Shown piece by piece: positions 1 through 44,313 of a DNA stretch of 44,313 nt. A program made the translations under genes and the position numbers. The notes under the pieces are model-generated. The model saw only the letters and a list, made by a program, of their open reading frames with translations, had not been told where the DNA came from and did not search any database. Numbering within the stretch: the stretch's first letter is position 1; every line of letters begins with the position of its first letter. The DNA is from Thiotrichales bacterium (GTDB lineage: Bacteria > Pseudomonadota > Gammaproteobacteria > Thiomicrospirales > Thiomicrospiraceae): positions 1 through 44,313 of the forward strand of contig JAFGXP010000010.1 in NCBI GenBank assembly GCA_016936535.1, given 5' to 3'.

Positions 1-1480
1 AGGGCATTAGCCACTGATGCAGTACCAAGCTTAAGTCAAACCGCTGTTTAACTGGACTGAGCCGATGGTATTCGAGTTTATCAGAATAGGTACAGCGCTC
101 TAAAATAGAGTTCATGTCTTGCACCGCTTGCTCGGCATAACTTTTGGCTTTATCGTTCAGCGTCATTCTGCCTAGAGCCATACGAATGACTGCCAATGGA
201 TTTTTTAATTCGTGATTAAGCATATCGAGCAGTCTTCCCTGCTCTTCCTTGGCACAAATGGCTTGCTGTAAGTGGGTTTTTGATGCCACTAGCTGCAATT
301 CGGCTTGTTGTTTGGCTCGTGACAACTCGGCAATACGATGCGAAATAATCCACTGAAAAGACAGCACCAGCACAACCAAATTGATATTAACCGCATAAAT
401 GAGCCAACCGGCAACCGGTAGCCAACCTAATACGCTACCAATCAGTAGTAGCTTTCCAACAAAAGCCATCAGGGTGGCAAAAATTAACACCTGCTGCTCG
501 CGCTTTTGTGATAAAGACGTTGTGCGGCGCATGAAGATCCAAGCGCGTTGAAAAAAGGCCAACCATAACAAAATTGATGCCAATAATATCGTCGGAATGA
601 CATCGACGTAAAAACCAAATAATACCGATATTAACCCCAGTGAAATAAGTATCAACATGAGCCAAACAGCACCATTCAACCAAGGTGTAGTTGCATGGTT
701 AATAGATAAAACACTTCGATAAAACAAGATAATGGCAAGATTATGCGCCAAGGTAGTGATCGACGTCGCATGGTGCGATAACCAAGGTGGCAAGCTATCG
801 GCAAATAACCAAGCTAAGAGTCCATGATGACTAAGTAGAGTGATAAAGAGCGCCACTAAATAAATGAGGTAGGCGCGAAACAAGGTTTCGCGTTGCCACA
901 GCCCGCTAATTAACTGTGCCACGATAAGCGTAACCAAAATCCCCAATTCTAGTCCTAGCCACCAAAACCCTTGTTGTGCTTGACGCATATAAGAGCGTGG
1001 ATCCGCCCACTCGACAATCATGAGACTGGTGCTAGTGGTTTGTAAACGCAGATACAGGGGCTGATTTACAGCCAGTTGCTGTGTATCTAACTCAAAAATA
1101 AATCGATTATCTGGCCATTCCCGCTCTGTAAAAGGAACTAAATCACCTGCCATGCGTTGCTGCCATTCGCCTTGCCTGTTTTGGTAAAAGAGCTGAATGT
1201 CATCGAGATAGCTGGGATAGACGGTCAAATAAACCCGTTGTTGGGACTGAATAGGTGTTGGCGCAGAGAGTTTAAGCCACTGTACCTGATGGGTATAGCC
1301 CGCCGAAATACCTCGACCTTGACTGAATTGAAAGTTTCCTGCTTGATCGGCCGCAACGGCTTGGGCTAAGGTCGAATCGCCCGGTGCATTTTTCCATTGA
1401 TAAAGTGGCTGACTATTCAACGAATCATGCGCATTCGCCACAGCCGCCCAACAAAGAAAAATCCACAGCCACCAACGCAT
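1..1480 (-). CDS. 7TMR-DISM sensor histidine kinase, 3' part cut off by the window edge
   Basis: I translated this from the minus strand; it is open from an ATG at 1480 to base 1, giving 493 residues without a stop. A signal peptide (about residues 1-17, WAAVANA) is followed by a beta-rich periplasmic sensor region (about 25-160) of the 7TMR-DISM extracellular type. A block of hydrophobic helices fits seven membrane spans (about 173-385). A short coiled coil (about 385-415) leads to a HisKA domain with the phospho-acceptor H423 in the H-box LNHELKNPLAVI. The ATPase domain would lie beyond base 1, so ATP binding and any receiver domain cannot be judged. The start lies one base after the stop of the upstream barrel gene and has no clear ribosome site, which suggests translational coupling. 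The ligand is unknown. Confidence 0.88.
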   Translation of the reverse strand, partial: MRWWLWIFLCWAAVANAHDSLNSQPLYQWKNAPGDSTLAQAVAADQAGNFQFSQGRGISAGYTHQVQWLKLSAPTPIQSQQRVYLTVYPSYLDDIQLFYQNRQGEWQQRMAGDLVPFTEREWPDNRFIFELDTQQLAVNQPLYLRLQTTSTSLMIVEWADPRSYMRQAQQGFWWLGLELGILVTLIVAQLISGLWQRETLFRAYLIYLVALFITLLSHHGLLAWLFADSLPPWLSHHATSITTLAHNLAIILFYRSVLSINHATTPWLNGAVWLMLILISLGLISVLFGFYVDVIPTILLASILLWLAFFQRAWIFMRRTTSLSQKREQQVLIFATLMAFVGKLLLIGSVLGWLPVAGWLIYAVNINLVVLVLSFQWIISHRIAELSRAKQQAELQLVASKTHLQQAICAKEEQGRLLDMLNHELKNPLAVIRMALGRMTLNDKAKSYAEQAVQDMNSILERCTYSDKLEYHRLSPVKQRFDLSLVLHQWLMP

Positions 1481-1481
1481 A

Positions 1482-2150
1482 CTAAAAACGATAGCCCAGG
1501 CTTAGCGCCACTTCATAAGTAGTGAATTTGAATAGCGGGTTTTTATCAGCATCCGTTTGCACAAAGAAAATTGCCTCCGGCCGAAACCACCAGTTTTCAG
1601 TTAAGGTTTGTTGATAACCCAATCCCACAGCGGTAAAAAAATCACTCCCTTGATTTTTTGCCAGGGTGGTTGTTGGTAAGGATGCTTGATCAGTTTGCGT
1701 AACAACCTGCCAATCGTAACGACCACGCATTACTTTAGCGAACACTCTATTGGATGGATTAAGTTCATAATTTAAATGAAGTGACATGGCCTTACTGTCC
1801 GACACCTTGCCATAACTTTTCGATGCAACGACACCGAGAGAAGGAACGGATACAGGAGCGCGAATAACGTAATTGTGGCCATTCGGTTGCCATAATAACT
1901 CTGCGGCAAGGGACCAATCTGTCTTTAACGGAAATTCAACACCGGCAATCACGCCGTATTGCGTTTGTTGACTAAGCGAAAAATCAATAGCGTCGTTTGA
2001 GCTTCGTTTGCGGGCATCAATGAAAATGTGATTGAATTGAAAACCAGTATAAAGCTTAGCTGATTCTAGTATGGACGCTGGTGATGCGAGTGCACTGGTA
2101 CAAGACATTAAAGACAAAACAGAAAAAGAACGAAATAGGGAAAATAACAT
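1482..2150 (-). CDS. small outer-membrane beta-barrel protein
   Basis: This 222-residue protein has an N-terminal signal peptide (hydrophobic stretch about 4-22, cleavage near SALASPA). The rest alternates polar and aromatic residues as in beta strands, and the chain ends in YRF with a terminal phenylalanine, the usual sorting signal of outer-membrane barrels. Its size fits an 8-stranded porin-like or OmpA/OmpW-like barrel, but I recognise no specific family. It is the first gene of a pair with the DISM sensor kinase one base downstream, so the barrel could supply or report on whatever the kinase senses; that link is inference. The ATG follows GGAAACGCA, a modest ribosome site. Confidence 0.75.
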   Translation of the reverse strand: MLFSLFRSFSVLSLMSCTSALASPASILESAKLYTGFQFNHIFIDARKRSSNDAIDFSLSQQTQYGVIAGVEFPLKTDWSLAAELLWQPNGHNYVIRAPVSVPSLGVVASKSYGKVSDSKAMSLHLNYELNPSNRVFAKVMRGRYDWQVVTQTDQASLPTTTLAKNQGSDFFTAVGLGYQQTLTENWWFRPEAIFFVQTDADKNPLFKFTTYEVALSLGYRF

Positions 2151-2350
2151 TGCGTTTCCAATAATATTAAATGGCGTTTATTACTAGCGGCACAGAACGA
2201 AGATAATTAAAACCAACTTTCTACAACAAGAAAGAGATTTTCTGACTTCAAAAAATTGCGTTTTAAAAAATATTCGATGATTTTGCTTTTGATTTAGAAG
2301 CAAATCAATTCCTATAACTACTTAAATAAACGAAAAATCATAAGCTTGCT

Positions 2351-2622
2351 TTAAGGAAACGCAGAATAAGTCTTCATTGACTTCAGCGCGGCGTTGCAAG
2401 GAGCGAATTCTAGGCTTGCCTCGAAATGCATAGCCAAAGCGATGGATGAGAGGCGTAACAATGAAGTTGCCCTTGCACGTCTCGCCCGTTGGGTCTTTGA
2501 AGAATTTAACTGTGCTGTGTTGCCTGTTCTTGTCAGCTCTAGAGATGACTGCAAACAGTCGCCTTGCTCAGCCAAATTCTTCTATGCCTGAAGCCATCTG
2601 GACTTGTTCTGCATTTCCTTAA
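2351..2622. mobile_element. MITE-like element with imperfect terminal inverted repeats
   Basis: The left end, ttaaggaaacgcagaataag plus tc (2351-2372), and the right end (2601-2622), read as its reverse complement, agree at 20 of 22 positions. One more pair (T at 2350, A at 2623) also fits. The element is 272 bp, too short for a transposase, and its inner frames match no protein I know. Both edges carry TTAA; because TTAA is its own reverse complement, it could be a target duplication or part of the repeat. I see no longer duplication in the flanks. A non-autonomous transposable element is the best reading; I cannot name its parent family. Confidence 0.65.
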
Positions 2623-2755
2623 AATTCATAACGTTCTTTAGGGAACCAAACCACGAAGTTTTACTCTGCGTACTGCATTTTTCAGGTTTTGGCATAATTG
2701 ACAATTTGGTTTTTACTCAAAAAAACTTAGCCTTACCTCAGACCCATTGAACAGG

Positions 2756-2771
2756 TTCTGCGTTTTTTTAA
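2756..2771. repeat. degenerate copy of the MITE-like end (right-end orientation)
   Basis: ttctgcgtttttttaa differs from the reverse complement of the element's left end (ttctgcgtttccttaa) at two adjacent positions (CC to TT). It lies 134 bases beyond the intact element. The run of T lowers its information content, so chance similarity is possible. Confidence 0.35.
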
Positions 2772-2796
2772 GCGTTGTTTTTTTAAGAACAGGATT

Positions 2797-2815
2797 CCCC
2801 TCCTTTTTGGAGGGG
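2797..2815 (-). terminator. hairpin downstream of dabA, probable terminator or mRNA 3' end
   Basis: CCCCTCC-TTTTT-GGAGGGG is a perfect 7-bp stem nine bases beyond the dabA stop. On the minus strand the following bases are not a T run, so this is a weak intrinsic terminator by sequence. It may instead stabilise the 3' end or need Rho. Confidence 0.45.
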
Positions 2816-2823
2816 TGCTCTGT

Positions 2824-5349
2824 TTAGTGAATCGGTTTTTTAGCGGGATGCCATTGTTGTTGGTAGTAGCGTTCGATGGTGCCTTTGCGGCCCCAGCGGT
2901 AGAGGTAGAGCCAGTCGTTATCGATTAACTGGCGAACAACTTCGTGGGCTTGGCAGACGCTTTCGATGGCTTCGCGCGGGGCATCAATGTAAACATTGAG
3001 GCGTAGCGGTTCGTGCATCCACTCTTCGCCGTTATGCAACGATTGCATCGGTAAGCCAATTCGTAAATCGCCCCCGTTACCTTCAAAAACGCCGACCGCC
3101 CCTTCGACTACGTTGTGCAATACCTTATTGCCGCTTCCAAACAAATGGTTGTCACACGCCGACGCGTAATATTGCAAGTTAATCCAATTGGCAACCACCA
3201 TCGGTGCGGTCATAATTAGGGTCAACAAACTTAAATCGGGATCTTCAAAATGGTCGTAATCGTGCAAGAAGGCTCGACCATTAAAATCCACGCCGCGCGT
3301 GCGCCAACGGGGTGCGACAATAAAAGCGGCATTATTTGATAAGCCCCATTCCGGACGTACTTGTGACCAGTCTTTAGCGCGGAACTCAATCGCTTGTTGC
3401 AGTGCTTTGCCATTGAGGTGGGTTAAACCCAAGCGAGTGGCACGCTCTTGACGGCATAAATCCGATGCCTGTGCAAACCAAGTCTGCACTTGTTCATCAA
3501 CGCCTTCACCGTAAAACTGCACTTGATCGGTTGTGGTGTTGTGCATGGCGGCAATAAATCGGGTGTTCTCGGGAACATCAATTCCGCGCTCAGCCAACCC
3601 AACACGAACCTGCGCATCATTGAGCAAGAGCGCCAACACACGAACATTCACTTCACCGGTTTGTCCGCCACAGGCGCCGCAATCCAGACCGGCAGCGTGT
3701 GGATTATTGCAGGAGCTGCTGCCGTGACCGACCAGTAAGACTTTTGGTGCGAGATTTTTATCCAGACCCATGGCGTGCAAAATACGCGCCGCTAAATCCA
3801 CTTGAGCAGCCAAGCTTAAGGGCTGGCCGTTTTCGGTGATTTCAAAACCGGTTTCCAGTGGCAGACTGTTTACCGGATGAGTATGTTTGTCGGGGAAAAA
3901 GCTGTTTTTAAGCAGTTTAAACGCGTAGAGCACACCGGTGGCTTCCACCATACTAAAGGTGGCCGGTGGCGCGTAACCCCATTCGGCCCAACGGGCTTTC
4001 TTATTGAGTTTATCTTGGGTTTTGACGAGCGTCTCTTTGCCACTGAGCGGCGTCACTTGAATGGACGAACGCAATAATCCGGGGAGCTGTGGCCGTGAAA
4101 AATCACTCCCTAATGGCTGGAACTCAATCGGCAGACCGAAAAATCCTGCAAAACCAAGGGTTTGTATGCCGACATCTTGAGTTTCCAAGGCGCGGCGATA
4201 CACTTCCGAGCGCACATCTATACAGAAAGCGGCTTGTAAGTGTGGGGTATCGGGATGAGGGTTTTGCACATCTTGAGCAAAATCAACGATTTCGCCATCG
4301 ACCAAATCATCACCACGATGCAAGTTAAGACTGGCAAAACGAAGACGTTCATGCAGATGCGACTGGTAGGCGATTTCAGCGGCTCGCTGCCAAATCCACC
4401 CTTTTTGTTGACTCTCTTTGTGCGCCTCAATCAGCTTGGGCAACATGGCAAGTTGCGATCGCCACATGACTTTTAGCTCGTTGAATACGCCTCGTTCGGT
4501 ACGACGCTGATGCCGCCATAACACCAACTCCCAAGCCACGCGCATTGCCAAAAAGTCCAACATCAAGTCGTTATCACATTGGTTTAAACGGTCTTGCCAA
4601 GCAAGATACGCCAGCCAAGCGGCCCAGCCATTCACATCCATGAGCAAAGCGTGGGCATAGTCAGCCAGTTGCTTGTCCAAAACGCCCAGCGCAGCAATCG
4701 CTTCGGCGAGCAGATCTTCAGCCTGTTCAGGCAGATCGTCAAACAACTCGGTCAAACCGTCTTCGGCCATCAGAATTTCAATCCCGTGGTCATGACGTGT
4801 GGTGTCAAGCCAAGCGGCATATAAGCCTTTATAATGCGCCGAATAGCAGACATTTTTGGGTCTTTGGCGAAAATAATCCGCGCAAAATTGTGAAATTTGG
4901 TGCGTGATTTCATCCCGCCACGCCATCTTATATTTACGGTCGCGACCACTGTCCACAAAATCGCTGACATTGTGCCAGTGGGTGTAATCATCGTCCTCAA
5001 TCAAATAGCGTTCAAGCTGGGCAATGCTCAGTTCAGCATGACCCAACTCGTTTTTGGCTTGTTCCAGATGATGCGGCTGAATCTCTTCCAGCCAGCTGTT
5101 TTGGAAATAAGGTTTTGGCATCAAACAGTGGGCCTGGCTTAAGGCTTCAAGTTTGGCTGAAACATCAGCAAACGGCATTTGGCGCATCTCCCACCAAGGG
5201 TTGACCGCAATCAATTCGTCCAGCGGCCAAGTTGGGGCGATTCGTCCGCAGGCTTCCAGTAGCTGTTCGCGCTGCGCACGATTAAGGCTTGGGGTTAAGG
5301 CCTGTGCCAAGGTGTTCGCTGTGGGTTTGTTTTTATTCACCAGACTCAT
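2824..5349 (-). CDS. dabA: DabA, inorganic-carbon uptake subunit (DUF2309)
   Basis: DabA is the cytoplasmic, beta-carbonic-anhydrase-like half of the DAB system, which with the membrane protein DabB accumulates bicarbonate in chemoautotrophs. The 841-residue length fits the family. The expected zinc-site pattern is visible: C376 and D378 in AFCIDVRSE, then H542 in VGHGSSS and C557 in LDCGACG. The 15-residue spacing from H to C equals that of the characterised Halothiobacillus protein (H524, C539 from memory of the published work). The dabA start overlaps the dabB stop (ATGA), so the two are translationally coupled. It has no signal peptide or clear membrane span, as expected for a peripheral subunit. 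Nothing is truncated. Confidence 0.95.
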   Translation of the reverse strand: MSLVNKNKPTANTLAQALTPSLNRAQREQLLEACGRIAPTWPLDELIAVNPWWEMRQMPFADVSAKLEALSQAHCLMPKPYFQNSWLEEIQPHHLEQAKNELGHAELSIAQLERYLIEDDDYTHWHNVSDFVDSGRDRKYKMAWRDEITHQISQFCADYFRQRPKNVCYSAHYKGLYAAWLDTTRHDHGIEILMAEDGLTELFDDLPEQAEDLLAEAIAALGVLDKQLADYAHALLMDVNGWAAWLAYLAWQDRLNQCDNDLMLDFLAMRVAWELVLWRHQRRTERGVFNELKVMWRSQLAMLPKLIEAHKESQQKGWIWQRAAEIAYQSHLHERLRFASLNLHRGDDLVDGEIVDFAQDVQNPHPDTPHLQAAFCIDVRSEVYRRALETQDVGIQTLGFAGFFGLPIEFQPLGSDFSRPQLPGLLRSSIQVTPLSGKETLVKTQDKLNKKARWAEWGYAPPATFSMVEATGVLYAFKLLKNSFFPDKHTHPVNSLPLETGFEITENGQPLSLAAQVDLAARILHAMGLDKNLAPKVLLVGHGSSSCNNPHAAGLDCGACGGQTGEVNVRVLALLLNDAQVRVGLAERGIDVPENTRFIAAMHNTTTDQVQFYGEGVDEQVQTWFAQASDLCRQERATRLGLTHLNGKALQQAIEFRAKDWSQVRPEWGLSNNAAFIVAPRWRTRGVDFNGRAFLHDYDHFEDPDLSLLTLIMTAPMVVANWINLQYYASACDNHLFGSGNKVLHNVVEGAVGVFEGNGGDLRIGLPMQSLHNGEEWMHEPLRLNVYIDAPREAIESVCQAHEVVRQLIDNDWLYLYRWGRKGTIERYYQQQWHPAKKPIH

Positions 5350-6902
5350 TTAAACAACTCCTCTTTTGGAATTTTGAGATGTTTGGGTTTAAAGCGCATT
5401 GGCAAACGGGTTGGGTAGATGCGCAGATTCAACCGAGTGATGTATTCATCCAAATAAAAACCGGCATAAAAAGCTCGCCAACTGTTCGCAACCCATGGAT
5501 GTTCTCGGTGGTAACGTAACAAAAGATAACCGGCAAAGAACAGTACAAAAAGCAAGATCATCCACAGATCGCCCAACCAACCGACTGTGGTCGTTTTGGG
5601 TTCCACAATAAAGTGAATGCCAGTTTTTTGCAGTGTGTACACCGCCAATAAAACCGCGGCTAACGCCAGCATCGATCCAACTGAGGCACTGCTTAAGCGG
5701 CCACGACGCTCGGCAATTAACAGGGTCAAGGCAATCGCTAGCAGAACCCAAGGACTATAAGGTGCTGGTAACGCAAAGACCATAATTAAGGCTACAACCA
5801 AGGCCGAAGCCATCAGCCCCGCTAACCACCAGTCTTGACGACTCGGCACTTGCGCTTGCGCCAAGCGTCGTTTCATTGTGGATTCGACTTCCGTTCCCGA
5901 ATTTAAGAAGGCATAGGCTTTGTAACAAGAGTGGGCAATCAGGTGTAACAAGGCCAATTCAAACAGTCCTAAAGCGCACTCCACCAACATCAAGCCCATT
6001 TGCGACATGGTTGACCAAGCAAGCCGCACCTTTATCGTGGCTCGGGTCATCATTACCAAGGCCGCCAACACCGTGGTCAAGCCGCCAATCACCAATAACA
6101 ACCACTGCGCTGCACTCGACAAAATCAACAAGGGGGCAAACACAATCATTAAGAATCCGCCCAAGTTGATAATACCAGCGTGCAACAAGGCCGATACCGG
6201 CGTGGGCGCTTCCACCACCTGAATCAACCAACCATGCAACGGCAACTGGGCGCATTTAATTAAGGCCGCCACCGCCAGAAACAGCGCGGCAAAATGGTCG
6301 GCGTAAGAGAGCGATTCGGCTTGACTCAGATTGGCGTAAATGTCGCTAATCAGCCAAGACTGATGCTGAAAATACAAAATCAGCACCCCACCAAGTAAAA
6401 ACACCTCAGCAATGCGCGCAAAAATGTACTTTTTATGGGCCGCCAAGACCGCACGCTGACGATCTGGATAAAAAATTAACAGACGGTGCAAGGCCACACT
6501 GATTCCAACCCAGGCCACCACCATCATCAACATATGGTTAGACACGACTACCAGGGTTACAAAACCAAGCGTAATCGACAGCCAACGCAAATAGCGACGC
6601 TCTTCTTCGGAGTTGCCGGCCATGTAAGAGCGCGAATAACGCACATTAATATACGCAATAAAACTGATTAAACTTAACATGACCAAACTCACAGGGGCAT
6701 GTGTCACCCAACTGAAGCCGTGGCCAAATTCGACCCAGCCGGCAATCGCCAAGATGCCGGAGGCCAGACTAATAATTAGGCCAATTATCGAGACCAACAT
6801 GGTCAACTGCCAATTGGCACGCCGCTCATGCGCCCAAGAACTGATAAAAAACATTGCGGGAATTGCCAAGAGCAGCAAAGACCCAATCCATGCACTGGTC
6901 AT
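5346..6902 (-). CDS. dabB: DabB, NuoL-like membrane subunit of the DAB carbon pump
   Basis: This 518-residue polytopic membrane protein belongs to the proton-conducting antiporter family of complex I (NuoL/MrpA-like). Family features include K216 in ALIKCAQLPLHGWL, the stretch EAPTPVSALLHAGIIN (231-246), and histidines 320 and 324 in a buried helix. In DAB systems it is thought to pass cations inward to drive DabA. It is shorter than NuoL and lies alone with dabA instead of in a complex I operon, which marks it as DabB. A strong ribosome site (AAGGAG) lies 9 bases before the ATG. No LysR-type regulator, often found near such operons, is adjacent; the divergent neighbour is mscS. Confidence 0.94.
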   Translation of the reverse strand: MTSAWIGSLLLLAIPAMFFISSWAHERRANWQLTMLVSIIGLIISLASGILAIAGWVEFGHGFSWVTHAPVSLVMLSLISFIAYINVRYSRSYMAGNSEEERRYLRWLSITLGFVTLVVVSNHMLMMVVAWVGISVALHRLLIFYPDRQRAVLAAHKKYIFARIAEVFLLGGVLILYFQHQSWLISDIYANLSQAESLSYADHFAALFLAVAALIKCAQLPLHGWLIQVVEAPTPVSALLHAGIINLGGFLMIVFAPLLILSSAAQWLLLVIGGLTTVLAALVMMTRATIKVRLAWSTMSQMGLMLVECALGLFELALLHLIAHSCYKAYAFLNSGTEVESTMKRRLAQAQVPSRQDWWLAGLMASALVVALIMVFALPAPYSPWVLLAIALTLLIAERRGRLSSASVGSMLALAAVLLAVYTLQKTGIHFIVEPKTTTVGWLGDLWMILLFVLFFAGYLLLRYHREHPWVANSWRAFYAGFYLDEYITRLNLRIYPTRLPMRFKPKHLKIPKEELFK

Positions 6903-6985
6903 ACCGTTTTCTCCTTTTCACTGACCGCCTAAGCGGTTTTGCAGGTTCATACACGCGTTGATCGCTTTCGGATTGTCGCGTTTTG

Positions 6986-7013
6986 ATTATAAACAGATAA
7001 AACCAATTGTCTT
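6986..7013 (-). promoter_or_regulatory. candidate sigma-70 promoter for dabB-dabA
   Basis: On the minus strand a perfect TATAAT (6986-6991) is preceded, 16 bases upstream, by AAGACA (7008-7013; 4 of 6 to TTGACA). A start about 7 bases downstream would give a leader of roughly 75 bases containing a small hairpin (6924-6937) before the ribosome site. Regulator sites are not evident. Confidence 0.45.
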
Positions 7014-7198
7014 ATCGAAGGTTACTCGTCTTGCTATAGAGCAGACTCTATTTCAAAAAACGGTAATATTTGTGAATTTCTGACTTTACTCCAACCTAAT
7101 TTTATGCACGCCAAGCTACTGCTTAAAAAAGCAGCAGCTATGGAAAACACCTTGATATTAAAAAGAATTTTGCAGTTATTCTTAGGCTTTTCCTTAAG

Positions 7199-7231
7199 TT
7201 ATCCACAAAAAATGTGAATGGCTGTGTACAA
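7199..7231. promoter_or_regulatory. DnaA-box-like cluster
   Basis: TTATCCACA (7199-7207) matches the DnaA consensus TTATNCACA exactly. TGTGTACAA (7223-7231) is one mismatch away on the other strand, and TGTGAATGG between them is two mismatches away. The cluster follows an AT-rich stretch. With no dnaA, mnmG or rpmH nearby it is unlikely to be the chromosomal origin; a DnaA-regulated promoter or chance are alternatives. Confidence 0.35.
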
Positions 7232-7423
7232 AGGCCCAACCAGGCTCGCCCTTCAGACAACCTCAATCCCAAGCCCGTGATTCGGTGCGCTCCAACGACC
7301 AAGATTGCGTTAAAATAGCGCACCTAAAAAAACGGGAAGCAGCTAAAGGCGTTCAAATCGACCCGCCCTGCCCCCATTTATTCGCATAGCGCTATCATGC
7401 AGCAACCCCTCAAGGAGTGATTC

Positions 7424-8527
7424 ATGCAAGCCTTTTTTGTTTCGGTTTGGCAAAGTGTGCAGTCGTTGTGGCAGCTTAATTCGGTATGGGTGGATTTAGG
7501 CCTGATTTTACTGGCCAGCTTGCTGTTTCTGCTCGGCGCGCTCCTCACCTTAAGCGCTCTGGCTAAACACCGTTTTGTAGCCGCCCGTCATCCAGTCAGC
7601 CATTTTGTCTTGCGCGCGCTGCGTTACCCAATCAGCGTGTCGGTGCTCTTGTTTGCCTTAAGCAAAGTGCTGGCTCTAACTCCCCTCAGCAGCCAAACAC
7701 TGGCACTGATTCACGATCTGTTCCGAACCTTAGATGTGCTGGTTTGGGGACAATTCTTTTTTCGCAGCAGCAAATTCTACCTGCGTCGCTTCAGTGCCCT
7801 GAATGCCAAGGGGTCGATTCTCAGCCCACAGACCTTGCCGCTTTTAGAAAACGTCTCTGCGGTGCTGATTGTTTTATTAATGGTGTACTTGGTCTTTATT
7901 ACCTGGAATATTGATATGACCGCTTGGCTGGCTTCCGCGGGGATTATTGGTATTGCCGTAGGCTTTGCCGCCAAAGACACCATCGCCAACTTACTCTCTG
8001 GGGTGTTTATTTTGGCCGATTCGCCTTACAAAATCGGCGACTACATTGTGCTCGATGCTGGTGAACGCGGCATGGTGACGCAGATTGGCTTACGCTCAAC
8101 CCGCATCCTAACGCGCGATGATAAAGAGATTAATATCCCCAACGCCATTATCGCCAACGGCAAAATCATTAACGAGAGTGCCGGCCGCGACACCCGCACC
8201 CGCTTGGGCATCCCGGTTGGTGTGGCTTATGGCAGTGATATTGATCAGGTGAAACGCGTTTTGTTAGAGGTGGCTCAACAGAATCTCGATGTTTGCCAAG
8301 AACCTGAACCGCGTGTACGATTTTTGGCATTTGGTGCCTCCAGCTTGGATTTAATGGTTTATGTCTGGATTGAACAACCTGAAATTCGGGGCCGAGTCAT
8401 CGACAGCATGAATACCGAACTCTACAAACGTCTCAATCTGGAAGCGATTGAAATTCCTTACAGTAAACACGATCTTTATTTGAAATCTTGGCCCGAGCCG
8501 CTTCCCAAAACCGAGGAAACTCTATGA
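7424..8527 (+). CDS. MscS-family small-conductance mechanosensitive channel
   Basis: This 367-residue inner-membrane channel would release solutes on hypo-osmotic shock. It has about five hydrophobic helices (near 22-45, 66-85, 95-115, 145-163, 168-196). The last is the pore-lining segment, with the glycine/alanine pattern WLASAGIIGIAVGFAAKD and then NLLSG. The beta domain follows (PYKIGDYIVL, then RSTRILTRDDKEINIPNA), and the C-terminal cytoplasmic domain is present. The ATG has a strong AAGGAG ribosome site 7 bases upstream. Its stop overlaps the cobO start (ATGA), so it heads an operon of cobalamin genes, an unusual partner. Specific channel subtype is not clear, so I give no symbol. Confidence 0.92.
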   Translation: MQAFFVSVWQSVQSLWQLNSVWVDLGLILLASLLFLLGALLTLSALAKHRFVAARHPVSHFVLRALRYPISVSVLLFALSKVLALTPLSSQTLALIHDLFRTLDVLVWGQFFFRSSKFYLRRFSALNAKGSILSPQTLPLLENVSAVLIVLLMVYLVFITWNIDMTAWLASAGIIGIAVGFAAKDTIANLLSGVFILADSPYKIGDYIVLDAGERGMVTQIGLRSTRILTRDDKEINIPNAIIANGKIINESAGRDTRTRLGIPVGVAYGSDIDQVKRVLLEVAQQNLDVCQEPEPRVRFLAFGASSLDLMVYVWIEQPEIRGRVIDSMNTELYKRLNLEAIEIPYSKHDLYLKSWPEPLPKTEETL

Positions 8528-9159
8528 ACGATACCATTGACATCAGCCAACTGAACGCGGAACAGAAGCGAGAGCATTACCATAAAGTTCGAATGGCCCG
8601 TAAAAAAGCGCAAATTGATGCCACTATTGCGCGAGCGGATAACGAAAAAGGCTTATTGCTGGTGATTACAGGCAACGGCAAAGGCAAATCAACATCCGCT
8701 TTTGGCATGGTTGGCCGTGCTTTAGGTCATGGCATGAAGGTCGGAGTTTGCCAGTTTATCAAAAGCCGAACCGATACCGGAGAGGAAGCCTTTTTTGGCG
8801 CCGTTGCACATTGCGAATGGCACGTACTTGGCGATGGCTTTACATGGGATACTCAAGACCGCAACCAAGATATTGCCACTTCGGAACGCGGCTGGGCTTT
8901 GGCAGAACAGATGTTGCAAGATCCAAGCTACGATTTGGTGGTACTGGATGAACTGACCTATCTGCTCAGCTACGATTACTTGGACAAGGACCGCGTTTTG
9001 AATGCATTGTCCGAACGCCCAGAGGGACAACATGTGGTGGTTACCGGGCGCAGCGCCCTTGCGGAACTGCGCGAACTGGCAGACACGGTGTCCGAAATTA
9101 AAGACGAAAAGCACGCTTATAAAAGCGGCATTAAAGCGCAAAAAGGCGTGGATTATTGA
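8524..9159 (+). CDS. cobO: cob(I)yrinic acid a,c-diamide adenosyltransferase (CobO/BtuR)
   Basis: This enzyme transfers the adenosyl group from ATP to cobalt(I) corrinoids and works on both salvaged and newly made corrinoids. The 211-residue chain has the family P-loop GNGKGKST (about 54-61), preceded by the typical N-terminal helix rich in basic residues, and DLVVLDELTYLL as the second nucleotide-binding motif. I chose the ATG at 8524, which overlaps the mscS stop and follows GAGGAAA, over an upstream in-frame ATG at 8488 inside mscS. The next gene, cobD, begins at or just after its stop, so they are co-translated. Confidence 0.95.
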   Translation: MNDTIDISQLNAEQKREHYHKVRMARKKAQIDATIARADNEKGLLLVITGNGKGKSTSAFGMVGRALGHGMKVGVCQFIKSRTDTGEEAFFGAVAHCEWHVLGDGFTWDTQDRNQDIATSERGWALAEQMLQDPSYDLVVLDELTYLLSYDYLDKDRVLNALSERPEGQHVVVTGRSALAELRELADTVSEIKDEKHAYKSGIKAQKGVDY

Positions 9160-9167
9160 AGACATTG

Positions 9168-10253
9168 ATGCAGACACCCCTTCCTGAACAAGGGGTGCAT
9201 GGTGGTCAAGTTCATACTTACGCCCAAGCCCTTGGCCTCCAGCCAAGCGATTTTTTGGATTTTTCGGCCAATATTAACCCTGTGATACCAGAGGTTGACT
9301 GGTCAAAAGTCACTCAAGCAACGGCTAGCAGCCTACCGAATTATCCCCCTCATCGGCCGTCAGATGACACTCTTACGGCTTTGCTGGCCCAACGTTTTGC
9401 CATGCCGGTTGAGTACGTGCAGCTCTGCCCAGCGATTAGCCTTACCCTGCATCTGCTGTTTGCCGCCTTGCGCCCGCAACACACGGTACTGTTTACCCCT
9501 ATTTATGGCGAATATTGGCAAGCCGCTAAACGTTACAGCACCTACCTGATTGACTATTCGGTACCTGCTAATCAATGGTGCCCAAAGCAGCACCCAATCC
9601 CAAAACACGCGCTGGTGGTACTGGTCAACCCTAGCACGCCGCAAGGCCATTTTATTGCACCCCAAGCGTGGCAAGCTCTGTTTGCGGCGGTACAGGCAAG
9701 CGAGGCTTGGTTACTGGTGGATGAGGCGTTTTTACCTTTTATTGGCTTGGCATCGCACCTGAGCGCACGCCAATGGATTGGCCACTACTCGCGATTGATT
9801 GTGTTGCAATCCCTAACGAAATTTTATGCCTGTCCGGGTGTACGACTCGGCGTGCTTTTTTGTCAAAAACCCTTGGCGGCTCTCAACGCAATTCCCTGGC
9901 CACTTTCAACCTTTGACCGTCTGTGGATGATTGAAGCCTTGCAGGACTCAACCCATGCAGCCAACAGCTGGGCACACTTAGCCGCCGCACGCAGGACGTT
10001 TCTGCCGCAACTGGCTGCCCTGCCTTGGGTCAAACAGATTTTGCCTGGAACCGTAAATTTTGTCTTGCTGGAATTATCTCAGCCGGCCGAGAAGATCGCC
10101 CAAACCTTAATGACTCAACGCATTCTGACCCGACCCGTGCACAGCTTCGGTCTCAGCCCCTATCACTTACGTTTAGCCATCAAAAGTAGAGAGGCCAATC
10201 AACAATTGCTGCAAACCTGCCAAACCTTAGAGAGCGAGCTATGTTCCATCTAA
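9168..10253 (+). CDS. cobD: L-threonine-O-3-phosphate decarboxylase (CobD/CobC type)
   Basis: This PLP enzyme of the class-II aminotransferase fold makes (R)-1-amino-2-propanol phosphate, the linker of the cobalamin nucleotide loop. The expected pieces are present: an N-terminal HGG near VHGGQVH, DFSANINP, the aspartate of LVDEAFLPF, the PLP lysine in SLTKFYACPGVRLG, and a C-terminal arginine region (PYHLRLAIKS). Two starts are possible: TTG at 9156, overlapping the cobO stop, or ATG at 9168, eight bases after it; I prefer ATG. Its end overlaps cbiB by 13 bases, which fits its product being the CbiB substrate. Confidence 0.92.
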   Translation: MQTPLPEQGVHGGQVHTYAQALGLQPSDFLDFSANINPVIPEVDWSKVTQATASSLPNYPPHRPSDDTLTALLAQRFAMPVEYVQLCPAISLTLHLLFAALRPQHTVLFTPIYGEYWQAAKRYSTYLIDYSVPANQWCPKQHPIPKHALVVLVNPSTPQGHFIAPQAWQALFAAVQASEAWLLVDEAFLPFIGLASHLSARQWIGHYSRLIVLQSLTKFYACPGVRLGVLFCQKPLAALNAIPWPLSTFDRLWMIEALQDSTHAANSWAHLAAARRTFLPQLAALPWVKQILPGTVNFVLLELSQPAEKIAQTLMTQRILTRPVHSFGLSPYHLRLAIKSREANQQLLQTCQTLESELCSI

Positions 10254-11197
10254 GTTGGTCGGAGTGGTTCGCCCTCAACGGTTTGATTGGTCTTGGGGCA
10301 ATTATCCTGGACCGACGATTCGGCGAGTTTTTGCAGCAGCAACATCCAGTCGTTTGGATTGGCCGCCTCATCCGCGCCTATCAAGAATATTTTTATCGTG
10401 ACAGCATCTTAGCCGGCGGCAGACTCTGGTTCAGCGTGACCTTCAGCGCTCTGGTAGTTGGCGGCTTATTAACATTTTTGTTCCTGCTGCTACCCTTATG
10501 GCTCGCCGTGCCATTGATGATGGGATTTGCCTCAACGCTGTTAGCGCATCGGATGTTATTTGATCTGGTACAAGCCGTGGGCAACAGCGATCAACCGGCG
10601 CAGGCGGTCGCTCATCTGGTGAGCCGAGATACCGAGCATTTAAGCGATGAAGACGCTTACAAGGCCGCAATGGAGTCCTACGCCGAAAACATCTCAGATG
10701 GCGTTTTTGCCCCTTTGCTGTATTTGCTGCTGTTCGGATTGCCGGGCATGCTGCTTTACAAAGCCATCAATACCTTAGATTCCATGGTGGGTTACCGCAC
10801 GCCGCAGTATGAAAACTGGGGCAAAATCAGTGCCAAAATTGACGACTTGGCCAATTATGTGCCCGCTCGTCTCACCGCACTGCTGCTATTGGGACTCAAA
10901 AAGCAAACAGATTGGCGCTTGGCTTACCGGTTAGGACGCCAACACGCCAGTCCCAATGCCGGGCACCCTATAAGCGCCTTGGCACTGGGCTGTCGATGTC
11001 GTCTTGGTGGCCCGACTCGCTATTTTGGCCAGTGGCAAACTAAAGCCTATTTTGGGCGCGCCAGCGATCCGATTCAGATCAGGCCGCATCATGTAGACTG
11101 CGCTTTGGCGCTTCGCAACGGTTTCGATTTTACACTCTTAACGTTAAGCCTAGGATGGATGCTTTTCTGGCTTCAACAAGGGGCTTTCTATGGGTAA
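10241..11197 (+). CDS. cbiB: adenosylcobinamide-phosphate synthase CbiB
   Basis: This integral membrane enzyme joins aminopropanol phosphate to adenosylcobyric acid. Family signatures seen are HPVVWIGRLI (about 27-36), SYAENISDGVFAPLLY, INTLDSMVGYR, and near the C-terminus PNAGHPISALA with LGGPTRYFG. At 318 residues it has the usual length and several hydrophobic helices. The ATG lies within the end of cobD (13-base overlap), and its own stop overlaps btuF by 8 bases. The symbol cobD is used for this enzyme in some organisms; cbiB avoids confusion with the decarboxylase upstream. Confidence 0.94.
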   Translation: MFHLSWSEWFALNGLIGLGAIILDRRFGEFLQQQHPVVWIGRLIRAYQEYFYRDSILAGGRLWFSVTFSALVVGGLLTFLFLLLPLWLAVPLMMGFASTLLAHRMLFDLVQAVGNSDQPAQAVAHLVSRDTEHLSDEDAYKAAMESYAENISDGVFAPLLYLLLFGLPGMLLYKAINTLDSMVGYRTPQYENWGKISAKIDDLANYVPARLTALLLLGLKKQTDWRLAYRLGRQHASPNAGHPISALALGCRCRLGGPTRYFGQWQTKAYFGRASDPIQIRPHHVDCALALRNGFDFTLLTLSLGWMLFWLQQGAFYG

Positions 11198-12086
11198 TCT
11201 TTTACAAAGGTCTGTCCATTTTGGGTGGCTGAGCTTAGCCCTTTTCTTGGGTTGTTTCAGCTTCAAGGTGTACGCTGCGACCGAAACACCAGGTGCGCCA
11301 CGTATTATCGCCTTGGCTCCGCATCTAACCGAACTGGTTTATTCGGCAGGAGCCGGTGACTATCTGGTCGGCGTGGTCAACTATTCGGATTATCCACCCG
11401 CCGCCAAACAACTGCCGGTGATTGGCAGTTACACCGCTATTAACCTAGAAGCCATCTTACAACTGAAACCCACCCTAATTTTGACTTGGCGTTCAGGCAA
11501 TCGCGTGCAAGACTTAGCGGCACTCGAACGTTTGCAAACTCGTCAAGGCGTTCGCTTGGTTTCCTCTGATGTTCGTCGGCTCAGTGACATTCCGGATCTT
11601 ATTGAGCAGATTGGCCGCTTAGCCGGAACCGAAGCGATCGCTCAGCCTAAGGCACAAGCCTTGCGCACAGAGTTGCAACGGTTGACCGAAACCTATGCCC
11701 AACGCCGCCCGCTATCGGTGTTTTATCAGATATGGAACCAACCCCTCTTGACCATGGGGCCAGAGCAATTTATCAGTCAAGGCATTACCCTGTGTGGCGG
11801 ACGGAATCTTTTTGAGGATTTACCCGGATTGACGGGACAGGTGGCATTGGAAACGGTGATAGAGCGCAATCCACAGGTGATTTTACTTGGCGGACAAAAA
11901 GCCTTTCAAAACGACTGGTATCAAACTTGGCAAAAGTACCCGAATCTTAAGGCAGTCGCGCAACAGCAGGTACATAAACTCGACAACGATCTGTATCAAC
12001 GCTCAACCGAACGCTTTATTTACGCACTCGATCCCTTATGCCAGCTGCTAGAACAGGCGCGTCAGAAGTTTGAGGCAGCGCCATAA
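11190..12086 (+). CDS. btuF: periplasmic cobalamin-binding protein, BtuF-like
   Basis: This 298-residue protein has a signal peptide (about 1-30, ending near VYAATE) and then a class-III periplasmic binding fold. Typical BtuF/helical-backbone features include APHLTELVYSAGAGDYLVGV, then YSDYPPAAKQLPVIGSY and NLEAILQLKPTLILTW. It would deliver corrinoids to an ABC importer; no btuC or btuD is in the window, so the partner must be elsewhere. Iron-siderophore or haem binding proteins share the fold, but position at the end of a cob operon supports corrinoids. It overlaps cbiB by 8 bases and is followed by a strong hairpin. Confidence 0.85.
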   Translation: MGNLLQRSVHFGWLSLALFLGCFSFKVYAATETPGAPRIIALAPHLTELVYSAGAGDYLVGVVNYSDYPPAAKQLPVIGSYTAINLEAILQLKPTLILTWRSGNRVQDLAALERLQTRQGVRLVSSDVRRLSDIPDLIEQIGRLAGTEAIAQPKAQALRTELQRLTETYAQRRPLSVFYQIWNQPLLTMGPEQFISQGITLCGGRNLFEDLPGLTGQVALETVIERNPQVILLGGQKAFQNDWYQTWQKYPNLKAVAQQQVHKLDNDLYQRSTERFIYALDPLCQLLEQARQKFEAAP

Positions 12087-12090
12087 AAAA

Positions 12091-12118
12091 CGCCCCGAGC
12101 GTAGTAACACTCGGGGCG
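12091..12118 (-). terminator. rho-independent terminator shared by converging genes
   Basis: A 9-bp GC-rich stem (CGCCCCGAG / CTCGGGGCG) with a 10-base loop is followed on the minus strand by TTTTTT. This is a clear terminator for the DUF3817 gene. The same hairpin ends the plus-strand btuF transcript four bases after its stop, although no T run follows on that strand. Confidence 0.88.
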
Positions 12119-12168
12119 CGGCTCTTAGGAGAGTAGAGAGTTAGGCTAAAACGAAGAAGACGACTTTC

Positions 12169-12495
12169 TTAAAGCGGTTTTAAGGCACCCGGTTCTTTCA
12201 ACATTTTGGCTTTATAGATAAAGGTACCCGTAGGAATCCAAGAGGCTAAAAAGCCGATAAAGGCATTCACTAAGGTCAAGTGGCCGCGGAACAGATGCGA
12301 CAGTAAGACGGCATTAAACAACAGGAATAAGACGCCATGAATAGGGCCAATCAATTTGACGGCTTCTGGCATTCCCGCAAAGTATTTCAATGGCATCGCA
12401 ACCAACAACAGGAGAAGGAGTGAGGTCCCCTCAAGTAACGCGGTGCGCTTTAACCAAACAAAGGACGTTTTTTTCGAAGCGTAAGCATGCTGCAT
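12169..12495 (-). CDS. DUF3817 small integral membrane protein
   Basis: This 108-residue protein has three hydrophobic helices (about 19-40, 45-65, 74-95) and the DUF3817 features: LKRTALLEGTSLLLLLLVAM at the first helix, GPIHGVLFLLFNAVLL at the second, and ASWIPTGTF near the third. The family is widespread in bacteria and its role is unknown. It stands alone, converging on the cob operon and ended by the 12091-12118 terminator. It has no cofactor or catalytic motif. Confidence 0.82.
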   Translation of the reverse strand: MQHAYASKKTSFVWLKRTALLEGTSLLLLLLVAMPLKYFAGMPEAVKLIGPIHGVLFLLFNAVLLSHLFRGHLTLVNAFIGFLASWIPTGTFIYKAKMLKEPGALKPL

Positions 12496-12631
12496 GGTTT
12501 TGGCCTTTTCAGTAAATGGGAGTAACGTTTATTATCGAGTTTACCCAGTAAAAGCCAAGGCAAAAACCTTAAGAAACTATTGATATTTAATTTTCTTATA
12601 TGGCAATAAATTTAAATTATAAAAAACAAAC

Positions 12632-12661
12632 CAACCCGCACCCTAATCACAGAGTGGGTTG
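12632..12661 (-). terminator. rho-independent terminator of the kdsB-side transcript
   Basis: A stem CAACCC / GGGTTG (extended by a G-T and a C-G pair) is followed on the minus strand by a T-rich stretch (GTTTGTTTTTTATAATTT). It lies 12 bases after the stop of the small membrane protein gene. Confidence 0.72.
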
Positions 12662-12673
12662 CCTGCTTTTTAA

Positions 12674-12886
12674 TTACCCATTTTTTGCCGGTTCAATCAA
12701 CAAGTGGTAGAGCAAAAACAAGCCATATACCACCAACAAAACTACGCTCAAAATGGTCACAGGACGCAAGCCTTGTGACGTTTCCACGCTATAGCCTAAG
12801 TTTTCTAATTTGCGCTGGCGGATTTTGTGTTTGATCAGCCAATAAAAAAAATAACCAATCGCTAATAAAGTTAAATACTTTAACAT
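12674..12886 (-). CDS. small two-helix membrane protein of unknown function
   Basis: This 70-residue protein has a hydrophobic helix at about 3-18, a basic stretch (KHKIRQRKLENLG), and a second helix at about 43-65. That gives a hairpin with a charged loop of about 25 residues. Its ATG begins two bases after the kdsB stop, so it is the last gene of the transcript and is followed by a terminator. I recognise no family. Translational coupling to kdsB and the clean terminator argue that it is real. Confidence 0.7.
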   Translation of the reverse strand: MLKYLTLLAIGYFFYWLIKHKIRQRKLENLGYSVETSQGLRPVTILSVVLLVVYGLFLLYHLLIEPAKNG

Positions 12887-12888
12887 GC

Positions 12889-13656
12889 TCAGCCTTCGCT
12901 CGGTTTCTGGGCAAGGCGCACACGCTCCAGGTCTTCCAGCGTATCCACGCCTCCCCCGGCCTCCATCAATGCATCCAAAACCAGAATTTTTTCACCGTGC
13001 CACAAGACTCGTAACTGCTCGAGCTTTTCTAACTGCTCCAACGCACAAGGAGGCCAAGCAACATAACGCGTTACAAAACCGGCGCGGTAAGCATAGAGCC
13101 CAATATGACGACGAAACAGATCTGCTTTAGGCAGCAGATCGCGGCGTTCAGCAAATTCATCCCGCGCCCAAGGCAGCGGTGCTCGGCTAAAGGTCAGGGC
13201 CATTTGCTCAGCATTGCGAGAAACCTTTACCGCATTTGGATCAAACAAGGTTGCACAATCGGTAATCGGTTCGCACAAAGTGGCCATCGGTACATCAGGA
13301 TGGATTTCCAACCCTTGAGCAACTTGATGAATTAATTGCGGGGGCAACAAAGGCTCATCGCCTTGAAGGTTCACGATGATTTGCTCAGGCGCTAAAAGAC
13401 TTAACGCGATCACCTCGGCAATCCGCTCCGTTCCAGACTGATGCTGTTCGCTGGTTAAGCAGACCTCTGCGCCAAATTCGCGGCAAACTGCCGCCACTTC
13501 TGTCGATTCGGTGGCAATGATAATTCGCTGGGCACCGGATTTTTGCGCTTGCCGCCATGTCCAGTAAATCATTGGCTGACCATGAATCAACTGCAGCGGT
13601 TTACGCGGTAGGCGGGTGGAGTGCAAACGCGCAGGGATGATCACCACAAAAGACAT
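12889..13656 (-). CDS. kdsB: 3-deoxy-manno-octulosonate cytidylyltransferase
   Basis: KdsB activates Kdo as CMP-Kdo for lipopolysaccharide inner-core synthesis in the cytoplasm. The 255-residue chain carries the nucleotidyltransferase start VIIPARLHSTRLPRKPL, then GQPMIYWTW, the nucleotide/metal region NLQGDEPLLPP, and IGLYAYRAGFV toward the C-terminus, all typical of the family. The gene lies five bases downstream of the YcaR-like gene and behind lpxK, an order common in gammaproteobacteria. Length and motifs are complete. Confidence 0.96.
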   Translation of the reverse strand: MSFVVIIPARLHSTRLPRKPLQLIHGQPMIYWTWRQAQKSGAQRIIIATESTEVAAVCREFGAEVCLTSEQHQSGTERIAEVIALSLLAPEQIIVNLQGDEPLLPPQLIHQVAQGLEIHPDVPMATLCEPITDCATLFDPNAVKVSRNAEQMALTFSRAPLPWARDEFAERRDLLPKADLFRRHIGLYAYRAGFVTRYVAWPPCALEQLEKLEQLRVLWHGEKILVLDALMEAGGGVDTLEDLERVRLAQKPSEG

Positions 13657-13661
13657 CGCCG

Positions 13662-13871
13662 TTAGACTCCTGAAGATTTTTTTTGACGGTAGGCTTGTGC
13701 TTCTTCTGCACTGAGCGGCCGTGCTTCATCTTCCAATAGAATCGGAATGCCGTCACGAATCGGATAGGCTAAGTTGGCACTGGTTGAAATCAGTTCTTGT
13801 CGAGCTTTATCCAGTTGCAGTTTGGTTTTACTGACCGGACACACCAGAATTTCTAACAGTTTTGGATCCAT
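13662..13871 (-). CDS. ycaR: Trm112/YcaR-like small protein (UPF0434)
   Basis: This 69-residue protein begins [18 protein letters not shown] and continues with [17 protein letters not shown], the pattern of the UPF0434 family found between lpxK and kdsB. Classic members carry two cysteine pairs for zinc; here only the first cysteine (ILVCPVS) is present, so metal binding is doubtful. I chose the ATG at 13871, seven bases after GGA in AAGGAAGCC; an ATG just before it (13874) is an alternative. The start lies 44 bases inside the end of lpxK in another frame. Confidence 0.85.
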
Positions 13872-14937
13872 CATGGCTTCCTTTATAGGGCGCAAATCCG
13901 CTTGCGCTAGGATGAGTTGATTGATTGGTGTGCAATTTTTGCAAAATCAGGCGTACCAGTTGGTCATCAACCTCGGTTTCCACTTCGAGCGCCCACCAAT
14001 TTTTTGCCGTCAATTGACGTGCGAAAGTCTCACATTTTACCGCATCTTTAGCGGTCATAATCAGCGGTTTTTCGGAATTAAATTCGTCGAAATCGCTGAG
14101 TTGAAAGGGATGGTGATCGTTAAAAACGCGTGTTTGCATCCCTGCAACCAAAGGCTCAAGCGTGGCAAAAAAACGTGCTGGATTGCCAATCCCAGCCAAG
14201 GCTTGCACCGTTTGAGTCGAAAAGGCTTCTACCGGCAAAGTCTGTTGCGGATATAACAGGTTACGCAACTGTTTGGGTGCCAAGTGCATCGCGTAGCGCG
14301 GCGGCAGCAAGCGCTGCCATTTTTGCGGCAGCTGCAAGTGCGTCCCCCCATTGATAATCAGCGCATCCACTTTGGTTAAACGATTCAAAGGCTCACGCAG
14401 CGGGCCTGCGGGTAAACACCATTGATTACCAAATTGGCGCTGCGCATCGACCACGACTAGTTCCACATCCCGCTGCAAAGCAAAATGTTGTAAACCATCA
14501 TCGCTAATAATGACATCACAGGGTTCATTTTTTTCGATCAAGGCCAAGGCAGCGGTTCGAATCGGTCCAACCGCAATTGGCACTTGCAAAGCCTTCGCTA
14601 ACATCACCGGTTCATCGCCGACAAATTTGGGATCACTCTCAGCCGTCACCCATTGCGGCCAAGTGGGCGCTGCCCCGCCATAGCCACGGCTAATAATACC
14701 GACCTTAAAACCACGCGCCTGAAGTGCTTGACACAACCAGAGAATCAACGGGGTTTTGCCACTGCCGCCCACCACCAGATTGCCTACCACTATGACCTGG
14801 GCGCGGTAAGCTTGAGGTTGGCGTCTTGCGGTAAAACGCTGTAAACGGCAACGAGCAATGGCGGCTACCAGCAAAGAAAACGGCCACAAAAAGAACGCCG
14901 TTAGCCCTTTACGCTGCCAAAAACGAGGCCAGCTCAT
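13828..14937 (-). CDS. lpxK: tetraacyldisaccharide 4'-kinase
   Basis: LpxK phosphorylates the lipid A precursor at the 4' position at the inner-membrane face. The 369-residue chain has an N-terminal membrane anchor (about 13-30), the Walker A motif [12 protein letters not shown] (about 52-63), [15 protein letters not shown], the DDGLQH motif, and MTAKDAVKC near the C-terminus. The last 15 or so residues overlap the YcaR-like gene in a different frame and look like a non-conserved tail. In many relatives msbA precedes lpxK; here comEC does. Confidence 0.95.
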
Positions 14938-14995
14938 CGGCCCACCAAAACGAAATGGGATTTAGGAAAATGTCGGGAGTTGAAACGCATTTTTC

Positions 14996-17686
14996 TCACT
15001 TAATTTGCTGCAAACAGCGCTGATAATACCACTTCTCACTCGATTTGCGGGCCTCTTCCTGCAAGGTGACTTGTCCAGGTGCAAAAAACCAACGCTGTGC
15101 ACCGGAACAGGCTGTATTCAGTAAGTTCGGGGCGCTCGGTAAGGTTTGCAGTCGCGTCAACAACGCATCGTTCGGAAAATCAAACCCATTTTGATAGCCA
15201 GCCGAAAACACCAGCCAATCTGGGTTAAGCGTCCGCAACCACGCCAAAGAAGAGGAGTGGTGACTGCCGTGATGGCCCGCCATTAACAGAGTAATCTTCT
15301 GCAGTGCCGCGCCTTGGGTTCTCAACAAACGAGCTTCACCTTCAGCGGTTAAATCGCCCGGAAGCAAAACCGAGCGCGCTTGCTGGCCTTGGCCGGTCGA
15401 AATTTTCAAAACACATGAACGGTCATTGTCACTCAGACGCGTGTCCGCAAGCTCCGAAGTGCTTGGTGCAAGCATCGCAAAGCGCACTTGATCCCAAACC
15501 CACGTTTGCCCTTGCTGACAAGGTTGACTAAGTTGCTCAGAGGGTAAATTTAATGCTGACAGCTGGCTGCTGAGGACTTTTTTCACCGTCATCTGCGTCA
15601 TCAGCCGAGGGACGCCGCCCGCATGATCATTATCCGAATGGCTGACCACCATCATCTCTACCTCAGGAGAACCCTGCGCTCGCCACCAAGGTAATACGGA
15701 AAAATCCACGGCAGAACTCGCCCCCCATCTTGGCCCAGTATCGTATAACAAGAGATGATGTTCGGTTTGCACCGCCACCGCCAAACCCTGCCCCACATCA
15801 AACACCCAAAGCAAAAATTGTCCGGCCTGCAAACGCGGCGCACTTTGATAGGTATAGCCCGCCACACCGATGGTCAGTAAGGCAATCCCCAACCATAAGC
15901 TCGCAAATCGAGACCATGAGGATTTTGAGTGACTAACCGCTGAGACAGGCAGAAGCGGTGTGACCGAAGTGATGGGTTGGCGTCGGTTCCAAAACTCAAC
16001 CCACAAGCGCCACAGAGCAAAAGCCGCCCCCAGTAAGGCCAACACCCAAATCATCGACTGTTCAGAAAACACCAATCGTGCGCCTAGACGACCTTGCATC
16101 GCATCAAGCGCCTGTAAAATCCACCAGAGAAGCTGCCAAAGTTGCTCGTTAAACCACCAGAAGGGCGCGCTGAGCGAGGGCAAAATCAAGCTTAACAGTG
16201 CGCTGATAAAAAGCAGAGGCAAGGCCACCAAACTCACCACTGGAACCGCAATGAGATTCGCCACCAACCCCATAAGGGGCAATTGCTGAAAAAAACCAAT
16301 CATTAAGGGCGCTAACCCAAAGGTCAGCAGAAATTGCAGAGCCAGTAAACTTTGCCATGCGGGACGGTTTTTCAGACTCGGCAAAGTTATAAAAATCAGG
16401 GCAACTGCCGCAAACGACAACCAAAATCCGGGACTTAAAACCGCTCGACTATCCCAAAACAATACGGCAAGCGCCGCAATGGCAAGTGCCGTCCATGGCT
16501 GAAAACGCCGCCATAACACAATAAACACTAAGGCGCTGACCACCATAATCCACGCGCGCTGCGTCGGAATTGACCCACCGGACATCAGCAAATAAAAGCT
16601 GGCCAACAGCAGTGCTCCAAATGCCATCAAGTGCGGTAAGGTGATGGCACGCAAACGATACAGGCCAAGCCACCAAAAGCCCTTAAACATCAAAGCGCCC
16701 AAACCCGCCACAATCGCCATATGCAATCCAGAAATTGCCATTAGATGGAGAGTACCGGTGTGTTGTAGCAGCAGCCAATCGTCGGCACTGAGCAAGTCAC
16801 GCTCACCAAACAGCAAAGCCTGATAAATTCGCCAAAAAGGGGCCGCTCCAACCGAGTCCTGCAAACGCTTGATGAAACTGGCGCGCCAAAGTCGCCAATC
16901 GAGCGATGATGCGGGTTGCAGACGTTGACCCACCCACTGGCGTCCCGAGGAAATCGAATAGTCCGTTTGCAAAGAAGGGGTTAAGGCCGCATACAGCGCC
17001 TGTTGTTGGGTCGGAGAATACAAAGGTAAATACCCTTTGGCAGCCACGCCTTGAGAAAACAGATAGGTCTCATAATCACTGGCGAAAAAGTTTTGAGAAC
17101 TGTGTGGTGACTTAATCTTAGCCGCAAAGCGCCAAGTTTCACCCACCTGCGGCAAGCGCGCCGATATCTGTTGCGGTGTCAGTGAAATTTGCACGATTGG
17201 AAGGTACCAAGCAAAGGTCTGTTCAGGCTGCCATCGCAGCAGTGGTGCCGATTCAGATGACTTTTCCCACCTAAAAGGCTGCATCGACTGCACGCTTAAA
17301 TGTAACTTAATTCGTGAAGGAGCGACCGAACCCGCACTTAAAGAAGCCGGGGAAGGCGTACCTTCCACCTGCAAAACCTTCGCCGTTAAAAGCGCATGGG
17401 TATTAAGGGCCTCGCCCAACGGTTGAAAGCTAAAAAAACTCTGCCAAAAGCCCCAACTCATCCCTATAATAAGGCCGGCTAACAGGTTCCTAAATCCGGC
17501 TAAAACGGGTCTATAAGGGCGTAAAGGCCCCACAGTTTTATTGACCATCCAGGTAACTCCCAGCAGAGCCAAACTGATGCTCACGATGGTGATACCTAAA
17601 CTAGGCCACCAAGGCAGGGCATAAAAAAGACTCAATGCCAGAGTAAACCCGATTACGAAATAGTAGATCATGCCGAAAAAGTTCAT
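14996..17686 (-). CDS. comEC: ComEC/Rec2 DNA uptake channel
   Basis: ComEC forms the inner-membrane channel that passes single-stranded DNA during natural transformation. The 896-residue protein shows the three expected parts: N-terminal helices and an OB-like DUF4131 region (about 1-250), a competence domain with many helices and the conserved HLMAISGLHMAIVAGLG (about 310-330), and a C-terminal metallo-beta-lactamase-like domain with SHSDNDHAGG and MAGHHGSHHSSS. The coding start overlaps the divergent DUF2062 gene by 17 bases; an internal ATG at 17671 would nearly remove this overlap. Other pilus and competence genes are not in the window. Confidence 0.95.
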   Translation of the reverse strand: MNFFGMIYYFVIGFTLALSLFYALPWWPSLGITIVSISLALLGVTWMVNKTVGPLRPYRPVLAGFRNLLAGLIIGMSWGFWQSFFSFQPLGEALNTHALLTAKVLQVEGTPSPASLSAGSVAPSRIKLHLSVQSMQPFRWEKSSESAPLLRWQPEQTFAWYLPIVQISLTPQQISARLPQVGETWRFAAKIKSPHSSQNFFASDYETYLFSQGVAAKGYLPLYSPTQQQALYAALTPSLQTDYSISSGRQWVGQRLQPASSLDWRLWRASFIKRLQDSVGAAPFWRIYQALLFGERDLLSADDWLLLQHTGTLHLMAISGLHMAIVAGLGALMFKGFWWLGLYRLRAITLPHLMAFGALLLASFYLLMSGGSIPTQRAWIMVVSALVFIVLWRRFQPWTALAIAALAVLFWDSRAVLSPGFWLSFAAVALIFITLPSLKNRPAWQSLLALQFLLTFGLAPLMIGFFQQLPLMGLVANLIAVPVVSLVALPLLFISALLSLILPSLSAPFWWFNEQLWQLLWWILQALDAMQGRLGARLVFSEQSMIWVLALLGAAFALWRLWVEFWNRRQPITSVTPLLPVSAVSHSKSSWSRFASLWLGIALLTIGVAGYTYQSAPRLQAGQFLLWVFDVGQGLAVAVQTEHHLLLYDTGPRWGASSAVDFSVLPWWRAQGSPEVEMMVVSHSDNDHAGGVPRLMTQMTVKKVLSSQLSALNLPSEQLSQPCQQGQTWVWDQVRFAMLAPSTSELADTRLSDNDRSCVLKISTGQGQQARSVLLPGDLTAEGEARLLRTQGAALQKITLLMAGHHGSHHSSSLAWLRTLNPDWLVFSAGYQNGFDFPNDALLTRLQTLPSAPNLLNTACSGAQRWFFAPGQVTLQEEARKSSEKWYYQRCLQQIK

Positions 17687-18221
17687 CCAACGCTATCTGC
17701 CCCACCCAGACAAAATCAAAGCCTTAAAAGGCCTAGGCTGGATGGGCACTTGGTTACATAACCCTAATATCTGGCACCTGCATCGTCATTCGGTCGCTAA
17801 AGCCTTTTTAATTGGGCTCTTCTGGATGGCGATTCCCCTGCCCTCGCAGATGCTGGTTGCCGCACTCTTTGCCATTTTTTTTCGGGCCAATTTGGCGCTG
17901 AGCGTAGCACTGGTGTGGATATCCAATCCGATTACCATGGCACCGATTTTCTATTTCAACTACGAAATCGGAACTTGGCTTCTGGGAATGCCCGCTCAAG
18001 CTCAATTGCATTTTGAGCTGAGTTGGCAATGGATTACTGAAGTGCTCGGCGATTTATGGTTACCACTGTACTTAGGTAGCTTTGTGGTTGGCGCAAGTCT
18101 CGGTTTGACTGCTTATCTCCTGACCCATCTTTTTTGGCGACATCATGTGTTAAACGCTTGGCAAAAGCGTATGCAGCGACAAAAAGCAAAAAACAACCCT
18201 CAAAAACAGAGTAAATCATAA
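17670..18221 (+). CDS. DUF2062 membrane protein
   Basis: This 183-residue protein matches the DUF2062 pattern: NPNIWHLHRHSVAKAFLIGLF, then WMAIPLPSQMLVAALFAIFFRANL, and the conserved WISNPITMAPIFYFNYEIG. Hydrophobic helices lie near 43-60, 65-95, 100-115 and 133-155, and the tail is lysine-rich. Function is unknown; the family is an inner-membrane protein of proteobacteria. Its start lies inside the comEC coding start on the other strand, and no clear ribosome site is seen, so the start is tentative. A strong hairpin follows at 18346. Confidence 0.85.
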   Translation: MPKKFIQRYLPHPDKIKALKGLGWMGTWLHNPNIWHLHRHSVAKAFLIGLFWMAIPLPSQMLVAALFAIFFRANLALSVALVWISNPITMAPIFYFNYEIGTWLLGMPAQAQLHFELSWQWITEVLGDLWLPLYLGSFVVGASLGLTAYLLTHLFWRHHVLNAWQKRMQRQKAKNNPQKQSKS

Positions 18222-18345
18222 CAAAAATGCCACTAAGTTTTTGACCAAGCGCTGTTTTTTGTCTGAACACCGAAAAGAATAAGCAGAAAACAGTTAAATA
18301 AACGCCATACTGTAAAAATGATTACGGAAAAATAAGACAAAAAAA

Positions 18346-18362
18346 GAGCGCACTTGGCGCTC
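18346..18362 (+). terminator. bidirectional rho-independent terminator
   Basis: GAGCGC-ACTTG-GCGCTC is followed by ATTTTTTT on the plus strand and by TTTTTTTGTC on the minus strand. It lies between the converging DUF2062 and LonB genes and can end both transcripts. Confidence 0.9.
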
Positions 18363-18400
18363 ATTTTTTTAAGAACAGGCTCACAATTAATCAAAATTAA

Positions 18401-20803
18401 TTAGGCACTTTCTTCGTGATGCTCATCTTTGGCGTTCATCGCCTCCAAAGCTTCTTGAATCAGATGATTGGCCTCTTGTTGGCTTTTGCCGCTCAGCAAG
18501 GCCAAAGCTTCATCAATGTGCGCCATGGTGTAAACGCTAAATCGCCCTTCGGCAACCGCCTGACGCACCGGTTGACTGAGCATCAAATGCGTGGCATTTG
18601 CCTTGGGAATAATCACCCCTTGATTGCCGGTTAATCCCCGCGCGGCGCAGATTTTATAAAAGCCTTCAACCTTTTCATTTACGCCACCAATCGGCTGAAT
18701 TTCGCCAAATTGGTTAATCGAACCGGTCACCGCAAGATCCTGGCGCATCGGCAGTTCGCCAATCGACGACAATAAGGCCAACAACTCGGCCGAGGAAGCC
18801 GAATCCCCTTCCACACCGTTGTAAGACTGTTCCATCACAATCGAGCCACTGAAGCCCATCACTTTTCGCTTCATATAGCGACCCCTAATATAGCCGGATA
18901 AAATCAACATCCCTTTGGAGTGAATGGGGCCCGCCATATCCACTTCACGCTCGATGTCCAACACTCCTTCGTCACCAGGGGAAGCCTGAGCCGTGATGCG
19001 AACGGGTTGGCCGAATGACTGGCGGCCAACGGTCAAGACGGTTAAACCATTGACCATGCCGATATGGGTGCCGGTGGTCGAAATTAACACTTGCTGATCC
19101 GTAATGGCCCGATGGTAATATTCTTCCATTAAGCCGGTATGAAACTCGCGCTGTTCGATGGTTTTTTCAATGACTTCGCGATCAATGCCATTTTTTTCCA
19201 AAGCGCGCGCATAGGCAGAAGCCTCGGCCAACACATCGCGCAATATGGCTTTGTTGGTGTACAAGCGGTGCTCATCTTCGGCTAGGCGCGAGGCATACTC
19301 AATCAAACGTTCGTAAGCACTGAGTTCAACCTGCAAATCGTCCCAATCGCTGATTTCAGCGGCTAATTGACGCGCCAAGGTCAATTCATGTTCCGGCGTT
19401 CGGTCGAGTTCAGCCTCAAACTCGACTTGCACTTTAAATAGACGGCTAAATTGCGCATCCAATTCTTGCAAGGCGTAAAAGTGTGCGGCCTGCCCGACCA
19501 AAACCAAGGTCAACTGCAGCGGAAAATCCGGCAAATGGTAGGGAACAACCGTGCTCGAAGAAGGCACCTCAAACGACAATCGCTTGCTCAAAAGCGCGGC
19601 TTTGAGATGCGACCAAACCTCCGGTTCACGCAAAACGGTTTGAATATTTAACAGTAGATAACCACCGTTGGCTTTTTGTAACAAACCGGCTTGGTGATTC
19701 ATTGCCAGGGTTAAGGGATCACTTGCCGCGGCTTGAGCCGAATTAATGGCATATCCAAACAATTTTGGAATGGAGGCATTTTGCTCGTAAATGACCGGCG
19801 CATGCTGCAGACCGCGATGATCAACCAGTAGGTTGACGTCAAAAATCGACAAGGCCTGTTGTTCGCTAATCAACTCATCCAGAAGGCTGCTGCTGTTATT
19901 GCTGGAGCTGCTCTCTGAAGTCACCCGATCCGAACTCTGATCCCAAAACAGATGCAATTTACCGATAATGGCTTCTTCTAAATCTTGAAGATACTGGGTG
20001 ATTTGTTCACTGTCCGCAAATTGCTTTTTCAGCCCTTGCAGCATTGGCGTCATGTGCTCTTTGGCAAACTTAGTGTTCAGGCGCTTGCCTTCATCCATAA
20101 ACTCGTGCTGCATGGCCGGGAAATGCGTTAGTGCCGAATTCAGCGCTTCCTCTACCTCGGCAAAGGCGCTTTCAAAATGTTTTTGAATCGCACTGTCCAT
20201 GTTTTTTAACTCAACGCTACGATAGGGTTTGCCTTCAATCATTGCGGTTAATAAAAAACTGTTTTCGGTCTGAGTGATTTCAATATCACGCTGCTGCGCC
20301 AAATCAAACGCTGGCTGTAACAGTGATTGCTGCTGTTCTGCTAACCGAGTTTCCAACTGTTGCGTTTGCAATTGATAGGCATGGCCATCAAATAACAACG
20401 GCAGTTGAGTGGTTAAAGAGGAGATAAAACGTTCAATTTCCGTTTTAAAGGCGTGTCCTCTCCCAGCTTGCAAATACAAATACTGGGTTTTATTTTGCTC
20501 CGAAAAATCCGCGACCAGCAGCACATCCTGTGGAATCTCTTTCTGCTGCGCCATCTTTTTTAACATCGCTTTGGTCATGCCAATTCGTCCAACGCCTGGC
20601 TCGCCCATAATGAAAATATGGTTTTGGTTGCGCTTGAGATGCAACCCAAAATTCAGGGACTGATAAGCGCGAGGGTGGAAGTGTTGCATAAACTGCAAAA
20701 TACTTTTATCACGTGACGACTCACACGCCTCTTGTTGCTGATAAAAATGTTCGGAATTGAGTTGAGTAAAGCGATAAAGCTGAGAAACGGAGAGTTTTTC
20801 CAT
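18401..20803 (-). CDS. LonB-type ATP-dependent protease (AAA_32, S16 family)
   Basis: This 800-residue soluble protein has an AAA-type N-terminal half and a Lon-type protease domain at the C-terminus. The Walker A region is GEPGVGRIGMT (near residue 76), with arginine where lysine is usual, a trait I associate with this subfamily. The protease dyad is visible: S668 in GDSASSAE and K711 in VNEKVEG, 43 residues apart as in E. coli Lon. A long helical insert lies between (about 140-310). An upstream in-frame start at 21019 exists, but the extra 72 residues are poor in conserved features; I chose MEKLSVS at 20803. Substrates are unknown. Confidence 0.9.
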   Translation of the reverse strand: MEKLSVSQLYRFTQLNSEHFYQQQEACESSRDKSILQFMQHFHPRAYQSLNFGLHLKRNQNHIFIMGEPGVGRIGMTKAMLKKMAQQKEIPQDVLLVADFSEQNKTQYLYLQAGRGHAFKTEIERFISSLTTQLPLLFDGHAYQLQTQQLETRLAEQQQSLLQPAFDLAQQRDIEITQTENSFLLTAMIEGKPYRSVELKNMDSAIQKHFESAFAEVEEALNSALTHFPAMQHEFMDEGKRLNTKFAKEHMTPMLQGLKKQFADSEQITQYLQDLEEAIIGKLHLFWDQSSDRVTSESSSSNNSSSLLDELISEQQALSIFDVNLLVDHRGLQHAPVIYEQNASIPKLFGYAINSAQAAASDPLTLAMNHQAGLLQKANGGYLLLNIQTVLREPEVWSHLKAALLSKRLSFEVPSSSTVVPYHLPDFPLQLTLVLVGQAAHFYALQELDAQFSRLFKVQVEFEAELDRTPEHELTLARQLAAEISDWDDLQVELSAYERLIEYASRLAEDEHRLYTNKAILRDVLAEASAYARALEKNGIDREVIEKTIEQREFHTGLMEEYYHRAITDQQVLISTTGTHIGMVNGLTVLTVGRQSFGQPVRITAQASPGDEGVLDIEREVDMAGPIHSKGMLILSGYIRGRYMKRKVMGFSGSIVMEQSYNGVEGDSASSAELLALLSSIGELPMRQDLAVTGSINQFGEIQPIGGVNEKVEGFYKICAARGLTGNQGVIIPKANATHLMLSQPVRQAVAEGRFSVYTMAHIDEALALLSGKSQQEANHLIQEALEAMNAKDEHHEESA

Positions 20804-21114
20804 GAAGCGTCTTTTTTCAAGGGGCGTAATCGAAAGCACACATAAAGCAAGGCGGCGATTCTGCAGCCAGCCTACTATTTGCCATCCGCTTGCCATCAGT
20901 ATTGGAAGCAGTCTTATGGCGCTCTCGATAAAATCGACGGGCAACACGATCATCGCCCGCTTTCGCTTACGCCAGGGTGGTAATAAACAGAGTGGCCGAA
21001 TTTTAGCACGTAATGCCAAAGAATACGCAAAAGCGCAAACCTCAGAGTCTCCCTAGCCGGCTTCTACAAAATCACCGGTCTTGGTTAAGGAGACACAGAA
21101 TCAGTCCCTATTGT
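20804..21114. other. gene-free stretch of 311 bases between the Lon-like gene and amt
   Basis: It should hold the promoter of the protease gene. Near its right end is an imperfect stem (GTCTCC-C-TAGCC at 21047-21058 with GGTTA-A-GGAGAC at 21083-21094) about 20 bases after the amt stop, a possible 3' structure without a T run. The right arm overlaps a sequence resembling the end of the MITE-like element (21085-21106). Open frames cross the stretch on both strands, but none has a ribosome site or known product. Confidence 0.5.
21085..21106. repeat. degenerate copy of the MITE-like end (left-end orientation)
   Basis: The bases ttaaggagacacagaatcag plus tc match the left end of the 2351-2622 element at 19 of 22 positions, and similarity continues weakly beyond (ATTG). 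No partner end is seen, since the amt gene begins nine bases to the right. It is a solo end, a remnant, or coincidence. Confidence 0.4.
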
Positions 21115-22332
21115 TTAAAACTCATCTCTCGGCGGATTCGCTTGAGTTTTGTGAAACGTCAGGTCTGCGCCCTGGTATTGCTCTTCTGCACTCATGGTCA
21201 TTGGCGTGACCCGATGAATCAGCCAATAAACCAAATAACCACCCAGAAACGCCACACTCACACCCAAAAGTACCCCTACCAACTGTGACATCAAGGACAC
21301 GCCGCCAAGCCCGCCCAGGGCGGTGCTGCCAAAAATCCCCACCGCAATAGCACCCCAAATTCCGCATAGGCCATGCAGGGGCCACACACCGAGCACATCA
21401 TCCACTTTTAGGGTGCGTTGCGTCCAGGTAAAAGCCTTCACAAAGAGAACGCCGGCCACCAAACCAATGACCAGCGCGCCCAAAGGGCTCACCACGTCCG
21501 ATCCGGCACAGATGGCTACCAAGCCGGCAAGAGGTCCATTGTGCACAAAACCGGGGTCTTTATCCGAAACGAAAGTCGCTGCCAAAATACCGCCAACCAT
21601 CGCCATCAACGAGTTCATGGCCACCAAGCCTTGAATGCCTTCGACGGTTTGAGCCGACATCACATTAAAACCAAACCAACCGACCGCCAGAATCCAAGAA
21701 CCCAACGCCAAAAATGGAATGCTGGATGGTGGATAAACATGACGAATCGAACCATTTCCATGGTAGCGATTATGCCGTGCACCAATCACCAAAATCGCCG
21801 CTAACGCAATCCAACCGCCCACACCATGCACCACCATTGAACCGGCAAAATCATGAAACCCTGCCCCAAACTGATTTTCCAACCAAGCTTGAATGCCAAA
21901 ATTGCCGTTCCAAGTAATGCCTTCAAACAAAGGATATATCAACGCCACGGTAAAAAAAGTCGCGGCTAAAACCGGATAAAAACGCGCGCGCTCGGCAATC
22001 CCTCCCGAAACAATTGCCGGAATCGCCGCCGCAAACGTCATTAAGAAAAAGAACTTCACCAATTCATAACCGGATTTCTCGGTCATGGCCGTGGTGAGTT
22101 GTCCATCCAGATTAAAGCCCAGAAAAACCCCATAAGCGATGCCATAGCCCACAAAAAAGTAAGCCACGGTCGAAACCCCTAAATCACTCATGATTTTGAC
22201 CAGCGCATTGACCTGGTTTTTATGTTGCACCGTGCCTACTTCCAAAAAAGCAAAACCGGCGTGCATAAACAACACTAAAATGGCGCCCAATAAAATAAAG
22301 AGCACATCCATACTTGCATTCAATGATTCCAT
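21115..22332 (-). CDS. amt: ammonium transporter (Amt family)
   Basis: This 405-residue inner-membrane protein has the 11-helix Amt plan. Family features include the N-terminal FMHAGFAFLEVGTVQ, FVGYGIAYG, the conserved DFAGSMVVHGVGGW, and GALVIGLVAGV and WPLHGLCGIWGAIAVG, which contain pore histidines. It lacks a cleavable signal peptide, which is common in the family. No glnK (PII) gene is next to it, unlike the usual glnK-amtB pair. A ribosome site (AGAGGA) lies 7 bases before the ATG. It would import ammonium in nitrogen-poor conditions. Confidence 0.94.
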   Translation of the reverse strand: MESLNASMDVLFILLGAILVLFMHAGFAFLEVGTVQHKNQVNALVKIMSDLGVSTVAYFFVGYGIAYGVFLGFNLDGQLTTAMTEKSGYELVKFFFLMTFAAAIPAIVSGGIAERARFYPVLAATFFTVALIYPLFEGITWNGNFGIQAWLENQFGAGFHDFAGSMVVHGVGGWIALAAILVIGARHNRYHGNGSIRHVYPPSSIPFLALGSWILAVGWFGFNVMSAQTVEGIQGLVAMNSLMAMVGGILAATFVSDKDPGFVHNGPLAGLVAICAGSDVVSPLGALVIGLVAGVLFVKAFTWTQRTLKVDDVLGVWPLHGLCGIWGAIAVGIFGSTALGGLGGVSLMSQLVGVLLGVSVAFLGGYLVYWLIHRVTPMTMSAEEQYQGADLTFHKTQANPPRDEF

Positions 22333-22388
22333 TTTTTTATCCTCTAAACGTCAGCCGAGCCATCTTGCTGAGTGTGAAATTTTAGCCG

Positions 22389-23366
22389 ATGTTGAATGAA
22401 TTAATTTCAAAAAATACCCCATTGCAGCTGCTGTCCCACCCACTTTTTCACGTCCATGGTATTGAGGTTTGGGTGAAACGCGAGGAGCTCAATCACCCGC
22501 AAATTCAAGGCAATAAACTTTACAAGCTGTATGAAAATCTACGTGCATTTCATGCCGGGGGTTATCGTAGTTTGCTAACGTTTGGCGGTGCTTACTCAAA
22601 CCATCTTGCCGCCGTAGCTGCAGCGGCTCACGCTGAAAAAATTCCTTTAATCGGTGTGGTGCGCGGTGATGAACTTGCCCATCAGCCTCATCGCTGGAGT
22701 CCAACTTTACAGCGGGCGGTGGCACAAGGCATGCACCCCCTATTTGTCAGTCGTGCGGATTACCGCGCGCTGCGAATGCGAACGCAGACACAAATTGAAC
22801 ACTTGCAGAGCAATTATGCAGAACAATGGCCTAATCAAATGGATTCGTCAGGAATTTATTGGTTGCCGGAGGGCGGTTCGAATCTTTTGGCTGTTCAAGG
22901 CGTGCGTTATCTGGCACAAGCCTTAGCCGAACAGTGTCCGGATTGGAGTCATCTGTATTGCGCGGTGGGCACCGGCGCTACCTTAGCGGGCTTAAGTGCG
23001 TTTAGCCCAGCAAAAGCTGGACGTAAGATTTGTGCGGTGCCGGTGGTCAAGGCTCACGCCGATTTAGCGTCGCAAATCACGGCATGGATTGCACAAACCG
23101 GAGCGAGTGAGCCTTGCTCGTGGTCCTGGCATAGCACCCCCTCCAAACGCTACGGCCAACTCTGTGAGCAGCAGCGCACCTTCGTCACTGAGATTTGGGC
23201 TCAATTTGCCATCGAGCTAGACCCAATCTATACGCCCCCGACGTTTTACCAATTTTGGCAAGATCTGCTCGCACAACGAATCGCACCCGGCAGCCGCGTG
23301 ATTTTATTGCACAGCGGTGGTTTGCAAAGCACCAGAACGCACAAGCCAGAGGGCGCACAACAGTAA
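22389..23366 (+). CDS. PLP-dependent ACC deaminase / D-cysteine desulfhydrase family protein
   Basis: This 325-residue protein has the tryptophan-synthase-beta fold. The PLP lysine lies in IQGNKLYKLYENL (about 40-52). FGGAYSNHLAAVAAAA follows as phosphate/substrate loop, and VGTGATLAGL is the glycine-rich phosphate site. LHSGGLQS stands near the C-terminus where the family has HTGG. ACC deaminase and D-cysteine desulfhydrase cannot be told apart here; the latter releases sulfide and pyruvate and would fit a sulfur oxidiser, but that is inference. The start is 56 bases from the divergent amt start, and its last 63 bases overlap the end of cobS on the other strand. Confidence 0.85.
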   Translation: MLNELISKNTPLQLLSHPLFHVHGIEVWVKREELNHPQIQGNKLYKLYENLRAFHAGGYRSLLTFGGAYSNHLAAVAAAAHAEKIPLIGVVRGDELAHQPHRWSPTLQRAVAQGMHPLFVSRADYRALRMRTQTQIEHLQSNYAEQWPNQMDSSGIYWLPEGGSNLLAVQGVRYLAQALAEQCPDWSHLYCAVGTGATLAGLSAFSPAKAGRKICAVPVVKAHADLASQITAWIAQTGASEPCSWSWHSTPSKRYGQLCEQQRTFVTEIWAQFAIELDPIYTPPTFYQFWQDLLAQRIAPGSRVILLHSGGLQSTRTHKPEGAQQ

Positions 23367-24125
23367 ACAGAGCTCGGCCGTCTCAATCGACAAGCCCAGC
23401 AGATCGCCGTTAACGCCCCCCAATAAACGCAACGCAAAACGACGCTGCCACAGCAATAAGCCCATCCAAGGTAACCAGAGAAGCAACGCCCACGGACTGA
23501 CCCAGACTAGCAGTGCGCTAATAAGCACCAGATGCCCGATTAAAATGGGAAAACCAACCTGAGTAAACATAGCCTGATGCGCTGGCGTTGTACTTGCACA
23601 TGGGGTACTGCGAATTAATGCCAAGGGCAAAAGTCGTGCCATCATCAAAATCGCTAACCAGATCGCACCCCCTTGCAGCCAAAGTGTGGGGGAAGCTGCC
23701 AGCCAAGTAAAACTGCCAACGAGGAGGAGCCATTTCCCCAATAACAAAAGCACCAAGGCCACCGCCGCTGCACTGCCAATCCGACTGTCATGCATAATTT
23801 GCAAAGCACGTTCGGGATTTCGGTAAGTCCCCAAGGCCGCATCAGCGCTGTCTGCCAGACCGTCCAAATGCAGGGCACCACTCAGCCAAACCCAAAACAC
23901 CAAAACAATAAATGCGGATTCAAAAGGAGAAATAAAATCTAGGGAGGTGACCAGCACCGTCAGTGCGGCTGTCAACAAGGCAAAAAGAGCACCAACCGCA
24001 GGCAAAAAACGGAGGATACGTACTTGACGTTCTGGACAGTAAGCAACTTGACCGACCGGCAATCGGCTAAAAAACTGCAAACTTAAACGCCACGTTTGCC
24101 AAGCCTCAGTAGCCCAGCGCTTCAT
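23304..24125 (-). CDS. cobS: adenosylcobinamide-GDP ribazoletransferase
   Basis: CobS is the membrane enzyme that joins adenosylcobinamide-GDP to alpha-ribazole (phosphate) and so completes cobalamin. The 273-residue chain has the N-terminal FFSRLPVG, the signature GALHLDGLADSADAALG (about 81-97), MHDSRIGSAAAVAL, and several membrane helices. The ATG overlaps the stop of the phosphatase gene upstream (ATGA). It is the last gene of the cobU-T-C-S operon, and its end overlaps the converging PLP-enzyme gene by 63 bases. Confidence 0.95.
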   Translation of the reverse strand: MKRWATEAWQTWRLSLQFFSRLPVGQVAYCPERQVRILRFLPAVGALFALLTAALTVLVTSLDFISPFESAFIVLVFWVWLSGALHLDGLADSADAALGTYRNPERALQIMHDSRIGSAAAVALVLLLLGKWLLLVGSFTWLAASPTLWLQGGAIWLAILMMARLLPLALIRSTPCASTTPAHQAMFTQVGFPILIGHLVLISALLVWVSPWALLLWLPWMGLLLWQRRFALRLLGGVNGDLLGLSIETAELCLLLCALWLVRSGALQTTAVQ

Positions 24126-24721
24126 GCGTTACCTGCAAACGGCACCATGGCTTGCAACTGACAAAATGGCCCGGATGCCGTTGGCGTGACCACAAAACTC
24201 AAGCGCGCCGCATAGCCCAGTTGCAGGTGAAAACTGCGTTCCAGTGGTATGCCCAACAAGGAATGCAATAAGCTGCGTTGCACGCCACCATGAGTGATTA
24301 ACCAAACCGAAGTCTCGGTGCGGTGACACAGTTCATTCCAGGCTTGTTCAACGCGTTGACTGAAGTCGGCCAGCGGTTCAGCTTGCGGAATTTGATCGAC
24401 AAACGGCTCGGCAAGATAAGCCGCTAAAGCTGAGCCTTCTTGATGCTGCAACTGCGACAAACTTAAACCGTCCCATAGACCAAAATCCCGTTCTTGCCAA
24501 GCACAGTCCGTGACAAAGGCACTCTGTGTTTTGGCCGCAAACTGATCGGCAAAAGCCGCACATCTTTGCAAAGGTGAACTGATAATCCACTCAGGTCTGG
24601 GTAAATTCGCTACCGCGGCTTCCATTTGACGCCAGCCCAAATCGCTCAGTGGCGAATCGGTTCTTCCGCGTAAAAAAGCGTCATCGGCACAGGCACCATG
24701 CCGAATCACCTCAATCTGCAC
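24122..24721 (-). CDS. cobC: alpha-ribazole phosphatase-like histidine phosphatase
   Basis: This member of the histidine phosphatase superfamily would remove the 5' phosphate from alpha-ribazole phosphate or adenosylcobalamin phosphate. The motif EVIRHGACADD carries the phospho-acceptor histidine, with alanine where glutamate or glutamine is more usual. LRGRTDSPLSDLGWRQM, ISSPLQRC, the acid pair near WQERDFGLWDG, and the second histidine in LITHGGVQR follow. I prefer a GTG start at 24721, just inside the cobT end; a TTG at 24742 is possible. It is translationally coupled to cobT and cobS, which supports the cobalamin role. Confidence 0.88.
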   Translation of the reverse strand: MQIEVIRHGACADDAFLRGRTDSPLSDLGWRQMEAAVANLPRPEWIISSPLQRCAAFADQFAAKTQSAFVTDCAWQERDFGLWDGLSLSQLQHQEGSALAAYLAEPFVDQIPQAEPLADFSQRVEQAWNELCHRTETSVWLITHGGVQRSLLHSLLGIPLERSFHLQLGYAARLSFVVTPTASGPFCQLQAMVPFAGNA

Positions 24722-25862
24722 GAGGAACGCCTGCTTGTTCAAAGGTTGCCATTTGCGCGTGCAATATGCAGGCCTGTTGCAGCAACGGCAACGCCAAAGC
24801 GGCGCCAGAGGCCTCTCCTAAACGCAGCTCCAATTGCAACAGAGGTTCCACTCCCAATGCATTCAAAATAATCGCATGAGCCGGTTCGGCCGATTGATGG
24901 GCAAAGAAGCACCAATCGACCACTCTCGGGAGCGAGCCACAGGTACAAAAGTGGCGTTCAGGAAGTGAATACTTTCCTAGTTGCAGCACCGCCTCCGCAT
25001 CGGGATTCTGACCAAGCTGATCGTTACGACTGAGCATATCGGCGATCCATAGGGCGGTCGAAGCAATCATGCCATCGACTAAAATCGGAATGCCTAACTG
25101 GGTTGCGCGCAAAAAAGCACCGCACATCGCTGCAATTTCAAAGCCACCTAGATATTGCAAAATGCGCAAAGGCGATGTTAGCTGTTGCTCATGCAATGCC
25201 AACGCTGTTTCGATGACCTCGGTTTTATGACGCTTTTGGCGCAAGCTGATACCGGTTCCTTCACCGGTTAACTCACTCGGGCTTTCGCCGCTCAATACCG
25301 CTGTCATCGCCGCGGCACTGGTGGTATTGCCAATCCCCATCTCCCCTGCAATAAACAGATCCGCGCCGGCTTGTTGCGCGCGTTCGGCAGCGGCAACGCC
25401 GGCTTGTAAGGCCGCAAACAATTGTGCTTCGCTCATCGCCGCTTGCTGCACAAAATTGGCAGTGCCGGCGGCAACACGAGCGCAAATCAAATTGGGCAAA
25501 GGGCCAACATCACTGAGAATCCCAACATCAACCACCTCAAATTGCGCTTGATGATGCTTGGCTAACACGCTGATTGCGGCACCGCCCGCGCAAAAATTTT
25601 TGACCATTTCGGCGGTAACCGATTGTGGAAACGCAGAAACCCCTTCTGCCGCAACGCCATGATCGGCGGCAAACACAGAAATCCAAGGCCGACTAATTTG
25701 CGGTTGTGCGGTTTTTTGCATCCCCGCTAAGCGAAATACAACTTCTTCCAAACGCCCAAGCGATCCTTCTGGCTTGGTCAGTTGCTGATGATGGGCATAG
25801 GCCTGTTCAATCGCACTGTCATCAATCGCTTGGGTGGAATACAAAAAATCAGGCAAACTCAT
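24711..25862 (-). CDS. cobT: nicotinate-nucleotide--dimethylbenzimidazole phosphoribosyltransferase
   Basis: CobT activates the lower ligand 5,6-dimethylbenzimidazole to alpha-ribazole phosphate. The 383-residue chain begins with the usual LTKPEGSLGRLEE and ISVFAADHGVAAEGVSAFP. It continues with GEMGIGNTTSAAA and ends with the catalytic glutamate, E350, in LRLGEASGAALALPLL. It is somewhat longer than the Salmonella enzyme (about 356), mainly from a C-terminal tail. It lies 57 bases after cobU and overlaps the phosphatase gene. Confidence 0.96.
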   Translation of the reverse strand: MSLPDFLYSTQAIDDSAIEQAYAHHQQLTKPEGSLGRLEEVVFRLAGMQKTAQPQISRPWISVFAADHGVAAEGVSAFPQSVTAEMVKNFCAGGAAISVLAKHHQAQFEVVDVGILSDVGPLPNLICARVAAGTANFVQQAAMSEAQLFAALQAGVAAAERAQQAGADLFIAGEMGIGNTTSAAAMTAVLSGESPSELTGEGTGISLRQKRHKTEVIETALALHEQQLTSPLRILQYLGGFEIAAMCGAFLRATQLGIPILVDGMIASTALWIADMLSRNDQLGQNPDAEAVLQLGKYSLPERHFCTCGSLPRVVDWCFFAHQSAEPAHAIILNALGVEPLLQLELRLGEASGAALALPLLQQACILHAQMATFEQAGVPRAD

Positions 25863-25919
25863 CGAACGTCCTTAAAAATGAATAAATACAATAAAATACG
25901 GAGCAAACCTAATTAAGGT

Positions 25920-26483
25920 TTAAGCCCCTTTTAAACGCATTGGCAGGCCAGCGGTGACAAAAGTGACTTGCTCAGCAAGCTGCGCAATGGCTTGGTGCAA
26001 ACGGCCTAGCTCATCGACAAACGATCGACTCATCTGCCCGAGTGGCACCACGCCCAAACCGATTTCATTACTGACCAAAATCAGTGGCAAGCGCGTCTGC
26101 TGCAAGAAATCCAGCAGCCTCTCAGTTTGCAAGACACGGCAGTCGGCTTCCAATAAATTCATCATCCACAGCGTCAGGCAATCCACTAACACCAAACAAG
26201 GGGTTGCCCTATGCTGCTGCTCCAAGTTTTGTAGGCAGGCGGCCAAAGCCAAAGGCTCTTCAACGGTATGCCAAGTGCTTGGACGGCGCTGATGATGGTG
26301 ATCAATCCGCTGTGCCATTTCGCTGTCCTCTTGCCATTGCCCTTGCGCATTACGAAAACCGCGCGGCGCAGTGGCGCAATAAACAACGCTTCCTGCCACA
26401 TGTTCTGCTTGCCACGCCTTGGCCAACTGCTCCGCATAGGCGCTTTTCCCGGAGCGAGCTCCGCCAAGAATCAGATGAGTCAT
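25920..26483 (-). CDS. cobU: adenosylcobinamide kinase / adenosylcobinamide-phosphate guanylyltransferase
   Basis: CobU phosphorylates adenosylcobinamide and transfers GMP to it. The 187-residue chain has the P-loop GGARSGKS (about 6-13), VYCATAPRG, the central HHHQRRPSTWHTVEEP, LVDCLTLW, and VSNEIGLGVVP, all typical. I start at ATG 26483; GTG at 26489 is an alternative that adds two residues and has AGG four bases before it. It heads the cobU-cobT-cobC-cobS operon. No cobalamin riboswitch is visible in the 208 bases upstream. Confidence 0.95.
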   Translation of the reverse strand: MTHLILGGARSGKSAYAEQLAKAWQAEHVAGSVVYCATAPRGFRNAQGQWQEDSEMAQRIDHHHQRRPSTWHTVEEPLALAACLQNLEQQHRATPCLVLVDCLTLWMMNLLEADCRVLQTERLLDFLQQTRLPLILVSNEIGLGVVPLGQMSRSFVDELGRLHQAIAQLAEQVTFVTAGLPMRLKGA

Positions 26484-26626
26484 CTCCACACTGCCTGCTA
26501 AAAAAGTCGCTATTTTAAAGTGAAGTACCGCTTTGTGTTCACTTTCTCTGCACGCCGTTTGCCAATCCTGACTATGTTATTGATCAATGCCTAATAAAAA
26601 CTCGAAAGACACTAATATAAATATTA

Positions 26627-26659
26627 CTTATCAAAAGATAAGCAAAATAAATTTATAAT
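26627..26659 (+). promoter_or_regulatory. candidate promoter with a palindrome, upstream of the SQR-like gene
   Basis: A perfect TATAAT (26654-26659) lies 32 bases before the ATG and would give a leader of about 26 bases. No good -35 box is seen. Instead a perfect palindrome, CTTATC-AAAA-GATAAG (26627-26642), covers the -35 region, as expected for an activator or repressor site. The surrounding region is very AT-rich. Confidence 0.4.
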
Positions 26660-26691
26660 CTTAATTTTTAGGATTCTACACCGAGGCACTC

Positions 26692-27828
26692 ATGGCAACC
26701 ACTCGAAAACTCACTGTTTTAGGCAGCGGTTTTGCCGCTTTGACAGCGTGCAAAACCTTGCGCAAACTCAATCCGCAAGCCGAAATCACCTTAATTTCCC
26801 CTGCGGCAGAACTCATTTATCTGCCCAGCATAATTTGGATTCCAGCCGGGCTGCGCCAAGGCGCTGACCTGCGGGTAAATCTGAATCGCTTCTTAGCGAA
26901 ACAGCGCATTACCCATCTGCCGGCGCGGGTTCAAAACGTGAGTCAAGGCGGCCGCTTAGTCACCACGGATCAAGGCGAGTTTACCAACGATGGTCTGATT
27001 ATTGCCTCTGGCGGACGGTTTATCAAAAAACTGTCCGGAATTGAACATGCCATCACCCCATGCGAAGGTATTGCGGCTGCCGAGAAAATTCGCGATCGTC
27101 TCGCGCAGATGTCAGGCGGCACCATTGCGATCGGTTTTGGCACCAATCCTCAGGAAACTTCAGCCATGAGGGGTGGGCCCATGTTTGAGTTTTTATTTGG
27201 CATCGACACTTTGTTACGTCGCCAAGGACGCCGCGATCAGTTTAAGCTAATCTTTTTTAATGCCTCGGCCGAACCGGGCAAACGCTTGGGCGATCAAGTT
27301 CCACAAAAAATCGGGGCCATGATGGCCAAAAAAGGCATCGAATCGCATTTAGGGCACAAAATTATCGGGTTTGAGGCGCAAACCGTTAAAACCGAGGGCG
27401 GTGAGTTTCATGCCGATTTCATTCTGTTTATGCCTGGAATGACGGGCCCAGCTTGGTTACCGGACAGTGATTTGCCCAGCTCAGCAGGCGGTATGATTCA
27501 AGCCAATGCGTTCGCGCAAGTGGTAGGCTGGCCGGCAACCTATGTGGCCGGCGATGCAGGGAGCTTCCCGGGGCCAGACTGGCAAGCGAAGCAAGCGCAT
27601 GCGGCCGATTTACAAGCCAAGACGGCCGCACAAAACTTGACCAAAGAGCTCAATGGTCGAACCAATTTGACGGCCTTTAAGCATGAGTTGATTTGCATTA
27701 TTGATACTTTGTCGCATGGTATTTTAGTCAAGCGTACCGAGCAAGGCACCACCCTTCTTCCGCCTTGTCGCCTGTTGCATTGGGCCAAACGCGCGTTTGA
27801 AGGTGTTTATCTACGTCAATACCGTTAA
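26692..27828 (+). CDS. sulfide:quinone-reductase-like FAD flavoprotein
   Basis: This 378-residue protein has the two-dinucleotide-binding fold of the SQR / type-II NADH dehydrogenase group. The N-terminal FAD site is KLTVLGSGFAALTACKTL. YVAGDAGSFPGPDW is the second flavin motif, and the C-terminal LLHWAKRAFEGVYLRQYR looks like an amphipathic membrane-contact end. Cysteines lie at 20, 123, 335 and 359. The cysteine that canonical SQRs carry before GP-x-[FY]-E is absent (SAMRGGPMFEF, methionine at that place). It may be a divergent SQR class or a different quinone reductase. A GAGG ribosome site precedes the ATG. Confidence 0.75.
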   Translation: MATTRKLTVLGSGFAALTACKTLRKLNPQAEITLISPAAELIYLPSIIWIPAGLRQGADLRVNLNRFLAKQRITHLPARVQNVSQGGRLVTTDQGEFTNDGLIIASGGRFIKKLSGIEHAITPCEGIAAAEKIRDRLAQMSGGTIAIGFGTNPQETSAMRGGPMFEFLFGIDTLLRRQGRRDQFKLIFFNASAEPGKRLGDQVPQKIGAMMAKKGIESHLGHKIIGFEAQTVKTEGGEFHADFILFMPGMTGPAWLPDSDLPSSAGGMIQANAFAQVVGWPATYVAGDAGSFPGPDWQAKQAHAADLQAKTAAQNLTKELNGRTNLTAFKHELICIIDTLSHGILVKRTEQGTTLLPPCRLLHWAKRAFEGVYLRQYR

Positions 27829-27850
27829 AACGGACTCCCCCTTGGCCGCG

Positions 27851-29095
27851 CTAAACCATTAAATCAATCTGCTGTACCGAGCCAACACCACCGGACTCTT
27901 GCAAAAATACCGAGCTGCTGCGCATCTGGGCCAGTGGCTGGTTTTGGGCATCGGTGAAGGTAAAGGGACTGGCAATCGCGCTCAAGGCAATCGCACCGAC
28001 ATTGAGCGCCAGCAATCCGTGCAACTGTTTTTGGCCTTCTGCGGTTTGGTGCCAAATTTGGAGCTGAGCAAAGACCGAATCGTTTTCATCAATCCAACCG
28101 TTTCCATCTTCATCGTAGGCGGCCAATTCCCCAAACCCCTCGCCGGTTTCCGGTCCAAACAGTTCGCTCCCCTGATCAATCTGACCATTACCATTGCGGT
28201 CTAATGCCAAGAAACCAGAACCTGCTTGCAAAAACGGCAAGCTTTCTTGTTGGCCGTCGTTATTCAAATCAAACGCAATGCGCTCCAAGCTTAAGCGCGC
28301 ATTCTGGCCGCCAAAATTGACAACCAACGGGTCTTGCGGCACCGCGCCTTGCGACTGTTGCCAAGCCGTCGTCTGAAAAAACGTGCGCTGCATCTGCGCT
28401 GAAAATGCAAAGCGAACTTGCTGACCCGACTCGGTCAGCACCACTCCCTCTGCCTGCCAATTCAACTGTTCGGTTTCTTGAAAAGTCTGTTGCCACTGCT
28501 GCTGAACACCAAGATTGGCTGTGGAAGTGAAGGTTGCAGGGGTATTTGTGCTCTCTGCTCGTGCCACTGAGGCTGGCACCGATCCACCTGCGGGAGTTTC
28601 AGCCGCAAGCGGCCGATCTTGATAACCATAGATTTGAAGACGGTAAGGTTTTCCAGTCATCTGCTCAATCAACTGCTCGACGGCTTCGACCATTTTTAAA
28701 AGCTGCGGGGGCATGGTGGGTTTGGACGCTGTAGCGGCATCGGTTGAAGGCACTTGCCGCTGCAATGAAGGCGCAACAAAACGCTGCCACGCACCTTGCC
28801 ATTCACCTGGAGTGAAGGCTTGTGCTGCCAAGCCAGTAGAGTGGGTCCAAACTTGTTGGGTCCGCTGAACCTGCGCGTGTTCTTGTACCCAAGAGCTTGA
28901 GGCGTGACTTTGGCCATCTGCATGAAAGACCTGCATTCTTGCACTCAATGCACGAGCAGCCTGCTGCTGATCCTGAACATTTTGTGTCGCTTGTAATTGG
29001 CCTTGAACAAACATTTGCTGACTTTGTTGACGGGTTTGTTGCTGATACCACTGGGCGTCTGCGCTCAGTTGCAACATCGAATGGGCAATTTTCAT
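27851..29095 (-). CDS. conserved protein with EF-hand-like calcium repeats, function unknown
   Basis: This 414-residue protein has no signal peptide or membrane span. The N-terminal 250 residues are glutamine-rich (QQQTRQQSQQ and similar) with helical character. The C-terminal part carries three acidic loops: FDLNNDGQQES (about 275-285), LDRNGNGQIDQGSELFG (about 298-314), and YDEDGNGWIDENDSVF (about 327-342). The last two have the D-x-[ND]-x-[ND]-G spacing of calcium loops, with SELFG as seen in RTX-type secreted proteins. The tail ends VGSVQQIDLMV. I recall similar C-termini in uncharacterised gammaproteobacterial proteins but cannot name a function. The gene converges on the SQR-like gene (22-base gap), and a structured leader lies upstream. 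Confidence 0.75.
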   Translation of the reverse strand: MKIAHSMLQLSADAQWYQQQTRQQSQQMFVQGQLQATQNVQDQQQAARALSARMQVFHADGQSHASSSWVQEHAQVQRTQQVWTHSTGLAAQAFTPGEWQGAWQRFVAPSLQRQVPSTDAATASKPTMPPQLLKMVEAVEQLIEQMTGKPYRLQIYGYQDRPLAAETPAGGSVPASVARAESTNTPATFTSTANLGVQQQWQQTFQETEQLNWQAEGVVLTESGQQVRFAFSAQMQRTFFQTTAWQQSQGAVPQDPLVVNFGGQNARLSLERIAFDLNNDGQQESLPFLQAGSGFLALDRNGNGQIDQGSELFGPETGEGFGELAAYDEDGNGWIDENDSVFAQLQIWHQTAEGQKQLHGLLALNVGAIALSAIASPFTFTDAQNQPLAQMRSSSVFLQESGGVGSVQQIDLMV

Positions 29096-29192
29096 CTTTC
29101 ATCTCTCCAAATAGGCGGACCTTCGGTGGCGTGACGGTCTGAATTGCCGCTTAGCACACCCTGGCTAAAATTCGTCTATCCCTTGTGGAGTC

Positions 29193-29254
29193 TCGGTTAA
29201 GAACGGCTTTACCCATCTTCTTAACCGATTTTGAAAGTAACGGCCAAAGCCGTT
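29193..29254 (-). promoter_or_regulatory. paired inverted repeats able to form alternative structures
   Basis: TCGGTTAAGAA (29193-29203) and TTCTTAACCGA (29218-29228) form a perfect 11-bp inverted repeat with a 14-base spacer. Next to it AACGGC-CAAA-GCCGTT (29239-29254) forms a second hairpin. AACGGCTTT inside the first structure (29202-29210) can also pair with AAAGCCGTT of the second (29246-29254), which would break both. It lies 98 bases before the EF-hand gene start. An RNA switch, an operator, or a 3' end of the ArsR gene are possible. Confidence 0.45.
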
Positions 29255-29324
29255 AAAACTGAAGAAAAAAAGTAACTAAGTGAATGGTTTACCCTTAATT
29301 GAAAAACGCATTTTATGAACGGGC

Positions 29325-29978
29325 TTATGCCAGTAAATCCTGCCGCCATTCTGGATAACCTTCCAGCAGGCGCTTGGCATCAAAGCCTTGCGCTAGCAAA
29401 GCTTCGACCGCTTCCTGCGACCACATACAGTAAGGCCCGCGGCAATACACAATCAACGGCTGGGCACGATCAAGCTGCGCCAAACTCTGTGACAACTGCT
29501 CAATCGGCACATTAATCGCGTTGGGCAGATGCCCGGCGGCAAATTCATCCTGCGGCCGCGCATCCAGCAAGGTAAACGCCTGCTGGTCGCGCGCCATTTT
29601 TTTCAGCGCCTGCAAAGAGATCGGTTCCAGCGGCGTATCTGGCTTGAGATGTTGTTGCAACAAAACCTGCATCGCCTCTAGCTGGGTTTCTGCCACGGCG
29701 CGCAGGCTGACAATCAGCTCATAGACCGAGGCGTCGCTCAACGCATAAATAATGCGCTGGCCCTCGCGGCGGTTTTTCACCAGACCGGCCTGCTTAAGGG
29801 TTTGCAGATGCTTGGAGACATTGGCAATGCTCAATCCCAACTTGCGGTGCAGCGTGTCCACATCGCACTCGCCCTGGGTGAGCACATCCAGAATCATCAA
29901 GCGGTTGGCCTGCCCCAGCGCCTTGCTGACTTGCGCAAGCTGTTCAAACAGATGCAGTTTTAATGAAGTGGAACCCAT
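29325..29978 (-). CDS. ArsR-family regulator fused to a rhodanese domain
   Basis: This 217-residue protein joins an N-terminal winged helix-turn-helix (about 10-95; ALGQANRLMILDVL, GLSIANVSKHLQTLKQAGLV as recognition helix, REGQRIIYAL as wing) to a C-terminal rhodanese domain (about 115-217). The rhodanese loop carries the sulfur-accepting cysteine C179 in VYCRGPYCMW. The ArsR part has a single cysteine (C38 in QGECDVDTL), not the CVC pair of arsenite sensors, so sensing through the rhodanese cysteine (persulfide or oxyanion) is likelier; that is inference. It lies divergent to an MFS transporter, with two operator-like palindromes between. Composition is GC-richer than nearby genes. Confidence 0.92.
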   Translation of the reverse strand: MGSTSLKLHLFEQLAQVSKALGQANRLMILDVLTQGECDVDTLHRKLGLSIANVSKHLQTLKQAGLVKNRREGQRIIYALSDASVYELIVSLRAVAETQLEAMQVLLQQHLKPDTPLEPISLQALKKMARDQQAFTLLDARPQDEFAAGHLPNAINVPIEQLSQSLAQLDRAQPLIVYCRGPYCMWSQEAVEALLAQGFDAKRLLEGYPEWRQDLLA

Positions 29979-30283
29979 ACGACCTCTTTGCTCGAAAAAC
30001 GGCGCCTAGTTTAGCCTATTTGGGTTGCATCAACAGCCATACCGAGAAAAACCCAGAATCGAACTTCATCACCTTTCCCACTCCACGCGTTTCTAGTTCA
30101 AAGCAAGTTTGCCATCCTGTTTAGCACGAATAGGAACTTACTCTCTTTTAAGATTAGTGCTTTGAAAAACAGGGAGGCTTGCTAAATATCTCCTTCAGAA
30201 ATTCAACCAATTAGTTGATTAACTAATTTTTTTACGTATCATTCAACCAGTAAGTTGAATTAATCGAAATCGCAAGGTGCAGC
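29979..30283. other. divergent control region between the ArsR-rhodanese and MFS genes
   Basis: These 305 bases hold no gene. The right part has the two operator palindromes and the MFS promoter listed separately. The left part (29979-30200) is where the regulator's own promoter should lie, but I see no box I would commit to. The stretch is AT-rich between two GC-rich genes. Confidence 0.6.
30201..30260 (+). promoter_or_regulatory. twin ArsR-type operators overlapping the MFS promoter
   Basis: Two copies of the palindrome ATTCAAC-N6-GTTGAAT lie 40 bases apart: 30201-30220 (one mismatch, GTTGATT) and 30241-30260 (perfect). A promoter fits between them: TTGATT (30215-30220), 16-base spacer, TATCAT (30237-30242). 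The first operator covers the -35 box; the second covers the end of the -10 box and the start site. This layout indicates repression by the divergent ArsR-rhodanese protein. Confidence 0.75.
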
Positions 30284-31597
30284 TTGACCCAACATCGTCC
30301 CCCACTTAGTCAAGCTTTATGCTTCCATTCTCATGGTATCCGCGCCAATCTGGCGCAGATTGTGCAGCAACTGATTCAGGTCTTTCTGGTGGGCTTGACC
30401 CTTGGCATGACGCGCACCGTGGTGCCGGGGCTGGCGGAAAGCGAATTTGGTCTGGCGGCGCAGGCGTTTATGAGTTTGGCGCTGTTTGTGGTGGTGTTTG
30501 GGCTGGTCAAGGCGCTGATGAACCTGCTCGCCGGACACCTCAGCGACCGCTTTGGCCGCCGTCGCCTGTTGGTGGTCGGCTGGCTGCTGGCGATTCCGGT
30601 ACCGCTTTTGATTTTTTACGCGCAGTCCTGGGCGTGGATTTTGTGGGCGATGCTGTTTTTGGGCTTAAACCAGGGGCTGTGCTGGTCGATGGCGCTCAAC
30701 AGCAAGCTCGATCTGGCGCGCGCCGATCAAAAGGGGCTGATTAACGGCTTCAACGAATTTGCCGGCTACGCGGCGGTGGGTCTGGCAGGCTGGGTCAGCG
30801 CGTATCTGGCGGAATTGTTCGGCGCGCGCGACGCCCTGCTCGGCTTTGGTTTGGCGGTGATTGGTTTGGGGCTGCTGCTGGCGCTGTGGAAGGTGATCGA
30901 TACTCATCCCTGGTCAAAATTGCATCAGCAAAACCATCAAGCCGCACAAGCCGAAAAGAGCGAAGCGGTAAATCATCACGCCGTGAGTCTTAAAGCGATG
31001 ATGGTTTATGCCACCTTCAAACAGCCGCAATTGGTGGCGCTCAATCAGGCCGGCCTGGTGGAAAAATTTGTGGATGCACTGGTGTGGGTGTTTATGCCGG
31101 TGTATCTGCTGAGTCAGTCGCAGTCTTTGGTGCAGGCCAGCGCCATTATTGCCGTTTACGGCGTGGTGTGGGGGGCGTCGCAACTTGTCACCGGCCCCTT
31201 GTCCGACAAAGTCGGGCGGCGCGGGTTGATTGCTAGCGGTTTCTGGCTGTGCGGCGTCACCAGTCTGGCATTTGTATGGGTGGAAACGGCTTGGGCGTGG
31301 ACCCTTTTGGCCGCGTTAATGGGCTTGGGCATGGCCATGCTCTACCCAACATTGGGCGCGGCGGTCGCCGATGTGGCCGAACCCAAATCGCGCGCCAGTA
31401 TTTTAGGCATCTACCGTTTCTGGCGCGATTTCGGCTACGCCGCCGGCGCTTTGATGATGGGCGTTTTGGCGTATTACAGCGAATCGGTCATCGGGCCGTT
31501 TTATCTGGTGGGCGCGATGATGCTGCTATCGGGTCTGTGGGTGTGGTTTGCCTTGAAACCGAACACGACCGAACCCCCTAAGCGTTTTGAATCGTGA
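30284..31597 (+). CDS. MFS efflux transporter paired with ArsR-rhodanese
   Basis: This 437-residue protein has about 12 membrane helices and two MFS motif-A loops: AGHLSDRFGRRRLL (about 83-96) and GPLSDKVGRRGLI in the second half. A long polar, histidine/glutamine-rich loop (HQQNHQAAQAEKSEAVNHH) joins the two halves. The start is TTG at 30284, since AAGG lies six bases before it and the next methionine would delete the first helix. Base composition is high in GC (36 of 60 at 30481-30540; 41 of 60 at 30781-30840) against 25 of 60 in arsJ at 35161-35220. The cargo is unknown; control by ArsR-rhodanese suggests a toxic sulfur or metalloid species. Confidence 0.85.
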   Translation: MTQHRPPLSQALCFHSHGIRANLAQIVQQLIQVFLVGLTLGMTRTVVPGLAESEFGLAAQAFMSLALFVVVFGLVKALMNLLAGHLSDRFGRRRLLVVGWLLAIPVPLLIFYAQSWAWILWAMLFLGLNQGLCWSMALNSKLDLARADQKGLINGFNEFAGYAAVGLAGWVSAYLAELFGARDALLGFGLAVIGLGLLLALWKVIDTHPWSKLHQQNHQAAQAEKSEAVNHHAVSLKAMMVYATFKQPQLVALNQAGLVEKFVDALVWVFMPVYLLSQSQSLVQASAIIAVYGVVWGASQLVTGPLSDKVGRRGLIASGFWLCGVTSLAFVWVETAWAWTLLAALMGLGMAMLYPTLGAAVADVAEPKSRASILGIYRFWRDFGYAAGALMMGVLAYYSESVIGPFYLVGAMMLLSGLWVWFALKPNTTEPPKRFES

Positions 31598-31770
31598 ATA
31601 AGATAATTTACGCAGTAAACGCTTGCGCGGCGGCCGGAACTCAGTATGCTGGTGCGGCGATAAACCGCAAAATAAAGTAATAAAGTAATAAAAAACAACA
31701 AGACAACGTAAGCGAACAAGTGTTTGTACGATTCACCAAAATGGTTTTATTTTAGAGGAGAACCTAAACT

Positions 31771-32688
31771 ATGTTTTTAAATTCATCCCTGCGTTTACCT
31801 ACCCTAACGGCAGCGCTTTTGGGCTTCAGCTTATTGGCTAATCCATTGCAAGCTGCCGAAATCCAAGAAATTAAACAGCCTTACCAAGGTCTGACTGTGA
31901 ATGCGAATTTAATGCTGGCAGACGGCAAAAGCTATGCAGATTCGATGGTGTTGATTACCCACGGCACCCTAACCCACAAGGGCCGCTCAACCTACGCTCA
32001 GTTGCAAAAAAACCTGGCGGCTCAAGGCGTGAGCTCTTTAGCTTTCAATCTTTCTTTAGGGGTTAATGATCGTGATGGAGAATATGACTGCGCCGTTACG
32101 CACACTCACAAACATACCGATGCACTGCAAGAAATTGGTTTCTGGGCCAATTGGCTAAAAGAGCAAGGCAGCCAAGATGTAACCCTGATGGGCCATTCAC
32201 GCGGCGGGAATCAAGCAGCGTGGTACGCAAGTGAACAGGCTGCGCCGAACGTTCAACGCCTGGTGTTATTGGCACCTGCGACGGGCGAACAACAATCCGC
32301 CAGCGAATATTCAGCCAAAGCCGGTAAACCGCTTGAACCGATTCTTAAACAAGCTCAGCAATCGGTTGCAGAAGGCAAAGGCGATACACTGCTACAAAAA
32401 ACCGACTTTATCTATTGTAAAGAAGCTACCGTCAGCGCTGCGGCCTTTGCAGACTATTACACGCCAAAATCACAGTTTGATACCCCATCGCTGTTGAAAG
32501 ATGCCAAACTCCCGACCCTGGTCATAATGGGCAGTGCGGATACTGTTGTCGCGGATCTCCCTGCAAAAATCCAACCTTTGGCTGAAGCCGGAAAAATACA
32601 AACCGTAACCTTGGAAGATGCCGATCACTTCTTCCTCGATTTCGCCAATGAAGACACCGCGAGCGCCATAGTCGAATTTATCCAATAA
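31771..32688 (+). CDS. exported alpha/beta hydrolase
   Basis: This 305-residue protein has a signal peptide (about 1-28, ending NPLQAAE) and an alpha/beta hydrolase fold. ITHGTLTHKGR forms the oxyanion region. The nucleophile S143 stands in MGHSRGGNQ, the acid is probably the aspartate of IMGSADTVV, and the histidine is in DADHFFLDF. Two cysteines (YDCAVT and IYCKEA) could pair in the periplasm. The substrate is unknown; fold and motifs fit DUF3530-like or dienelactone-type esterases. A strong ribosome site (GAGGAGAA) precedes the ATG, and a stem-loop follows the stop. Confidence 0.85.
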   Translation: MFLNSSLRLPTLTAALLGFSLLANPLQAAEIQEIKQPYQGLTVNANLMLADGKSYADSMVLITHGTLTHKGRSTYAQLQKNLAAQGVSSLAFNLSLGVNDRDGEYDCAVTHTHKHTDALQEIGFWANWLKEQGSQDVTLMGHSRGGNQAAWYASEQAAPNVQRLVLLAPATGEQQSASEYSAKAGKPLEPILKQAQQSVAEGKGDTLLQKTDFIYCKEATVSAAAFADYYTPKSQFDTPSLLKDAKLPTLVIMGSADTVVADLPAKIQPLAEAGKIQTVTLEDADHFFLDFANEDTASAIVEFIQ

Positions 32689-32696
32689 CCAATGCA

Positions 32697-32718
32697 ATGC
32701 CCGCCGTTATGCGGGCAT
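32697..32718 (+). terminator. stem-loop after the hydrolase gene
   Basis: ATGCCCGC-CGTTAT-GCGGGCAT is a perfect 8-bp stem eight bases after the stop codon. The T run expected of an intrinsic terminator is missing (GCGGCCTTCCTT follows), so termination may be weak. Confidence 0.55.
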
Positions 32719-32733
32719 GCGGCCTTCCTTAAA

Positions 32734-32761
32734 GGCAAATGACAAACGGCAAATGACAAAT
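32734..32761 (+). repeat. tandem 14-base direct repeat
   Basis: GGCAAATGACAAAC (32734-32747) is followed directly by GGCAAATGACAAAT (32748-32761), which differs only in the last base. This looks like a small local duplication. Confidence 0.8.
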
Positions 32762-32991
32762 AAAAAGTACCGAAACACAAGCTCTGCAATCTCCTTCTCT
32801 CAGTAAAATCATCCTCTTTGTTAAAACCCAAATCCAAATAGTTAATATAGATTTGCAGAATCCGTTTAATCCACCCGCCATCTGAAAATGCTGAGATTAG
32901 CAAACGTGCAATATTGTCTTCCTCTTCCCCCTTTTCTAGCAGGCACACGCATCTTCGCCTTGAATGACCATGCCAAGGGCAATTTAACGCC

Positions 32992-33005
32992 TTCTGCGTT
33001 TCCTT
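32992..33005. repeat. 14-base match to the MITE-like end (right-end orientation)
   Basis: TTCTGCGTTTCCTT is identical to the reverse complement of AAGGAAACGCAGAA from the left end of the 2351-2622 element. The flanks do not match (GCC before, GGC after), and no partner end is seen. It lies about 70 bases before greB. Confidence 0.4.
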
Positions 33006-33072
33006 GGCTTTATCGAGAGCAAGCCGGTCATTTTGCTAGAATATTGATTTTGATTTCGATCGGAAGAGGAAT

Positions 33073-33564
33073 ATGAGCAAAACAAAGTTGATTACACAGG
33101 AAGGTTTTAACCGACTTCAGGCCGAGCTGGATCAGTTATGGCGTAAAGAACGGCCTGAAGTAACCAAAATTGTGGCTTGGGCAGCGAGTTTGGGCGACCG
33201 TTCCGAAAACGCGGACTATCAATACAATAAACGCCGCTTACGCGAAATTGACCGACGCTTGCGTTTTTTACGCAAGACGCTAGAGGAGGTAAGAATTGTG
33301 CCCTACCACCCACAGCAAGAGGGCAAGGTCTTTTTTGGTGCTTGGGTACAGCTCGAAGATTTGGACGGCAATCGCTTGCAGTTTCGGATTGTAGGGCCTG
33401 AGGAGATTTACGGCCAAACGGATTACATTTCGGTGGATTCGCCCATGGCGCGCGCCTGCTTGCAAAAGCAAGTGGACGATGAAGTGCGCGTACAAACCCC
33501 GAGCAGTGATAAAACCTGGTATGTCTTGGCGATTCGTTATTCAAATTTCACCGAAATGTCATAA
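33073..33564 (+). CDS. greB: transcript cleavage factor GreB
   Basis: GreB rescues backtracked RNA polymerase by stimulating cleavage of the nascent RNA. The 163-residue chain has the N-terminal coiled coil (about 6-75) with the two acidic residues at its tip in SLGDRSENADYQYNKRR, which chelate the catalytic magnesium. The C-terminal FKBP-like domain (about 80-160) contains IVGPEEIYGQTDYISVDSP. RRLREIDRRLRFLRK is the typical GreB basic patch, which favours GreB over GreA. The ATG follows AGAGGA by four bases. It stands alone between the hydrolase and gap-arsJ. Confidence 0.95.
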   Translation: MSKTKLITQEGFNRLQAELDQLWRKERPEVTKIVAWAASLGDRSENADYQYNKRRLREIDRRLRFLRKTLEEVRIVPYHPQQEGKVFFGAWVQLEDLDGNRLQFRIVGPEEIYGQTDYISVDSPMARACLQKQVDDEVRVQTPSSDKTWYVLAIRYSNFTEMS

Positions 33565-33686
33565 AAGTTTTCGTTGCAGTCAAAGCAAATTCCCGTATAT
33601 TACATTAATCTGCATAAGCAAATATATGGTGCTGCCTGCGGGCTATACTGGCACAAAAAGGTAAGTTAACGCATTAGGAGAAAAGG

Positions 33687-34709
33687 ATGATTCGGATTGC
33701 TATCAACGGTTTTGGTCGCATGGGACGCTTGGGATTACGTCAGGCATTTGATTGGGGGACAATTGAATTTGTCCATATCAATGAAATCGCCACCGATGCA
33801 GCTGGGTCTGCGCATTTGCTCAACTTTGATTCAGCCCATGGACGCTGGTGCCATAAAGCCACCGAAGCAAACGGTCAAATTGTCATTGGCGAACAGCGTA
33901 TTGGCTATAGCTCGCATAAAAACTTGCAAGACTTTGACTGGGGCGCACTGCAAGTCGATATCGTTTTGGAATGCACCGGAAAGTTTCGTACCCGTGCCGA
34001 TGTTCAACCTTACTTTGACCAAGGCGTGAAACAAGTCATTGTCGCTGCGCCTTTTAAAGAAGGGGTGAAAAATATTGTGATGGGCATTAACGACCAGATT
34101 TTTGTGGCCGGCGAAGACTCCTTAATTACGGCCGCTTCCTGCACCACCAACTGCATCGCACCGGTGATTAAAGTATTGCATGAAAAAATTGGCATTTCCC
34201 ATGGCTCAATCACCACCATGCACAACCGAACCAATACCCAAAAAGTGGTGGATCATGGCCACAAAGACTGGCGTCGTGCACGTTCAAGTTTTGAATCGCT
34301 GATTCCAACCTCCACCGGCTCGGCCACGGCGATTGGCACTATTTTTCCGGAGCTAAATGGCCGCTTAGACGGCATTGCGGTACGCGTGCCTTTTATGAAT
34401 GCCTCGCTTACCGATTTGGTAATGGAAATGCAGCGACCAACCTCGGTCGAAGAGGTCAATCGTCTCTTTAAAGAAGCTTCTGAAACCTATTTAAAAGACA
34501 TTTTAGGTTATGAAGAACTGCCACTGGTGTCGGTCGATTATGAGGGCGAAACCTGCTCATCGGTGATTGATGCGCTCTCAACGCGTGTGATTAATGGTAC
34601 CCATGTTAAGGTGCTTGCTTGGTATGACAATGAAATCGGTTATATGCAGCGGATGATGGAGTTGGCGGTCAAGGTCGGCAAGGCGAATCGGGCCGCACAA
34701 GGAGACTGA
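33687..34709 (+). CDS. gap: ArsJ-associated glyceraldehyde-3-phosphate dehydrogenase
   Basis: This 340-residue GAPDH has the NAD site IRIAINGFGRMGRLGLR, the catalytic cysteine in ITAASCTTNCIAPV, and AWYDNEIGYM at the C-terminus. The active histidine loop reads TMHNRTNTQKVV, where glycolytic enzymes have HAYTNDQ, and HNxTNTQ is what I know from the arsenate-detoxification type. It uses arsenate in place of phosphate to form 1-arseno-3-phosphoglycerate. The arsJ start lies four bases after the stop, so the pair is one operon. No arsR is directly adjacent; the nearest is at 29325-29978. The ATG follows AGGAGAAAAGG. Confidence 0.93.
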   Translation: MIRIAINGFGRMGRLGLRQAFDWGTIEFVHINEIATDAAGSAHLLNFDSAHGRWCHKATEANGQIVIGEQRIGYSSHKNLQDFDWGALQVDIVLECTGKFRTRADVQPYFDQGVKQVIVAAPFKEGVKNIVMGINDQIFVAGEDSLITAASCTTNCIAPVIKVLHEKIGISHGSITTMHNRTNTQKVVDHGHKDWRRARSSFESLIPTSTGSATAIGTIFPELNGRLDGIAVRVPFMNASLTDLVMEMQRPTSVEEVNRLFKEASETYLKDILGYEELPLVSVDYEGETCSSVIDALSTRVINGTHVKVLAWYDNEIGYMQRMMELAVKVGKANRAAQGD

Positions 34710-34713
34710 AAAC

Positions 34714-35895
34714 ATGAATCTGAAACAGCAATATGCGCTGGTTACCGGCAATTATTGGGCTTTTACCCTAACCGATGGCGCTTTGCGAATGCTGGTGCTG
34801 CTGTATTTTTATCAGCTTGGCTATTCCCCTCTCGAACTGGCGTTGCTGTTTCTGTTCTATGAATTTTTTGGGATTGTCACCAACTTGTTTGGCGGCTGGC
34901 TTGGCGCACGGGCTGGGCTCAATGTCACCATGAACCTTGGCTTAACGATTCAGATTGGCGCTCTGATCATGCTAACAGTGCCGACCGAATGGCTCAGTGT
35001 GCTTTATGTTATGGTGGCGCAAGCTTTGTCTGGTATTGCGAAAGACCTGAATAAAATGAGTGCCAAAAGCTCGATTAAAGCCTTAGCCAGTGATGGCGAC
35101 GGCAAGCTTTATCGTTGGGTGGCCGCTTTAACAGGCTCCAAAAATGCCTTAAAAGGGGTTGGTTTCTTTTTAGGTGCTCTCTTACTAGAACTCTTCGGTT
35201 TTGCGAATGCGATGTGGATTATGGCCAGTATGCTGGCGATTGCCTTGCTTGTCTCACTGATTAAACTGGATGGACGTTTAGGGAAAGCCCGTAACAAGCC
35301 GAAATTTGGGCAGATGTTTGCCCATTCGCCAGCTGTTAATTGGCTTTCTGCAGCGCGTTTATTTTTATTTGGCGCGCGCGATGTGTGGTTTGTGGTGGCT
35401 TTACCGGTCTTTGCAGCCAGTGTTCTGGACTGGTCACATTTACAAATCGGCACCTTTATGGCGCTATGGATTATCGGCTACGGTATCGTACAAGCGGCCG
35501 CGCCCAAACTGATTGGTCGTCAACAAAACCCGACGGCACGCCATGCTTTTTGGCTGGCACTGGTCTTGGCGGCCGTACCGATGTTTATGGCCTATGCCTT
35601 GCATTTAGATCCACAAACCATTCTGGTGATTGGCTTACTGATTTTTGGCGTCTTGTTTGCGCTTAACTCAGCCGTTCATTCGTATTTGATTGTTGCTTAT
35701 GCAGATGAAGATGGCACTTCCAAACAAGTCGGATTTTATTACATGGCCAACGCGGGTGGACGCCTGGCAGGAACCTTGTTATCCGGTTATGTATATCAGA
35801 CGGCCGGAATGGAAGCTTGCTTAACGCTATCGGCTGTTTTTATCCTACTCGCGGGATTGCTTGCCCTGCGAATTGAGCGACCCGTTCAAGCCTAA
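34714..35895 (+). CDS. arsJ: organoarsenical efflux transporter ArsJ
   Basis: ArsJ is an MFS-type inner-membrane exporter that removes 1-arseno-3-phosphoglycerate made by its partner GAPDH; the compound breaks down outside, and arsenate is thus expelled. The 393-residue chain has about 11-12 helices and the family stretches ALVTGNYWAFTLTDGALRML, FYEFFGIVTNLFGGWLGAR, and GIAKDLNKMSAKSSIK. The gene is four bases downstream of gap, and its ribosome site (AAGGAG) lies within the gap end. It converges on a small periplasmic-protein gene with a 6-base gap. The assignment rests on sequence pattern and on the gap-arsJ pairing. Confidence 0.94.
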   Translation: MNLKQQYALVTGNYWAFTLTDGALRMLVLLYFYQLGYSPLELALLFLFYEFFGIVTNLFGGWLGARAGLNVTMNLGLTIQIGALIMLTVPTEWLSVLYVMVAQALSGIAKDLNKMSAKSSIKALASDGDGKLYRWVAALTGSKNALKGVGFFLGALLLELFGFANAMWIMASMLAIALLVSLIKLDGRLGKARNKPKFGQMFAHSPAVNWLSAARLFLFGARDVWFVVALPVFAASVLDWSHLQIGTFMALWIIGYGIVQAAAPKLIGRQQNPTARHAFWLALVLAAVPMFMAYALHLDPQTILVIGLLIFGVLFALNSAVHSYLIVAYADEDGTSKQVGFYYMANAGGRLAGTLLSGYVYQTAGMEACLTLSAVFILLAGLLALRIERPVQA

Positions 35896-35901
35896 CGTCA
35901 G

Positions 35902-36342
35902 TTAGAACCGTCGTTGCGGCCGCCAGTTGGCCGCTTCAACCTGTTGCAAATGACGCTTAAACTCGTCTGCCATTTGCCGATCCCACTGTTGGTCTTTTGC
36001 TGCCTCACACCCCCCCTTGTCACTTAATTGATCATTAAACGCCATTGCAATCTGCTGCTGATAAGCACGCGTATCACGCGAAATAAAACTCTGAATATAA
36101 TTGTTGGCGGTCATACCGTATTTGGTGATAAACAAACGGTTCACCTGATTAAAATGTTTGGCCACACTGGTGCCCCGACAACGTTTGGCAAACTCGTCAT
36201 TTAGGAGCGCCAATTCAATTAAGCGGTCGTGCGTTACCTGTTGAACTTGTTGTTCATCCGGACTCAGCTGTGCGTTCGCGCTAAGCGGACTTCCCCAAAG
36301 CAAACTGCATAAGACAACAGGAAATACTCCCAGTTTTTTCAT
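35902..36342 (-). CDS. exported protein with two cysteines, function unknown
   Basis: I start this at MKKLGVFPVVL (36342), which gives a 146-residue protein with a signal peptide (about 1-23, ending PLSANAQ). An upstream in-frame ATG at 36405 lies inside the transporter gene and would spoil the signal. The mature part is helical and polar, with cysteines in AKRCRGT and KGGCEAAK that could form a disulfide, and ends in WRPQRRF. I recognise no family. It begins eight bases after the stop of the BASS transporter gene, so it is the last gene of that operon. Confidence 0.72.
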   Translation of the reverse strand: MKKLGVFPVVLCSLLWGSPLSANAQLSPDEQQVQQVTHDRLIELALLNDEFAKRCRGTSVAKHFNQVNRLFITKYGMTANNYIQSFISRDTRAYQQQIAMAFNDQLSDKGGCEAAKDQQWDRQMADEFKRHLQQVEAANWRPQRRF

Positions 36343-36349
36343 AGTCGCA

Positions 36350-37267
36350 TCACTCTTTTTTATCGCGAATCGAACGGCTTTGCCAGTAAGCGGCAAAAAG
36401 CACACCGCTCACATTATGCCACACACTGAATAGCGCGCCGGGAAGAGCACTGGCAGCGCCAAAATATTTCACTGCAATCGCCACACTTAACCCCGAATTC
36501 TGCATCGCAACCTCAATCGCTACGGTTCTGGCGACCACCGTATCGTACCCCAATAGCCGACTCACGCCATAACCGGCCGCCAAACCAAGCAAATTATGTA
36601 ACATAACCGCCAAGGCCAAGGTCCAAACTAGGCTTTGAAGGTTATTGGCATTTAATGCCATCACAATGGCTACAATCAACGCAATGGCCGCGATTGCCAG
36701 CCAAGGTAAGACGGGGGAAACCGATAAAACCATAGCTGGCCACAAAGCACGCAATCCCATACCCAGTAACAACGGAACCAGCATCACGGTGGCTAAAGTA
36801 TGAAAAATAGCGGCAACCGGGACGCTAATCTCACTTTGCAGCGTCAACCATGTCAAGGCTGGCATCAACAAAATCGCTAAGAGCGTAGAGACCAAGGTCA
36901 TTGAGATCGATAAAGCCAAATTCCCACGCGCCAAATAGGTCATTACATTTGACGCGGTCCCTCCCGCCGCTGTGCCAACCAACACCATACCAATCCACCA
37001 GGATTGCGGCAGTTGTAAAGCCCATGCCAGACCAACCGCCGCCAATGGCATGACGGTAAATTGCAATGCCACACCCAAAAACAACACCCTACGCAATTGC
37101 CAGGCGCGTCTAAAATCTTGCCAACGCAAAGACAAACCCATGGCGAACATAATCAGTGTTAACAAGGGCACAATCCAGGTCTGCAAAGCCGCAAAAGGAG
37201 TAGGCCATCCATACCCTAAGCCCGCAGCAATCAGAATGGCAACGGCAATTTTCCAAGCTTGCTGCAT
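36350..37267 (-). CDS. BASS-family (bile acid:sodium symporter-like) transporter
   Basis: This 305-residue inner-membrane protein has about ten helices and the BASS signatures GTAAGGTASNVMTYLARGN (near the sodium site) and AIEVAMQNSGLSVAIAVKYF followed by LPGALFSVWHNVSG. The family carries organic anions such as bile acids, pantoate or keto acids with sodium. ACR3 arsenite pumps share the fold, but their own cysteine-containing motif is not seen, so arsenite export is unlikely despite the nearby arsenic genes. I chose the ATG at 37267 because AAGGAG lies seven bases before it; the ATG at 37285 lies upstream of that ribosome site. Substrate unknown. Confidence 0.87.
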   Translation of the reverse strand: MQQAWKIAVAILIAAGLGYGWPTPFAALQTWIVPLLTLIMFAMGLSLRWQDFRRAWQLRRVLFLGVALQFTVMPLAAVGLAWALQLPQSWWIGMVLVGTAAGGTASNVMTYLARGNLALSISMTLVSTLLAILLMPALTWLTLQSEISVPVAAIFHTLATVMLVPLLLGMGLRALWPAMVLSVSPVLPWLAIAAIALIVAIVMALNANNLQSLVWTLALAVMLHNLLGLAAGYGVSRLLGYDTVVARTVAIEVAMQNSGLSVAIAVKYFGAASALPGALFSVWHNVSGVLFAAYWQSRSIRDKKE

Positions 37268-37298
37268 CAGAAATCTCCTTGTCATTTATTCAAAAACC

Positions 37299-37703
37299 TT
37301 ACAACTCATCCGCAGGGCTTAAGTGGCCAAAACCGTGTAAATCGAAACACAAAACGCCATTGGGTTCTAAGCAAAAAGCGACTTTATCTACAAAACGACC
37401 AGAAGCATTTAATCCCATACAGGAAAAAACTTGCCAATCATATTCAAAATGCAGAAGGTAGCGATCCTTATCGCAGAATTCAACCCGCACAAACTGCCAC
37501 TCACCAACGGAATGCGCCAACGGGTTTAAATAACTCAAATCGCGCTCTAGCAGAGGTTGCAAACTACCCTGCTGAGCTTGTAAACACAATAATAAAAGCC
37601 TTTTCAAGCGCGTGCTGGGTGTTAGGCGATCGATCTCTTGCTGCGCCTGTATTAGCGCCCTAGACAAGTCAGACGATGCGGGAAGGATTAAACGATAAAA
37701 CAT
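37299..37703 (-). CDS. hypothetical cytoplasmic protein upstream of the BASS transporter
   Basis: This 134-residue soluble protein has no signal peptide or membrane span. The first 60 residues look helical (RALIQAQQEIDRLTPSTRLKRLLLLCLQAQQ), and the rest beta-rich (WQFVRVEFCDKDRYLLHFEYDWQVF), with cysteines spread through it. I recognise no family. It is the first gene of a three-gene set with the BASS transporter (31 bases downstream) and an exported protein. The ribosome site is weak. Confidence 0.6.
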   Translation of the reverse strand: MFYRLILPASSDLSRALIQAQQEIDRLTPSTRLKRLLLLCLQAQQGSLQPLLERDLSYLNPLAHSVGEWQFVRVEFCDKDRYLLHFEYDWQVFSCMGLNASGRFVDKVAFCLEPNGVLCFDLHGFGHLSPADEL

Positions 37704-37901
37704 AGTAAAAAGTAGCCGCTCATTCGCACGGCGGTTCTGTTGTTCGGCGTAAACTAAACCGCGCTAACACACCTATTCTGGAAAAGCGTTCTATTGGCAG
37801 GGCGCTAAATAACTGAGTGATTGACAAGGGTAAATTATTGGCTATTTGTATGATGGGGTAAAAGCAGGTTTTAACCGTAAAATTGGGAGGATTATGCGAC
37901 T

Positions 37902-38294
37902 TCATCGAGCACATTCACCGCTCTGCGCCACCACAAACGCTACGCAATAATGGCGCTCATCACTCACACTGATTTGCCAATCGGTTGCACCGAGCAATTC
38001 AGCACGTTGCGCAGCAGAGCCGCTTAATTGCAGATAAGGTTGGCCACTTGGGTGATGGTGAATTGCCATCTGCTCAAAGCTAACGCCTTGCGCAATCCCC
38101 GTGCCCAAGGCTTTGGCTACCGCCTCTTTTAATGCCCAGCGTTTTGCCAGAAAACGGACTGGAAAACGGTGCGCAACAAAATCTTCCCATTCGCTGGCGG
38201 CCAATAAGCGTCTAGCAAAACGTTCACCCTGCCGCGCGTATAAGGCCTCAATCCGTGATGTTTCGACCAAATCGGTGCCAATCCCAACCAACAT
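37902..38294 (-). CDS. acpS: holo-[acyl-carrier-protein] synthase
   Basis: AcpS attaches 4'-phosphopantetheine from CoA to acyl carrier protein. The 130-residue chain has the magnesium-binding D8 in GIGTDLVE and the glutamate of RFLAKRWALKEAVAKALG, the two family signatures, and HHPSGQPYL and ISVSDERHYCVAFV near the end. It lies ten bases after pdxJ, the usual order, and closes the lepA operon. A very short plus-strand frame overlaps its end (see findings). Confidence 0.96.
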   Translation of the reverse strand: MLVGIGTDLVETSRIEALYARQGERFARRLLAASEWEDFVAHRFPVRFLAKRWALKEAVAKALGTGIAQGVSFEQMAIHHHPSGQPYLQLSGSAAQRAELLGATDWQISVSDERHYCVAFVVAQSGECAR

Positions 38295-38304
38295 TGATTG
38301 GCAC

Positions 38305-39051
38305 CTAATTCAAATAGGCTTGCATACGTGCCTGTTGCATAATGCGCTTCATTTCGCGCACCGCTTCGGGCAAGCCGCTAAAAACCGCTTGCGCCACAAT
38401 TGCATGCCCAATATTCAGTTCATGAATTTCTTTAATCGCAGCGATGGCTGCCACATTGTGATAATGCAAACCATGCCCAGCGTTCACGATCAAACCTTGC
38501 GCCACGGCCAATCCCGTTGCTTGGCGAATCCGCACTAATTCGGCTTGAACGGCTTGAGGTTCTGTCAACTCGGCATAGGTCCCTGTGTGCAACTCAATGA
38601 CTGGAGCACCGACCGCTTTGGCTGCCAAAATTTGCTGCTCTTCTGGATCAATAAACAGCGAAACACGGCAACCCGCATCAGCCAGACGGTGACACACCTC
38701 GGTGAGCCAGGCTTTCTGGCCGGCCACATCCAACCCCCCTTCGGTGGTCAGCTCTTCCCGTTTTTCGGGAACCAAGCAGACATCTTCTGGGCGCAGCGCG
38801 CAGGCCAATTGCACCATCTCTTCAGTCGCGGCCATTTCAAGATTGACCTTGGTCTGGCGAACTTGAGTAATACGTAAAACGTCTTCATCTTGAATATGAC
38901 GACGGTCTTCACGTAAATGCAGCGTAATGCTGTCTGCACCCGCCATTTCCGCATCTAAGGCCGCCTTAATCGGATCTGGATAACGGGTGCCGCGTGCTTG
39001 GCGTAAGGTGGCGACATGGTCAATATTAAGTCCAAGATAGATTGGGTTCAT
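38305..39051 (-). CDS. pdxJ: pyridoxine 5'-phosphate synthase
   Basis: PdxJ condenses 1-deoxyxylulose 5-phosphate with 3-amino-2-oxopropyl phosphate to give vitamin B6. I start at [20 protein letters not shown] (39051), with AGGA eight bases upstream; an ATG at 39087 would add twelve unconserved residues. The resulting 248 residues fit the family. Signatures include [40 protein letters not shown], and [11 protein letters not shown] near the C-terminus. It lies between recO and acpS. Confidence 0.96.
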
Positions 39052-39099
39052 GGCAAGTTTCCTAAACAGACAATCGAATGCGCCCAAGCGGGTGCGGGG

Positions 39100-39864
39100 T
39101 TATTTAAGGGATTTGAGCAACAATTTACGCGCTTGAATTGGCTGAGAACCCAAATGCGGGGCCAGTGCCTGAGAGAGCAATTGCCGCAAGGATTTTAAGC
39201 AAAACGCAGGAGGACAAAATGGCCACGGCTGTCTAGCAGCCGCCAATTGCTGAACGCAGCGACCAGAAATGGCCTGTGTTTGCGGAATCCCAAGGGCCGG
39301 ATGCCAAGGCCAAAAGCCAGTATGCGGCTGATAAACATAGTCAAGTTCATCTGCAATCGCCTGACCGTGGGCATCTTGACTCCACTCTATTCCATGACCC
39401 AAGGTGTCCAGCAAATGCCATTCAAACCAGCGTAGTGCACAGGCTTGCGTATAAGACTGCTGCTCAATCGGCTGCAATTGTAGTTTGGTTAAGGCCCACA
39501 AAACTTGCGTATAGTCTTGAAACAGGGCTTCTTGAGCCAAACCTGGATACAAAAGGCGATAGAGCAGTTCATTGATGTACAGCCCACAAACCGCCGTTTG
39601 TCCTTGTAACGGAAAATGGCTGCCGGCACTTTCAAACGCACTGAGCGTTGGTAAAGGTTGAGTCACTCGGGCTTGCCAACGCAATTGCAAAGGTCTAAAT
39701 GGCTGAAGCAACGCCGCTTTACCTTGGGCTTTTTTACCCCCACGCACCGAACGTGCGATGGCATTAAACTTACCTTGTTCTGCACTAAAAAAAGTGACCA
39801 GTGCACTGGTTTCGCGGTAGGGGCGGCTGTGCAAAACCCAAGCAACCTGCTCAAAGTGCTGCAC
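39100..39864 (-). CDS. recO: DNA repair protein RecO
   Basis: RecO helps load RecA on single-stranded DNA with RecR. The 254-residue chain has the N-terminal OB-fold part (AWVLHSRPYRETSALVTFFS, then KFNAIARSVRGGKK), LYINELLYRLL in the helical middle, and a C-terminal helical part. The usual zinc-binding cysteines of some RecO proteins are not evident, as is common in gammaproteobacteria. The start is GTG at 39864 with AGAGGATAGGG just upstream, and the gene lies 11 bases after era. Confidence 0.93.
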   Translation of the reverse strand: MQHFEQVAWVLHSRPYRETSALVTFFSAEQGKFNAIARSVRGGKKAQGKAALLQPFRPLQLRWQARVTQPLPTLSAFESAGSHFPLQGQTAVCGLYINELLYRLLYPGLAQEALFQDYTQVLWALTKLQLQPIEQQSYTQACALRWFEWHLLDTLGHGIEWSQDAHGQAIADELDYVYQPHTGFWPWHPALGIPQTQAISGRCVQQLAAARQPWPFCPPAFCLKSLRQLLSQALAPHLGSQPIQARKLLLKSLK

Positions 39865-39875
39865 AGCCCTATCCT

Positions 39876-40820
39876 CTAACTGCTGTAGTTGTCGTTGTAC
39901 CCCAGACTGGCTAAGGCACGGGCATCATCCGACCAATTTTCTTTGACTTTAACCCATAATTCCAGATGCACACGAGCATCGAGCATATTGAGCAAATCTT
40001 TACGTGCTTGGCTGCCAATGCCTTTAATGATTTCGCCACCTTTACCAATGACAATTTGCTTTTGTCCAGGACGCTCCACCAAGATCAAGCCATGGATAAC
40101 CCAACGCCCTTCGGTTTCGTCAAAATGAAATTGCTCGATTTCAACCGTCGCACCATAGGGCACTTCATTTCCCAAGGTCCGCATTAATTTTTCGCGGATA
40201 ATTTCAGCCGCCATAAAACGGCTGGAACGATCCGTCACGTAATCGGTTGGAAAAATCGCCGCCTGCTGCGGCAGATGTTTTAACACCTCGGCCTCAATTG
40301 CATCCAAGTTAATTTTTTTGTAAGCAGAAACCGGAATCAGAGCGGTAAACGCGACCTCGGATGAAATCTGTGCAATAAACGGCAACAAAGCTTCTTTATT
40401 TGCAAACTTGTCCACTTTATTGACCACTAAAATAATCGGCTGCTCTAGGTGCTGTAACTTTTGAGCAACCGCTTGGTCTTCTTTTGTCCAGCGACCGGCC
40501 TCAACCACAAACAAAATCGCATCCACATCGGCAAACGCACTTTGCGCGGTGCGATTCATATAGACATTAATGCTGCGCTGACCGCCAAGGTGAATGCCTG
40601 GCGTATCGACATAAACAATTTGGTGCTTCTCTGTGCTGAGAATGCCATGAATACGATGCCGCGTGGTTTGTGGCTTGTGTGAAGTAATGCTGATTTTTTG
40701 GCCAAGCAATTCATTCATCAATGTGGATTTCCCCACATTCGGCCGACCAATAACCGCAACAAAACCTGCCTGAAAATCGGTTTTTACATCGGATGGAGAA
40801 GGGGGAAAATCTTGACTCAT
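39876..40820 (-). CDS. era: GTPase Era
   Basis: Era binds 16S rRNA and assists 30S subunit assembly. The 314-residue chain has G1 GRPNVGKST (about 26-34), G2 region KPQTTRHRI, G3 DTPGIH, G4 NKVDK, and a C-terminal KH domain with VIGKGGEIIKGIGSQARK. An N-terminal extension of about 15 residues (MSQDFPPSPSDVKTDF) precedes the G domain. It lies 51 bases after rnc in the lepA operon. Confidence 0.97.
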   Translation of the reverse strand: MSQDFPPSPSDVKTDFQAGFVAVIGRPNVGKSTLMNELLGQKISITSHKPQTTRHRIHGILSTEKHQIVYVDTPGIHLGGQRSINVYMNRTAQSAFADVDAILFVVEAGRWTKEDQAVAQKLQHLEQPIILVVNKVDKFANKEALLPFIAQISSEVAFTALIPVSAYKKINLDAIEAEVLKHLPQQAAIFPTDYVTDRSSRFMAAEIIREKLMRTLGNEVPYGATVEIEQFHFDETEGRWVIHGLILVERPGQKQIVIGKGGEIIKGIGSQARKDLLNMLDARVHLELWVKVKENWSDDARALASLGYNDNYSS

Positions 40821-40871
40821 GGCAACTCTCTTTTAAACGGTAAGAACAGCAGAACGAGACGAAAGACACGG

Positions 40872-41591
40872 CTATTCATCAAGGGCTTCAATCGCTGCAA
40901 TGGCAATTTCCGCTGCCTTTTGTTCGGCTTTACGGCGACTGGAATCGGTTGCTTCAAATTTGGTTTTCAATTTTTCAACATAGCAACTGATGGTAAACGC
41001 CTGCGCATGCGCAGCGCCATTGACGCTGATAATACTGTATTCTGGCAAGGCTTCATTCAAGGATTGCAACATTTCCTGCAACCGAGTTTTTGGGTCCTTA
41101 CCGACTTTTTTAGGATCTAAATCTTGTAATCGGCGTTCATACAAGCGATGCACCAGTGCTCGGCAAGGTTCTAAGCCACCGTCTTCGTACACGGAGGCGA
41201 TAATCGCTTCAACCGCATCGGCTAAAATAGAATCGCGACGAAACCCACCACTTTTCAGCTCACCAGGGCCAAGCACCAGATAATCACTAAGTTGATACTC
41301 TCGACCAATCACAGCCAAAGTATCGCCCTTAACCAAATGCGCACGTACCCGACTCATATCCCCTTCTGCCAACTTAGTAAACTGGTGGAAGAGTGCATCC
41401 GCAATGATGTAGTTGACCAAACTGTCGCCTAAAAACTCGAGGCGCTCATTGTTTCGGGCGCCAACACTGCGATGCGTTAAGGCACGCTGAAGCAGCGTAA
41501 CATCCTGATAGTCATAACCCAATTTTTTCGCCAGCATATTGAGTTTGGCTAAGCGCTCAGAGTCTAGTGCCGGCTGCGGTTTGCCTACCAT
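40872..41591 (-). CDS. rnc: ribonuclease III
   Basis: RNase III cuts double-stranded RNA and processes rRNA precursors. The 239-residue chain carries the signature NERLEFLGDSLVN (about 48-60), with a second acidic cluster in ILADAVEAIIASVYED. The C-terminal double-stranded-RNA-binding domain (about 165-235) ends in SSRRKAEQKAAEIAI. Its ATG lies two bases after the lepB stop with AAAGGGA upstream, so the two are coupled. Confidence 0.97.
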   Translation of the reverse strand: MVGKPQPALDSERLAKLNMLAKKLGYDYQDVTLLQRALTHRSVGARNNERLEFLGDSLVNYIIADALFHQFTKLAEGDMSRVRAHLVKGDTLAVIGREYQLSDYLVLGPGELKSGGFRRDSILADAVEAIIASVYEDGGLEPCRALVHRLYERRLQDLDPKKVGKDPKTRLQEMLQSLNEALPEYSIISVNGAAHAQAFTISCYVEKLKTKFEATDSSRRKAEQKAAEIAIAAIEALDE

Positions 41592-41593
41592 GC

Positions 41594-42364
41594 CTAATCA
41601 ATCCCTTTTCCAATACGGTCCAGGTTGACGCCCTGATCCCAATTCATCCAAATTACAAAGGCTTTGCCTTTCAGATTTTTTTCAGGCACAAAGCCCCAAA
41701 AGCGGCTGTCATTACTGTGATCACGATTATCGCCAACCATAAAATAATGACCTTCCGGAACCGTTACAGGCCCCATGTCGATACTGGTTTTGTCCAGATC
41801 CAATAGCACCTGATGATTCACATTGTTTTGCAAAGTCTCCTGCACCACTTGGGCATCATTCATGACTGCGCCAGAGTTCCGACCGCGATAAGGACCCATC
41901 GGTGACATCTGTACCGCTTTACCATTGATAAAAAGGGTTCGATTCAGATAAGCCACCGTGTCACCCGGCAGACCAATAACGCGCTTAATGTAATCGACAT
42001 CCGGATCATTTGGATATTTAAAAACGACCACATCGCCACGCTCAGGTTGGCTAATTGGGATAATCGTGGTTTGCACCACAGGTAACTTAACGCCATAAGC
42101 AAATTTATTAACGGCGATAAAATCTCCAATTTCTAGCGTTGGATACATGGAGCCAGACGGGATTCGGAAAGGCTCAATAATAAACGAGCGCAGAATCAAC
42201 ACCACTAAAAACACCGGAAACAGCGAACGCGAATACTCCACCAAAATCGGTTCTTTTGCACCCGTAGTCGATTTCAACCGTGCCGGCCGCCAAACCAAAC
42301 GATCGACATACCAAATCACCCCAGTAATCAGGGTAATCATCACTAAAATCAATTCAAAATTCAC
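41594..42364 (-). CDS. lepB: signal peptidase I
   Basis: LepB cleaves signal peptides at the periplasmic face. The 256-residue chain has a first membrane helix (about 4-20), a second near 49-66, and the catalytic dyad S72 in PSGSMYPTL and K127 in [11 protein letters not shown]. These are 55 residues apart, as in E. coli. [15 protein letters not shown] stands near the C-terminus. The start is GTG at 42364 and overlaps the lepA stop (GTGA). Confidence 0.97.
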
Positions 42365-44169
42365 GATGACTCTCCTGAATCGAGAATCGCCAAGAAGGCT
42401 TCTTGCGGCAGTTCAACATTACCGATCGACTTCATGCGTTTTTTCCCTTCTTTCTGTTTCTGCAACAGCTTTTTCTTACGCGATACGTCACCACCGTAAC
42501 ACTTGGCGGTCACATTTTTTCGCAAGGCTTTGACGTTAGTGCGGCCAATAACTTTGGCACCAATCGCCGCTTGAATCGCCACATCAAACATCTGGCGAGG
42601 AATCACTTTTTGTAATTTATCGATAATCGACTTACCGCGCTGCACCGCAAAAGAGCGATGCACAATGACCGCCAGCGCATCGACTTTTTCACCGTTCACC
42701 AAAAAATCCATTCGGACTAGGTCATCGGCCTGAAAGCGCTTAAATTCATAATCCATTGACGCATAACCGCGCGAACAGGATTTTAAGCGATCAAAGAAAT
42801 CCAGAACGACTTCATTGAGCGGCATCTCATATTGAATCGACACCTGACCGCCAGAATAAAGCATGTCTTTTTGCACACCGCGCTTTTCCAAACATAACTT
42901 CATCACCGAGCCCACGTGCTCATCCGGTACCAGAATATTGGCTTGAATAATCGGCTCACGAATTTCGTCAATCGTTGCGGGGTCTGGGAGTTCTGAGGGG
43001 TTGTCAATCCGAATTAAGTCACCGTTTTTCTTCAACACCTCGTAAACAACTGTTGGCGCGGTGGTGATTAAATCCAAATCGTACTCACGCTCCAGTCGCT
43101 CTTGGATAATTTCCATGTGCAGCATTCCCAAGAAGCCACAACGGAAACCAAAACCTAAAGCCTCCGAGGTCTCGGGTTCAAAATAAAGAGCCGCATCATT
43201 CAAACGTAGTTTACGCAGTGACTCGCGCAAATCTTCGTAATCCTCAGAGCTAATCGGGAACAAACCGGCAAAAACCCGTGGTTGAGCCGGTTTAAAGCCT
43301 GGTAAGGCTTCGACGGGTGGCGCGGCGGCATCCGCCAAAGTATCGCCAACCGGCGCGCCATCGATGTCTTTAATCCCAGAAATAACGTAACCCACTTCAC
43401 CGGCCTGTAAGTAAGGCTTGGAGGTGCGCTTGGGCGTGAAAATACCAACATCATCAACCAAATACTCTTCTTGAGTGGAGAGCACTTTCATTTTGGTTTT
43501 TTTACCAATTTTGCCATCAATCACTCGCACCAAAGAAACCACACCTAAGTAGTTATCAAACCAAGAGTCAATAATTAAGGCTTTAAGCGGTTTTTCCGGA
43601 TCGCCCTTTGGCGGTGGAATTTTTAACACAATCTCTTCTAAGGTTTCTTGAATCCCGATACCGGCTTTGGCACTCGCACGCACCGCATCAACGGCTTCAA
43701 TGCCAATAATTTGCTCAATTTCTTCAATAACGCGTTCAGGGTCTGCTGCGGGCAAATCAATCTTATTAAGTACCGCCAAGACCTCCAAACCCTGCTCTAT
43801 TGCGGTGTAACAGTTGGCAACCGTTTGTGCTTCAACTCCTTGAGAAGCATCCACCACCAATAAAGCTCCTTCGCAGGCAGCAAGAGAGCGGGAAACTTCA
43901 TAAGAAAAGTCAACGTGGCCAGGCGTATCAATAAAATTCAGCTGGTAGGTTTTGCCGTCTTTTGAAGTGTAATTCAAGGTCACACTTTGGGCTTTAATAG
44001 TAATGCCACGCTCACGCTCGATGTCCATCGAGTCCAATACTTGTTCCGCCATTTCACGGTCTGTCAAACCACCGCATAAATGGATAAAACGGTCGGCAAT
44101 CGTCGATTTACCGTGATCAATATGGGCGATGATTGAAAAGTTACGAATTAAGGAAAGGTCGATAGACAT
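42361..44169 (-). CDS. lepA: elongation factor 4 (LepA)
   Basis: LepA is a translational GTPase that acts on the ribosome, and is linked to back-translocation or initiation. The 602-residue chain has G1 AHIDHGKST (about 15-23), G2 in [12 protein letters not shown]3 DTPGHVDF, G4 NKIDLP, and the LepA-specific C-terminal domain with [20 protein letters not shown]. It heads the lepA-lepB-rnc-era-recO-pdxJ-acpS string, which appears to be a single transcript without internal terminators. Only 144 bases upstream are visible. Confidence 0.97.
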
Positions 44170-44240
44170 TTAGGCTCCGATTAACAGCATGCATTTTCTG
44201 CCTAGATTGCTGGGCGCGCAGGAGCGGTAATGAACAAAAA

Positions 44241-44259
44241 AGGGGCGGATTTCGCCCCT
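44241..44259 (-). terminator. terminator of a minus-strand transcript entering from the right
   Basis: AGGGGCG-AAATC-CGCCCCT (minus-strand reading) is a perfect 7-bp stem followed by TTTTT. No stop codon occurs in any minus-strand frame between the window end and the hairpin, so if it ends a protein gene, that stop lies beyond base 44313; an RNA gene is also possible. The lepA promoter should lie between this hairpin and 44169. Confidence 0.8.
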
Positions 44260-44313
44260 CTGCATGACCGACTTTGCTGCACCAGATTGCCCGCAAACGC
44301 GGCAAGCGACAAA

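Follow-up and report, generated by a model that had tools for sequence, protein, structure and literature searches.

A predicted ArsR-rhodanese repressor divergent from an MFS transporter gene, and its conserved operator, in a Thiotrichales bacterium

Closest described systems and the two proteins

In the regulators BigR, SqrR and HlyU, a marker pair of cysteines lies in the ArsR domain, on helices alpha2 and alpha5, according to the available text of PMC10509353. The bigR operons pair an ArsR sensor with a sulfur transferase/dioxygenase and a sulfite exporter, as described in the available text of PMC5823870. Here we describe a locus of a sulfur-oxidizing Thiotrichales bacterium (contig JAFGXP010000010.1; the whole stretch of 44,313 nucleotides analysed is called the window) where a fused ArsR-rhodanese gene, RHD (29325..29978, reverse strand), is divergent from an MFS transporter gene, MFS (30284..31597, forward strand, TTG start). 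Both open reading frames, of 217 and 437 aa, are intact and their domains score above the Pfam cut-offs, which bears out the arrangement read by the first-pass annotation.

RHD is a predicted repressor and sensor, with an ArsR helix-turn-helix at about residues 9-95 and a fused rhodanese domain at about residues 123-213. The former is recognized by HTH_5 (35 bits, Pfam cut-off 22) and by the ArsR/SmtB-type model NF033788 (92.1 bits, cut-off 55), placing RHD in this family. The latter scores 63.8 bits (cut-off 22.2) and has the catalytic cysteine, as expected for the rhodanese superfamily. The protein has three cysteines (C38, C179 and C184). Across 97 aligned RHD rows, only the CX4C pair of the rhodanese loop is near-invariant: the catalytic C179 (codon 29442..29444, reverse strand) is cysteine in 97/97 rows, and C184 (codon 29427..29429, reverse strand), the second cysteine of the loop, in 96/97. 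The reactive-cysteine loop YCRGPYC and the lack of the usual metal site in the ArsR part had both been noted before, and both were found here. The CXC site of arsenic-sensing ArsR proteins is absent from the HTH region, where C38 stands alone in GECDVD; it is conserved in 19 of the 37 RHD rows from the window's order.

RHD resembles BigR, SqrR and HlyU in the ArsR fold, an AT-rich palindromic operator, a neighbourhood of sulfur genes and a predicted cysteine-based release from DNA. However, it lacks the alpha2/alpha5 pair and carries the fused rhodanese CX4C instead. The window RHD has no cysteine between residues 39 and 178, and no column of that interval has cysteine in 20% of the 37 order rows. 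The BigR/SqrR equivalog NF040642 scores 59.2 bits on RHD, below its cut-off of 155. The TsoR ArsR/SmtB regulator (NCBIfam NF045707) came second among the curated matches; RHD scores 60.7 bits where 115 are required, and the model, 99 positions long, has no rhodanese part.

In the PDB, the ArsR part matched Mb0332 of M. bovis (2kko, 3gw2) best, both in sequence and in fold; these structures hold the 1-100 fragment only, and the comparison covers the ArsR part. The RHD structure model is confident in the ArsR part and has a pTM of 0.45 as a whole. A PDB fold search with this model gave domain-level matches, with no full-length ArsR-rhodanese protein among the best 50 shown. Mb0332 presumably corresponds to Rv0324, an ArsR-rhodanese protein.

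As far as the available text of PMC5823870 describes the bigR operon and Blh, the RHD cluster is similar in combining an ArsR repressor, an MBL-fold protein (MBL), a sulfurtransferase domain and an exporter. It differs in fusing the rhodanese to the repressor, in having an MFS exporter instead of TauE, and in encoding the MBL as a separate gene, which is absent from the window.

MFS, the predicted target of RHD, belongs to its superfamily (MFS_1, 153.5 bits, cut-off 33.4). No named NCBIfam subfamily scored above its cut-off among the best 25 of 37 models; the top one was PgtP (67.3 versus 407.75 bits), and the ArsJ model was absent from these 25. A PDB sequence search gave weak matches to multidrug exporters such as NorA. 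Each half of MFS has a conserved basic residue near its first helix (R44 and K261); the structure model, built with three sequences, had a mean pLDDT of 57.2, too low to place these charges. Organophosphate antiporters provide an anion-moving analogue for such residues. By this analogy, the MFS cargo may be an anion such as sulfite or thiosulfate.

Operators in the window and in relatives

The first-pass annotation had reported twin palindromes 40 bases apart, straddling a good promoter. The spacing stands: operator 1 (ATTCAAC-CAATTA-GTTGATT, 30201..30220) and operator 2 (ATTCAAC-CAGTAA-GTTGAAT, 30241..30260) start 40 bp apart. Operator 2 matches the palindrome at 14/14 positions and ends 23 bases before the MFS start. 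Operator 1 has one mismatch, in GTTGATT, and matches at 13/14, so that calling both copies perfect was slightly generous. The candidate promoter TTGATT-16-TATCAT is present on the forward strand (30215..30242, 9/12 matches), its -35 inside operator 1 and its -10 touching operator 2. It is the sole promoter-like match in a 521-base stretch, but since 0.6 such matches are expected there by chance, it is weak evidence and, taken alone, not the good promoter described.

The genome of the window (2.12 Mb) has one exact ATTCAAC-N6-GTTGAAT palindrome. Allowing up to two mismatches gave 12 sites, 9 of which have two mismatches; the reversed control also gave 6 at two mismatches. A third near-operator with one mismatch lies at C2:178250-178269 (L111:1501-1520), 32 bases upstream of an 82-aa ORF resembling a small HTH protein.

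In the order, 60 genomes were scanned; 27 of them contain the exact pattern, at 47 sites in all, and none contains the reversed control. Nearly all of these sites (45/47) are located at the starts of RHD, MFS, MBL, alpha/beta hydrolase (ABH) or MoxR genes. The other two, in G049 (beside ORFs matching none of these genes) and at C3:41645 of G012, are both without the usual pyrimidine-N4-purine spacer. A close RHD, at least 50% identical to that of the window, is found in 28 of the 60 genomes. Exact sites at cluster genes were present in 26 of these 28 (the exceptions are G029 and G009) and in 0 of the 32 other genomes (Fisher p 5e-15, indicative only, the genomes being related). The comparison of pair and palindrome across relatives that had been proposed earlier thus gave conservation of both.

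The association extends to the class, for which we sampled 60 loci (58 genomes, two of which gave two loci each) out of 98 genomes with a match. RHD was recovered in all 60 loci. At least 11 of the 12 core bases of ATTCAA-N8-TTGAAT were found within 300 bp upstream of RHD in 38/60 loci, compared with 0.03% of shuffles.

Furthermore, the regulator and the operator vary together. Residue 56 of RHD is a lysine (codon 29811..29813, reverse strand) in the recognition helix predicted from the RHD model (residues 51-63), and it covaries with operator base 7. In the 69 of 97 RHD rows with a site, base 7 is C in 27/27 rows with lysine and in 4/42 rows with other residues. These rows are related to one another: 25 of the lysine rows come from the window's order, and only two, of another family, lie outside it; these two agree. 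No site reached the threshold in 28 of the 97 rows, including 5 lysine rows and all 12 alanine rows, and RHD proteins with alanine at this position may use a different operator. Taken together, the conserved operator and the covariation of helix and operator indicate that RHD very probably binds the ATTCAAC-N6-GTTGAAT sites, and they favour the repression circuit that had been proposed for the locus.

In relatives, neighbouring sites with up to two mismatches lie 46-50 or 90-101 bp apart, which makes the 40 bp of the window unusual. The distance from operator 2 to MFS is the same as in several relatives. Operator arrays with a spacing of about 50 bp recur upstream of MFS (30201-30260, L070-L090), and this spacing does not fit whole helical turns.

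Gene neighbourhood and origin of the pair

The pair had been described as a self-contained module. The relatives do not bear this out, as they add a persulfide-dioxygenase-like hydrolase (the MBL), YeeE, an alpha/beta hydrolase and MoxR-DUF58 genes. Across 41 loci of the order (40 fetched loci and part of the window), the recurrent neighbours of RHD are MFS (33 ORFs), alpha/beta hydrolase (24), MoxR (21), MBL-fold (20), DUF58 (17), a protein group designated cluster 6 (15), YeeE (9), methyltransferase (7) and DsrE (4). MFS occurs in 36 order genomes, and in 31 of these RHD is no more than 3.5 kb away from it. Judged by gene content in relatives, the RHD-MFS pair of the window is a pared-down version of a larger cluster and regulon.

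At the place of the RHD-MFS intergenic region (29979..30283), an MBL gene is present in most relatives of the order that have the cluster; no MBL remnant was found in this region of the window. The window has no MBL, and its genome has 35% matches only, with no close homologue. The persulfide dioxygenase of a bigR-like operon is thus missing from the window; MBL accounts for 20 ORFs in the 41 order loci. Direct RHD-MFS pairs without an intervening MBL are also found in relatives (for example L095, L099, L101-L103 and L108).

The order MBLs are closest to Blh, persulfide dioxygenase and ETHE1-type proteins. In all 20 of those beside RHD (L070:6748-7524 and 19 others), the conserved Asp (GD) that serves as third metal ligand is replaced by His (GH or QH), whereas 5 class MBLs at least 53% identical to them keep Asp. 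Because the Asp position is His, persulfide dioxygenase activity of the order MBLs is not assured; they may hold iron by three His within an ETHE1-like fold, or may have lost the activity.

At the class level, RHD-MBL-MFS operons occur in some loci (L193, L194, L203), and L198 has the order RHD-DsrE-MBL-MFS-SQR-like. DsrE is near the cluster in few loci, namely the 4 ORFs of the order and L195 and L198 of the class. The commonest class partners of RHD in the 60 loci are a fatty-acid-hydroxylase-like group (26 ORFs) and a VTT-rhodanese cluster (25 ORFs), which by themselves do not plainly argue for sulfide detoxification. Many class RHD genes, as at L147:1187-3012, form a conserved unit in which a fatty-acid-hydroxylase-like gene and a VTT-rhodanese fusion point away from RHD and the operator lies between.

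The RHD operator also precedes MoxR-DUF58 genes (L226, L227, L228, L230, L232, L081), which suggests that the MoxR machine belongs to the same regulon. Some of these sites are remote from RHD, about 22 kb away in G053 and on another contig in G054. In G030, two similar RHD-MT-YeeE-MBL-MFS clusters (L071, L072) carry three identical operators each.

In the window, the alpha/beta hydrolase gene (31771..32688, forward strand), a neighbour of MFS conserved in relatives, has native composition (GC3 0.474). An SQR-like gene (26692-27828) was considered as part of the module and rejected; it has 23-25% identity to the SQR-like genes of class loci and native composition. Between this gene and RHD, a 414-aa ORF without a Pfam match (27851-29095) has repeated DxNxDG-like motifs resembling calcium loops. 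Downstream, the genes for ArsJ-associated GAPDH and ArsJ (33687-35895) form an ordinary arsenate-resistance pair of native composition.

A recent transfer had been proposed from the composition of MFS, and we found support for it in both genes. MFS has a GC content of 58.1% and a GC3 of 0.708, and RHD 55.8% and 0.665. Neither matches the surroundings, as the mean GC3 of the window is 0.522 (sd 0.056; 35 ORFs of at least 150 aa, RHD and MFS included) and that of arsJ is 0.500. The corresponding locus of T. cannonii has a GC3 of about 0.69, and its DNA is 86% identical for RHD and 84% for MFS. The flanks match T. cannonii at 66-68% DNA identity, save one 88-base match at 77%. For two control proteins, identity to T. 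cannonii is 68% and 67%, and the highest values among other congeners are 80% and 81%. Trees join the window with T. cannonii for both genes (support 98/97 and 99/99). The GC3 bias, together with T. cannonii as nearest relative despite distant flanks and controls, indicates a T. cannonii-like donor within the genus. Sequence comparison thus supports the acquisition of RHD and MFS together, without the MBL, from a T. cannonii-like congener. That MFS alone is foreign was ruled out, RHD sharing the same bias and the same sister. No flanking direct repeats or tRNA marking an insertion were found around the pair. The stretch of about 370 bp between the two aligned parts aligns to T. cannonii at the operators only. 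The amino-acid identities to T. cannonii (RHD 91%, MFS 87%) exceed the DNA identities, as under purifying selection, which speaks for function. The operator, the match of regulator and operator, and the transfer are supported by computation.

Proposed mechanism and alternatives

We consider it reasonably probable that RHD is a repressor responsive to sulfane sulfur, with the rhodanese loop as its sensing element, and that this response derepresses the MFS exporter. RHD would sit on ATTCAAC-Y-N4-R-GTTGAAT sites and block the MFS promoter. Sulfane sulfur, as persulfide or polysulfide, would be loaded onto C179, and C184 of the same loop would resolve the bound sulfur into a di- or polysulfide. 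The change in the loop would cause RHD to leave the DNA, and MFS, once derepressed, would export something that sulfur stress generates, perhaps an anion (sulfite or thiosulfate, for example). Operators of this kind in relatives would also serve the persulfide-dioxygenase-like MBL, a YeeE-type transporter and MoxR-DUF58. We infer the persulfide signal, the cysteine chemistry, and the direction and cargo of transport. The rhodanese cysteine had been named before as the likely sensor, and the near-invariance of C179 and C184 and the sulfur genes among the conserved neighbours (MBL, YeeE, DsrE and, in L198, SQR-like) favour that reading.

The near-invariant vicinal dithiol would also suit a general thiol-redox or electrophile switch, in which a C179-C184 disulfide is not specific to sulfane sulfur and MFS is a broad detoxifying exporter. 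The weak matches of MFS to exporters such as NorA and the lipid-type genes adjoining class RHDs point the same way. However, the dithiol sits in a rhodanese active-site loop and the YeeE, MBL, DsrE and SQR-like neighbours indicate sulfur, so we regard such a switch as rather unlikely. Sulfur-oxidation control might also place the primary sensor outside the rhodanese, with RHD fed or gated by a partner (DsrE or a TusA-like carrier) or acting as a signal-tuning enzyme. DsrE genes do recur beside the cluster in few loci, but they are rare in the order, and, according to the available text of PMC10509353, small persulfides act directly on the ArsR persulfide sensors; we judge this arrangement unlikely.

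It is very improbable that the pair is a non-functional remnant of the transfer, now in decay. The absent MBL, the mismatch in operator 1 and the intergenic DNA that cannot be aligned to T. cannonii outside the operators would suit decay. Against it, neither ORF is disrupted, both genes are closer to T. cannonii in amino-acid than in DNA sequence, operator 2 has no mismatch and is as far from MFS as in several relatives, and MBL-less direct pairs such as L095 and L108 are known. The least credible alternative, to which we give hardly any weight, is a thiol-reactive oxyanion or metalloid signal (arsenite, selenite or tellurite) with MFS as its exporter. The first-pass annotation had offered such signals, and MFS is followed, some 2 kb further on, by the GAPDH-ArsJ arsenate module. 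But the neighbourhoods show nothing pointing there: RHD has no CXC site, the arsJ module is native in composition and has no such operator (own-genome scan, 0-1 mismatches), and the best MFS model, PgtP, falls far below its cut-off, with ArsJ not among the best 25 of 37.

A search of open-access literature by title and start of abstract found no study of an ArsR-rhodanese regulator. Within that scope, the class of ArsR repressors with a fused rhodanese is apparently undescribed. More broadly, and only tentatively, we propose that a widespread ArsR repressor class moved sulfane-sulfur sensing into a fused rhodanese whose CRGPxC loop is a self-contained dithiol sensor. Its regulon would join persulfide oxidation, a new MFS family of sulfur-anion exporters and the MoxR-DUF58 machine, and residue 56 would set the operator. 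The analysis provides a predicted operator and regulon for 26 genomes of one order of sulfur oxidizers, with a candidate recognition residue. If the sulfane-sulfur reading is true, MFS would stand for a family of candidate exporters of a sulfur product, and RHD would represent a new sensor design in bacterial reactive-sulfur biology, in which a sulfur-receiving, enzyme-like domain is the sensor.
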